Shown here: positions 1 through 41,212 of the stretch, piece after piece
Layout of the letters: the number at the start of each line of letters is the position of its first letter
Numbering within the stretch: the stretch's first letter is position 1
Origin: a virus
Virus record (IMG/VR): IMGVR_UViG_3300036834_000341
Location: 1 to 41,212 of that record
Length of the DNA stretch: 41,212 nucleotides
Reading direction: 5' to 3' (one strand)
Translations under genes and position numbers: made by a program
Notes under the pieces: model-generated
What the model was told of the DNA's origin: nothing
The model's input: the letters and a program-made list of their open reading frames with translations, nothing else
Database searches by the model: none

Positions 1-243
1 ATGTTTGTAGAACTGGTTTTTGACCAACGTAATGTTAACGGTTTGCCTGACGCGGCAGAGATTATCAAAGCAGAATTGACTAAGCGGGTACACCGGATTT
101 TTCCCGATGCAGTAGTGCGGGTAAAACCTATGCAGGCGAATGGGCTTAACTCGGATGCAAACAAAAGCGACAGAGAAAAGCTCAATAGGATGTTAGAGGA
201 GATGTTCGAAGAAGCCGATGAATGGCTGGTCACAGATATCTGA
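1..243 (+). CDS. dinI: DinI-like SOS damage-inducible protein
   Basis: An 80-aa protein matching the DinI family in length (E. coli DinI is 81 aa) and pattern: N-terminal beta strand (FVELVFD), a helix, a second strand (VVRVKPMQANG) and an acidic C-terminal helix (EEMFEEADEW). DinI proteins bind and stabilise RecA filaments and tune the SOS response. Phage copies often sit at the late end of lambdoid prophages. Its stop overlaps the next start (TGATG), so the two genes are probably co-translated. The start codon is the first base of the window, so the promoter and any LexA box cannot be seen. This is a phage copy by position rather than the host dinI, which is inference. Confidence 0.85.
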   Translation: MFVELVFDQRNVNGLPDAAEIIKAELTKRVHRIFPDAVVRVKPMQANGLNSDANKSDREKLNRMLEEMFEEADEWLVTDI

Positions 244-485
244 TGGGTAGCCTCACTATTAATGGTAACAAGATCTTTTTTCTAACCGAAAATGATCGAT
301 ATCCGAAGCCGCGGGGGGATAGCGCGGAGATGTTTGCCATTCGGGAAGATGAAGAGAAACAACACTGGCTTTATATATTACATGATCGACGCTGGCCGCT
401 TGTCTCTGAAACGCCTTTTTCAACACAAGGTGAAGCAATAGAGGCGGCGTTAGCGTTCGACATAGCTGTACTCTATAAGAAATAG
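243..485 (+). CDS. Small hypothetical protein coupled to DinI
   Basis: An 80-aa soluble protein (begins MGSLTINGNKIFF). I chose the ATG that overlaps the dinI stop codon by one base (TGATG) over an in-frame start 21 bases upstream, because the overlap is typical of translational coupling. I do not recognise a family. It is rich in acidic and aromatic residues (EDEEKQHWLYILHDRRW) and has no signal peptide or membrane segment. Co-transcription with dinI suggests SOS-linked expression from the repressed prophage, a moron-like arrangement. That is inference from position only. Confidence 0.65.
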   Translation: MGSLTINGNKIFFLTENDRYPKPRGDSAEMFAIREDEEKQHWLYILHDRRWPLVSETPFSTQGEAIEAALAFDIAVLYKK

Positions 486-511
486 CCGGGGTGTGTCCCG
501 GCCTCTTATAG
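485..511 (+). terminator. Hairpin after dinI operon
   Basis: GCCGGG (485-490) and CCCGGC (497-502) form a 6-bp stem with a 6-base loop, starting at the last base of the preceding stop codon. The following CTCTTATAGTT is only moderately T-rich, so termination may be weak. It lies between two convergent genes and could serve both. Confidence 0.45.
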
Positions 512-1846
512 TTAAGGCTCGCTTGCTTGTGCTTCTATCTCTTCCACCACTCGCATTGCTAAACGCAAGTCAATCCAGCGTCCATCGGGAATGTCCACAG
601 GATCACCGGCAACGATCGCGGCAGTATCGATGTCAAAGCGGCGTTTGCTGACCTTCACAGTGATAGTGCCATCTTTAGCTGTGGAGGCCTCAACAAAGCA
701 CAGGCGGTTACCGTTGACGTCTTGCGGCACTTCGATGTTCCAGCCTTCCTCAGCGAAACCTAACGAACCGGTGACCTTGTAAACCCCGACAGACACACGC
801 TCAGCACTGACCCCTTCGGCCTCCTTGTTCACCGCTGCGCAACCCACCAGTGCAAACCCTTCCAGGTAGTCATCTGGCATATTTTCAGGTGCGCAGGATA
901 ACCTGGCGATCGGTGACGCTGCTTTCAAGAAGCCATTGCCGTCTACCGTCACGTTATAACCAGAATAAATTTTGTCTTCTGCGACGAGGGTAAGGCCATC
1001 AGGCTTGGTTTTTTGCCATGTGTTATCTTTCAGCAATTCAATCCCTGACATTGCATTTGTGCTGCTGCTGGCCAGTATTGTTACTGATGGCATGCTATAT
1101 GCTGGCCCTAACATCCATAGTTCCCATCGCGCTGTTTGAGCGTTATATATTGCGCCAAACTTAGCGTCTTGCCCCGCAGGCCCCAGGGATGCAACTTTAA
1201 GCCCTCTACTATCGAGTGCTGTAGTCGTTGCGTTGCGTGCAGAGAACTGAACAAATTTAATATCCATACCCGGGGTTCCGTACGTTCTCCCCGCCGCAAC
1301 AATAAAGTGCACACCATTCACGCCCGTGCTTGTTATCGGCAACGTAGCCAACTTCAAATACCCCTGAAAGTTACCCGTCGCACTTACAACAGCAGGAATT
1401 ATGACAGCACGCGAACTGTCTTTAACTGCACTGGCTAATGTAGCTTCCGAGTTATCTTCGCTTTGTTTTGCCGCTGCGGCTGACGCAGCTGATTTATCCG
1501 CTGATGCAGCCGCGTCTACACGCATGCGATCGACGGTTTGAATAATCTCAGGAGTAATATCGCTTTCACCTGGGCGACGAAGAAAATCATTAAGTGTGCC
1601 TGGAAGCGAGTCTGTATAAACTTCTATCGTGCCTACCCGTTCAGGCTGAGCACCATAGACAGAAATAATAATTTCATACGCACCAGGTTCCACATTTAAC
1701 GAATACTGGCCGCTGTCATTCGTCACAGATTGCGATTTTGCCAGGTTAAGCACCGTTGACGAAGTTTTTAGAGAACGCATCGTAATTGTTACGCCTGTCC
1801 GTGCGTCGCCATAAGGTCCCTTTAATACACCACTGATTAAAACCAT
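512..1846 (-). CDS. Prophage tail fibre protein, Stf-like N-terminus
   Basis: A 444-aa protein. Residues 1-90 resemble the prophage tail-fibre N-terminal domain of lambda Stf-type fibres (VLISGVLKGPYGDARTGVTI, then a beta-rich segment ending EVYTDSLPGTLNDFL). Residues about 105-140 are an Ala/Ser/Asp-rich helical linker (ASADKSAASAAAAK), typical of trimeric fibres. The C-terminal half is unlike anything I recognise and probably carries the receptor-binding part. GGAG eight bases before the ATG supports the start. No tail-fibre assembly chaperone (Tfa) follows, which is unusual for Stf fibres; a terminator separates it from the upstream fibre gene. Confidence 0.8.
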   Translation of the reverse strand: MVLISGVLKGPYGDARTGVTITMRSLKTSSTVLNLAKSQSVTNDSGQYSLNVEPGAYEIIISVYGAQPERVGTIEVYTDSLPGTLNDFLRRPGESDITPEIIQTVDRMRVDAAASADKSAASAAAAKQSEDNSEATLASAVKDSSRAVIIPAVVSATGNFQGYLKLATLPITSTGVNGVHFIVAAGRTYGTPGMDIKFVQFSARNATTTALDSRGLKVASLGPAGQDAKFGAIYNAQTARWELWMLGPAYSMPSVTILASSSTNAMSGIELLKDNTWQKTKPDGLTLVAEDKIYSGYNVTVDGNGFLKAASPIARLSCAPENMPDDYLEGFALVGCAAVNKEAEGVSAERVSVGVYKVTGSLGFAEEGWNIEVPQDVNGNRLCFVEASTAKDGTITVKVSKRRFDIDTAAIVAGDPVDIPDGRWIDLRLAMRVVEEIEAQASEP

Positions 1847-1857
1847 CTTGTTTCTCC

Positions 1858-1878
1858 ATAAAAAACCGCCGAAGCGGT
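1858..1878 (-). terminator. Intrinsic terminator between tail-fibre genes
   Basis: On the - strand, ACCGC-TTCG-GCGGT (stable UUCG tetraloop) is followed by a T run. It lies between the fibre genes at 1911-3053 and 512-1846, so the distal gene probably needs read-through or antitermination. Confidence 0.65.
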
Positions 1879-1910
1879 CTTGGTGGTTGTTTTGTTATAT
1901 TGTGTTTTAA

Positions 1911-3053
1911 TTAAGGATTCTTTGACTCTTTTAATTTTATAATTTCTTCATCCTGTAGACTTACCTTTAATGATAATTCTTTAATCGCTTCAACGAGTAA
2001 ACCAGCTAGCTCACCGTAACTAACACCTAATACGTTCTCGACCATGTCGCCATTTTGTAATTTTAAATCACCCGTAACGGACACAGCCTGAGGCAATACA
2101 TCTTGAACGTCTTGGGCGATTAACCCCGTAAACGGATGTCCATCTTTAAGCCCTGTATACCCCGTGAGTTTTTTAACTTTTGAAAGTGCATTATCAATAG
2201 TTTCAAGATTAGTTTTTATCCGACGGTCAGAGTTTCCAATCCATGAGCCGGGTGCTGTTCCATTCCCTTCAAGGTTAAATCTCCATGTATAATTCTTCCC
2301 AAATCCATCAAATTCTAAGATACCTGCCGCAGTTGTACCTATAAACTCTTGAGCAATTAATGAGAATTTAGCTCCCCGAGGGTCCGATGTTGCTCCGCGA
2401 CCTCTGATTATTGTTTCAAATCTTGGAGTAGTGTTATATCCGCCAGTATTATTAGAACCATTGATAGCTAATGATATTCCAGAGCCTCTAGATAGCTCAC
2501 CACCATTATTCCCATCTATTGAATTAAATCTGCTATCATTCCCTGCAGCAACATTTCCTGTACCTGTACCCACATCACGGGTTGCAGAATTACCGAGTGA
2601 TGTTTTATCGACCTTCTTATCCAGATCTGTTTTATCGGCTTTTAAATTCAACGCTGTAGTAAAACTATTCCATGCTGGGCCGGTAAACGTGCTACCGTCG
2701 GGTAATTTCACCGTAATGTTTCCAGTTCCACTGAATACCTGCTGCCAGTTCTCTTTGTCATAGTTCAAGCCTCGCAAGGCTTTGGCCGTCTCAGATGCCA
2801 ACTGGGCAGTAATAGCGTTCAGTGTCTCGCGTGGTACAGCAGACCATGCAGCACCCGCTTGCGTCGGCCCGTCATAGGCTTTAATCAGCGTTACCTGTGT
2901 GGCGCTGTCTATAGCTTTCACTGGCAGCGTATAGGTGACACCGCCGACAATACTTACAATCATGTCACCGGATTTCAGCTCAGTATTAAACGCCGTCCCT
3001 GCGCCCTTTACGACTGCTGAATTATTGGTAAGGGTTATAGTGCCTGCTGGCAT
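1911..3053 (-). CDS. Tail fibre with S74 self-cleaving chaperone domain
   Basis: A 380-aa protein. The last 106 residues form an intramolecular chaperone of the Peptidase_S74 type: a catalytic-type Ser at about 275 in NSDRRIKTN, then GLIAQDVQDVLP and a C-terminal helix ending in charged coiled coil. In this family the domain trimerises, folds the fibre and cleaves itself off at the Ser. The N-terminal 90 residues look like a virion-attachment segment (GTAFNTELKSGDMIVSIVGG). The middle is Gly/Ser/Asn-rich and beta-like. AGGAG ten bases before the ATG supports the start. Probably a side or tip fibre used in host recognition. Confidence 0.85.
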   Translation of the reverse strand: MPAGTITLTNNSAVVKGAGTAFNTELKSGDMIVSIVGGVTYTLPVKAIDSATQVTLIKAYDGPTQAGAAWSAVPRETLNAITAQLASETAKALRGLNYDKENWQQVFSGTGNITVKLPDGSTFTGPAWNSFTTALNLKADKTDLDKKVDKTSLGNSATRDVGTGTGNVAAGNDSRFNSIDGNNGGELSRGSGISLAINGSNNTGGYNTTPRFETIIRGRGATSDPRGAKFSLIAQEFIGTTAAGILEFDGFGKNYTWRFNLEGNGTAPGSWIGNSDRRIKTNLETIDNALSKVKKLTGYTGLKDGHPFTGLIAQDVQDVLPQAVSVTGDLKLQNGDMVENVLGVSYGELAGLLVEAIKELSLKVSLQDEEIIKLKESKNP

Positions 3054-3077
3054 GGTGCACTCCTGAATTTAGTCGAT

Positions 3078-3101
3078 AAAAAACCGGCTCGGTGGCCGGT
3101 T
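3078..3101 (-). terminator. Intrinsic terminator upstream of S74 fibre gene
   Basis: On the - strand, AACCGGC (complement of 3095-3101) pairs with GCCGGTT (complement of 3082-3088) across a 6-base loop, then T6. It follows the gene at 3104-4093 by two bases. Confidence 0.75.
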
Positions 3102-3103
3102 AG

Positions 3104-4093
3104 TTAGAAGTAGTTGTCTGCATTAATGACCATTAGGGGCATTTGAGAGGAATACCATCGCGTCGATATATTCCACTTTGTCTGTATTTTACGTCCGGAA
3201 TCCGCACGCCAGAATTGAACCGCTGAGCCATTAAATCTATAGCCACAACTGTAATAGTTATAATAGCCACCACTCATTTCTGAGTTGCCACGCATAAATG
3301 CATTAACTGCAAGCGGTATCATAGGTCTCGCAATACCCGTATTGACCAAATCGTCTGGGTTTGCACCCACATTTACTGAGCGCCCATCCCAGAGCAAAGG
3401 CTCACAGTCACTCGTAAATGTGTTATTCCCAGTGGTGTTTTTAATCAGCATACCGTAACCACTTGGTGTAGGTGGGTAATATCCGCTATTCATAATTACC
3501 ACCTGTACACTGGCAGTCGTTCGGAAAGGCTCGCCACTGCCATTATCACGCGATACAGTTAATTCATTAGATTCAACAGAATGATATACAGACACACCAG
3601 GATCATCACAGCGGACATAAACAATTTTTGTATTGTCATTTTGAACCGTTGGCAGAGTCCATTGCCCACTTATAGTAACGCTCCCTTTCCATGCAACAAA
3701 ACCGAGCCGCTGTGCACTGTTTATGCTCATCCAATCAACAGAGTTTTGAATCATTATCCCGTAAGTCCCAGATACTGATTGCGGTTGCTGGACTTGATAT
3801 ATGCTGAATTCGGTAAAAAATGCCTGATTGTTTGCCGAGGAAAAATCAACGATGATTCTACCCCCATCCGTGCGCCAGCCTGTGATCCCTCCGTAAAATG
3901 GCGGATTGGTCGAACTACCAAAGATATAGCCAGTCTGCCCAACGATAAAAACTGGATTCCCAGGAACATAATCCGGGGGAGTATAAATCTTCTGTCTATT
4001 ACCATCAGCCCAGGGTTCTTTATCATTGGCTAACAGAGATGGGCTATTAACTGCTGCCAACTGTTTACCATTCACCACCAACCCATAGGCCAT
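3104..4093 (-). CDS. Tail-tip associated protein of unknown function
   Basis: A 329-aa protein starting MAYGLVVNGKQLAAVNSP, directly after gene J with GGAGG eight bases before the ATG. It is rich in Gly, Tyr, Asn and Ser and looks all-beta (repeated short strands such as WKGSVTISGQWTLP). I recall similar proteins next to J in other enterobacterial siphoviruses (DUF6453-type), but I cannot verify that here. Position between J and the fibres suggests a virion protein at the tail tip, perhaps an adaptor or short fibre. No enzymatic motif seen. Confidence 0.7.
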   Translation of the reverse strand: MAYGLVVNGKQLAAVNSPSLLANDKEPWADGNRQKIYTPPDYVPGNPVFIVGQTGYIFGSSTNPPFYGGITGWRTDGGRIIVDFSSANNQAFFTEFSIYQVQQPQSVSGTYGIMIQNSVDWMSINSAQRLGFVAWKGSVTISGQWTLPTVQNDNTKIVYVRCDDPGVSVYHSVESNELTVSRDNGSGEPFRTTASVQVVIMNSGYYPPTPSGYGMLIKNTTGNNTFTSDCEPLLWDGRSVNVGANPDDLVNTGIARPMIPLAVNAFMRGNSEMSGGYYNYYSCGYRFNGSAVQFWRADSGRKIQTKWNISTRWYSSQMPLMVINADNYF

Positions 4094-4094
4094 A

Positions 4095-7000
4095 TTAAAG
4101 CCTCCCCATTCTTACGCGCAGATTGCCACCTGCGTCATAAACGTTAATCTGATCCCCGCGTATCTCCATGCGTCCGTTACCGTCACCGCCGTTTACCTGA
4201 AACTGCCCAGCGCCGGAGCCGCTTTTGTCTAAACGCCAGCCGCTGTTACCACTGAAATTGTCAGACTGAATAAATCCGCTGATTTTGGCGTTTGTAATAG
4301 CGGCATCCGCGATTTTTGCCGACGTGATAGAGGCGTTCTGAATGAATGCATCGCTGATAAACACTTGGCCATTGATGACAGCAAAGGGCGAATACTGCTT
4401 GTCCCCGCTGCCGCTCATCAGCACGAACTGATTAGCGTTGAAGCCAATCCGGGTAATCACCGGTTTACCGGTTTCTGCGAGCACCGCGATAGACATACCG
4501 GCATTGTAGAAAACGTCGTTAATGCGAATTCCAGCTTTCAACGTATGAATAGCCGTAGCTCCATCAGCATCTATCGTTGCGGTCAGCTTGTCCTCAAGTA
4601 CCGCCGTCACATCGTCAATCTGGACCTGAACCTGCGTTCTCAATTCCGCCAGGCCGCGATCAACTTCCGCTATGGTAGTTTTTACAATGAGGATATCGGC
4701 ACGCACCGTGCCATACTGCGCCCATTGGTGCTCTACCGTCGCGTTGTTTGCCAGCGCGTTCTGAATGATGGCCTCAATGTTTGTATCAATGTCGCCAGTA
4801 AGGCGGTCGCCATCTTTATCCGTCAGGAAACCATCACCAATACTTTCAAGATAGTCATCAGCGTTCGCGTTAGACTGCCCCTTAATCCAGCCGGTCCAAT
4901 CTCCGATATTACCGGTCCTGTCCTGTAGACGTGCACGAAACCAAAACTCTTGGCCTGCCTTAAGACCAGTCATAGTATGGGTATGCAACGGATACGGTAT
5001 ATCCGCCAGCAACATCGAGTTATCACCAGCGGCATTGTCCGCATACTGAATTTCAGTTTTCAGAGTGTCCTCAGCGCCAACTGGGAATCCCCAATCAAGT
5101 TGAATGCCCCACAACAGCGGAGAAGCTTTGAACCCTACAGGTACCGGTGGCTTGCCTTCCTTCCCTTTGAGATAGGTTTCCATCGATGTTGCCCAAACAG
5201 ACGAAATATCGCTGGCATTGATGGCTCTCACACGTACCAGATAGCGGCCTGCGTAAATGCCTGGCACCTCAAATCCTAGGGCAGAGGTACGGGGAACAGA
5301 AACCCAGTTACCATTATCCTTTCGCCACTCAGCCTCATACGCTATCGCGTTTTCGACAGCCCCCCACGCGGCACGCATGGTAGTGATAGCGATGCCCTGG
5401 CTTACAGAGAAGTAACTTTCAATCGCGATATTTTTGGGCGGTGCTTGGACACCTGGTGGGATGATGGAAATAGGACGATCATCAATACGTGCCCCTGTAT
5501 CAATCCGGGCATACTTGTTTGGGTCGTGCTCTGTCCCATTAATCGTAAATGTATTGTCACCATTATCTGTTATACCCACGACACGATATAGCTGGACGGC
5601 CAAATCATCGGCATCAATCGACCAAACCGACTCCGGCACAGGTACCTCACTGTAGGCCGTAGTTACTGTCACGACGCGCTCATTCACCGCTTGCAACGTC
5701 CGAGCCTGTGCCTTACCCGATGGTAGGTTGATGATCAGGCGATCGCCTGCCTTGGCTCCCGGCTTCCTATCAAGCATCAACTTGCGGCCATCCACGTTAC
5801 TGATACGTCCGCCGATAATCCGACCGGCCACCATCTGATCTGCCACGCCAATAATGTGCCCAGGCATTGGGATCATGCCATCCAGACCAACAGAGAACGT
5901 CACCGCCCTGTCTTTGCTGTTGGTCAGTAACGCCCAGCGCCCCCGGCGATTAGCCTCACTTTGACGGGTACAGCCGATAGCTGTTAACTCTGTCTGGTTA
6001 ACGTCATAGCGACGGACCAAGTCATTATCAAAAACAGCCTCAATCGCGTCAGCATAATGGTTGGCGGGATCGGACCAACTAACCATCGCCGTGCTATAGC
6101 GGGTGCGCTCGCTGGCAGATGAATAGGTAAACTTGCCGTCAATAACGTTAGCGCGGGTATAGGTGAAGTCCATATCGCGCGGCATATCCGCCAGGGCGAC
6201 CATTTGGTTTCGCCCCCAATAGGTCATACCCCGAAAGATACCCGCCAAATCGCTCAGAACTGTCCAGGCATCCTCGCGCGATTGAATGTAAACGTTACAG
6301 GTGAAGCGCGGTTCGGTACCGTCGCCGCCCAGTCCGTCAGGAACAAGTTGATCGCAATACTGCGCAATACGGTATAGCTCAGACTCGGATACCTGGGAGG
6401 CGTCGATGCGATCACCAAGACCAAAACGCTCGGCCAGCATAATGTCGTAAAACACCCACGCCGGGTTATCGCTGTAGGCCCACTTGAAGCCACCGGTCCA
6501 AACACCGTTATAGCTTCGTGTTTCTGGGTCATAGTTGTCAGGCACACGGATCACCCGTCCACGCGGCTTACAGCTGATTTTTGGTATATTCGGGAATTGC
6601 TTAGAGTCAAATTCCACATACAGCAACGCGGTGTTCGGATAGCGCAGCTTGGCATCAATAATTTCGGTAAGCGCCTCAATATTCATGCGGTCAGCAATTC
6701 TGGCGCTGTTTGCATTTGGCGTCAGGCGGCGCACTCGCACCTGCCAGCCAGTTGTAGCTTTCGGCAAATTGATACGGTGCGAACGTTCATATAACGAGGT
6801 AGTTTTATCGTCGATTGCGGCCTTCAACACTTCCTGATAGCTTCCGCCATCAGTCGCTATATCGATCGCGTACTCAATGCGATAGCCGTTTACATCGCCG
6901 TTATCAGCCTGGGATTGCAACATCGGCCAGCCGAAACGCAAGCGCACGGCAGACAGTTGCAAGTTCGACACTGATCGCACCCAGGGAGTACCGCTTTTCA

Positions 7001-7301
7001 ATTCGGTACTAACTGTAATCTCGTTCTCTACGGCGGGTATGCCTTGAATATAATCCTGCGACTGGGTACCAGGTCGGAACTCCCAGCGAAAGCCTGGAAA
7101 GTTTTCCGTTCCATCGCTGTTCAATACGGGTGTGCCATCGGCATAAACGTTTGTGCCATCCAGCCTACCGGCAAACTCCCCCTCCCCCAACGAGAACAGC
7201 ATTTTTGCCCGCGAGATTGATTGAACACTGTCCGGTGACTCTACGGGTGTATGGCCACCGCCACCACCGCCTTTGCGGCCTTTAATCGTTACATTGTTCA
7301 T
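4095..7301 (-). CDS. J: Tail tip / host-specificity protein J
   Basis: A 1068-aa protein (lambda gpJ is 1132 aa) beginning with a basic Gly-rich stretch (KGRKGGGGGGHTPVESPD) typical of gpJ. The N-terminal 600 residues form the conserved tail-hub body (WTGGFKWAYSDNPAWVFYDI). Fibronectin-III-like segments follow at about 610-800 (NIAIESYFSVSQGIAITTMR, WATSMETYLKG). A helical region and a short C-terminal tail carry the host-specific end. gpJ forms the central tail tip that contacts the outer-membrane receptor. The last 80 residues (IADAAITNAKISGFIQSDNF) resemble J ends with an added tail domain, so the receptor cannot be guessed. A terminator lies just upstream, so expression probably depends on antitermination. 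Confidence 0.95.
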   Translation of the reverse strand: MNNVTIKGRKGGGGGGHTPVESPDSVQSISRAKMLFSLGEGEFAGRLDGTNVYADGTPVLNSDGTENFPGFRWEFRPGTQSQDYIQGIPAVENEITVSTELKSGTPWVRSVSNLQLSAVRLRFGWPMLQSQADNGDVNGYRIEYAIDIATDGGSYQEVLKAAIDDKTTSLYERSHRINLPKATTGWQVRVRRLTPNANSARIADRMNIEALTEIIDAKLRYPNTALLYVEFDSKQFPNIPKISCKPRGRVIRVPDNYDPETRSYNGVWTGGFKWAYSDNPAWVFYDIMLAERFGLGDRIDASQVSESELYRIAQYCDQLVPDGLGGDGTEPRFTCNVYIQSREDAWTVLSDLAGIFRGMTYWGRNQMVALADMPRDMDFTYTRANVIDGKFTYSSASERTRYSTAMVSWSDPANHYADAIEAVFDNDLVRRYDVNQTELTAIGCTRQSEANRRGRWALLTNSKDRAVTFSVGLDGMIPMPGHIIGVADQMVAGRIIGGRISNVDGRKLMLDRKPGAKAGDRLIINLPSGKAQARTLQAVNERVVTVTTAYSEVPVPESVWSIDADDLAVQLYRVVGITDNGDNTFTINGTEHDPNKYARIDTGARIDDRPISIIPPGVQAPPKNIAIESYFSVSQGIAITTMRAAWGAVENAIAYEAEWRKDNGNWVSVPRTSALGFEVPGIYAGRYLVRVRAINASDISSVWATSMETYLKGKEGKPPVPVGFKASPLLWGIQLDWGFPVGAEDTLKTEIQYADNAAGDNSMLLADIPYPLHTHTMTGLKAGQEFWFRARLQDRTGNIGDWTGWIKGQSNANADDYLESIGDGFLTDKDGDRLTGDIDTNIEAIIQNALANNATVEHQWAQYGTVRADILIVKTTIAEVDRGLAELRTQVQVQIDDVTAVLEDKLTATIDADGATAIHTLKAGIRINDVFYNAGMSIAVLAETGKPVITRIGFNANQFVLMSGSGDKQYSPFAVINGQVFISDAFIQNASITSAKIADAAITNAKISGFIQSDNFSGNSGWRLDKSGSGAGQFQVNGGDGNGRMEIRGDQINVYDAGGNLRVRMGRL

Positions 7302-7313
7302 ATTGCACCAATG

Positions 7314-7334
7314 AAAAAAGCCGCGATAAGCGGC
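7314..7334 (-). terminator. Intrinsic terminator just upstream of J
   Basis: On the - strand, GCCGC-N5-GCGGC is followed by T6. It lies 13 bases before the J start codon, so transcription arriving from gene I must pass it to reach J. Confidence 0.7.
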
Positions 7335-7479
7335 GTAATGATTACACTGATCAAATATCAGGGTTTACTGATTGATTTCAGGCCCTATCTTGTAAGGGTT
7401 CAGCCCGCCCATGTAGCAGCATGGACGTTTGAAATCAGAGGGATGGCTGATTAACTCTGGTAGCCGCTAAAGGAACAGC

Positions 7480-7701
7480 ATGAATATCCAAACAAATGCC
7501 ACCAATGAAGGAAGAATTATTGCTCTGCAAGTTGCCTTAACAGCCTTGATTGACCTATGGGGAAGAGACAATCCTGAAAACAAGAATAAACTATTGAACC
7601 TACTTGAACAGACTGGTATGGACCCTATTAATGCTAACTCTTCTTCTGCTTTTCACGAGTTGATTGAAATGATTCGAGGACTGGAAGAAATACGCGAATA
7701 G
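7480..7701 (+). CDS. Small reverse-strand moron, hypothetical
   Basis: A 73-aa acidic helical protein lying against the direction of the tail operon, between J and I. It has an AAAGGA Shine-Dalgarno eight bases before the ATG and a near-perfect terminator right after the stop, so it looks like a self-contained transcription unit that could be expressed from the prophage (moron). The sequence (LQVALTALIDLWGRDNPENK, then HELIEMIRGLEEIRE) suggests three helices and no membrane segment. I do not recognise a family. A promoter within 7340-7470 is expected; a possible weak one (TTTACT, 16 bases, TATCTT near 7360-7390) is not convincing. Confidence 0.7.
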   Translation: MNIQTNATNEGRIIALQVALTALIDLWGRDNPENKNKLLNLLEQTGMDPINANSSSAFHELIEMIRGLEEIRE

Positions 7702-7708
7702 TTCCATT

Positions 7709-7745
7709 GGGGTTATAGAAATATAACCCCTTCTTCGTTTTTTTA
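7709..7745 (+). terminator. Strong terminator of the 73-aa moron
   Basis: GGGGTTATA-GAAA-TATAACCCC is a perfect 9-bp stem with a GNRA tetraloop (7709-7730), followed by a T-rich run to 7745. It starts 8 bases after the stop codon. Confidence 0.9.
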
Positions 7746-7774
7746 TATGACATAACTACCTCCCGCCTTTCGGC

Positions 7775-8389
7775 TTACTGTTGATCTTCAGTATAAATAC
7801 CAGCAGAGATAATAGCTCCGCCAATCTCACGTGTACCGTACAGCACACCTACAGGATTACCCTGCGCTGTTGTGTTTACCGGGCCACCAAAGGCATAGCT
7901 CGGTTTGTTGTCCTGGTCTTGGCGCATTCGTAAGCCACCAGCTTGTGGGGAAAGCATTTGTACGACACCACCGAGAGCCATTGAGGCACCAGCCATTGCC
8001 GTTGCGCCCCAAGCTCCACCAGCTGTAAATGCCGCACCAACACCGCCTGTTGCTATTGCAGCAACTGCAATCAACGCAACACCAAGAATAGTTTGAAATA
8101 ACCCCGCGCGTTTACTACCCATAATGATAGGTACCAGATGTATATCCTCTGTTCCCTTGGTTAACTCTAGCTCATCCTTCCCTATATTTCTCTTACCTAT
8201 AAAAATAGCGAATGTTAACCCTCTCTTGTGAGCTTCCAACATATACCGTTCGAAACCATCAAGTAGATTTCTCATTGCATCAATAGCTTTTGGGACGCTA
8301 TGTGCACGATACTCAAACTTTCGACCAAAAATTTTAACCATTGGGCCATGGAAATTAATAGTCCTAAGTGGCACTTCTATAAAGTCCAT
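7775..8389 (-). CDS. I: Tail assembly protein I
   Basis: A 204-aa homologue of lambda gpI (223 aa): N-terminal ubiquitin-like beta-grasp region (IEVPLRTINFHGPMVKIFG) and a glycine/alanine-rich hydrophobic stretch at about 105-150 (ILGVALIAVAAIATGGVGAA), as in lambda gpI. The gpI proteins act with K in assembling the tail tip and do not stay in the virion. I chose the ATG at 8389 because GGAG lies 6 bases upstream; a longer reading into the IS element is artificial. The start region is intact, with its ribosome site just outside the IS200-like insertion. Confidence 0.88.
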   Translation of the reverse strand: MDFIEVPLRTINFHGPMVKIFGRKFEYRAHSVPKAIDAMRNLLDGFERYMLEAHKRGLTFAIFIGKRNIGKDELELTKGTEDIHLVPIIMGSKRAGLFQTILGVALIAVAAIATGGVGAAFTAGGAWGATAMAGASMALGGVVQMLSPQAGGLRMRQDQDNKPSYAFGGPVNTTAQGNPVGVLYGTREIGGAIISAGIYTEDQQ

Positions 8390-8407
8390 ATTTTCTCCAA
8401 TAAATAT

Positions 8408-8431
8408 CCTCCGGCATAGCCGGAGGTTTTT
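8408..8431. repeat. Right-end hairpin of the IS200-like element
   Basis: CCTCCGGC-ATA-GCCGGAGG, an 8-bp stem followed on the + strand by T5. It is likely the subterminal structure recognised by TnpA and can also act as a terminator on the + strand. Confidence 0.7.
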
Positions 8432-8506
8432 CATATGCGCCTATAAGGCTCTGTTACCAGCCGCGCCCTAACAGGCGCATAGCAATCTGACATTTGCATC
8501 TATGGA

Positions 8507-8965
8507 TTACTTACGGCCCGTAAACGGGCTACCTGGATATGGGATCGAGAGTTGCTCACCCATTTTATCCTCTTCCAGTTGGTGCTTTATGTATTCTTGT
8601 ATCCTGGCCGTGTTTTTCCCTACCGTATCAACGTAATACCCTCGGCACCAAAACTCCCTGTTACGGTATTTGAACTTCAAATCCCCAAACCGCTCATAAA
8701 GCATCAGGCTGCTCTTTCCCTTCAGGTACCCCATAAACCCCGATACACTCATCTTCGGCGGGATTTCCAGAAGCATATGAATGTGATCCGCACAGCATTC
8801 CGCTTCCAGAATATTCACGTTTTTCCATTCGCACAGCTTTCTTAAAATACTGCCAATCGCTTTGCGTTTTTCCCCGTAGAACACCTTTCTTCGGTACTTC
8901 GGCGCAAAAACTATGTGATATTTACAGTTCCATCTGGTGTGCGCTAAGCTCTTTTCGTCCCTCAT
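8507..8965 (-). CDS. tnpA: IS200/IS605-family transposase TnpA
   Basis: A 152-aa protein, exactly the usual length for IS200/IS1541 TnpA. It shows the HUH motif (D60-H-I-H63), the single catalytic tyrosine expected near Y125 (RIQEYIKHQ), and the conserved C-terminus (LSIPYPGSPFTGRK). TnpA is a Y1 transposase that moves single-stranded DNA by peel-and-paste, favouring lagging-strand templates. I use the internal ATG at 8965 (MRDEKSLAHTRW) because all close relatives start there. All catalytic residues are present, so it is likely active, although IS200 elements are usually quiet. Confidence 0.95.
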   Translation of the reverse strand: MRDEKSLAHTRWNCKYHIVFAPKYRRKVFYGEKRKAIGSILRKLCEWKNVNILEAECCADHIHMLLEIPPKMSVSGFMGYLKGKSSLMLYERFGDLKFKYRNREFWCRGYYVDTVGKNTARIQEYIKHQLEEDKMGEQLSIPYPGSPFTGRK

Positions 8966-9074
8966 TGGGACCCCCTTTTGATTTCTTGTTGAACATTTGC
9001 AGTTGCCAGACCGCAAACTGTTTTAACAAATCAAAAGGGGTTTTTATAACTGGCTCAAAGCTGAAAGCTTTACT

Positions 9075-9099
9075 AAACCCCCAGCCTAGCTGGGGGTTT
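9075..9099. repeat. Left-end hairpin of the IS200-like element
   Basis: An 11-bp stem AAACCCCCAGC / GCTGGGGGTTT with a 3-base loop. IS200 relatives carry this terminator-like hairpin close to the left end, where it binds TnpA and shields the transposase gene from outside transcription. Confidence 0.8.
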
Positions 9100-9111
9100 T
9101 CTGTGCACAAT

Positions 9112-9139
9112 AAATAACCCGCCGGGTGGCGGGTTATTT
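9112..9139 (-). terminator. Bidirectional terminator after lipoprotein gene
   Basis: A perfect 12-bp stem, AAATAACCCGCC / GGCGGGTTATTT, with a 4-base loop, directly after the lipoprotein stop codon. The arms end in T-rich sequence on either strand. Confidence 0.8.
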
Positions 9140-9477
9140 TAAATGCAACCTTTTATTTTACTTACTCTATCATCTATTCGGTATGAAAAAATTCCGCTTT
9201 GATGTCTATATTCAACTTTTGTTTTACCTGAAACATTTAATACATCAGCAATCTCTATATTGGATGGAGAGTAAATCGTGTATCCATTTGGATATGGTTG
9301 AATGAAAACATCACCATACCTTGAACCTTTTTCTTGCCATCCGAAAAGAATACACTCAGACACAGACTTAGCATCCTTGGATGATGTAAAGGATGAGGCT
9401 GGCGGCGAATTCCTCATATCACTCATTGATGAGCACCCGGAAATAAAAATTGCCGTAATTAATAAAACCTTTTTCAT
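9139..9477 (-). CDS. Small lipoprotein encoded in the tail operon
   Basis: A 112-aa protein with a type II signal peptide: MKK, a hydrophobic stretch (VLLITAIFI) and lipobox SGC at residue 15. The mature part is about 98 residues, with Ser just after the Cys (CSSM), which favours outer-membrane sorting. Two further Cys residues (SECILFGW and KIKGCI) could pair in the periplasm. An SD (AAGG) precedes the ATG, and a 12-bp terminator follows. I know no family for it. Phage lipoproteins among tail genes (lambda Bor, N15 Cor, T5 Llp) often act as lysogenic conversion or superinfection-exclusion factors, so that role is plausible but inferred. Confidence 0.8.
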   Translation of the reverse strand: MKKVLLITAIFISGCSSMSDMRNSPPASSFTSSKDAKSVSECILFGWQEKGSRYGDVFIQPYPNGYTIYSPSNIEIADVLNVSGKTKVEYRHQSGIFSYRIDDRVSKIKGCI

Positions 9478-9514
9478 GTCCCTTTTCCTTAAGCTGAAAA
9501 GTGGAATGATAGCA

Positions 9515-10219
9515 TCACATCAGTTCTTTGTGGCGCAACACCTTCACAGTTCGTTCCTTCCAATAGCCACCATAGGGCACCCGTTGACTGAGCATGCCGT
9601 ACATATGGTGCAGCAACATGCCATCTTCCAACAGAATGCCAGCATGGTTCGCTACTGGCGCCGAAACCTGCATTATCACCATATCCCCCGGTAGCGGCGG
9701 ACCATCGAATTCACGGAAGCCGCATTCATGCCAGTTGTCCATGTAAAGGTTTTCGCCCCTTTCCCACCACGGGTAATCAACGCGGTAATCGCGCAATTCA
9801 ACACCGTGCTGCTGCCGGAAATAACTCATGACCAGCCCCCAACAGTCCGTATGCCCCAGTACAAACTGGCGCCCTACTAACGGCAAATCTCCACGCGGTA
9901 TAACCGTGCGCAAATCCCCTTCAGGCCAACTGACAATCACCCAGGGAAGCTCTAACGCGTCACACTGTGCCTTATCCAGTTCACTCGGCTGCGTGGTGGC
10001 ATCAGGGTGGCTATGCACAATCATTGTGACTGTGCCCCACTCCGATGCGGTTACGTAGTCTTCTGGCGCCAGGTGAAATTGTTCAGTAGAGTTTTCAGCC
10101 AGGTTACGGCATGGGAAGTAACGCTCAACGCGAGATTTTTGCGCCACTATGCCGCAACACTCGCGCGGATACTCAGCCTCAGCATGCGCCATAATGGCCG
10201 CTATGGTTTTCTCTTTCAT
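9515..10219 (-). CDS. K: Tail assembly protein K (JAMM + NlpC/P60 peptidase)
   Basis: A 234-aa homologue of lambda gpK. The N-terminal half is a JAB1/MPN (JAMM) metalloprotease domain with the zinc motif HSHPDATTQPSELDKAQC. The C-terminal half is an NlpC/P60 cysteine peptidase with catalytic Cys in HTDCWGLV and His in NHAGILLEDG. It is needed for tail tip assembly and probably opens murein during DNA entry. The start at 10219 has GGGGGAG just upstream; a longer reading into L is artificial. It directly follows L. Confidence 0.93.
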   Translation of the reverse strand: MKEKTIAAIMAHAEAEYPRECCGIVAQKSRVERYFPCRNLAENSTEQFHLAPEDYVTASEWGTVTMIVHSHPDATTQPSELDKAQCDALELPWVIVSWPEGDLRTVIPRGDLPLVGRQFVLGHTDCWGLVMSYFRQQHGVELRDYRVDYPWWERGENLYMDNWHECGFREFDGPPLPGDMVIMQVSAPVANHAGILLEDGMLLHHMYGMLSQRVPYGGYWKERTVKVLRHKELM

Positions 10220-10227
10220 CTCTCCCC

Positions 10228-10977
10228 CTACTGCCGAATTAATGAGGCTCCGGGGAACCCACCGAACGGCAACGGTTCGTTCTCGCCAAAACGTTTTTGG
10301 CAATCGCTCAGTAGCCCGCCGCAACGGTCCTTGCTGGGGTCATCAACCGGGTTTCCCTTGTCGTCAAAGTATCGGGTACCGGCATAATCGCAGCCTTTAC
10401 CTGTGCGGTACCAGCCACGCGAGCACCAGGTACATAAACTGTGAATTTGCCGGGTCGGGATACGTAGGCCTCGTAGGTCAGCAGGACTGGACAATTCGAA
10501 CTCAACCGACTCATCGCTTTCCGTTACCTTGCGATCAATGTAGAAGACTTGCAGCTTTTCCTGCACCGGATCAGCTGTAGGGTTGCCCTCTGGAAAATTA
10601 CGGGCGTCGAGATAGTGCACCAATGTATCGTGGATCAGCACTTTAGCCTGCGCCATGTCCTCGAACTGGAGGCAAAGCGCGGTGATCAGCCCATCAAGGT
10701 TAGCAACCGTTAACTTTGGCTCGGTGCTCTGGCTGTCTGAGGATATTTCCAGTCCCTCAACGGTAAACGGCCACGGCCCGTACTCCTTGCCCTGCCACCA
10801 GATCGATTTTGCAGGTAGTTTCGTTTCGTCTCCGCCTGCTGCAGCCAGTTCTTCCGGCGTATAGGGCAGCGTGTCACTATGAAAGCGCAGAATATCAGCA
10901 CCGAACTTTGTCCCGTCCACTTCAACAAGGCGAACGCGATTGCCCGGCTCCAACTTCTGCAGGTCTGTATTCAGCAT
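10228..10977 (-). CDS. L: Minor tail protein L (Fe-S tail tip protein)
   Basis: A 249-aa homologue of lambda gpL (232 aa). The C-terminal third has conserved cysteines, CTWCSRGWYRTGKGC, then RCGGLLSDC; in lambda gpL these bind an iron-sulfur cluster needed for tail tip assembly. The N-terminal part (LQKLEPGNRVRLVEVDGTKF) is the usual hub domain. It sits between M and K in the lambda order, with short spacers. Confidence 0.93.
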   Translation of the reverse strand: MLNTDLQKLEPGNRVRLVEVDGTKFGADILRFHSDTLPYTPEELAAAGGDETKLPAKSIWWQGKEYGPWPFTVEGLEISSDSQSTEPKLTVANLDGLITALCLQFEDMAQAKVLIHDTLVHYLDARNFPEGNPTADPVQEKLQVFYIDRKVTESDESVEFELSSPADLRGLRIPTRQIHSLCTWCSRGWYRTGKGCDYAGTRYFDDKGNPVDDPSKDRCGGLLSDCQKRFGENEPLPFGGFPGASLIRQ

Positions 10978-10989
10978 GATTAATCTCGG

Positions 10990-11328
10990 TTAAACGTGGA
11001 AGGCCTCGGTAAACGTGGCCGTCAGTGAATAGTTATCGCCGCCCATTGCAATAGGCTTATAGCCTTCGCAGCGGTAGAGGCCGGGAACGTTGGTCGGTGG
11101 TGTCCATTGAAAAGATCTCACCCCGTAATGATTTTCGAGAAAGGCGATAATAGGCGTGATGTAGTCATACTTGCCGATAAAAGTCAGGTCCCAGGAACGA
11201 ATGATCGGGTTAATACCGTCGCCTGAAACCTGCATATAACCATCGCCGAACTGCGCTTTCCTTATACGAAATCGGGTGTCACCGGCGGCATTAACACGCG
11301 CCGGATAGTTAAATATCTGAATGGCCAT
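10990..11328 (-). CDS. M: Minor tail protein M
   Basis: A 112-aa homologue of lambda gpM (109 aa), a distal tail-tip protein. Typical features are the beta-rich body (DTRFRIRKAQFGDGYMQVSG) and the C-terminal YSLTATFTEAFHV. Its ATG overlaps the H stop codon by one base (TAATG), with GGGG just upstream, so it is translated by coupling to H. Confidence 0.92.
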   Translation of the reverse strand: MAIQIFNYPARVNAAGDTRFRIRKAQFGDGYMQVSGDGINPIIRSWDLTFIGKYDYITPIIAFLENHYGVRSFQWTPPTNVPGLYRCEGYKPIAMGGDNYSLTATFTEAFHV

Positions 11329-14276
11329 TACATCCCCTTAATTGCTTTCCAGATCGGCTGACCTGGCTTCAGGTTCCGGTTGATGACCTTTTGGCTTTCC
11401 TGTGCAGCAATATTCCCTATCTGTTTGCCGAAATCCTCCCAACCAGGAGTAGCCTGGGAGCTGACATTACCGCTACTTTCAATTGTGATGTACACATTTG
11501 GGGCGGCAGCAGTCTGTTGCGATGCCCCCATAGCTCGGACACCTAGCGAACCATCCGCACCACGCTTGAGCGGCATGATAGCTTCAGGCCCTGCCTCCCC
11601 CATCAAGCCTGCGCCTTTGGCAAACGCAAACGTTGTAGGTTGGCTGACCACCTGACCGCTGTAAGAACTGAGGGAAGGTGAAGAGTAAACACCGCCTTTG
11701 GCGTTAGCGAACATCGGTACCTGCCCCGGGTCATTACCGCCGGGTGAGAAGAAACTCATACCTGCTTTCAACGCGTTGAACATCGCCATCTTGATCATCA
11801 TGCTGGCAAGGTCAGTCAGGACGGATTTTGCGAAATCACCAAAGCTGGCTTTGGCTGTGGTAGCAAAGTTGGTCAGCATGCCCGCCATGCCGTCAAACGT
11901 CCTGCCGGTCGCATCTTTAACCTGCCCATAAACGTTTCCGGCATCAGATGACCAGTCCATCATTCCCTTTTTCAGCCCTGCGGTGTAATCACCCTCGATA
12001 GCCGCTTTTTCCTGTGCGGCATTGCGGACGATATCAAGTTGTCTCTGCTGCTCACTGGCAAGAATGGCCGTCTGTTGAGTGTACTGTTCGGACGATTTGT
12101 CCGTCACTTCCTTGTCAAGCTGCAAGCGGTGTTGCTGGAACGACTGCCTGATTTGCTGCTCAGCCACCATCTGATCATAGGCGTCAGTTGACATGGTCAG
12201 CTGCGCATTACGGTTGGCGTACTCCTGCTGTTTCGCAGCCGTTTCCATCACCAGGCTACGGGTTTGTTCCAACAGTTTTTTGCCAATCTCACGTTCACGG
12301 TTTGCCTTTTCCAGCGCCACATTTTCGGTTAATTGCGCCCTGATCTGGTCTTGCATGGACAAAAGGCTTTTTTGACCGGTGGTTAGTTTCTTACCCTGAA
12401 GCCCTGCAATCTCCTGATCGAAGGCCACCAGCTTTTTCTGCGATTCGGTCAGTTTGTCGGTATCTTGCGCCTGTGCGCGCAATACAGAAGATTGTTGCTG
12501 CAACTGTTGCAGACGTCTTACGCCTTCACTATCGCTATATGCAGCCCCTTTGGACTTTTCTCCATACTGCTTGTTAATGCCCTTCAACGCCTGCGCATAT
12601 TCGTCTGCCGTCAGTTTTCCGGCCTTAAACTGCGCCGATACAATACCCGTTAAGCGGGCCTGTTCCTTTTTAGGATCAGCACCAGCCTTAATAGCGGCGG
12701 AGACTTCATTCTGTAACTTTAACTCTTTCCGGGCGGCTTCCTGTTCTTGTTGCCGCCGCTTGTACAGCTCTTCGTTGGTTTTCTTCACCTCGTTAGCGGT
12801 ATCGTTGCTGATATCCAGCTTAACGCCCTGTGCCAGTGCCTGCGCCTGGCCGGTTTTCATCTGCGCCTGACCGATGATATCGAACGCGGACGCCACTTCA
12901 TTTTTCAGCGACTTCCAGATAGACGCCAATCCGCCGACGCTGTTCTCCTGCTCGGTGACTTTGGCTTTCACATCATCAAGGTATTTCTGCTGAAGTAGCG
13001 CCGTCGCTTCACTGGTTTTCCCCTGCCGGGACAGCGTGGCGATATGATCGATAAACGTGGTGTTGAGCTGAACGCCCTGATTAGTCAATGCCTCCATTGC
13101 CTTTAGAGGTTCACCGCTCAGGCTTGATAGCGTCGAAACAAGATCATCAGATGACATACCCAGCTCGTTCATACGGGTGCCGGTTTCAGCTATTTCCGAC
13201 AGCATATTGCCACCAAATCCAGCGCCGGCGGCGCTGGTGACAGCCTTAACCGCATTCTCTGTGCCGCCGAGCGTCATCGTCAGCATGCGCAGATCATTCA
13301 CCGTCATAATGGCCTGAAGCCCTGACTTTTGAAGCGCTACGGTATATGCCTTGGTCTCTGCCTCCCCTTTTTGGAACGCGGTATACAATGCCGTGGCACC
13401 GGCAACCGCCGCCATGATGCTTAAGCCTACCGGGCCACCCAGCAGGGCCAGAGCGCTTTTCATCAAGTTAGTGCTTACCGCTGCCGCGCGCGCCGTAAAG
13501 GAAACTTCCTTGTTGGCCACGCTGATTTGGTTCAGGGAGGAAAGCAGGTTGGTTTTGCCTTGGGACTCAGCAATATCCGCCGCCAGCACCGCTTTTGATG
13601 CCTGCGCCATTCTTTCCTTGGCGCTGACCTCAGCAAGATTAGCCTCGCGCACCTGACGGTGAATGTCGGCATACTCTTTTTGATAGCTGACCGAAAGGCC
13701 GTAGAGCTGGTTCTCCTGATTTTTAGCCGCATAGAAGCGCGCCATTTCCTGCGCCTGCTCGCGGGAGGCTTGCGCTTGTTCACGGGTACGCTTAGCCGCG
13801 TCGAACTGCGCCTGAGCCTGCTGGCGTGCAGATTGTGCCTGTTCAATCTGTCCCTGCGACGCCTTGTTAAACTCAAGGGCAGCAGCCTTCGCTGCTTCGC
13901 GTTGGGCCTCCCAGCCACTTGTCAGCCCCTTAAAGCCGATGAAGGTGCGGTCGAGCGTCGGGATTAATGTATTGGCCAGCGTGCTAACCGCGATGTTACT
14001 CCCACCGGCCAGGCCGCTGATCACACTTCGCAGCCCTTCGAAGCCGCCCTGACTGGCGCTGAGCGCACCACTCAAAGAGTTAAGCTGACCGCCGGTGCGC
14101 TTCGCCTGATTGCCTATCTGGGTCAGCGCTTCAGTGGTTTTCTGGCTTTCCTGCTGCGCCTTGCCCGTAAAGTTTTTTGACGCGGTTTCTGCCGTTCTGA
14201 ATGAATCGACAATTTGAGATTTAAAACTGGCGGAATTCAGGTGAAGCGCTACCGCCAGAGTAGCTACATCGGCCAT
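11328..14276 (-). CDS. H: Tape measure protein H
   Basis: A 982-aa tape measure protein, similar in length to lambda gpH (853 aa) and containing long coiled-coil segments rich in Gln, Ala and Glu (QIEQAQSARQQAQAQFDAAK). A hydrophobic segment lies at about 265-310 (ALLGGPVGLSIMAAVAGATA). The C-terminal quarter has the lambda-type motif region (KGGVYSSPSLS, KGAGLMGEAGPEAIMPL). The protein sets tail length and is ejected into the host. At about 1.5 angstrom per residue the tail would be roughly 145-150 nm (inference). The start at 14276 overlaps the GT stop codon by one base (TAATG), so its translation is coupled to the frameshifted product. Confidence 0.95.
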   Translation of the reverse strand: MADVATLAVALHLNSASFKSQIVDSFRTAETASKNFTGKAQQESQKTTEALTQIGNQAKRTGGQLNSLSGALSASQGGFEGLRSVISGLAGGSNIAVSTLANTLIPTLDRTFIGFKGLTSGWEAQREAAKAAALEFNKASQGQIEQAQSARQQAQAQFDAAKRTREQAQASREQAQEMARFYAAKNQENQLYGLSVSYQKEYADIHRQVREANLAEVSAKERMAQASKAVLAADIAESQGKTNLLSSLNQISVANKEVSFTARAAAVSTNLMKSALALLGGPVGLSIMAAVAGATALYTAFQKGEAETKAYTVALQKSGLQAIMTVNDLRMLTMTLGGTENAVKAVTSAAGAGFGGNMLSEIAETGTRMNELGMSSDDLVSTLSSLSGEPLKAMEALTNQGVQLNTTFIDHIATLSRQGKTSEATALLQQKYLDDVKAKVTEQENSVGGLASIWKSLKNEVASAFDIIGQAQMKTGQAQALAQGVKLDISNDTANEVKKTNEELYKRRQQEQEAARKELKLQNEVSAAIKAGADPKKEQARLTGIVSAQFKAGKLTADEYAQALKGINKQYGEKSKGAAYSDSEGVRRLQQLQQQSSVLRAQAQDTDKLTESQKKLVAFDQEIAGLQGKKLTTGQKSLLSMQDQIRAQLTENVALEKANREREIGKKLLEQTRSLVMETAAKQQEYANRNAQLTMSTDAYDQMVAEQQIRQSFQQHRLQLDKEVTDKSSEQYTQQTAILASEQQRQLDIVRNAAQEKAAIEGDYTAGLKKGMMDWSSDAGNVYGQVKDATGRTFDGMAGMLTNFATTAKASFGDFAKSVLTDLASMMIKMAMFNALKAGMSFFSPGGNDPGQVPMFANAKGGVYSSPSLSSYSGQVVSQPTTFAFAKGAGLMGEAGPEAIMPLKRGADGSLGVRAMGASQQTAAAPNVYITIESSGNVSSQATPGWEDFGKQIGNIAAQESQKVINRNLKPGQPIWKAIKGM

Positions 14277-14868
14277 TACATGAGCGCTCGCATAACGGCA
14301 GCACACTGTTCATCAACATCAGATGCGACAGGGGCTGACAGATTGACAGGGGGCGGGATAGCAGTATCGGACGTTGCCTTATCCACCAGCGAATAGAATG
14401 CCTCCCAGTGCTGGATAATAGAGGCCGGGAGGGCTGCAATTTTTCTGACGTCAGGCTCACCGAAGCGATCGGCCAACTGATAGATCAGCCATAGCCACGG
14501 TGAGTAGGTCAGTTTTTTTCGGCTTCCTCCAGCGTGCCGTAGCTGTGGCTCTGGATAGCGCGGATTGCATCAAATAACGCCGCGTTATCATGAGCTGCCA
14601 GCAGTTCCGCCGGTGAAGGCAAATCAGACGCAGGTACTGATTTACCCTGTTCGTCAACCAGTGCACAGAGGATCAACTGAGCGCCAAGCAGTGTTGCTGC
14701 CTTTTGGTCACTCTCTAACTGTGCCTTTCCAAGCCCTTCGTCGTAATCCATCAGTTCACATACCGTCAGGCGGCGAATATGTACCGGCACGCCAAACAGC
14801 GTGTGCGGCACCGCCGTATTGGTGGGTTGAAGCAGAGCGGTCTTGAGGTTGATTTTCTTCTGGGTCAT
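14276..14868 (-). CDS. GT: Tail assembly chaperone GT by -1 frameshift
   Basis: The downstream frame (14512 to 14276) has no ATG near its beginning but is open and reads WLWLIYQLADRFGEPDV, a typical T-domain segment. The slippery heptamer A-AAA-AAC (14518-14512) lies immediately before the G stop codon, and a -1 slip there joins G (119 aa) to 78 residues of T, giving a 197-aa GT protein. In lambda, GT at a fixed ratio to G recruits the tail tube protein to the tape measure. The T part ends with TAATG overlapping H. Frameshift expression is a strong inference from motif and layout. Confidence 0.88.
14509..14868 (-). CDS. G: Tail assembly chaperone G
   Basis: A 119-aa homologue of lambda gpG, a chaperone that coats the tape measure before tube assembly. 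The body (PHTLFGVPVHIRRLTVCELMDY, then a helical C-terminus ending EEAEKN) fits the family. AAGGA lies nine bases before the ATG. Its last codons GAA AAA AAC form the slippery site for the GT fusion. A possible stop-to-start relation with the upstream tail protein is loose (9-base gap). Confidence 0.9.
   Translation of the reverse strand: MTQKKINLKTALLQPTNTAVPHTLFGVPVHIRRLTVCELMDYDEGLGKAQLESDQKAATLLGAQLILCALVDEQGKSVPASDLPSPAELLAAHDNAALFDAIRAIQSHSYGTLEEAEKN
14512..14518 (-). other. -1 ribosomal frameshift site A-AAA-AAC (G/GT)
   Basis: The heptamer fits X-XXY-YYZ in the zero frame and touches the G stop codon. A -1 slip enters the frame that continues to 14276 without a stop. Confidence 0.88.
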
Positions 14869-14877
14869 GCCATTTCC

Positions 14878-15593
14878 TTACTTAATGGTTACGGTTGCGG
14901 TAGTGCTGTTGATGGTGTCTGACCGCTCGGCAGACAACACCACGCGATAAGCGCCTGCATCTGCCGCCACAACTGAATTTTTTGTATAGGTGGCAGCGGT
15001 GGCACCGCTTATGTCGGAGCCGTTTTTCTGCCATTGGTATTTAACGGGCTTGCCGTTACTGGAGGTAGCCGCAACAGTCAGGGACAAATTGCCCCCGACC
15101 GCCAGATCAACGTTCTTCGGCTGGGTAGTCACGCTGATCACACCTTTGGGGCCACAGCACCCCATGTGTTGCTGTTCTGCTTGCCCTGAACCGTAATCTG
15201 AATGACTTCACTCGCTGGCGCGGCAATCTCATTCATCTTCCATCCGGACAGCGACAGAATGGAAGTGGAGGTGCGACCGTTTGGCAGTTCAACATAAAAC
15301 TGCACGGTTTCACGGTTGTCCGCTGCGGTAAGGAACGCAGCAAAATCAGTATTGGATGGGTCGTCGATAAACCCGATTGATTTCTCCGCTCCTTCGGGCA
15401 GATCGGAGATAAATTGCTTGGTAGTGTCGATCAGCGTGGTGCAATCCACAAAGCTGCCGGTCTGTCCCATTTCACCTACCGCCTTACAATTAACCAGTGC
15501 TTTCATTGCAGTTGGTGCGGCGCCGACAGTGCCCCATTTTACCACTGTGCCAGCAGGCAGCATGGCGTACTCTGGCGAAGTTTTATCAGCCAT
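14878..15593 (-). CDS. V: Major tail protein with Ig-like domain by -1 frameshift
   Basis: The zero frame ends after 151 aa, but the heptamer C-CCA-AAG (15150-15144) just before the stop permits a -1 slip into a frame that continues for 88 more residues. The result is about 238 aa, close to lambda gpV (246 aa). The added part (TTQPKNVDLAVGGNLSLTV, KYQWQKNGSDISGATAATYT, ADAGAYRVVLSAE) is a clear immunoglobulin-like domain with the W and Y-x-V pattern. In lambda the same kind of domain is fused in frame. Phages that add Ig domains by programmed frameshift are known (Ig decorations at a sub-stoichiometric level). The reading-frame join is inferred; an in-frame ATG at 15165 overlaps the V frame but lacks a clear ribosome site. 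Confidence 0.82.
15138..15593 (-). CDS. V: Major tail tube protein V (short form)
   Basis: A 151-aa tube protein of lambda gpV type: beta-rich body (GTVVKWGTVGAAPTAMKALV), the stretch SFVDCTTLIDTTKQFISDLP and the C-terminal ASEVIQITVQGKQNSNTWGA. GAGAGG lies six bases before the ATG. It polymerises in hexameric rings into the tail tube. Without the frameshift it ends at the stop codon TGA right after the slippery site, giving a tube subunit without the Ig-like domain. It should be the abundant form if the frameshift is only partial. Confidence 0.92.
   Translation of the reverse strand: MADKTSPEYAMLPAGTVVKWGTVGAAPTAMKALVNCKAVGEMGQTGSFVDCTTLIDTTKQFISDLPEGAEKSIGFIDDPSNTDFAAFLTAADNRETVQFYVELPNGRTSTSILSLSGWKMNEIAAPASEVIQITVQGKQNSNTWGAVAPKV
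15144..15150 (-). other. -1 ribosomal frameshift site C-CCA-AAG (V/V-Ig)
   Basis: CCCAAAG read as C-CCA-AAG in the V frame, one codon (GTG) before the stop. After a -1 slip the reading continues GGT-GTG-ATC into the Ig-like domain. Confidence 0.78.
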
Positions 15594-15626
15594 AATTCCT
15601 CTCTTAAATGATTGTGGCAGCGGTCG

Positions 15627-16031
15627 CTACCGGTTTTCTATGCCGTAGCGGAGTTCTGCCGCCAGGATGCGTAACACGCGGGTTTTGTTGTAATCCAGAG
15701 CGGGTCGGATAAACGGATTTCCGACCTGCTTCACCGTGCCAAACTCTTGTGCCAGCGCCTTCATGTGATGCTTTTTGCTGGGACCGACCTTGAAAGTGAT
15801 TACCGTCAAATAGCGGGCGTCTTTCATACGGCTCGTACTGCGTATTTTTATATCGTCCCGCATGTGTGGCCCGGAATTGCTCTCATCAAAGCCCGCATGT
15901 TGCTTCATGTCCTCTAGCACAGGCTCCAGTGCTACCCGCCCAGCATCACGCAGTACCTTGACCGCATCATCCCCCATTGCTTTAAGCTGACGCTCAAGCG
16001 CATCAAGGCCCGTAACGTTAATGCTGATCAT
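15627..16031 (-). CDS. Tail component, HK97 gp10-like (lambda Z-like)
   Basis: A 134-aa protein of the HK97 gp10 family: N-terminal INVTGLDALERQLKAMGDDA, then a conserved basic segment (RDAGRVALEPVLEDMKQHAG) and VGPSKKHHMKALAQEFGTVK followed by NPFIRPALD, the family hallmark. These proteins act in tail completion or at the head-tail joint. The ATG overlaps the stop of the upstream gene (ATGA), showing coupling. Confidence 0.88.
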   Translation of the reverse strand: MISINVTGLDALERQLKAMGDDAVKVLRDAGRVALEPVLEDMKQHAGFDESNSGPHMRDDIKIRSTSRMKDARYLTVITFKVGPSKKHHMKALAQEFGTVKQVGNPFIRPALDYNKTRVLRILAAELRYGIENR

Positions 16032-16417
16032 ACGGCGTCCTCCGGGTAGCAGATGATGTAATCGCGTACCAGGCGGTATTGGGTGCTGTTGTTGGTCAGC
16101 GTGGTTGCGCCTTGCAACATCGTGCCACGTGTCACCGTCTGAACCGGCCAGCGGCCAATATGTCCGTGCTGAATACCTTCCCAGGTTGTACAGATAGTCT
16201 TATCCAGTTCAATCAGGCGGGCGTAATCGTCAATTACGTACAGCGAAACCTGAAAGCGGCCCTGCACCAGCGAGGTGGTAGCCAGCCCGATATCAAATTT
16301 CGGATCGGTAATTTTCTGATACGTCACCCCTTCTTGTTCTGCGTCGGGCAACAATAGGGGATATGCCGACAAGCTGGTTAACGCCTCAAGTGCCGTTTTG
16401 ATTTCATATTCGATCAT
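16028..16417 (-). CDS. Tail completion/terminator protein, DUF3168-like
   Basis: A 129-aa protein of the DUF3168 (tail completion, gpU-like) type: starts IEYEIKTALEALTSLSAYPL, has the TYQKITDP-like core and ends RDYIICYPEDAV. Members cap the top of the tail tube before it joins the head. It overlaps its upstream neighbour by 14 bases and the gp10-like gene by 4 bases, consistent with a compact operon. Confidence 0.82.
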   Translation of the reverse strand: MIEYEIKTALEALTSLSAYPLLLPDAEQEGVTYQKITDPKFDIGLATTSLVQGRFQVSLYVIDDYARLIELDKTICTTWEGIQHGHIGRWPVQTVTRGTMLQGATTLTNNSTQYRLVRDYIICYPEDAV

Positions 16418-16733
16418 GGCGGGTATCAGCCTCCGCTGTAATCAGTAATCGGTCCGGTTGGGTAGTGTCGGCGGCACGAACGGTAAAAAATCGCTCCTTC
16501 AACTCAACACGCCAATCAGTTTGCACATCACGACGTGGCCGCAAGGTAAACAGCATTGTTTCAACCACCTGTCCTTGCTCACCCGTGCGAATCTTACGGT
16601 TAGAGATCGGTTCTGCGCCCGCCCATACCTCTTTCACAAACTCGAAGGAATTTACCGGAGTGCCGGTTTGCTCATTGCGGATAGTGACAGGACGGAAAAG
16701 CCTGATGCGATTGCGAAGTTTGCCAGCCTCCAT
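16404..16733 (-). CDS. Head closure / head-tail joining protein
   Basis: A 109-aa protein with the pattern of SPP1 gp16/HK97-type head-closure proteins: MEAGKLRNRIRLFRPV, then VWAGAEPISNRKIRTGEQ, LFTLRPRRDVQTDWRVELK and a DRLLITAEA-like end. It stoppers the portal after packaging and docks the tail. GGGGGCG upstream of the ATG is a plausible ribosome site. Confidence 0.85.
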   Translation of the reverse strand: MEAGKLRNRIRLFRPVTIRNEQTGTPVNSFEFVKEVWAGAEPISNRKIRTGEQGQVVETMLFTLRPRRDVQTDWRVELKERFFTVRAADTTQPDRLLITAEADTRHDRI

Positions 16734-16742
16734 GACGCCCCC

Positions 16743-17036
16743 TTACAGATTGATAAAACGGTAAGGCTCAAGCAGGGCTTTAAACCCGGATGGCAGAGCC
16801 TGAGATTCTCTGTTTTCATACCAGAAGCCGACAGCAAGCATGATGGCCAACTTGATATCATCAGTAATCACGAGCCCATCGCTGTCATTTTCTGGCACAG
16901 CCTCTTCGTGCAGCGTGCGATTGATATAGTTTTCCGCTCGCGCCTTCGCAGCCCCTGCGTATGTTGTCAGCAAGCTGTCTTCTTCATCACCGTCAATCCG
17001 GCACTGAAGGCGTAATTCGTCAATGGTTGGCTTCAT
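16743..17036 (-). CDS. Head-tail connector, HK97 gp6-like
   Basis: A 97-aa, mainly helical protein (TIDELRLQCRIDGDEEDSLL, then AAKARAENYINRTLHE, KLAIMLAVGFWYENRES) matching the gp6/gp15-type connector family that forms a ring under the portal. I prefer the ATG at 17036 to the one at 17048 because GGAG lies six bases before it, whereas the longer form has only a G-run. Confidence 0.87.
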   Translation of the reverse strand: MKPTIDELRLQCRIDGDEEDSLLTTYAGAAKARAENYINRTLHEEAVPENDSDGLVITDDIKLAIMLAVGFWYENRESQALPSGFKALLEPYRFINL

Positions 17037-17059
17037 ATCCAGCTCCATGCCCGCCCCCC

Positions 17060-17120
17060 ATTGGCCGGATTGCGGGCATAAAAAAACCGCCTAAGCAGTA
17101 AATGATTTCAGTGGTACGGT
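17060..17120 (-). terminator. Possible weak terminator between capsid and connector
   Basis: On the - strand the intergenic region reads ACCG, about 30 bases, CGGT, then T7. The stem is short and the loop long, so this is only a possible attenuator. Read-through is needed for all tail genes. Confidence 0.35.
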
Positions 17121-18362
17121 TTAGCCACCAGCCGCGGGTTTTCCGACCAGTGCTTTAATAGCGGCTGTATCTTCGAGAATACAGTCGAAGCGGTGGAAGG
17201 CCAGGAAGCCCGTTTGGTCAAACTCAGCATAACGCTCGGTCAGACGCTTCAGCACCATGTAAGTCACGCGGCGTAGGATGAAGCGATCGAAGTCACCGCA
17301 GTAGATGAACTTATTACCGGCCCCCACATCAGCAATGGCCTGATCGACAACATACGGCACCTGCAGAACAGTGGCCGGTGCACCGCCGATGATGGACGGC
17401 AACCACAGAGGACGGCCTTGACCATCTTCCATTTCTTCCACCAGCTTCAGTGTTGCATCATTGAAAGCCCAGCGAAATTTTGGTCCGTTGCGATACGCGG
17501 GATCAATGCTGTGTTTCAGCGCGTTCATTTCCTTCCAGGTGAATTTATCTGCCGCTGCTGCATTAACCGTACCGGTAACAGACCCTTCCAGCCCTTTCGG
17601 CTGTAATGGTGAACCAGCCCCGGTTCCCTTCACCAGGTATTTGGCCTCACCGCGACCGATACGCTGAGCGATGCGGCTAGCCAGGTAGGCTTCCATATCG
17701 ATGCCGCTATCCTGCAGTAGCTCGTTTGATACACGGATGATCTTGGACGACAGTTTTTTGGCACCAAGGGTGCCACCACCAAATTCGGTATCTTCTTCGG
17801 ATGCTGCTTTGTTTTCCCCCAGCAGCTCCCCTTCTTCTGCCGTGCCGTCCGCCGTTGCCCAAGCAATGTCCTGCCCGTTGGAGGTATTGAGGATCTGCGC
17901 CACACCGGCAATGCCGCCATAAGCTTTCATGGCTTCAACCACTTTGTTGAGGAACTGCGTAGGTACGGTATAGCCGCCCTTTTCATCAGGCGCGGTCCCC
18001 TGAGCACGCAACTCACGCAATGCCTGGCGCTCTTCGGCACTCAGTTCACCCTGTCCGTGGCGCATCCAGCGATCAAACACTTGCGCACGCTTATCCTGGT
18101 CCTGACCTTCCGGACCTTTTTTCTTCAGTTCCTGGCGCTGTTCTTCGTTGTTTTCATCAACGAATGACTGATCCAGCGAGCGCAGGGATTCCTCACGCTC
18201 AATTGTTTCATCGATGGTTTGCAGCTCACCCTGAGCGTTTTTCCACTCGGTACGCTGTTCATCAGTCCAGGCTTTATCACCAATCTTGTCATGCAGAGCC
18301 CGCATGTCAGTGGCGATGGTGTTACGTTTTTGCTTCAGTTCGTGCAGTTTGGTAGCAGACAT
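17121..18362 (-). CDS. Major capsid protein, HK97 fold
   Basis: A 413-aa capsid protein (HK97 gp5 is 385 aa). Residues 1-100 are charged and helical, coiled-coil-like (KLHELKQKRNTIATDMRAL, RSLDQSFVDENNEEQRQEL), matching the scaffold-like delta domain that the protease removes. The shell domain starts near 115 (GGYTVPTQFLNKVVEAMKAY) with the usual SSKIIRVSNELLQDSGIDME, E-loop and GKPAAGG end regions. GGAAAGACT lies upstream of the ATG. It builds the icosahedral head with the protease and portal genes upstream in the same operon. Confidence 0.95.
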   Translation of the reverse strand: MSATKLHELKQKRNTIATDMRALHDKIGDKAWTDEQRTEWKNAQGELQTIDETIEREESLRSLDQSFVDENNEEQRQELKKKGPEGQDQDKRAQVFDRWMRHGQGELSAEERQALRELRAQGTAPDEKGGYTVPTQFLNKVVEAMKAYGGIAGVAQILNTSNGQDIAWATADGTAEEGELLGENKAASEEDTEFGGGTLGAKKLSSKIIRVSNELLQDSGIDMEAYLASRIAQRIGRGEAKYLVKGTGAGSPLQPKGLEGSVTGTVNAAAADKFTWKEMNALKHSIDPAYRNGPKFRWAFNDATLKLVEEMEDGQGRPLWLPSIIGGAPATVLQVPYVVDQAIADVGAGNKFIYCGDFDRFILRRVTYMVLKRLTERYAEFDQTGFLAFHRFDCILEDTAAIKALVGKPAAGG

Positions 18363-18371
18363 AGTCTTTCC

Positions 18372-18971
18372 TTACGCGTTAATTAAAGTCAGCAGACGCT
18401 CGCGCGCCATTCGTTGGTTTACGGCGTTGGCGATCGCGCCATTGTCGCGTGCCTCCTGCCAGGCTTTCATTGAGCGGACAGTAGAGTCAGCAGCCTGATA
18501 GGCTGGGTAGGTCACAGGGCTGACGTCATACAGCCGTGAAAATTTGTTGATTTCGCGAATAACCACCCCTTCTTCATCCTCGTACCAGTGATCGCCATCA
18601 CGGGCGACGCGGAACGCAAAAGAAGACTGATTGATGTCGCCGCGCTGCATGGGTGCCAGCACCAGGTCGCGAATCGTTTGTGTGTCCGGCGCCTGAATGT
18701 CGTATTGCAAGCCCCGCTCATCGACAGAAACTTTGAGTGTTCCCGCCGTGCTTCGGCCCAGAATGAAGTTAGGGTCATGGTTAAATAGCCCTCGAACATC
18801 ATCATTCAGTACATCATCGAAGGCGCCAGGCTTAATGATTTCGCGAAAGCCCCAGAGCGGTTCAGATCGGATGTTGAATACAGAGCCATAACCGACAATG
18901 CGCGTCGGCTGGTTTTCCTGCTGTTCGGCGCGCACCTCACCGCTGTAACAGCGCATTTCTCTGTCACTCAT
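18372..18971 (-). CDS. Prohead maturation protease, HK97 family
   Basis: A 199-aa serine protease of the HK97 prohead family (S78-like, herpesvirus-assemblin fold). Typical motifs: GYGSVFN, PGAFDDVL, GLFNHDPNFILGRS with catalytic His, and QSSFAF with catalytic Ser. It digests the capsid delta domain in the prohead. The ATG overlaps the portal gene by 8 bases, with GAGGAAATA nine bases upstream. Confidence 0.93.
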   Translation of the reverse strand: MSDREMRCYSGEVRAEQQENQPTRIVGYGSVFNIRSEPLWGFREIIKPGAFDDVLNDDVRGLFNHDPNFILGRSTAGTLKVSVDERGLQYDIQAPDTQTIRDLVLAPMQRGDINQSSFAFRVARDGDHWYEDEEGVVIREINKFSRLYDVSPVTYPAYQAADSTVRSMKAWQEARDNGAIANAVNQRMARERLLTLINA

Positions 18972-20190
18972 CGGTTATTTCCTCTTTGGTTTTATCGTCG
19001 AGTTTGAATTTCGTCGGGTTAGCCGCATTGACGCTGACCAGCATTTCATCAAGGCCATCAACCGGGTTCATGTCTTCAAAGGTTCGCGCCTCATTTCGGC
19101 TCATCCAACCATCGGTAATGGCAAAGTGATAGAACTGAGCACGTTCTTGTGGGGTGCCTCGCATCAAACCAGCCAGGTTAAACCGCACGTAATAACCAGC
19201 GGCTCGCTCCGCCCGGGTAAATAGTCGGCGATTAAGCTCCTGCTCCCAGTTGGCAACCCAGGGCATGATGGTGTAGCGCACAAACTGAATAGCCTGTGAC
19301 GTAATGTTGCTGAAGGTGGCTTTTTCCAGGTCGTTGATCATGTGCGCCGGAACGTTATAAATCCCGGCAATCATCGAGCGATTCAGCTTCATCATGTCGA
19401 TAAGCTGAGCATCGACCGGCGACACGGTAAGCGCCTGGTAGTCTAGGTCGGCTGGAAGCAACAGGGTTTTGTTCTCCTGGCTGCGCAGCGCTTGTGCCGC
19501 TTTTTGCCAGACTTTCTTCAAACGGTCCCACCCTTCAGTCTTCAAATCGCCTTTAACTGACACGATGCCAGCAGGACGAGCATTGCCACTGAAGAACGAG
19601 CTGGTGTACTTTTGTCCACTCATTCCCATACCAATGGTTTCTGCATGCTGCATGATTGGGCTGAGGCCCATTTTCTGATTATTTCCCAGCGCACGAATGT
19701 GGATCATGTCGTCGGGGCTGATCGCAAAACTGCCTTCCTCGTTATAAACACCGTAGGTATATCGTCCGCCGGTATTCAGCAACGTCGTTTCCCACGGCAT
19801 GCAGGCATCAAGCTTTGTGACTTCTCCCCGGCGAGAGCGTTGGACGCGGGTATAGCCGTTACCCCAGCCCAAAACATGGCGTTGCTTGAGCTCGCGCCAT
19901 TTGTAGCTGGTCTGCCAGTCGTTCGGCTCATCGTGAACCAAATAAAAAACAGGGTGATCACGCGCAGCCGTTACCGCGTTGCCGTTCTTGCGCATGACGT
20001 GAAGCGGCATTTGTGCAACGTTTGAAGCCAACACATAGATACAGGAATAAACCGCCGCCAATTTCATTGCGGTTTCAGGGCTGACGTAAACATCAGAGTT
20101 GAAAATGCCGTCTGTCTCTGCCATTTCAGCAGTGATCGGGTTTGCCGGGTTTTCCAGCGGTTCATTACGGAATAGCGCGTCAAGTATCAC
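18964..20190 (-). CDS. Portal protein, HK97 family
   Basis: A 408-aa phage portal protein. Family features include AVYSCIYVLASNVAQMPLHV, HRR-like basic patches, LGNNQKMGLSPIMQHAET, LLPADLDYQALTVSPVDAQL and NVPAHMINDLEKATFSNI. The start is a GTG (20190) that overlaps the preceding stop codon (GTGA). It forms the dodecameric ring for DNA packaging and tail attachment, working with TerL upstream and the protease downstream. Confidence 0.95.
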   Translation of the reverse strand: MILDALFRNEPLENPANPITAEMAETDGIFNSDVYVSPETAMKLAAVYSCIYVLASNVAQMPLHVMRKNGNAVTAARDHPVFYLVHDEPNDWQTSYKWRELKQRHVLGWGNGYTRVQRSRRGEVTKLDACMPWETTLLNTGGRYTYGVYNEEGSFAISPDDMIHIRALGNNQKMGLSPIMQHAETIGMGMSGQKYTSSFFSGNARPAGIVSVKGDLKTEGWDRLKKVWQKAAQALRSQENKTLLLPADLDYQALTVSPVDAQLIDMMKLNRSMIAGIYNVPAHMINDLEKATFSNITSQAIQFVRYTIMPWVANWEQELNRRLFTRAERAAGYYVRFNLAGLMRGTPQERAQFYHFAITDGWMSRNEARTFEDMNPVDGLDEMLVSVNAANPTKFKLDDKTKEEITDE

Positions 20191-20342
20191 GTTTTTCCCC
20201 TTCTGGCAGCGATGAGGGCAAATAACAGCAGGGCAGCACCGGCAGACTGCAAAGCGGTTGCCGTGCCGAACTGTAGGTAAATGCCGCCCACCAGCAGGCC
20301 GAGGCCTGCCAGCCCGATAACATCGATAATTAGTGTTTTCAT
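20187..20342 (-). CDS. Small two-pass membrane protein between TerL and portal
   Basis: A 51-aa gene, well supported by layout: its ATG overlaps the TerL stop (ATGA) and its stop overlaps the portal start (GTGA). Sequence: MKTLIIDVIGLAGLGLLVGG, short polar turn (QFGTATALQSA), second hydrophobic stretch (GAALLLFALIAA), basic tail RRGKT. Two transmembrane helices are predicted. HK97-like phages often keep a tiny membrane-type protein here (DUF1056-like); its function is unknown to me. Confidence 0.8.
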   Translation of the reverse strand: MKTLIIDVIGLAGLGLLVGGIYLQFGTATALQSAGAALLLFALIAARRGKT

Positions 20343-22090
20343 AGGATTAACAGGTCTTCATCTGGGTCGATAGTAGACAGGAAATCAACCTCACCGCCTC
20401 CGTTAACAAGTAGTCGGCTCATGGCAATAAACATTGCGACTGGGCCGTCTATCTTGTTTTCTGGGGTGGATTTATTGGGGAAGATATTTTCATTTTTATC
20501 CGGTTTGACAGTGATGTTTGACATCATCCATGTCATAACCGGGTTGCCGTCATGGTGCAGGCGGCCTGCGTACACTTTCGCTTCGGATTCCTTCATGGCC
20601 TCAGAGAGGTTTTTCACTGTCTGAGCCACCTCTACGACCGGAGCACCTTCAGCAGCCACCGACAGGCCGAATTGTGTTGCGCTCCACGGGTCATATGCCA
20701 GTTCATTCATCGAGTCACCACCAGCCCAGGCCAAGGTTTCCTCTTTGATTAACGCATGGTCAACAACATCCCCGTCGGTGAATTCCAGATAACCCGCCTC
20801 ATTCCACTTTTTATACAACTCAGCCTGCTGCCTAGAACAAGCCTCCAGGCGACCTTCCGGTATCCAGAAACGCGATTTGGTATAAATATCGCCGTTCGGC
20901 GCAAGCCAGACCTTAACTGCGGCAGAAATGTCTATTTTGTTTGCCAGGTCAACACCAAGCCACATTGGCCAGCTCGCGGAATCTGAGCTCTCCCATGAGT
21001 CACGGCACTTTTCCCAGCGAGCCATGTCCATCCATGCCTGCTCACCCTGCACCCAGATGTTGAGATGCTTGGTGAAAAAGTTAACGCGCGCGGATACCTG
21101 CTCCTTCGCCTTTTTAGCCAGGCGGCGCATGTCATCCCAGCGCTTGCAGACGCCAAGACCGGGGTTCGCTTTTGGCCAGTTGGCCTCATCAAAGGGATCG
21201 TCATCCTTATCGAGGGTGTAAATAAGGGCGAAATAGCTGTCATCCTTGATGGATAGCGGGTCTGGGTTATCGAAATTCTGCAACACCTTAATCGCGTAAT
21301 CCCGCTGCTCGTAACAAATGCCCTCTTTGTTAAAGCCTGCTGTAGTGATAGCGAAAATCAGTGACTGCAGTCGGGCACCGGTCGCCGTTTCCAGCACATC
21401 CCAAACATCGCGGGTTTTATGAGCGTGCAGCTCATCAACGATCCCGCAGTGAATGTTCAGGCCGTCCAGATTGTTCGCCTCACTGGCCACCGGCTCAAAT
21501 TTAGAACCAGAGCGTTCCTGGTGAATGTTCAACTTGTTGCTGCCAAACAGTCGCCCTAGCGTTTTCGCAGCCAGCTTGATCATCCGCTTGGCATCATCAA
21601 ATACGATGCGGGCCTGATCGCGGGTTGTCGCAGCGGAGTAGACCTCCGCCCCGCCCTCACCGTCAGCACCAGTCATATAGAGACCAATGCCAGAGGATAG
21701 GGTTGACTTAGCGTTCTTACGCGCCACCTCGTCATAGGCAGTGCGGTACCGTCGCACGTAGACCGGATCACCGTCATCGTCCAAAACGGTCTCAAACGTC
21801 AATTCGTCTATCAGGGGAATAACAAACCCGAAGAGGTTTATCAGAATAAAAACATGCCAATCCATCAACTCGATCGGCTTACCAGTCAAGTGTCCCTTCA
21901 CATGCGGAACAAAGTTATAAAAATCGAGTATGTGCTGAGCGCGGCCTTCATCAAAATAGACACCGCGCTCAGGGCCGTGCTCTATATCATGAAGAAACCG
22001 CCGACACGCTAGGCGTACCAGTTCGCCAGCAACAATTTCGCCAGATACCACGCGCTCGGCGTAGCGGGTTCCATCTGCAACGGTTGCCAT
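20339..22090 (-). CDS. Terminase large subunit
   Basis: A 583-aa terminase of the HK97/phiC31-type family. Walker A-like ATPase motif near 140 (RTAYDEVARKNAKST), Walker B-like GIVDELHAH, and the C-terminal nuclease domain with conserved acidic residues (WLGVDLANKIDISAAVKVWL, DPWSATQFGL). It packages concatemeric DNA into the prohead. It follows TerS by 3 bases. The order TerS-TerL-small membrane protein-portal-protease-capsid is HK97-like. Confidence 0.95.
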   Translation of the reverse strand: MATVADGTRYAERVVSGEIVAGELVRLACRRFLHDIEHGPERGVYFDEGRAQHILDFYNFVPHVKGHLTGKPIELMDWHVFILINLFGFVIPLIDELTFETVLDDDGDPVYVRRYRTAYDEVARKNAKSTLSSGIGLYMTGADGEGGAEVYSAATTRDQARIVFDDAKRMIKLAAKTLGRLFGSNKLNIHQERSGSKFEPVASEANNLDGLNIHCGIVDELHAHKTRDVWDVLETATGARLQSLIFAITTAGFNKEGICYEQRDYAIKVLQNFDNPDPLSIKDDSYFALIYTLDKDDDPFDEANWPKANPGLGVCKRWDDMRRLAKKAKEQVSARVNFFTKHLNIWVQGEQAWMDMARWEKCRDSWESSDSASWPMWLGVDLANKIDISAAVKVWLAPNGDIYTKSRFWIPEGRLEACSRQQAELYKKWNEAGYLEFTDGDVVDHALIKEETLAWAGGDSMNELAYDPWSATQFGLSVAAEGAPVVEVAQTVKNLSEAMKESEAKVYAGRLHHDGNPVMTWMMSNITVKPDKNENIFPNKSTPENKIDGPVAMFIAMSRLLVNGGGEVDFLSTIDPDEDLLIL

Positions 22091-22093
22091 TCA

Positions 22094-22591
22094 TCATTTG
22101 CGCTTTTTAAGGAATTCTTCCAGTGGGTCAACCTCAGCCGGGCCTTTGGCTCCGACCTTGGAGCGGCTTGAAGGGGTCATGCCAAACTCTGACAGCATGG
22201 CGCGAATTCGCTTCCAGGCATCTGCCTTCATCACGGCAGCAGGGTGAGGCTTAATCATTCTGATTTCTCGCTCTCCCCCTTCGTCAGCATCATCCTCGCT
22301 GTACACCGCGTAGGTATAACCCTCCCGATCGAGCGTGTCACAGTGATGCCGGTATTCAACATAGGCCTCAATCAACAATTCGAGTGCTTTCGCATCCAGC
22401 GTGGTCATCACGCCGACGGCATCAAGTTCCTCGCCAATTCGCTTAAACCAATACTTGCCCTGCTTATCAAAATGCTTCGGCGTTGGGGGTACCCCAGAAG
22501 GCGGTTTTGGTTCGTTTTTGTTGATCGCTCGTTTTGATGGGTTCCCCTTCACTAAAGTCAAGTGTGTCGGGGTTTTCGGTGGTCCAGGCAT
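22094..22591 (-). CDS. Terminase small subunit, P27 family
   Basis: A 165-aa protein with the P27-type signature: PPKTPTHLTLVKGNPSKRAI near the N-terminus, then FKRIGEELDAVGVMTTLDAK and KADAWKRIRAMLSEFGMTPSSR. It recognises the packaging site and hands it to TerL. AGGAG precedes the ATG. An HNH nuclease gene lies just upstream, a pairing reported for cos-type HK97-like phages where the HNH protein assists cos cleavage. Confidence 0.92.
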   Translation of the reverse strand: MPGPPKTPTHLTLVKGNPSKRAINKNEPKPPSGVPPTPKHFDKQGKYWFKRIGEELDAVGVMTTLDAKALELLIEAYVEYRHHCDTLDREGYTYAVYSEDDADEGGEREIRMIKPHPAAVMKADAWKRIRAMLSEFGMTPSSRSKVGAKGPAEVDPLEEFLKKRK

Positions 22592-22726
22592 AATCGAAAA
22601 CTCCTATTAATGACCGCGTGGGGGTACCCAAAAAAAGGTTTGCTAACCTGCGGCGGTGTGAAAAGGGGTAAGGCGGCGGTACTTTAGGTCGAGAGGGGTA
22701 GAGATTTGATCCCCCCCTCCCCTGGC
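22592..22726. other. Candidate packaging (cos) region
   Basis: A 135-base non-coding gap between the HNH/zinc-knuckle genes and terS, with G/C-rich patches (CCTGCGGCGGTG, GGGGGTACCC) and a purine-strand run GGGGAGGGGGGGATC (complement of 22710-22725). This is where HK97-like phages keep cos. No exact cleavage site can be deduced from the sequence alone. Confidence 0.35.
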
Positions 22727-22927
22727 TTAATCGAGATAGAAATCGTCGTTGACTTGCCGACGTCGTGCGCTGCTGGCGTTGTGCGGGCAAGCGCTGGAGG
22801 TATGCCCAGAGCCGCCACAGTAACCACAGCTAAGGTTTGTGCGCCTGGCTGAGCCGCTGTAGGTATGCGGGCAGTTCGCGCGCGTGTGCAGTAGTGAGCC
22901 GCAGAATGTGCAGCGTTGGTAGCTCAT
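22727..22927 (-). CDS. Double zinc-knuckle (CCHC) small protein
   Basis: A 66-aa protein with two perfect CX2CX4HX4C zinc knuckles: CTFCGSLLHTRANC and CGYCGGSGHTSSAC, separated by a basic linker and followed by a basic/acidic tail (ARRRQVNDDFYLD). Such knuckles usually bind single-stranded nucleic acid. Its ATG overlaps the HNH stop (ATGA), and GGAGAG lies upstream, so it is coupled to the HNH nuclease. A packaging or nuclease-accessory role is inferred from its place between HNH and terS; no published function is known to me. Confidence 0.75.
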   Translation of the reverse strand: MSYQRCTFCGSLLHTRANCPHTYSGSARRTNLSCGYCGGSGHTSSACPHNASSARRRQVNDDFYLD

Positions 22928-23274
22928 CGCAGTCTCTCCGTGGCGGTCTTCTTGCGGTGGCATGGCCAGCACAGGCTTTCAAGGTTCGTATCGTCATCGG
23001 TGCCGCCATGCGCCTTGGCCTTAATGTGGTCTACGGTAGTAGCAGCTACGGCGCGCCCATTGCCCAAACATTCCTGGCACAGGTGATTGTCACGCTTCAA
23101 GATACGCTTACGCCTGGTTGTCCAGTCGCTGCCGTATCCTCTCTGGTGTCTGCTCTTGCCTTGCTGGTGATTCTCCCAGCCAGTGTTCTGATGTTCTTCG
23201 CAGTAGCCAGATCGGTCGGTTGTCGTCTTGCGGCATCCGTGCTTGCGGCATGCACGCGGTATTCTTGCTGGCAT
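22924..23274 (-). CDS. HNH endonuclease upstream of terminase
   Basis: A 116-aa HNH nuclease. Basic N-terminus with two Cys/His pairs (CRKHGCRKT, CEEHQNTGW), then the HNH core: CQECLGNGRAVAATTVDHIK (His-Asn block start) and DDTNLESLCWPCHRKKT with the terminal metal ligands. HNH proteins next to terS/terL in HK97-like phages are known to work with terminase in specific cos cleavage. GGGAGGTAA precedes the ATG. Confidence 0.9.
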   Translation of the reverse strand: MPARIPRACRKHGCRKTTTDRSGYCEEHQNTGWENHQQGKSRHQRGYGSDWTTRRKRILKRDNHLCQECLGNGRAVAATTVDHIKAKAHGGTDDDTNLESLCWPCHRKKTATERLR

Positions 23275-23320
23275 AAGTTACCTCCCGAGCATAGCCCTAT
23301 GGATTTTGCCACCTGCTATG

Positions 23321-23533
23321 CTAATCAGAACTACACGAGCCTGAATCGTTGCCGCCACTGTCCGAACTGTCGGTGCTGTAATCATTACTGTAATCAGCAC
23401 CAACGAATACCGGGCTTAGTGGGTTGAGGGGGTTCAGTAGGTCGCTACCCGTACCGCCTGCGTTTTGTTGTTCAGTCAAACGGCGAGCCTCTTCCTGACG
23501 GCGGCGGCGTTGCTCATAGAAATGTCTACTCAT
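23321..23533 (-). CDS. Small hypothetical protein after the lysis genes
   Basis: A 70-aa protein: basic helical N-terminus (SRHFYEQRRRRQEEARRLTE), then a proline/leucine patch (LLNPLNPLSPVF) and a Ser/Asp-rich disordered tail (STDSSDSGGNDSGSCSSD). The ATG overlaps the Rz stop by four bases (ATGA), with AAAGGA before it. Similar low-complexity genes often follow lysis genes in related phages, but the function is unknown. Confidence 0.62.
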   Translation of the reverse strand: MSRHFYEQRRRRQEEARRLTEQQNAGGTGSDLLNPLNPLSPVFVGADYSNDYSTDSSDSGGNDSGSCSSD

Positions 23534-24069
23534 GGTTTCTTCCTTTCATCATCAAGCTGACGAATAGCCAGCAGTTGGTTGTTCGCCTTATCGATGGCAG
23601 CAAGCAATGGGTCAATCCACAATACTGCCTGGCAGTATGTCAGCGTGCCGGAGGCAGTGGTGCCAGCACTGGCTGCGTTAGCGTTAGCGGTATTGCCTGA
23701 CATTGCGCCGGAACGTAGACGGTTCGTGTAGTCGAGCAACCCACCAGCAATAGCGGCAGGCACAGCCAAATCGCACGTAGGCTGATTCTTGAGGATTGTC
23801 CTATATTCAATTTCTTTCCCCTGGGTCACCGCGTCGGTATTGATGCCGTACTGGCTCGCCGCGTTACTGATTGCGTTGGCGCGGTGAAACAGAAACGCCT
23901 GGGCGGCAATGGTAGCTGTCTGCAGGTTGTTATCGCTTTGAAGCTGTTCAACCTTCCCACTAGCCTCTACAGCATTTGCGTGGAAGTAAAATGCCAGCCT
24001 GCTAGCAACAATCAGAGCCACGACCAGCATCCCGAGCGCCATCGTCCGCAAGCTGAATAAGGTATTCAT
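23530..24069 (-). CDS. Rz: i-spanin, Rz-like
   Basis: A 179-aa inner-membrane spanin: N-terminal signal anchor (MALGMLVVALIVASRLAFYF), then a long periplasmic helical region (KVEQLQSDNNLQTATIAAQA, then an EIEYRTIL segment). The sequence PTCDLAVPAAIAGGLLDYTN is typical of P2 LysB/Rz-type proteins. Its ATG overlaps the endolysin stop (ATGA). An o-spanin is nested in the +1 frame, so both proteins of the spanin complex are made from the same DNA. Together they fuse inner and outer membranes in the last step of lysis. Confidence 0.85.
   Translation of the reverse strand: MNTLFSLRTMALGMLVVALIVASRLAFYFHANAVEASGKVEQLQSDNNLQTATIAAQAFLFHRANAISNAASQYGINTDAVTQGKEIEYRTILKNQPTCDLAVPAAIAGGLLDYTNRLRSGAMSGNTANANAASAGTTASGTLTYCQAVLWIDPLLAAIDKANNQLLAIRQLDDERKKP
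23640..23810 (-). CDS. Rz1: o-spanin Rz1, nested in Rz (+1 frame)
   Basis: A 56-aa lipoprotein entirely inside Rz in another frame. It starts at a TTG (23810) with AGGGG seven bases before it; no ATG lies in this frame after the last upstream stop. Residues 11-24 are the signal stretch LRAIWLCLPLLLVG and Cys25 is the lipidated residue (lipobox LVGC). The mature 32-aa part is proline-rich (VPAQCQAIPLTL, PVLAPLPPAR), as in lambda Rz1. Rz1 sits in the outer membrane and binds the Rz C-terminus. The non-ATG start may keep the ratio low. Confidence 0.83.
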   Translation of the reverse strand: MNIGQSSRISLRAIWLCLPLLLVGCSTTRTVYVPAQCQAIPLTLTQPVLAPLPPAR

Positions 24070-24500
24070 GATAAAAACGTCTCGCGCTCCGCTGCACGGC
24101 GTCTTACCAGCCCAGGCATTACCTTGCCTTTGCCGAATTTCCACCGAGGGAACTGATCAGCTGCCCCCAGCACATCACCGGAATTGAATTTTTTCACCAG
24201 GGTTGAACCTGCAAACTCAGGGCCACCAATGTTGAACGCCAGCGATACCATCGCGTCGAACTGGTTCTGCGTCATTGGGCGTTTAATAGCGCTGTTTACC
24301 GTCAGCTCAAACACAGCCAGATCATCAGAGAGAAATTGCTCTGCCTGCTCTTGTGTGATTCTGTCGCCGGGCTTAACACCCTTGGTATGCCCCCACCCTA
24401 TCGTCCAAGGCTTCCCGCCTGTGGCTGGGTCTGGATAAGCCACCAGCTCAAGGGACTCGAACCCCTTTATGAAGTTACGTCCCTTGTTACTTGTTCGCAT
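24066..24500 (-). CDS. Endolysin, phage lysozyme (GH24)
   Basis: A 144-aa lysozyme with the T4/P22-type triad pattern: E15 in KGFES, D24 in YPDP and T33 in WTIGWGHT. The conserved NQFDAMVSLAFNIGG and FRRW-like C-terminal patch (FPRWKFGKGKVMPGL) follow. There is no N-terminal SAR or signal segment, so it needs the holin to reach the cell wall. The start at 24500 has GGAGG eight bases upstream. It overlaps holin by 14 bases and Rz by 4 bases, in the order holin-endolysin-Rz/Rz1. Confidence 0.93.
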   Translation of the reverse strand: MRTSNKGRNFIKGFESLELVAYPDPATGGKPWTIGWGHTKGVKPGDRITQEQAEQFLSDDLAVFELTVNSAIKRPMTQNQFDAMVSLAFNIGGPEFAGSTLVKKFNSGDVLGAADQFPRWKFGKGKVMPGLVRRRAAERETFLS

Positions 24501-24834
24501 CCTGATTACCTCCACCAAAGCGATTGCCGACGTACCCGGAAAGGAACGCGCTAAGTTTTTTCACGCCTACAAAACCAATGAAGCCACCGATGCCAACTGT
24601 TAAGGCTTTCGGGACGTCGAAGTAGTCCAGGGCTGAATAAGTCGTCAGGGCTAACGCGCCACACATCAGCCCTTCGAAAATGGTTTCTTTCCAACCGCTG
24701 CCGGAGTAGGCCATTCGCAAAACCGCCATGACAACAGCCATAATCACGCCGCCGATCGGCACATCACCGCGCCACCAGCTCGCAAACATTTCACTGAATT
24801 CCGTCCAGCCATGCGGATTGTTTGGCATTCTCAT
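24487..24834 (-). CDS. S: Lambda S-type holin with dual start
   Basis: A 115-aa lambda S-like holin (lambda S is 107/105 aa). The N-terminus reads M-R-M-P, and both ATGs (24834 and 24828) are possible starts, copying the lambda Met-Lys-Met layout where the longer form is an antiholin that carries an extra positive charge. The three hydrophobic segments (IGGVIMAVVMAVLRMAYSG, LMCGALALTTYSALDYF, ALTVGIGGFIGFVGVKKL) match class I holins. Just upstream, CCCC-GACA-GGGG followed by GAGG forms a small hairpin touching the ribosome site, analogous to the lambda sdi structure. The start ratio would time lysis. Confidence 0.87.
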   Translation of the reverse strand: MRMPNNPHGWTEFSEMFASWWRGDVPIGGVIMAVVMAVLRMAYSGSGWKETIFEGLMCGALALTTYSALDYFDVPKALTVGIGGFIGFVGVKKLSAFLSGYVGNRFGGGNQDANK

Positions 24835-24840
24835 AACCTC

Positions 24841-24852
24841 CCCCTGTCGGGG
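24841..24852 (-). promoter_or_regulatory. Small hairpin next to holin ribosome site
   Basis: On the mRNA strand CCCC-GACA-GGGG directly precedes the GAGG ribosome site of the holin. It could bias initiation between the two ATGs. The stem is only 4 bp. Confidence 0.4.
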
Positions 24853-24880
24853 CTGTGCCCGATCGTCGGGTGGTGGAAAC

Positions 24881-24905
24881 AAAAAGCCCCGGCAAATGCC
24901 AGGGC
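24881..24905 (-). terminator. Intrinsic terminator after the DNA methyltransferase
   Basis: On the - strand, GCCCTGGC and GCCGGGGC (one T-G wobble) form an 8-bp stem with a 4-base loop, then T5. It starts 4 bases after the stop codon and separates the methyltransferase from holin. Confidence 0.8.
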
Positions 24906-24908
24906 GAC

Positions 24909-25937
24909 TTAGTTACTCGGGAAGATTTCCCGTTGTGTTTGTTCGAATCGGTCAGGTTCCAACTCAACCCCCAGCCCGATACGGCCCAGCTTGATAGCGG
25001 CCTTTATCGTTGAACCAGAACCCATGAAGAAGTCAGCAACGACGTCACCAGGGCGGCTACTGGCACTGATGATGTGCTCCATCATTTCAGCGGGCTTTTC
25101 GCATGGATGTTTACCAGCGTAGAAAGCCACCGGCGAATAAGTCCAAACGTCGGTATAAGGCACCGCAGCAGTTACCGTGAAGGTGCGCCGCAATGATTTG
25201 TATTCCCGGCATAAGTCCAGATATTCACGATTGAGGGTTTTGTATTCCTTCACCAGCTCATGATGGGGGCGATTCAACCCACCAGCCTGATGCTTCTCAT
25301 TGGCTATGCGGTCAAACAACCCCTGGAGCGCTTGATACTGCTTTTCGCTTGGCAATTGCCATTGGCTCTCGGAGAACCAGTGGCTGCACATCTGCGTTTT
25401 CGTTGCCGCGTTGATTTCCTTCGCTGACACGCCGAGAGATTGCCGCGCCGTTCTGAAATAGTCGATAAGAGGCTTTAATACGGTTTGCTTCAGCTCGCCA
25501 CACTTCGCGGCGAAACCGTCCACCTTCGGTTGTAGCGGCCCGGAGTAATGACCGGCGAAAATGATCCGCTCGGTCGCCGGGAAGAACGCTCGGAGACTCT
25601 CTTTGTGATGGCGTCTCCAAACGCCTGACGGTTTCGCCCAAATGATATGGCTCAGTACGTCGAACCTCTGGCGAACTAACAGCTCAGTATCAGACGCCAA
25701 CCGACTACCGCAAAACATGTAAAGACTGCCGTTAGGCTTAAGCACCCGCCAGAATTCCACCAGCAATGAATCCAGCCAGGCTAAATATTCAGCCTCGGTT
25801 TTCCATTGGTTATCCCAGTCGCAAGACTTCACCCGGAAATACGGCGGGTCAGTAGCGATCAGGTCGATGCAGTCATTAGGCAGGGTTTTGATGTATTCGA
25901 GTGTGTCAGCGTTGACAAGACTTGTGCTGGATATCAT
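24909..25937 (-). CDS. DNA methyltransferase (N6-adenine/N4-cytosine, DPPY type)
   Basis: A 342-aa amino-methyltransferase. Catalytic motif DPPY at 30-33 near the N-terminus, and the SAM-binding motif near the C-terminus (GDVVADFFMGSGSTIKAAI, GIGVE-like IGLGVELEPDRF). This order (DPPY before FxGSG) is the beta-class layout. The middle 150-260 is a helical target-recognition region. The ATG at 25937 has AAGGG upstream. No partner nuclease gene is visible, so it is an orphan methylase that may protect phage DNA from host restriction. It sits between the Q-like gene and the lysis cassette, with its own terminator. Confidence 0.9.
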   Translation of the reverse strand: MISSTSLVNADTLEYIKTLPNDCIDLIATDPPYFRVKSCDWDNQWKTEAEYLAWLDSLLVEFWRVLKPNGSLYMFCGSRLASDTELLVRQRFDVLSHIIWAKPSGVWRRHHKESLRAFFPATERIIFAGHYSGPLQPKVDGFAAKCGELKQTVLKPLIDYFRTARQSLGVSAKEINAATKTQMCSHWFSESQWQLPSEKQYQALQGLFDRIANEKHQAGGLNRPHHELVKEYKTLNREYLDLCREYKSLRRTFTVTAAVPYTDVWTYSPVAFYAGKHPCEKPAEMMEHIISASSRPGDVVADFFMGSGSTIKAAIKLGRIGLGVELEPDRFEQTQREIFPSN

Positions 25938-26069
25938 AAGCGCCCTTAGTTGATACGCTCGTCCTGCTGTTCGCAGCACGGGCAAAGGTTCGCTTGTGAC
26001 CATTGACATGAGCACCTGGTGGACAGGGTGTTACCTCACCCTTCCGCCGCCCACTTCACAAACATTAAG

Positions 26070-26143
26070 GCGAAGCGCCATCCACCAGATACCGACACAA
26101 CCCCTCAGTTGGGGTACCGGGTTAATTTTGGATGGCACTTCGC
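26070..26143. repeat. 15-bp imperfect inverted repeat upstream of DUF3800-like gene
   Basis: GCGAAGCGCCATCCA (26070-26084) and TGGATGGCACTTCGC (26129-26143) are inverted repeats with one mismatch. The 44-base interior contains a shorter ACCCC-N6-GGGGT stem. The structure lies 90 bases before the + strand gene and 130 bases upstream of the methyltransferase start. It could be a transcription barrier or the edge of an inserted cassette. Confidence 0.7.
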
Positions 26144-26233
26144 TTTAGCGTTCATTTGATTGTAAAACGATCATTCTCAGAATTTTAATAATGTGGTTAA
26201 ATACCATACTTTCACTTTTTTAAGAGTTGGTGC

Positions 26234-27034
26234 ATGCCTGGTAACGATAACCCTGGGAAATTAATCTGGCACGTAGCTTGTGACGAATCAGGCATAGATG
26301 GACAAAGATTCTATGGCTTCGGTAGCCTTTGGATGAAATACCAAAGACGAGGTGACTTTGCCCGTATAATCCGAGAGCTAAGGGAAAAACATGGTTATTT
26401 CGAAGAAATTAAGTGGACTAAAACAAACTCCAAAAAGTTTGCAAACTTCCATTTAGATTTGATAGAAACTTTCTTCAAGCACCAATGGCTTGCTTTCCAT
26501 TGCATCATTGTCGAGAAATCCATAGTCAATAAAAGCTTTCATGGCGGGGATTATGATCTCGCAATGCGTAAGCACTTCACCAAACTTATCACAGCCAAAA
26601 TAGGTAATGTTATCCGTGCCCACCCGGAGCGGGATTGCGTTTTCCGAATTGAGGTAGACCCCCTTCCGTCCCGCTACAAAAAAGCTGATGAAGCTTTCCA
26701 TGTCATTGCTAATAATGTGATATGCAAATCATTTGGCATCAAAAATATTATTTCTTCAGTTGTCACCAAAGACTCTAAATCCTCAGAACATATCCAGATA
26801 TCGGACTTCTTCTTAGGGGCTGTAATGAGCGCTTACCAGGGGAAAATAGAATCTGAGGTCAAAAAGACATTAGCTAGCACTGTGGCGAAGCATTTGGGGT
26901 GGGATTCTCTTAAACACGACACTTGGCCTAAAGAGCGCAAATTTAATATTTGGTTCTTCTACGATAAGACAAAAGGGCCTCGCGATATCGAAACACAACC
27001 TATTTCCCTGCTGTATCCCCTACCTGGGAAGTAA
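26234..27034 (+). CDS. DUF3800-like protein (cargo/moron gene)
   Basis: A 266-aa protein opposing the early and late operons. DUF3800 marks are the N-terminal VACDESG (predicted metal-binding strand), an aromatic GFGSLWMKY, and the C-terminal HIQISDFFLGAVMSAYQGK with conserved Asp and Gly, fitting the RNase H-like fold described for this family. The substrate is unknown; members occur in prophages and defence regions. A/T-rich DNA upstream (26150-26230) probably holds its promoter, and the ribosome site before the ATG (AAGAG) is moderate. It looks like an inserted, independently expressed gene, possibly host-protective. Confidence 0.75.
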   Translation: MPGNDNPGKLIWHVACDESGIDGQRFYGFGSLWMKYQRRGDFARIIRELREKHGYFEEIKWTKTNSKKFANFHLDLIETFFKHQWLAFHCIIVEKSIVNKSFHGGDYDLAMRKHFTKLITAKIGNVIRAHPERDCVFRIEVDPLPSRYKKADEAFHVIANNVICKSFGIKNIISSVVTKDSKSSEHIQISDFFLGAVMSAYQGKIESEVKKTLASTVAKHLGWDSLKHDTWPKERKFNIWFFYDKTKGPRDIETQPISLLYPLPGK

Positions 27035-27207
27035 GGAGTCGACCTCTCAGCCGACGTGGTTGGAGTCCCAGTCGATGCGACGAAGTTACCAACTTGGCGG
27101 TTTACTTTTGGGAGCCGCCTCTTCATTCCCAAAACCTAATGTATTCACGATATCCAAATAAGCACCGCATTGCAATTCATTGGTTCTGAAAGCCTTCCCT
27201 ACCATCT

Positions 27208-27231
27208 AACAAACAACCCGCTCAAAGGCGG
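27208..27231 (-). terminator. Hairpin between DUF3800-like gene and Q-like gene
   Basis: ACCCGC-N6-GCGGGT forms a 6-bp stem. On the - strand it is followed by TTGTTTGTT, and it lies about 50 bases after the Q-like gene, so it may be a tR'-like terminator that Q overcomes. It could also stop + strand transcription from 26234-27034. Confidence 0.5.
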
Positions 27232-27282
27232 GTCATTCTGTTGCATCGCTTGATGGTACAGCTTCGCGAAAGCATACAGGTA

Positions 27283-27954
27283 TTATGCACTTTCATTGGC
27301 TATTATCAAGTTATTTTTGCTATTTTCTGCATTTTCGATGCAGATAGCCTCACGAACAGCGAAGAAGACAGCAGAGTTGAATATTTCAATGCACCAACGC
27401 ACCCTGTCATCCACCTGGTCGCGTGTCAGCCATGGGGCGTAATGATTTTGCATATAGCGCCCAAGTACCGACACGGTGTTGTTGCGGCCTGTATAGAACA
27501 GCTTGCCGATCACATAGACCGGGTTGTCATGCTTCATCGACGCCAGAACCGCTTTTTCCATAAAGTCGCATTCCTCACCAGCGCCAGCAACCACCAGCAT
27601 TGATTCAAGTGAGCGTTGAGGCCAAAGAATGGTTGTTGCCTTCTTTATCTGCTCTTCACCGCGATAGCCCAGCTTACGTAGATCACCCATCACTTTTACA
27701 ATCCGGGCAGCGCTTTCATCGTCCCACTGCTCAGGGACAATTTGGCCCCATACACCGCTGCCACCGCCGCACTTCAACTTTCCATCGGTATTGCCGCCGT
27801 ACATATCGCCCCAGGCGTTTAACAGGCTGGTGATCCACAATGTTTGTAGGCGGGTTAGGCGCTTAAACTTGCCCAGGTATTGCTTGCGAGTAACCCTGGA
27901 AACCGTTGTCCATGAGTCGTGCGTTAACGTTCTTTTCTGTTGCGGGGTCATCAT
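27283..27954 (-). CDS. DUF1133/Q-like late regulator (candidate antiterminator)
   Basis: A 223-aa protein. The segment RLTRLQTLWITSLLNAWGDM and the C-terminal NTVSVLGRYMQNHYAPWLTR, then RVRWCIEIFNSAVFFAVREA fit DUF1133-type phage proteins, thought to be Q-like late antiterminators. Position fits lambda Q: right after ninG and before the lysis region. It has Cys residues (LKCGGGSGV) but no clear zinc motif. The ATG overlaps the ninG stop (ATGA) with AGGAG upstream. The identification rests on recollection of the family pattern and on gene order. Confidence 0.65.
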   Translation of the reverse strand: MMTPQQKRTLTHDSWTTVSRVTRKQYLGKFKRLTRLQTLWITSLLNAWGDMYGGNTDGKLKCGGGSGVWGQIVPEQWDDESAARIVKVMGDLRKLGYRGEEQIKKATTILWPQRSLESMLVVAGAGEECDFMEKAVLASMKHDNPVYVIGKLFYTGRNNTVSVLGRYMQNHYAPWLTRDQVDDRVRWCIEIFNSAVFFAVREAICIENAENSKNNLIIANESA

Positions 27955-28529
27955 GCCGCCTTCTCCTGCTTCAATGCTTTGCGCTTGGCTTTATATGTGT
28001 CGCGGATACGTTCGTAGTCACTGCGGGTTAACTTGTCTGCCTTCGGCGGGGGGCCTATCAGCCGGTCAAATCTCGCCTGACCTATCTTGGCTATCAGGTT
28101 AGGCCGGTATTCACTCAGGTTCGCGGACTTGAAGTTGTTACAGACCGAGCACTGCTTATGGCAATTATCTTCATCAAAACGCAGCTCTCGATTGCTCCCA
28201 ACGGTGCGGTAATGCCCGGCGTGATATTGGCCTTCGTGGTAGCGGCCACAACTGATGCAAGGCTGGTCAGCGTCACGTTCGCGGATGTAGGCGTTAAATT
28301 CGGTCTGTGCCAAGTTGATGAAATACTGCAGGGGCTTAACGGCCAGCTTGCGAATCTTCAGCTTGGCTTTGCGCTCCCTTTCAATCTGGCGCTTACGTGC
28401 GTCACGCTGGTATGCCATAGCGCAGAGCGGGCCGCAGACTTTCTGGAGGTACTTCTCCGGTGTGAACGTTGTCCCACACTGGGCGCAGACCTTATCCTTG
28501 TACTGCTTGGGCTTAGTTGGCTTTTTCAT
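27951..28529 (-). CDS. ninG: NinG/Rap recombination protein
   Basis: A 192-aa NinG/Rap homologue (lambda 204 aa). Typical features: N-terminal Cys-rich motif (CAQCGTTFTP...CGPLC), a basic helix, then the catalytic zone YFINLAQTEFNAYIRERD, CISCGRYHEGQYHAGHYRTV, DNCHKQCSVCNNFKSANL. Rap is a structure-specific nuclease acting on recombination joints during phage replication. I use the ATG at 28529 because GAGG lies ten bases upstream; the GTG at 28541 is unlikely. It overlaps the primase end by 17 bases. Confidence 0.92.
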   Translation of the reverse strand: MKKPTKPKQYKDKVCAQCGTTFTPEKYLQKVCGPLCAMAYQRDARKRQIERERKAKLKIRKLAVKPLQYFINLAQTEFNAYIRERDADQPCISCGRYHEGQYHAGHYRTVGSNRELRFDEDNCHKQCSVCNNFKSANLSEYRPNLIAKIGQARFDRLIGPPPKADKLTRSDYERIRDTYKAKRKALKQEKAA

Positions 28530-29499
28530 TCTTTTCCTCACGGTGGAATACCCACTCGTAGACCTCTGAGCCGTTAAGCAGCAGATCGTTGAAGTCGCCG
28601 GATTTAGGCCAGCGGACTGAGACTTGTTGAAGATCGTTTTTTGCTAGCAGATTGGCGCGAGCACACTCAAAGGCAGCAGCATGGCCAGTAGCCGATGCAT
28701 CAGCGTCAGCGAAGATGATTAAGCGCAGCACTCCACGGGGTACGCGGAATTTCTTCATGAATGTGGCGTTCAACGTCGCCCATGTGTTGCATTGGGTGAT
28801 TTGGTGGCAAGACAGCGCGGTCTCTATACCTTCTGCGATGCCCAGCGTTGCGGACGGCGGAAACATGCGGATGGCCACTGATGAAGCGTGCTCAAGGTAG
28901 CTGTCTTCTTGCAGCTTCATCATTTTCTTCGGTGCGCCAGCAACAGTGGCTTTTTGGTCGCCGTCCAGCAAAGTACGGTGCAGGTAACACAGTTCGCCTT
29001 TGTCGTCCGTTGCTAACGCATAAATAGACTGGTACTCGCCACCGGCTGCGCGTTGACGTTCACAAAAACGCACGTTCTCGATCGGCAGGCTGGTGATGCC
29101 CCGGTGCTTCAGGTAATGGTCAGCACCGGTACCGCGCAACCCTTTTAATCCTGCGAATTTGCAGCTCACGCGCTGCCGTTGGGAGGCTATGCCAGAAGAA
29201 GGGCCACCAGCCTGATAGTTCTCTTCAGGTGAATACGTCCGGCCCACCAGTGTATCGACCTCTGACGCCAGCGTTTTAAAGTCCTTCCCTGTTGCGCCGG
29301 TTAACAATGCCCAGCCGTCACCAGCACCGCATGAGCAAATGTATGAGCCGGTGCCGTTCTTGTCGTCACAGCGGAACTTGCCCTTGCGCCCACATAACGG
29401 GCACTCCCCTTTAAAATGATTTTTCCCAGTGACTGGAGGTAAGCCGTAAAATTCGAGTATTTTTGACCAGTGACCGATAGCTGCCTGTTTGGTATTCAT
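28513..29499 (-). CDS. Phage primase (zinc ribbon + TOPRIM)
   Basis: A 328-aa primase. Zinc-binding motif near residues 33-60 (CPLCGRKGKFRC, then CSC), followed by a linker and the TOPRIM core: GIAEGIETALSC with catalytic Glu and RLIIFADADASATGHAAA with the DxD-like acidic pair. No helicase domain is attached; a separate helicase gene lies upstream (4-base overlap). The pair is a standard replication module in P22/epsilon15-like phages. It makes primers at the phage fork. Confidence 0.9.
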   Translation of the reverse strand: MNTKQAAIGHWSKILEFYGLPPVTGKNHFKGECPLCGRKGKFRCDDKNGTGSYICSCGAGDGWALLTGATGKDFKTLASEVDTLVGRTYSPEENYQAGGPSSGIASQRQRVSCKFAGLKGLRGTGADHYLKHRGITSLPIENVRFCERQRAAGGEYQSIYALATDDKGELCYLHRTLLDGDQKATVAGAPKKMMKLQEDSYLEHASSVAIRMFPPSATLGIAEGIETALSCHQITQCNTWATLNATFMKKFRVPRGVLRLIIFADADASATGHAAAFECARANLLAKNDLQQVSVRWPKSGDFNDLLLNGSEVYEWVFHREEKNEKAN

Positions 29500-31022
29500 G
29501 CGGCTTTCCCCTGCTTAGATTTTGCGTAGGCAATCTGTGTTGATTTAATGAAGTTGCTCACCACCGGCGTGATAGCCATTGGTGTTCTGTGCAGCCCGTT
29601 GGGCCATGTGTCGAATTTTTTGCGGTAGACGTGCGAACACCAGCCATCGCTAACAGGTTTGCCCTGGGCGCTACGGGTGCGTTGGTAATAGAGAATTTGA
29701 CTCCACCAGGCTTGTTTAACCGCTGTGGTGACCACTTCCTTGGCTTGCTTTACTTTCTTAAGGCTGCGTGTTTTGTCTGTGTCGATGTCTTCACCGGCGA
29801 TCGGCTTGAAACCACATTTCGGGCAAATATAGATGCCGACAGGTTTCACGTAATGGCATTGAGTGCATTCTTTCGGCAGGCGCTCTGGCTGTTCGGTTTT
29901 AACCACACGGGCCGGGGCATCTTCCATCCCGTCCGAGGTGGCTGGCAGGTAGTCATATTCGATATCGTCGGGATAGCCCATCTGATGGACAGTGCCGGTG
30001 TGGTCGAAGATGATGCAGTGATCTTTCCCAGGCGCAGGACGCAGGCCACGGCCAAGAATCTGAATCCAGCGTATTTCTGACTTTGTAGGTCGGGCGAAGA
30101 TGATGCAGCGGACGTCACTGTCGAAGCCAGCCACCAGCACACCAACGTTGATGATGATCTTCGTGATGCCCTGTTCAAAACGACTGATCGTCAGTTGGCG
30201 CTCTTCGTGCGGTGTTGATGCCGTCATAACTTCAACCATCACACCTGCGCGGCTGAATTCTACGGTCACGTAATTTGCATGGGCCACGTTGACGCAGAAG
30301 CAGATCGTCGGGCGGTCTTCCCCATTTTCCAGCCAGTTCTTGACGATATCGCCCACCAACGTTGGGTCACTCATGACCTCGCCGGATTGCGCTTCGTTGT
30401 AGTCCCTGCCATAGCCTGCTTGTACCGACGTTTTCACATCGGTCATGTCAGGGTGTGAAGGGGCGTAAAATTCGTATTTGCTGAGTGCGCCAATTGAGAT
30501 CAGCTCTTTCATCGTGGTCGGCTTGATCAACTTCTGGTAATACGTCCCGAGCCACGCAGAGAACGGTGTACCCGACAGGCCGATAACCTTCACGTCGGTG
30601 TTTGCCGTCAGGTGGTCGATGATTTCCAGAATCTTTTTGCGCTTCAAGTGGGCTTCATCAATGATCAGCAGGTCGATGTTTTCCGGGAAGTCACGACGGA
30701 TAAGCGTATCAGCCGATGCAATTTGAATAAGGCGCTGTGGGTCGTAGGCCGGGTGGTCACGCCAGATATAGCCAATCTCTTCTGCTGGCAAGCCGTACTC
30801 AATGAAGCGGTTAGCGGTCTGGTCAAGCAGGACGGTATACGGGGCCACAAACATTATGCGCATGTTGCGGCTGATGAACCCGCTGGCGATAAGCGCAGCT
30901 ATTGCCGTTTTGCCGAAACCGACCGGCGCATACATCATGAATGAGCCGTGTTGCTTCCATGCCGAGCGCAGCATATTCAGTGCAACAATCTGTTTTTCGC
31001 GTGGCTGGATAGTAAGCATCAT
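29496..31022 (-). CDS. SF2 DEAD/DEAH-box helicase
   Basis: A 508-aa helicase: Walker A in APVGFGKTAIAA, DEAH-box IIDEAHLKRK, SGTP motif III, VINVGVLVAGFDSD motif V and QILGRGLRP motif VI. The C-terminal region has a zinc ribbon (CTQCHYVKPVGIYICPKC) before a tail of unknown fold. It acts with the primase in phage DNA replication. I use the ATG at 31022 (MMLTIQPREKQ), with GAGGAA nine bases before it; a longer reading to 31082 has no good ribosome site. A striking G-rich run lies upstream. Confidence 0.9.
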   Translation of the reverse strand: MMLTIQPREKQIVALNMLRSAWKQHGSFMMYAPVGFGKTAIAALIASGFISRNMRIMFVAPYTVLLDQTANRFIEYGLPAEEIGYIWRDHPAYDPQRLIQIASADTLIRRDFPENIDLLIIDEAHLKRKKILEIIDHLTANTDVKVIGLSGTPFSAWLGTYYQKLIKPTTMKELISIGALSKYEFYAPSHPDMTDVKTSVQAGYGRDYNEAQSGEVMSDPTLVGDIVKNWLENGEDRPTICFCVNVAHANYVTVEFSRAGVMVEVMTASTPHEERQLTISRFEQGITKIIINVGVLVAGFDSDVRCIIFARPTKSEIRWIQILGRGLRPAPGKDHCIIFDHTGTVHQMGYPDDIEYDYLPATSDGMEDAPARVVKTEQPERLPKECTQCHYVKPVGIYICPKCGFKPIAGEDIDTDKTRSLKKVKQAKEVVTTAVKQAWWSQILYYQRTRSAQGKPVSDGWCSHVYRKKFDTWPNGLHRTPMAITPVVSNFIKSTQIAYAKSKQGKAA

Positions 31023-31125
31023 CGTTTCATTCCTCGTTTTATCGTCTAGCCGTCTAAATTTCCGTTTGGCGCTTTTTAACAACTCGATCCCTTAAAGATC
31101 TTCCCTCTGGTAAAGCCTGTTCCTG

Positions 31126-31184
31126 CCCCCACACCCCAACCCGATCACCCCCCTTTCCCCCCTCTTACCCTTCCCCTCTCCCCC
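31126..31184 (-). other. G-rich strand-asymmetric tract (G-quadruplex candidate)
   Basis: On the - strand the stretch has eight runs of 3-6 G (31184-31180, 31176-73, 31170-68, 31162-57, 31153-48, 31142-40, 31137-34, 31130-26) with loops of only 2-5 bases. It lies in the gap between the 99-aa gene and the helicase. Such a run can form a G-quadruplex or an RNA-DNA hybrid during transcription and might mark an origin or a regulatory element. Confidence 0.75.
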
Positions 31185-31210
31185 GTTTAAAAAAACACCG
31201 TTGATAATTT

Positions 31211-31510
31211 TCATGCTGCTTTCCCGTTTTGCCCCACCAGCGGTGGCGCGGTAGTTAATCCCTGGCCTGCCCGTGAATACCGCTCGACGTAGGTTCTGAG
31301 CCGTGTATTCGCTGCCCTGCGGCCTGCGTTGTCTTGCTGGTATGAAACCTCTTCGAGGTCAAACGCAGCCTGGTATGCCTCCGCGTATGCGAGCGCAATC
31401 TTTCCGCGTTGCGCAGGCGGTAACATGCCAAGCTGTTCTTGAATCCATACGGCATCCTCACGGCAAAACACCGTAGGCATGACGGTTCGAACAAACGCTG
31501 CAGACTGCAT
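31211..31510 (-). CDS. Hypothetical early protein
   Basis: A 99-aa soluble protein (MQSAAFVRTVMPTVFCREDA) of mainly helical character: QEQLGMLPPAQRGKIALAYA, then AYQAAFDLEEVSYQQDNAGR. AAGG precedes the ATG by seven bases. It lies between the CII-like regulator and the helicase, where related phages have a small replication-associated gene. I know no function. Confidence 0.68.
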   Translation of the reverse strand: MQSAAFVRTVMPTVFCREDAVWIQEQLGMLPPAQRGKIALAYAEAYQAAFDLEEVSYQQDNAGRRAANTRLRTYVERYSRAGQGLTTAPPLVGQNGKAA

Positions 31511-31582
31511 ACGCTTACCTTCGGGTTGTGAAATACAATGGGGGTTACGTCATCAAGAGGCTCACCATGTTGTTTCCGCCTA

Positions 31583-32053
31583 CTACCTCTGGCGCTTAGC
31601 CTTCTTACCAAATAACGCCAGCACTGCCCGAACCTCGGCATCTCGCGCTTGAAGATGCTTACGGTGATAACGCATGATTTCAGCAGCTTCTTTCTCATCA
31701 ATGACCCCATCAGCCAGTGATTCCTGAATAATTTGATCAACATGACCACGATGCGCAGCAGTGCGAATACTTTTGCTAAACAGCTCCACCTGATCCAATT
31801 CCTCAAGTGCAGGTATCTCAACCAGTAACAAGCTACGGCGACGGGCGAAATATTCGGTCAGCAGATTGGTGCCTGATATATCCTCCATTGCCTCCAACTC
31901 ACTGATATCGAAGAAGCGGCAACCGTTCTTTTCATACAGGTTGTTGTTGAATGCCGTCTCTGACATACCCAATGCACCAGCCATCGCCGATCGACCACCA
32001 GCAACCCCTTTGCACATCCCTTTCACTACGTCCTTCAAATTTGGTTCTACCAT
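31583..32053 (-). CDS. CII/YmfL-like phage regulatory protein
   Basis: A 156-aa protein resembling phage CII/YmfL-type regulators: N-terminal helix-turn-helix (GGRSAMAGALGMSETAFNNN, LYEKNG), a conserved middle ISELEAMEDISGTNLLTEYF and a charged C-terminal helical part. Members in e14 and related phages are thought to bind DNA and steer lysis versus lysogeny. It follows the cro region in the early operon, where CII is expected. The spacing of AAGAGAA to the ATG is acceptable. Confidence 0.82.
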   Translation of the reverse strand: MVEPNLKDVVKGMCKGVAGGRSAMAGALGMSETAFNNNLYEKNGCRFFDISELEAMEDISGTNLLTEYFARRRSLLLVEIPALEELDQVELFSKSIRTAAHRGHVDQIIQESLADGVIDEKEAAEIMRYHRKHLQARDAEVRAVLALFGKKAKRQR

Positions 32054-32080
32054 GCTGTTTTCTCTTGAATTAGAATCGGG

Positions 32081-32551
32081 CTATTGGGCCTTAATGCCTC
32101 TAATGATTCGGCGGAAAAAATGAATAATCCTCTTGCAAAGTTGGCTCTTGATTACTGGTACAAAGTGCTGATCGTTGCCGGTGCTTTTGTTTTCATTCTC
32201 AATGGTGGAGGCCTTCTTCCCTCTTACCCCACTGCTGCCACCGCAACCATTTCTGCCGGGGTCTTCTTCTGGGGGCTTGGTGAATGGATCAACCACCCTT
32301 ATCAAGAGCAGCTCTTGCTTGATAATTTCGACCGGCCTTATGGGAAGATTTCTGGACATCCCAGGAGCGCCAAACCTGTTGGCATAACATTCGATATTGT
32401 CGGTCTTGTGCTCATCGGTTTTGGTGTCTTCAAATTTTTCTAATTTCCAACCGATAAGGGTTACAGAACCACTTTTCTCATCGAACTTGACCGAGCCTGG
32501 AACCAACATTTCTAGCCTTTCGAAAAATTCCCTACCGTTTTCGTCTTTCAC
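32081..32551 (-). CDS. Possible early gene antisense to a membrane protein
   Basis: A 156-aa reading on the early-operon strand. A GTG at 32551 has an excellent ribosome site (GAGG, five bases). It fills the gap between cro and the CII-like gene. Residues 1-50 look protein-like (KDENGREFFERLEMLVPGSV, then SGSVTLIGWKLEKF), but from residue 37 to the end it lies opposite the + strand gene 32120-32443. Codon phases match that gene's complement, so the long open frame may be a by-product. No family recognised. Confidence 0.35.
   Translation of the reverse strand: MKDENGREFFERLEMLVPGSVKFDEKSGSVTLIGWKLEKFEDTKTDEHKTDNIECYANRFGAPGMSRNLPIRPVEIIKQELLLIRVVDPFTKPPEEDPGRNGCGGSSGVRGKKASTIENENKSTGNDQHFVPVIKSQLCKRIIHFFRRIIRGIKAQ
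32120..32443 (+). CDS. Small membrane protein in reverse of the early operon
   Basis: A 107-aa membrane protein: TM1 (YKVLIVAGAFVFILNGGGLL), a short loop, TM2 (AATATISAGVFFWGLGEWIN), a conserved-looking loop HPYQEQLL, a basic strip (HPRSAKP) and TM3 (GITFDIVGLVLIGFGVFKFF). I recall similar short proteins with the GEWINHP motif in many bacteria, function unknown. The upstream ribosome site (GCGGAAAA) is weak. In a lysogen it could be expressed while the early operon is silent, which fits a superinfection-exclusion role. That is inference. Confidence 0.6.
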   Translation: MNNPLAKLALDYWYKVLIVAGAFVFILNGGGLLPSYPTAATATISAGVFFWGLGEWINHPYQEQLLLDNFDRPYGKISGHPRSAKPVGITFDIVGLVLIGFGVFKFF

Positions 32552-32582
32552 ATCTACCTCTTTGTTTTCAATTTGGTAGTTA

Positions 32583-32843
32583 CTAGCTCTTGATGATTTC
32601 ACTATTATCTTGGGATGGCAGACCATCTTTATGGTTCGGATAGATATCTGGCCTCAACTGATGTGGCGTAAAACGCCAATTTCCCAAAGAGCAGAGGTGA
32701 ATTACTCGCTCGGAAGGAACCTGCTGATTGATGATCCAGTTCGCCACTGACTGAGGCGACTTGAAACCGAATTGACGCGCAACCTCTGAAAGTGATGGTC
32801 CCGCGGCTTTTACGGCTTCCTCGGTGATGTTTGGGGTTGTCAT
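32583..32843 (-). CDS. cro: Cro-like repressor
   Basis: An 86-aa P22 Cro/YdaS-like HTH protein: VKAAGPSLSEVARQFGFKSP, then QSVANWIINQQVPSERVIHL, the family's helix-turn-helix with trailing hydrophobic arm. AGGAG lies nine bases before the ATG. It is the first gene of the - strand early operon read from PR. In the lambda circuit Cro represses CI expression and early promoters. The tail (NHKDGLPSQDNSEIIKS) is polar. Confidence 0.9.
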   Translation of the reverse strand: MTTPNITEEAVKAAGPSLSEVARQFGFKSPQSVANWIINQQVPSERVIHLCSLGNWRFTPHQLRPDIYPNHKDGLPSQDNSEIIKS

Positions 32844-32851
32844 TTAGGGCT

Positions 32852-32870
32852 CCTGTGAGATGTTCACAGG
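32852..32870. promoter_or_regulatory. 19-bp palindrome at the cro start site
   Basis: CCTGTGA-GATGT-TCACAGG, a perfect 7-bp arm palindrome with a 5-base spacer. It lies between the cro -10 hexamer and the cro ATG and covers the predicted transcription start and part of the ribosome site. It resembles a CRP site (TGTGA, TCACA) but the spacer is 5 instead of 6 bases. Confidence 0.6.
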
Positions 32871-32871
32871 C

Positions 32872-32900
32872 ATAATGCTACTTAAAGTAGAATAAATCAA
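32872..32900 (-). promoter_or_regulatory. PR promoter for cro operon
   Basis: On the - strand, TTGATT (complement of 32895-32900), a 17-base spacer and CATTAT (complement of 32872-32877). The perfect operator site CTACTTAAAGTAG lies entirely within the spacer, so CI binding would block RNA polymerase. The same -35 and spacer sequence appear at PL. Confidence 0.72.
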
Positions 32901-32958
32901 CTACTCAAAATAGAAATGACGACTACTTGGTTGGGATGTAATCTTCTACCTATGGTAG
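32878..32958. promoter_or_regulatory. OR operator array (CTAC-N5-GTAG sites)
   Basis: Sites at 32878-32890 (CTACTTAAAGTAG, perfect), 32901-32913 (CTACTCAAAATAG, one mismatch), 32923-32935 (half-site CTACTTGGTTGGG) and 32946-32958 (CTACCTATGGTAG, perfect CTAC/GTAG arms). Starts are 23, 22 and 23 bases apart, about two helix turns. The last overlaps the CI start codon and could serve autoregulation. Confidence 0.78.
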
Positions 32959-33641
32959 AAAATATAAAAAACAATGGCTTCTCTGAGCGCTTGTCTTCCC
33001 TGATGAAAGGGAAGAACATCGGCGTGACTGAGCTTTCTAAGAAAGCGGGAGTTACTTATGAAATGGCGCGCCGCTATACGCTAGGCACAGCTAAACCACG
33101 CCCAGCGATCCTAGAAAAGCTAGCTAAGACACTTGATACGACAGCCTCCTATTTGGAATATGGGGAGGTCTCTGCACAAAAAGTATCAGAACAATCATCG
33201 GGGAACCGGGTGAAACTTACCCAATTAGAGGTTTTTGCATCAGCTGGAAATGGCTATATAAACAATGAGTTTCCTGCAATCGTTAGTTCTATTGAGTTTC
33301 CGGAATCAAAGGTTTACGAGCTTTTTGGAAGGAAATCACTTGAAGGAGTGCAGTTGATCAACGTTGATGGGGATAGCATGATGCCAACCCTATGCCCTAA
33401 AGACCTGCTTTTCATCGATACTAAAATAGACCACTTCAATGGCGATGGTGTCTACGTCTTCAATTTTGAAGACTCTACATTCGTGAAGCGGCTACAAAAA
33501 GTCAAAGGACGCAAATTGGCTGTTCTGTCAGACAATGACAAGTATCCCCCTTTCTATATCGAATCTCATGAAATGAGTGAACTTTTTGTTTTTGGAAAAT
33601 TAATCAAACACTTACCACTAAAGTTTATTGATTTCGCTTAA
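32952..33641 (+). CDS. cI: CI-type repressor, S24 self-cleaving
   Basis: A 229-aa repressor. The N-terminal HTH lies at about 24-46 (GVTELSKKAGVTYEMARRYT). The self-cleavage site is Ala98-Gly99 (FASAGNGY), the catalytic Ser142 lies in GDSM and Lys179 in FVKR, as in LexA/CI. RecA filaments would trigger cleavage during SOS. I chose the ATG at 32952, inside the OR array, although no ribosome site is visible; TAATCT at 32939-32944 would place the transcript start almost at the ATG, so CI may be leaderless like lambda CI. An upstream ATG at 32916 also lacks a ribosome site. Confidence 0.93.
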   Translation: MVENIKNNGFSERLSSLMKGKNIGVTELSKKAGVTYEMARRYTLGTAKPRPAILEKLAKTLDTTASYLEYGEVSAQKVSEQSSGNRVKLTQLEVFASAGNGYINNEFPAIVSSIEFPESKVYELFGRKSLEGVQLINVDGDSMMPTLCPKDLLFIDTKIDHFNGDGVYVFNFEDSTFVKRLQKVKGRKLAVLSDNDKYPPFYIESHEMSELFVFGKLIKHLPLKFIDFA

Positions 33642-33656
33642 CATCTTTTGACTTTT

Positions 33657-33680
33657 AAACCGGCAATAGCCGGTTTTTTT
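33657..33680 (+). terminator. Intrinsic terminator of cI
   Basis: AAACCGGC-AATA-GCCGGTTT, an 8-bp stem followed by T's (to 33680), starting 15 bases after the CI stop codon. It separates CI transcription from PL. Confidence 0.88.
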
Positions 33681-33733
33681 ACGTCTAAATTTCATGCTCT
33701 TACGATTTCACTCACAAAACCCACTCTTATTTT

Positions 33734-33775
33734 CTACTTTTTGTAGTTGATTTATTCTACTTTAAGTAGCAATAT
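33734..33775 (+). promoter_or_regulatory. OL/PL operator-promoter block
   Basis: Two sites, 33734-33746 (CTACTTTTTGTAG) and 33757-33769 (CTACTTTAAGTAG), 23 bases apart. The promoter TTGATT (33747-33752), 17 bases, CAATAT (33770-33775) wraps the second site. The stretch is nearly the same as the reverse complement of the OR/PR block (32872-32913), so OL and OR are inverted copies flanking cI. Confidence 0.78.
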
Positions 33776-34151
33776 TCATCACATCAACACCGCAACGCCA
33801 CCAGCAAACCACCGCCACAAACGTTACGGAAAGCCACACGCCACACGGTGAGCGACGAAATCACCGGACAGCCACCTTCAGAGGGTGATCGACTGGACAA
33901 GCTCTTTGAAATTTAAGCACGGGAGCCTGACCCAGCATGAGAACAGGCAACTACTGGAGGGCAGGATCATGTAGTGAATAAACGGGACGACCGTTCCCCC
34001 TGCGACGGAGTGAGGGAAAAGTGGCGATAAGCATCACGTAGGTCCGGCTGGCGACCGGTTAACGCATCAATCAGCCTAAAAATGACGAGTGGATTTACCC
34101 TGCCGCTGCCATTCCGGGGCGGTAGGTCTAAGACCACTGAGGAGCAAAACG
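33776..34151 (+). other. PL leader with boxA-like element, no clear gene
   Basis: About 375 non-coding bases. GCTCTTTGAAATTTAA (33901-33916) closely resembles the rRNA boxA (GCTCTTTA...), suggesting Nus-factor-dependent antitermination. A GGG-N7-CCC stem follows (33922 on), too weak for a sure boxB. Other short hairpins (ACGG-N5-CCGT near 33985) suggest a structured leader. A 25-codon ORF starting at 34082 and overlapping the next gene's start (ATGA) may be a leader peptide. No N homologue follows. Confidence 0.5.
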
Positions 34152-34409
34152 ATGAATAACGAGAAATTCAGTAAAGACGCATACGAAACGGCTGTTGAAT
34201 TCAACGTTCAGCAGCGCTTTGCAGCAATGCTGGTGCATACCGGCTGCTTTAACGTCAATCGTCGTGGTGCCGATATGGTTGGTTTTATTTCTGACCGCAA
34301 GGCTAATTACAAAGCCGCCCACCCTGAAATGCTGACTGCTGGCGATACCATCACCAATCACCAGCACTTCACTGATTTCATCATGTCGGGCATCTGGCGC
34401 AATCAATAA
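34152..34409 (+). CDS. Hypothetical early protein (85 aa)
   Basis: An 85-aa soluble protein: MNNEKFSKDAYETAVEFNVQ, GCFNVNRRGADMVGFISD, TNHQHFTDFIMSGIWRNQ. GAGGAG lies seven bases before the ATG, so it is well translated. It is the first substantial gene after PL. I do not recognise a family; the pattern of small early genes suggests host takeover or regulation. Confidence 0.7.
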   Translation: MNNEKFSKDAYETAVEFNVQQRFAAMLVHTGCFNVNRRGADMVGFISDRKANYKAAHPEMLTAGDTITNHQHFTDFIMSGIWRNQ

Positions 34410-34440
34410 CAAACCCGCCCCGAAACCAGCAGGACACCCC

Positions 34441-34578
34441 ATGAAAATTATCTTAACCAAGCGCTGCCGCCGCAGGGCGCGTCGCGAAATACGCACACAG
34501 CGCCGGAGAGCAATCAAAGAATTCGGCCATTGCAATGGTACAAGCCTGCTTAACAGCTACGCCCGTTGGTATTTCTAA
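34441..34578 (+). CDS. Small basic protein (45 aa)
   Basis: MKIILTKRCRRRARREIRTQ then RRRAIKEFGHCNGTSL and NSYARWYF. Highly basic in its first half, with 12 Arg. AGG lies about eight bases before the ATG. It may bind nucleic acid, or resemble an Arg-rich peptide such as N-type antiterminators, which is speculative. No closely known family. Confidence 0.5.
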   Translation: MKIILTKRCRRRARREIRTQRRRAIKEFGHCNGTSLLNSYARWYF

Positions 34579-34611
34579 CCTATGCGCCCTTCGGGGTGCT
34601 CTGAGCCAGCA

Positions 34612-34797
34612 ATGAAATCACTCAATTTCAATCATTCCGGCGTCAGCGGCTGCGCTGAGGTATCCGGCAGCACCGTGTTTGTGCGTTACGCCGGTGCAGG
34701 TTTCCACCTCTCAGCGGCAAAAGAAGGACTACGGAAAAAGATCATCGGCGAACTGGCAAAAGCTGGCCTGCTACCAAAAAACATCACATCTAAATAG
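34612..34797 (+). CDS. Small hypothetical protein (61 aa)
   Basis: A 61-aa protein (MKSLNFNHSGVSGCAEVSGS, then FVRYAGAGFHLSAAKEGLRK, C-terminal KNITSK). The ribosome site is weak; an alternative start lies at 34582. It belongs to the early small-gene set with adjacent hairpins at 34798-34830. Function unknown. Confidence 0.5.
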   Translation: MKSLNFNHSGVSGCAEVSGSTVFVRYAGAGFHLSAAKEGLRKKIIGELAKAGLLPKNITSK

Positions 34798-34830
34798 CCC
34801 CGGCTGCAGACGCCAATCTTTGCCGGGGCC
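34798..34830 (+). other. Intergenic hairpin CCCCGGC/GCCGGGG
   Basis: A 7-bp G/C-rich stem spanning the gap after the 61-aa gene, without a T-run. It may stabilise or shield mRNA ends. Confidence 0.4.
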
Positions 34831-34854
34831 TGACCAGTAGAACGGAGATTCAAC

Positions 34855-34983
34855 ATGATCAACCACAATGCTAACACAATCGTTGTGGACGGTATGCGCA
34901 CAGCCCCATCCGTGCAGGCCGTTCGCCTAACCTTCTTCGCCCGTCTGCGGAAAATGCTCTGCCAGAAAGGCAACCCGCTCTAA
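34855..34983 (+). CDS. Small hypothetical protein (42 aa)
   Basis: MINHNANTIVVDGMRTAPSV then QAVRLTFFARLRKMLCQKGN. GGAG lies eight bases before the ATG, which is the main support. Basic C-terminus. Function unknown. Confidence 0.45.
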   Translation: MINHNANTIVVDGMRTAPSVQAVRLTFFARLRKMLCQKGNPL

Positions 34984-35047
34984 TAGTTCTGCGATGTGTA
35001 GTCTTTGGCGACCTGACCGAACTTCAACCCATTGAGGAGTGAAGATA

Positions 35048-35092
35048 ATGTTCATAGGCTGGTCGCCCTTTTTCATAGAGAGAAGAACTTAG
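35048..35092 (+). CDS. Leader peptide candidate (14 aa)
   Basis: MFIGWSPFFIERRT, with GAGGAG upstream of the ATG. Its last codons form the 5' arm of the long stem at 35079-35138, so translation could affect folding, a classical attenuator layout. Confidence 0.4.
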   Translation: MFIGWSPFFIERRT

Positions 35093-35138
35093 GCATCCAT
35101 TAACCCTAGAGGGCGTCACCCTGCCTGAGTTCTTCTCT
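35079..35138 (+). promoter_or_regulatory. 16-bp RNA stem before the 120-aa gene
   Basis: AGAGAAGAACT (35079-35089) pairs with AGTTCTTCTCT (35128-35138), and the stem continues inward with a T-G pair and AGGC/GCCT. The inner loop contains CCCT-AG-AGGG. No T-run follows, so it is not a typical terminator. It sits just before the next gene's ribosome site. Confidence 0.7.
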
Positions 35139-35160
35139 GTATGTGACGAGGAGAAATATC

Positions 35161-35523
35161 ATGTCTGAAATTAAATGCACTCCCTTTAGCCAGCAGTTGG
35201 CTTATATCAACAAAGGCACCCTGGACAAAGAGCTAACCGAAGCTCTCGCCGAGGTAATTAAAATGGTTCGCGAAACTGGCAAGAAAGGCGCAGTAACTCT
35301 TACGCTTAATTGCCAGATGCTTAATACCCGCGACGAAAACACAATGAAAATCACCCCGAACGTTAAGAAATCAATTCCTGAACTTGATCGGGCTGACACA
35401 ATTATGTTCTCAACCGCCGACGGCGATTTAATGCGTGATGATCCTTCGCAGGTTCAAATGGATTTAACGGTAATTAATACCGGTTCTGCCGCAGCACCTA
35501 TCAAGCTGCAATCCCACGGCTAA
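35161..35523 (+). CDS. Hypothetical protein upstream of DUF2303 gene
   Basis: A 120-aa protein (SEIKCTPFSQQLAYINKGTL, then EALAEVIKMVRETGKKGAVT and VQMDLTVINTGSAAAPIKLQ). GAGGAG precedes the ATG by seven bases. Its neighbour is DUF2303, and the two genes commonly occur together in phages. Function unknown, perhaps linked to DNA metabolism. Confidence 0.78.
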   Translation: MSEIKCTPFSQQLAYINKGTLDKELTEALAEVIKMVRETGKKGAVTLTLNCQMLNTRDENTMKITPNVKKSIPELDRADTIMFSTADGDLMRDDPSQVQMDLTVINTGSAAAPIKLQSHG

Positions 35524-35562
35524 TTAAATTCGACCATCTATATATTAAATGAGGAAAGTAGC

Positions 35563-36375
35563 ATGCAAGATTTTGCAAACAACACCGTGCGTGAAATTCA
35601 GGAATTGGCTATCACCGCGCACACCCCGAAAACCGATATTCCCGTTGCCGTAGTCCCACGTAGCCACAACGTAGAGTCGCTCGAACATTATCAATTGCAA
35701 CCGGCGCTTATTCGCCAAGCTGTAAATCTAATTTCTGCATCCTCACTGATCGCATACGTTAAAAAGTTCTCAGATCCGCGTACCGCCATTTTCGCCGATA
35801 AGTCAGCAACCCGTATTGAGGCCGTTCTCGATTATCACTCTGGTCCAGCGTACCCGGAGTGGGCAAAGCATCGCGCTGTGTATGACTGCCCATATTCCGA
35901 TGAATGGCAGGAGTGGGCATCACGTGACAAGCGGCCTATGAACCAGACCGATTTTGCAGAGTTCCTGGAAAACCACATCCAAGATATCGCGCCTGTCAGT
36001 GATAACTATAAAGGCCCATCCGGTACAGAACTGCTCGAAATGGTGTTGGCTTTCCAAGAAACGCGTAAAGCTGAGTTCAAGTCGGTACGCCGCCTGCAGG
36101 ACGGTACCTTCCAAATGTCCTACAGCGATGAAAAGCAGGGGGCTGGTAACACCTCCCTCCCTGAAAAAATCAGCCTGGCTATCGCGCCATTCCACAACGG
36201 TGCGCCGTACCAAGTTGAAGCCCGTATCCGCTACCGCCTGAAAGATGGGGGTCTAGCACTTTGGTACGAGCTGATCGAACCGAAGAAAATCGTTGAGCAC
36301 GCATTCACTGAGATCGTCGTCGACCTAGAAAACCAGCTCGAAAACATCCCAGTTTATGAAGGTTCAATTAAATAA
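35563..36375 (+). CDS. DUF2303 family protein
   Basis: A 270-aa protein with the DUF2303 pattern: ITAHTPKTDIPVAVVPRSHN, LQPALIRQAVNLISASSLIA, FADKSATRIEAVLDYHSGPA, MNQTDFAEFLENHIQDIAPV, SVRRLQDGTFQMSYSDEKQG. It occurs in the early region of many enterobacterial siphoviruses, function undetermined. GAGG precedes the ATG. Together with the previous gene it forms a pair expressed from PL. Confidence 0.85.
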   Translation: MQDFANNTVREIQELAITAHTPKTDIPVAVVPRSHNVESLEHYQLQPALIRQAVNLISASSLIAYVKKFSDPRTAIFADKSATRIEAVLDYHSGPAYPEWAKHRAVYDCPYSDEWQEWASRDKRPMNQTDFAEFLENHIQDIAPVSDNYKGPSGTELLEMVLAFQETRKAEFKSVRRLQDGTFQMSYSDEKQGAGNTSLPEKISLAIAPFHNGAPYQVEARIRYRLKDGGLALWYELIEPKKIVEHAFTEIVVDLENQLENIPVYEGSIK

Positions 36376-36385
36376 AGTGCAGCCT

Positions 36386-36410
36386 TATGCGCCGCCGTGT
36401 GTGGCGCATA
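36386..36410 (+). other. Intergenic hairpin TATGCGCC/GGCGCATA
   Basis: An 8-bp perfect stem with a 9-base loop between the DUF2303 and ParB-like genes, without a T-run. It may stabilise the upstream mRNA or attenuate. Confidence 0.45.
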
Positions 36411-36448
36411 GTGAAGCATTTTCACCCCTCAGAATGGATAGATAAATT

Positions 36449-37264
36449 ATGGCAACTTTAAGTCAGCGCTATGCAGCGCGTGAAAGTATTGGTTCTGATA
36501 TTTCCACACGTAAAACCTTCCTGGTGCCTCTAAATGAAATTTATGCAGAAGAAGGCTATAACGTTCGCGAATTAAACCATGCGCACGTTGAAGAGTTTAG
36601 GGACGCATTTATTGCCGGTGAGTTTATTCCCCCTCTTGCTGTTGAAATAACAGAGCAGGGTGTGAAAGTGATCGACGGTCACCACCGCTATCACGGTGCG
36701 TTGCTAGCGTCTGCTGCCGGGTATGAAGTGTTGCGCCTTGAGTGTAAGGATTTCGTCGGCACTGAGGCAGATAAAATCGCCTTCATGGTCACAAGTTCGC
36801 AAGGGCTGGCACTTTCCCCAATCGAACGTGGCGCGGCTTACCAGCGGCTTGTGAATCAAGGCTGGACCAATGCTGAGATCGCAAAGAAAGTTAAGCGGTC
36901 CGAGTCTGACATTCTTCAACACCTGCAATTGCAGGAATGCACCCCATACGTTAAAAGCCTAGTTCGCACCGGTTCAATGAATTACGCCCTGGCCATCAGC
37001 ATTAACCGCGAGCATGGAGTTTATGCCGACAAGGAAGCTGCCAGATTAATGAAAAAGGCAGAAGATGCCGGTAAAACGAAAGTTACGAAAAGCATCGCAC
37101 AGCCTCAGTTCAGTGCCAAGAAGGCCCGCAGAATGCTGGAGTTACTCTTTGACGCGGTTCCCATTGTTAATGGTGACAGCGATATGCTTATGCTTTCCAA
37201 AGGCATTAAAGACGAGGTGATGCAGTTAATTAGTGATTATCGCAATGAAACCCACCAGCAATGA
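36449..37264 (+). CDS. ParB-like protein (ParB/KorB nuclease-type domain + HTH)
   Basis: A 271-aa protein. N-terminal ParB-like fold at about 20-110, with the box VIDGHHRYHGALLA at the place of the usual GERR motif; the HH-R-Y variant is known in ParB-like nuclease/regulator proteins of phages. An HTH of KorB type follows (LSPIERGAAYQRLVNQGWTN, AEIAKKVKRSESDILQHLQL). The C-terminal part may be for dimerisation. It may bind DNA and nucleotides. It overlaps the next gene by four bases (ATGA), and a C5 methyltransferase follows. Confidence 0.85.
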   Translation: MATLSQRYAARESIGSDISTRKTFLVPLNEIYAEEGYNVRELNHAHVEEFRDAFIAGEFIPPLAVEITEQGVKVIDGHHRYHGALLASAAGYEVLRLECKDFVGTEADKIAFMVTSSQGLALSPIERGAAYQRLVNQGWTNAEIAKKVKRSESDILQHLQLQECTPYVKSLVRTGSMNYALAISINREHGVYADKEAARLMKKAEDAGKTKVTKSIAQPQFSAKKARRMLELLFDAVPIVNGDSDMLMLSKGIKDEVMQLISDYRNETHQQ

Positions 37265-37479
37265 GCGTCAATTTAAATAACGCCCCCTTGTGGATAAAAG
37301 AAAAGGCACTGGAAATATTAAATAAATTCAGTGCTTGCTTAATCCTACCGAAGAAAATCAGCGGAAAGAAATATCTCACTTTCCGAGTTAATAAACGCTG
37401 GCGGTTACTTTCAAAAGACGATGGCCAGAACTGGCAACTGCTTACCCACAATGATTACAACTCAGTAATCGGTAATTAA
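37261..37479 (+). CDS. Small RelE/HigB-like protein
   Basis: A 72-aa protein coupled to ParB-like gene (ATGA overlap). Segment KYLTFRVNKRWRLLSKDDGQ and NWQLLTHNDYN resembles the beta-strand core of RelE/HigB-type proteins, preceded by a helix (WIKEKALEILNKFSACL). No antitoxin-like gene is adjacent, so it is either an orphan with another job or a remote fold only. Weak identification. Confidence 0.5.
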   Translation: MSVNLNNAPLWIKEKALEILNKFSACLILPKKISGKKYLTFRVNKRWRLLSKDDGQNWQLLTHNDYNSVIGN

Positions 37480-37502
37480 TTTACCTTATTGGAGAACGTC
37501 AA

Positions 37503-38399
37503 ATGACCGTAACCGTGAATTCATATTTCTGCGGTGCTGGCCTGATGGACATTGGGTTAATGGCCGCAGGCATCAAAGTTAATCAGGCTTTCGAACTGGA
37601 CTCAGATGCCTGCAAAACCTACCGGCACAACCTCGGCGATCACGTTAAGCAGTGCGATATCAGCCAGGAGTTGGTATTCGAACAGGGGGCCAGTAATGGC
37701 ATGGTGTTCACCTACCCTTGCACGAAGTACAGCACGATCGGTGATATCCACGGAGTGCGCACCGGCGATGACTTGTTTCTGCATGCACTCCGCCACTTTG
37801 CGCTGGCTCAGCCTGAGTTCTACGTGATCGAGAACGTGCCGGGCATGAGGGCCTTCCCCGTCGTAATGGAGGCAATGACCCGCATGCCGGATTACTTCAT
37901 TCAAGTGTTCTGCCCTATTCAGTCCGAAACATGGCTGCCTCAGCGCCGCAACCGCCTAATCATCATCGGTACCCGGCGTGCGTTTTCCATCAGACCCCCG
38001 GAGAAATTCAAACCGCTTCCATTGAGCGCAATTTTGGAAGAAGACCCGCAGGTAACTTTGCCGAAGGCCATCAAAGCGAGACTCAGCGGCTCATACCGGG
38101 ATTTACCGATTATTAGCGACCCTTCACGCGGAGATATAGCGCCAACGTGTGTTGCCCATTACGCGAAGGATAAGAGCACACGTCTGGTTGTCGATAAACG
38201 CTTCCCGCATGGCGTTAGACCGTATTCAGTCCGTGAATACGCCCGATTGCAGGGTGTACCTGATTGGTTTTCTTTCCCGGTATCAGACACTGCGGCATAC
38301 AAACAGATTGGCAATGGGGTGAGCATTCCTATTGGTGCCTGGATTGGCTCAGAGATGATTCGCTACATGCGGCAACGCAGAGGTACCCAGCATGGCTAA
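37503..38399 (+). CDS. C5 cytosine DNA methyltransferase
   Basis: A 298-aa cytosine-5 methyltransferase. Motif I FCGAGLMDIG, motif IV with catalytic Cys73 (TYPCTKYST), ENVPGM motif VI, QRRNRL motif VIII, YSVREYARLQG motif IX and QIGNGVSI motif X. It is short for a C5 methylase, so the target-recognition domain is small. No restriction enzyme is adjacent, so it probably protects phage DNA from host restriction. GGAG precedes the ATG; it overlaps the next gene by 8 bases. Confidence 0.92.
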   Translation: MTVTVNSYFCGAGLMDIGLMAAGIKVNQAFELDSDACKTYRHNLGDHVKQCDISQELVFEQGASNGMVFTYPCTKYSTIGDIHGVRTGDDLFLHALRHFALAQPEFYVIENVPGMRAFPVVMEAMTRMPDYFIQVFCPIQSETWLPQRRNRLIIIGTRRAFSIRPPEKFKPLPLSAILEEDPQVTLPKAIKARLSGSYRDLPIISDPSRGDIAPTCVAHYAKDKSTRLVVDKRFPHGVRPYSVREYARLQGVPDWFSFPVSDTAAYKQIGNGVSIPIGAWIGSEMIRYMRQRRGTQHG

Positions 38400-38619
38400 G
38401 CCCATAGTTCGAACAACAACCTGCGCAAAGGTAACGCTAACGCTTGAGCTGACAAACCTCGGTTCATGGGGGCCTGAGTGCCAAATCGACCAGGTTTACC
38501 GGCAGGCACTCGCTCAAGCCGTGGGACGGCTGGGAAAAGCATTCCAAGGCCTGTCAAACATAAGGATCGTAGGCCGACCGGCAATACAGGCCATAACCAC
38601 TGATGTTGAGGTGAAGTGA
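38392..38619 (+). CDS. Hypothetical protein (75 aa)
   Basis: A 75-aa protein: AKPIVRTTTCAKVTLTLELT, then GPECQIDQVYRQALAQAVGR and SNIRIVGRPAIQAITTDVEV. A beta-alpha-beta pattern is likely. It overlaps the methylase by 8 bases and ends with TGATG at the next gene start. Function unknown. Confidence 0.65.
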   Translation: MAKPIVRTTTCAKVTLTLELTNLGSWGPECQIDQVYRQALAQAVGRLGKAFQGLSNIRIVGRPAIQAITTDVEVK

Positions 38620-39131
38620 TGGACAAAAAGCTGTGCGAACTGAGCAAGCCTGTGGCGTGGAAAATCCACAACGACGACCACTGCTTCTTAGAGATTCGAG
38701 AGGAAGAAGCGGCGGCGTATGGGCGTATGGGAAAAAAATTCGATCCCATCTACTCGCAAGAGTACGTATCCGCCCTGCTGGCAGAGCTTGAAGCCAAGCT
38801 GGCTCAACCTGTAAGCCAGGATTACAAATTGCCTCCGCACGTCTTCCGCGAACTGGTAAATGCGCTGCGCGATACCGCTATGAAGTATCAAGGGATGGGG
38901 CAACTACGCGAACAGTTGAGCCGCACGTTGTCAGATGCTGGATGGCTGGAAACAGCGCCGGATGCTGTAGATATTTTCGCTGACCAGATTATCGGCACTA
39001 AGACAAAAATCATTCGTATGCCTGCCCCATTAAATGTTCCGCAGGAAGGTATCCGCGTTTACTTAAACGCTGACGAACTATTTATGCATCTTGAGAAACA
39101 AGGCTATATCGTAGAGGTTTCCAATGAATAA
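38619..39131 (+). CDS. Hypothetical protein (170 aa)
   Basis: A 170-aa protein with helical stretches (YSQEYVSALLAELEAKLAQP, LPPHVFRELVNALRDTAMKY) and a polar C-terminus (VEVSNE). The start at 38619 has GAGG seven bases upstream and overlaps the previous stop (TGATG). It overlaps xis by 8 bases. No domain recognised. Confidence 0.65.
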   Translation: MDKKLCELSKPVAWKIHNDDHCFLEIREEEAAAYGRMGKKFDPIYSQEYVSALLAELEAKLAQPVSQDYKLPPHVFRELVNALRDTAMKYQGMGQLREQLSRTLSDAGWLETAPDAVDIFADQIIGTKTKIIRMPAPLNVPQEGIRVYLNADELFMHLEKQGYIVEVSNE

Positions 39132-39339
39132 AAAAAATGAAGTTGCTGAGCTGGATTTACTAACCCCCGAAGAGGTTTGCAAAATGATTGGAGGGGTTAC
39201 TACTAAAACGTTGAGGGATTGGAACAAAAAGCATCGACATCGCCAACTTTTAGCACCCATTCGGTTTACACATAAACTAGTCCGGTATGAGCGCCAAAAC
39301 GTTTTGGCTTTTATTGCAAAATGCAAAAGCGTCTATTAA
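39124..39339 (+). CDS. xis: Excisionase (Xis)
   Basis: A 71-aa winged-helix protein of the AlpA/excisionase type: DLLTPEEVCKMIGGVTTKTL, RDWNKKHRHRQLLAPIRFTH, KLVRYERQNVLAFIAKCKS. It binds arm sites and directs excision by the integrase. It is the last gene of the PL operon and its stop overlaps that of int (39336-39339) in convergent orientation. Confidence 0.85.
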   Translation: MNKKNEVAELDLLTPEEVCKMIGGVTTKTLRDWNKKHRHRQLLAPIRFTHKLVRYERQNVLAFIAKCKSVY

Positions 39340-40736
39340 TGGCGTTTCTTTCTTATCAATGCCACCTGAGCGAGTATGCTGGTCTCATGGGCTTCAAAGG
39401 CCAGCCGCTTTAATGCCATTTCTTCGTTTAAAATCTCATCCGAGAAATCATAAAATTCCCCCATTGGGTCTGATTCCTTATCAGAGTGATGCATACAAAG
39501 AATGCTAATTTCTTTCGAGTCACTGCGAGAATGTCCCTTGTCACGCATCGCAGCGATGATATTACTCTTGAGGAATTTACGGCACATTGTATTAAATGCC
39601 CCTTCCTTTCCCTTCACAGTGCCATCATGTCTAACACCCTTCACGGCGTTCTCTGGGCTATATGTTTTGATAAGCTTGTCCAGAGAACGTTTGGCGAATG
39701 GTTTCGCCGGGTCACGCGGCTGAAGGAAAACATACTCCTTATTACACCCTTCAACTGAGTCCCTCCATTTCTTCTGTTCCTCCAGAATTAACCTGATGCC
39801 ATGCGTGATCGGGAGACGGAATTCCTTCTGCGTTTTCATCGCCCCTCGCATACCAGGCACTCCAGCCGGATAGATAATCTCACTCTCTTCTTTATTAATA
39901 AAATCCCAACGCAAGTTTGTTACGTTAATCGGGCGCACCCCAGTCAGGATCATGTACCTCATAGCATTTTTTTGGTGCACAGAGCTTGTGGAGGCGATGT
40001 TCAACCATAGGCCAGCTATCGATTCAATATCGGTATATAAACGGGTAGGCGTCGGCTTCTGCACACGCGACGATATATAATCGCTTGGCAAACTTGCGGC
40101 CACATTACGGCCATTACAGTAACGCGGGGCACCAAACTTCCAAAAACGTCGTAGTTCTGCTGACAACTCCAAAGCCTGGTTGTTTGACTTGGTTTCAATC
40201 CACAGGTCAAGAACCTCAAGCAGCCGGTTATACGTTATATCGCTGAAAACCTCACGCTCTCCAAATGCGGCGGCGATCTGCTTTGTCCTGGTACAGTAAG
40301 TTTTAAAACTATCCTCACCCAGTTTTTGACGATCAACCTTCGCCTGCAAGTCCCCTTCATACTCTTTAATGGCTTGTTGAACTGACTCAGCTTTCAAGCC
40401 ATTATCCGCAATATCCTTCGCCTTCTCCCTTGCAATCTGAATAGCCATTTCTGGCCACTCCCCCAATTTTTTACCCTTCAACCCCATCTTCTTTGGAAAC
40501 TCAGCATAGAACGTAACCTTGCCTGCTTTGCTAAAATCTATGCGAAGGTAGCTGTCCTTTTCGTACTTTGATCGCCGGGCCTGTCCGACCTGCGCCAAAA
40601 TGATTTTGGCAGCAGTAACACAGACTCTTATGTGTGAGCTTGCGTAAGGTGGTTTGCAGTCCTCCCAACGTGCAGATGCGGCTAAGAACTCATCATTATT
40701 GGGGTTATCTTGCATCTGTGTTACAGTGCGCGGCAT
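39336..40736 (-). CDS. int: Tyrosine-type integrase
   Basis: A 466-aa integrase with long N-terminal arm-binding and core-binding regions, and a C-terminal catalytic domain: R268 in TGVRPINVTNLRW, K301 in KTQKEFRLPI, R386 in NTMCRKF, His416/417 and Tyr429 in EFYDF. The usual His before the second Arg is replaced by Thr383, a sign of an atypical subfamily. AAGGAA precedes the ATG. It drives insertion and, with Xis, excision. Position next to the attachment region is as expected. Confidence 0.9.
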   Translation of the reverse strand: MPRTVTQMQDNPNNDEFLAASARWEDCKPPYASSHIRVCVTAAKIILAQVGQARRSKYEKDSYLRIDFSKAGKVTFYAEFPKKMGLKGKKLGEWPEMAIQIAREKAKDIADNGLKAESVQQAIKEYEGDLQAKVDRQKLGEDSFKTYCTRTKQIAAAFGEREVFSDITYNRLLEVLDLWIETKSNNQALELSAELRRFWKFGAPRYCNGRNVAASLPSDYISSRVQKPTPTRLYTDIESIAGLWLNIASTSSVHQKNAMRYMILTGVRPINVTNLRWDFINKEESEIIYPAGVPGMRGAMKTQKEFRLPITHGIRLILEEQKKWRDSVEGCNKEYVFLQPRDPAKPFAKRSLDKLIKTYSPENAVKGVRHDGTVKGKEGAFNTMCRKFLKSNIIAAMRDKGHSRSDSKEISILCMHHSDKESDPMGEFYDFSDEILNEEMALKRLAFEAHETSILAQVALIRKKRH

Positions 40737-40951
40737 TGATATTTCCTTGTATCAGAGGCCACCAGCGTGAAGCTCACACATGAGGTTAAATCTGGAGGCT
40801 AAAAAAGGCATGTGTTGCCATTCTGTGTTGCTGAACATGGTTTTTCAATGTTTGAAACACTGTATAAATATACACATAGTGCGGAATGGTGCGCAATAAG
40901 AAACGCAGATAACTGCATGATTTAAATAGAATAAAAGCGTAAGTGATTGAT
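40717..40951. other. Attachment region with candidate arm sites
   Basis: Non-coding between int and yfhL. TGTGTTGC occurs at 40811-40818 and 40824-40831 and TGTGTTAC at 40717-40724 (in int 5' end), candidate Int/Xis arm sites. The core crossover cannot be located without the other prophage end. The last 60 bases probably contain host sequence and the yfhL upstream region. Confidence 0.45.
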
Positions 40952-41212
40952 ATGGCGTTACTAATTACAAAGCGGTGCATCAACTGCGATATGTGTGAGC
41001 CGGAATGCCCGAATCAGGCTATTTCGATGGGCGATGATATCTATCAGATTGATACTGATCGCTGTACCGAATGTGTCGGTCATTACGATACGCCAACCTG
41101 CCAGCAGGTGTGCCCAATCGACAATACCATTGTGGTTAATCCTCAGCACCGTGAAACCAATGAACAGCTGTGGGACAAGTTTGTGGTGCTGCACCATGCC
41201 GAACAGCTGTAA
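40952..41212 (+). CDS. yfhL: YfhL, 2[4Fe-4S] ferredoxin (host gene)
   Basis: An 86-aa ferredoxin close to E. coli YfhL in length and sequence. Cluster motifs CINCDMCEPECP and CTECVGHYDTPTCQQVCP hold two 4Fe-4S clusters. The start at 40952 (MALLITKRC) matches E. coli; an upstream GTG is not needed. It is the host gene at the integration boundary, and its promoter region may now partly come from the phage end. Confidence 0.97.
   Translation: MALLITKRCINCDMCEPECPNQAISMGDDIYQIDTDRCTECVGHYDTPTCQQVCPIDNTIVVNPQHRETNEQLWDKFVVLHHAEQL

Follow-up and report, generated by a model that had tools for sequence, protein, structure and literature searches.

A very probable -1 frameshift adds an Ig-like domain to a subset of tail tube subunits in a Serratia-type temperate phage

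The tail tube protein of phage lambda, gpV, combines a tube domain fold with a C-terminal Ig-like domain of the Big_2 family, which is encoded in frame and carried by every subunit. In SPP1, the tube protein gp17.1 is accompanied by gp17.1*, a minor frameshifted form with an additional Ig-fold domain, at a ratio of 3:1 and with the domain being dispensable (PMC8718954); this system relies on a +1 shift and an FN3 domain (PMC9022992). Frameshift-added Ig-like domains were further described for the T3 coat protein, Lactobacillus phage A2 and the Listeria phages A118, A500 and PSA (Fraser et al. 2006, via PMC5009743). As far as that review's account goes, T3 and A2 equip a fraction of a major structural protein with a C-terminal Ig-like domain through a -1 shift, as we propose here, whereas these phages and those of Listeria represent other structural protein families and hosts, the T3 protein being a coat protein and the Listeria tail proteins using +1. 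PY54 gp12 (NP_892057) is listed among the tail tube proteins bearing an I-set domain in a review that ascribes the addition of many Ig domains to frameshifting (PMC9022992), and the function of the domain on the tube surface is debated (PMC8718954). Ig addition by frameshift is thus, as the earlier note had held, already known in other phages, among them T3, A2, the Listeria phages and SPP1, and the locus described here is a well-supported further example rather than a new kind of system. What is new is the association of a slippery heptamer with the Ig domain in Serratia prophages, the conserved hairpins downstream of it and a correction of existing annotations.

The window, i.e., the whole stretch of DNA analysed, is a virus record of 41,212 bases from a Serratia-type temperate phage, the nearest relatives of which are Serratia prophages. 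On its minus strand, the genes of the tail module follow one another from terminator through HK97-gp10-like, tube and chaperone G/GT to tape measure. The product of the tube gene (15593-15138), a protein of 151 aa, matches Phage_TTP_13 (PF16463) well above the cut-off of 25 (219.6 bits, E 1.2e-65) and PHROG 158, major tail protein; its predicted fold found lambda gpV structures as best matches, at a moderate model confidence (pLDDT 59). The gene ends with GCC CCA AAG GTG TGA, so that, as claimed before, the tube protein stops after residue 151 and the heptamer C CCA AAG (15150-15144, third base of codon 148 to codon 150) adjoins the stop. It stands in the 0-frame register of an X_XXY_YYZ site, 3 nt upstream of the 0-frame TGA (15140-15138), which in turn overlaps a -1 frame GTG (GTGA). 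Among the 64 X_XXZ_ZZN heptamers, C_CC.A_AA.G showed the top efficiency in E. coli, reaching up to 54% with the strong IS3 pseudoknot (PMC4066793), and C_CCA_AAG was called highly shift-prone in a review (PMC5009743).

When the sequence is re-read in the -1 frame from CCC AAA, it stays open to a TAA at 14880-14878, adding 88 residues past Lys150 for a total of 238 aa and ending 9 nt before the ATG of the chaperone gene. The proposed Ig-like nature of this extension (14878-15144, minus strand) was confirmed by a match to Pfam Ig_3 (PF13927; 34.5 bits at a cut-off of 30, E 2.9e-8) and by profile matches to the solved phage Ig-domain proteins 9ncf and 9c2d and the decoration protein 5lxk. The assignment rests on these sequence profiles, since the folded model (pLDDT 73) had as its top Foldseek match an Ig C2 domain at E 0.026, which is indicative at most. 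With its Ig domain lying in another frame downstream of a major structural gene, the locus resembles the frameshift-decorated phage structural proteins of Fraser et al. 2006. Among named relatives, PY54 (ORF12/gene 13, NC_005069) is the closest to share this arrangement and, like vB_YenS-P840, combines a homologous tube protein with the same heptamer, the hairpin and a -1 frame Ig domain; relative to the window the tube proteins are ~72% and the Ig domains ~60% identical. The records of both Yersinia phages treat the extension as a gene of its own, namely as 'Hoc-like head decoration' in PY54 (gene 13, L002 2929-3213) and as 'tail tube protein' in P840 (ORF14, L004 2950-3213), which probably misreads part of the tube protein as an independent product.

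The earlier note had proposed a comparison with homologous loci, and its outcome favors the note's reading, the slippery site being present where the Ig domain is present and, with few exceptions, absent where it is absent. The first set comprised 90 distinct loci. In 32 of them, namely Serratia prophages and the Yersinia phages PY54, P840 and their kin, the -1 frame encoded the Ig domain, and all 32 read NNC CCA AAG in frame. The NNC codon varies among GCC, GTC, TCC, CCC, ACC and ATC, encoding Ala, Val, Ser, Pro, Thr or Ile, with the third C alone being fixed. Moreover, of the 111 degenerate codons with an invariant amino acid in the Serratia loci carrying the Ig domain, only 16, including CCA149 and AAG150, are codon-invariant as well. 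The heptamer was kept in one (L097/L149) of the 20 distinct Ig-less Serratia loci with a Pro-Lys tail or remains of it, the others reading CCG AAG (most), CCG AAA, CCA AAA, GCG AAG or ACG CCA AAG. After enlarging the set to 203 distinct loci and scanning the Ig profile over all three forward frames, CCCAAAG was found in 33 of 33 loci with a -1 frame Ig domain, while among the 168 loci without the domain three had CCCAAAG and two CCCAAAA. The remaining two loci, from Vibrio, lack the heptamer and have their Ig-like domain in frame: phages PhiPS02 and K303 encode a tube protein of the same family (PF16463) that continues into an I-set-like domain. The earlier note's contrast with lambda V, which has its Ig domain in frame, is therefore correct in kind and extends to homologous tubes.

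Besides the Serratia locus L097/L149, CCCAAAG without an Ig domain occurs in a distant prophage genome (L331 and L332, IMG/VR 2836755666). Here, the tube gene has a PY54-like tail (PPKP) and keeps the heptamer. The -1 frame adds ~20 residues and closes at a TGA that shares bases with the ATG of a small collagen-like ORF (GDKGDKGEKGEPGKD) just after the tube stop; this ORF may encode a decoration of another kind.

Since the Ig-bearing loci share ancestry, they cannot be counted as 32 separate events. On a tube-gene tree built without the tail codons, the Ig label requires four changes, of which well-supported branches enforce three. The heptamer goes with the Ig domain in three of three independent pairs, a number too small for significance in a sign test. 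The counts are thus to be read as a consistent association of heptamer and Ig domain and not as many independent events. The -1 frame protein itself is conserved among the relatives. Furthermore, no in-frame Ig domain was found among close Ig-bearing relatives in the enlarged set; as no such relative has fused the two frames, for which a one-base indel would suffice, a mixture of two tube forms seems to be selected. Local alignments downstream of the tube stop of Ig-less Serratia loci, searched for a relic of a lost Ig domain, were no better than shuffles. In several Ig-less loci (phiKO2 L005 2994-3025; L028, L062, L083), the gap separating the tube gene from the chaperone gene, which Ig-bearing loci fill with the extension, contains a terminator-like hairpin; in phiKO2 it is annotated as 'putative terminator'.

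The region following the heptamer is predicted to fold into two hairpins, both of which are kept in every Ig-bearing lineage. Hairpin 1 (15105-15139, minus strand; 9 bp, GATCAGCGT...ACGTTGATC), the proposed stimulator, starts within the stop codon after a 4-nt spacer, a spacing that is constant in all Ig-bearing lineages, and its 5' arm is invariant from the Serratia to the Yersinia loci (GATCAGCGT...ACGYTGAT). Hairpin 2 (15074-15102, minus strand; ~13 bp) may be a further part of the stimulator. The predicted fold of positions +4 to +90 is more stable than dinucleotide shuffles (z about -2.8 to -4.7), and the fraction of recodings with an unchanged -1 frame protein that were as stable was 0.000-0.004 in seven of nine sequences, 0.031 in P840 and 0.039 in the basal Serratia locus L143, the hairpin of which is weaker against recoded controls (0.04-0.34). 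Natural changes in the stems kept 97% of the pairs, compared to 36-49% when the partners were slid. These changes are one-sided, of the G-C/G-U kind, and no compensatory double change was seen within the two stems as defined, so that covariation does not prove the hairpins; RNAalifold reported a single double change, at an extra outer pair (48-78). A search of the junction against known RNA families gave no Rfam match up to E 1.

Additionally, Serratia and Yersinia loci use the same codon at 16-19 of the 19-21 residues they share within the first 27 codons of the extension, compared to roughly a third in the rest of the extension and ~40% in the tube gene (p 0.017 to 1e-7, with the compared pairs being mutually dependent). 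Such a localised synonymous constraint is what a frameshift signal would predict, whatever the fold. A highly shift-prone heptamer with a predicted conserved hairpin at the usual distance makes -1 slippage the straightforward reading, and the programmed frameshift suggested by the earlier note is supported by the tracking of heptamer and Ig domain, by the hairpin and by this peak of synonymous conservation.

The main rival to this reading is termination followed by reinitiation at the GTG overlapping the TGA, which would release a free Ig-like protein of ~87 residues. This is formally possible because the GTG overlaps the stop in every Ig-bearing locus, and the P840 record implies it with a CDS beginning at that very GTG. 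However, GTGA also occurs in the Ig-less Serratia loci with a Pro-Lys tail and hence does not track the Ig domain as the heptamer does, the GTG is never replaced by ATG, and there is no well-placed ribosome-binding site (AAGG lies 1 nt away). As reinitiation, moreover, predicts neither a fixed C CCA AAG nor a hairpin starting inside the stop codon, we consider it improbable. Even less credible is an independent start further upstream, as annotated for PY54 gene 13. The earlier note had described the Ig-like frame as being without a clear start of its own, which holds insofar as no conserved upstream start was found among the relatives, while the window does contain an ATG at 15165, as does PY54, in addition to the stop-overlapping GTG present in all Ig-bearing relatives. 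The ATG is restricted to a minority of the relatives, CTG being found in most of them instead, the -1 frame sequence upstream of CCC AAA is not conserved, and in L105/L106 this frame is closed by a TGA directly upstream of the CTG.

When the last 23 codons are recoded synonymously according to the codon usage of the phage itself, CCCAAAG arises with a chance of 2.9% (P 0.029) and any efficient heptamer with one of 14% (0.14); one sequence alone is thus weak evidence, and the heptamer becomes significant by its conservation pattern among relatives. A chance heptamer at the end of a decayed or mis-sequenced gene, with an Ig domain that most phages leave unexpressed, is compatible with these single-sequence odds and is nevertheless hardly credible at all, given that the open frame, the Ig signature, the heptamer and the hairpins are conserved from Serratia to Yersinia with Ig proteins ~60% identical.

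The -1 slip at C CCA AAG, by which one tube gene would yield co-assembling subunits of 151 aa and 238 aa, is the reading that we favor, with a probability of about 0.92. The majority of ribosomes would terminate at the TGA and release the 151-aa subunit, and a fraction would pause at the conserved hairpin with Pro-tRNA and Lys-tRNA on C CCA AAG, slip back by one base onto CCC AAA and read on to produce the 238-aa subunit with its C-terminal Ig-like domain. With both forms assembling into the same tube, we infer a sub-stoichiometric decoration with Ig domains on some of the subunits. By comparison with SPP1 and lambda, these domains should lie outside the tube (PMC8718954), where they may contribute weak, non-essential surface binding. 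A more tentative proposal, which we hold at somewhat less than even odds, is that the proportion of Ig-bearing subunits is high and under selection, being set by the two-hairpin stimulator coupled to the most slippery heptamer of bacteria, and that the slippery site decays in relatives after loss of the Ig domain. If so, the family would represent a natural experiment on mixed versus uniform tail decoration.

This locus extends the short list of known frameshift-decorated phage tails by a well-documented example, for which Ig-less loci provide a natural control. The reviews leave open what advantage a partial Ig decoration brings, and a family in which some close relatives possess the domain and others lack it would lend itself to measuring this.

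Directly downstream, the tail assembly chaperone gene G (14509-14868, minus strand; 119 aa, Phage_TAC_14, E 3.8e-22), situated between the tube and tape measure genes, has an A AAA AAC site (14519-14513) preceding its TGA and leading into T by a -1 shift, as is typical of G/GT. The second, classic frameshift gene to which the earlier note had pointed is thus real and its site is conserved; because A AAA AAC is common to the Ig-bearing and Ig-less loci examined, the adjacent genes represent two known devices side by side. Across the whole window, CCCAAAG occurs twice (~7 expected from shuffles), one occurrence being the tube-gene site. The temperate phage encodes both a ParB-like, partition-like protein (36449-37264) and an integrase (39336-40736), in addition to a CI-like repressor (32916-33641), and carries two DNA methyltransferases of differing families (24909-26015 and 37503-38399). 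A 'moron'-class membrane protein (phrog_1265, 3104-4093), a possible lysogenic-conversion gene, is flanked by the central fibre J gene on one side and by the tail fibre genes on the other.
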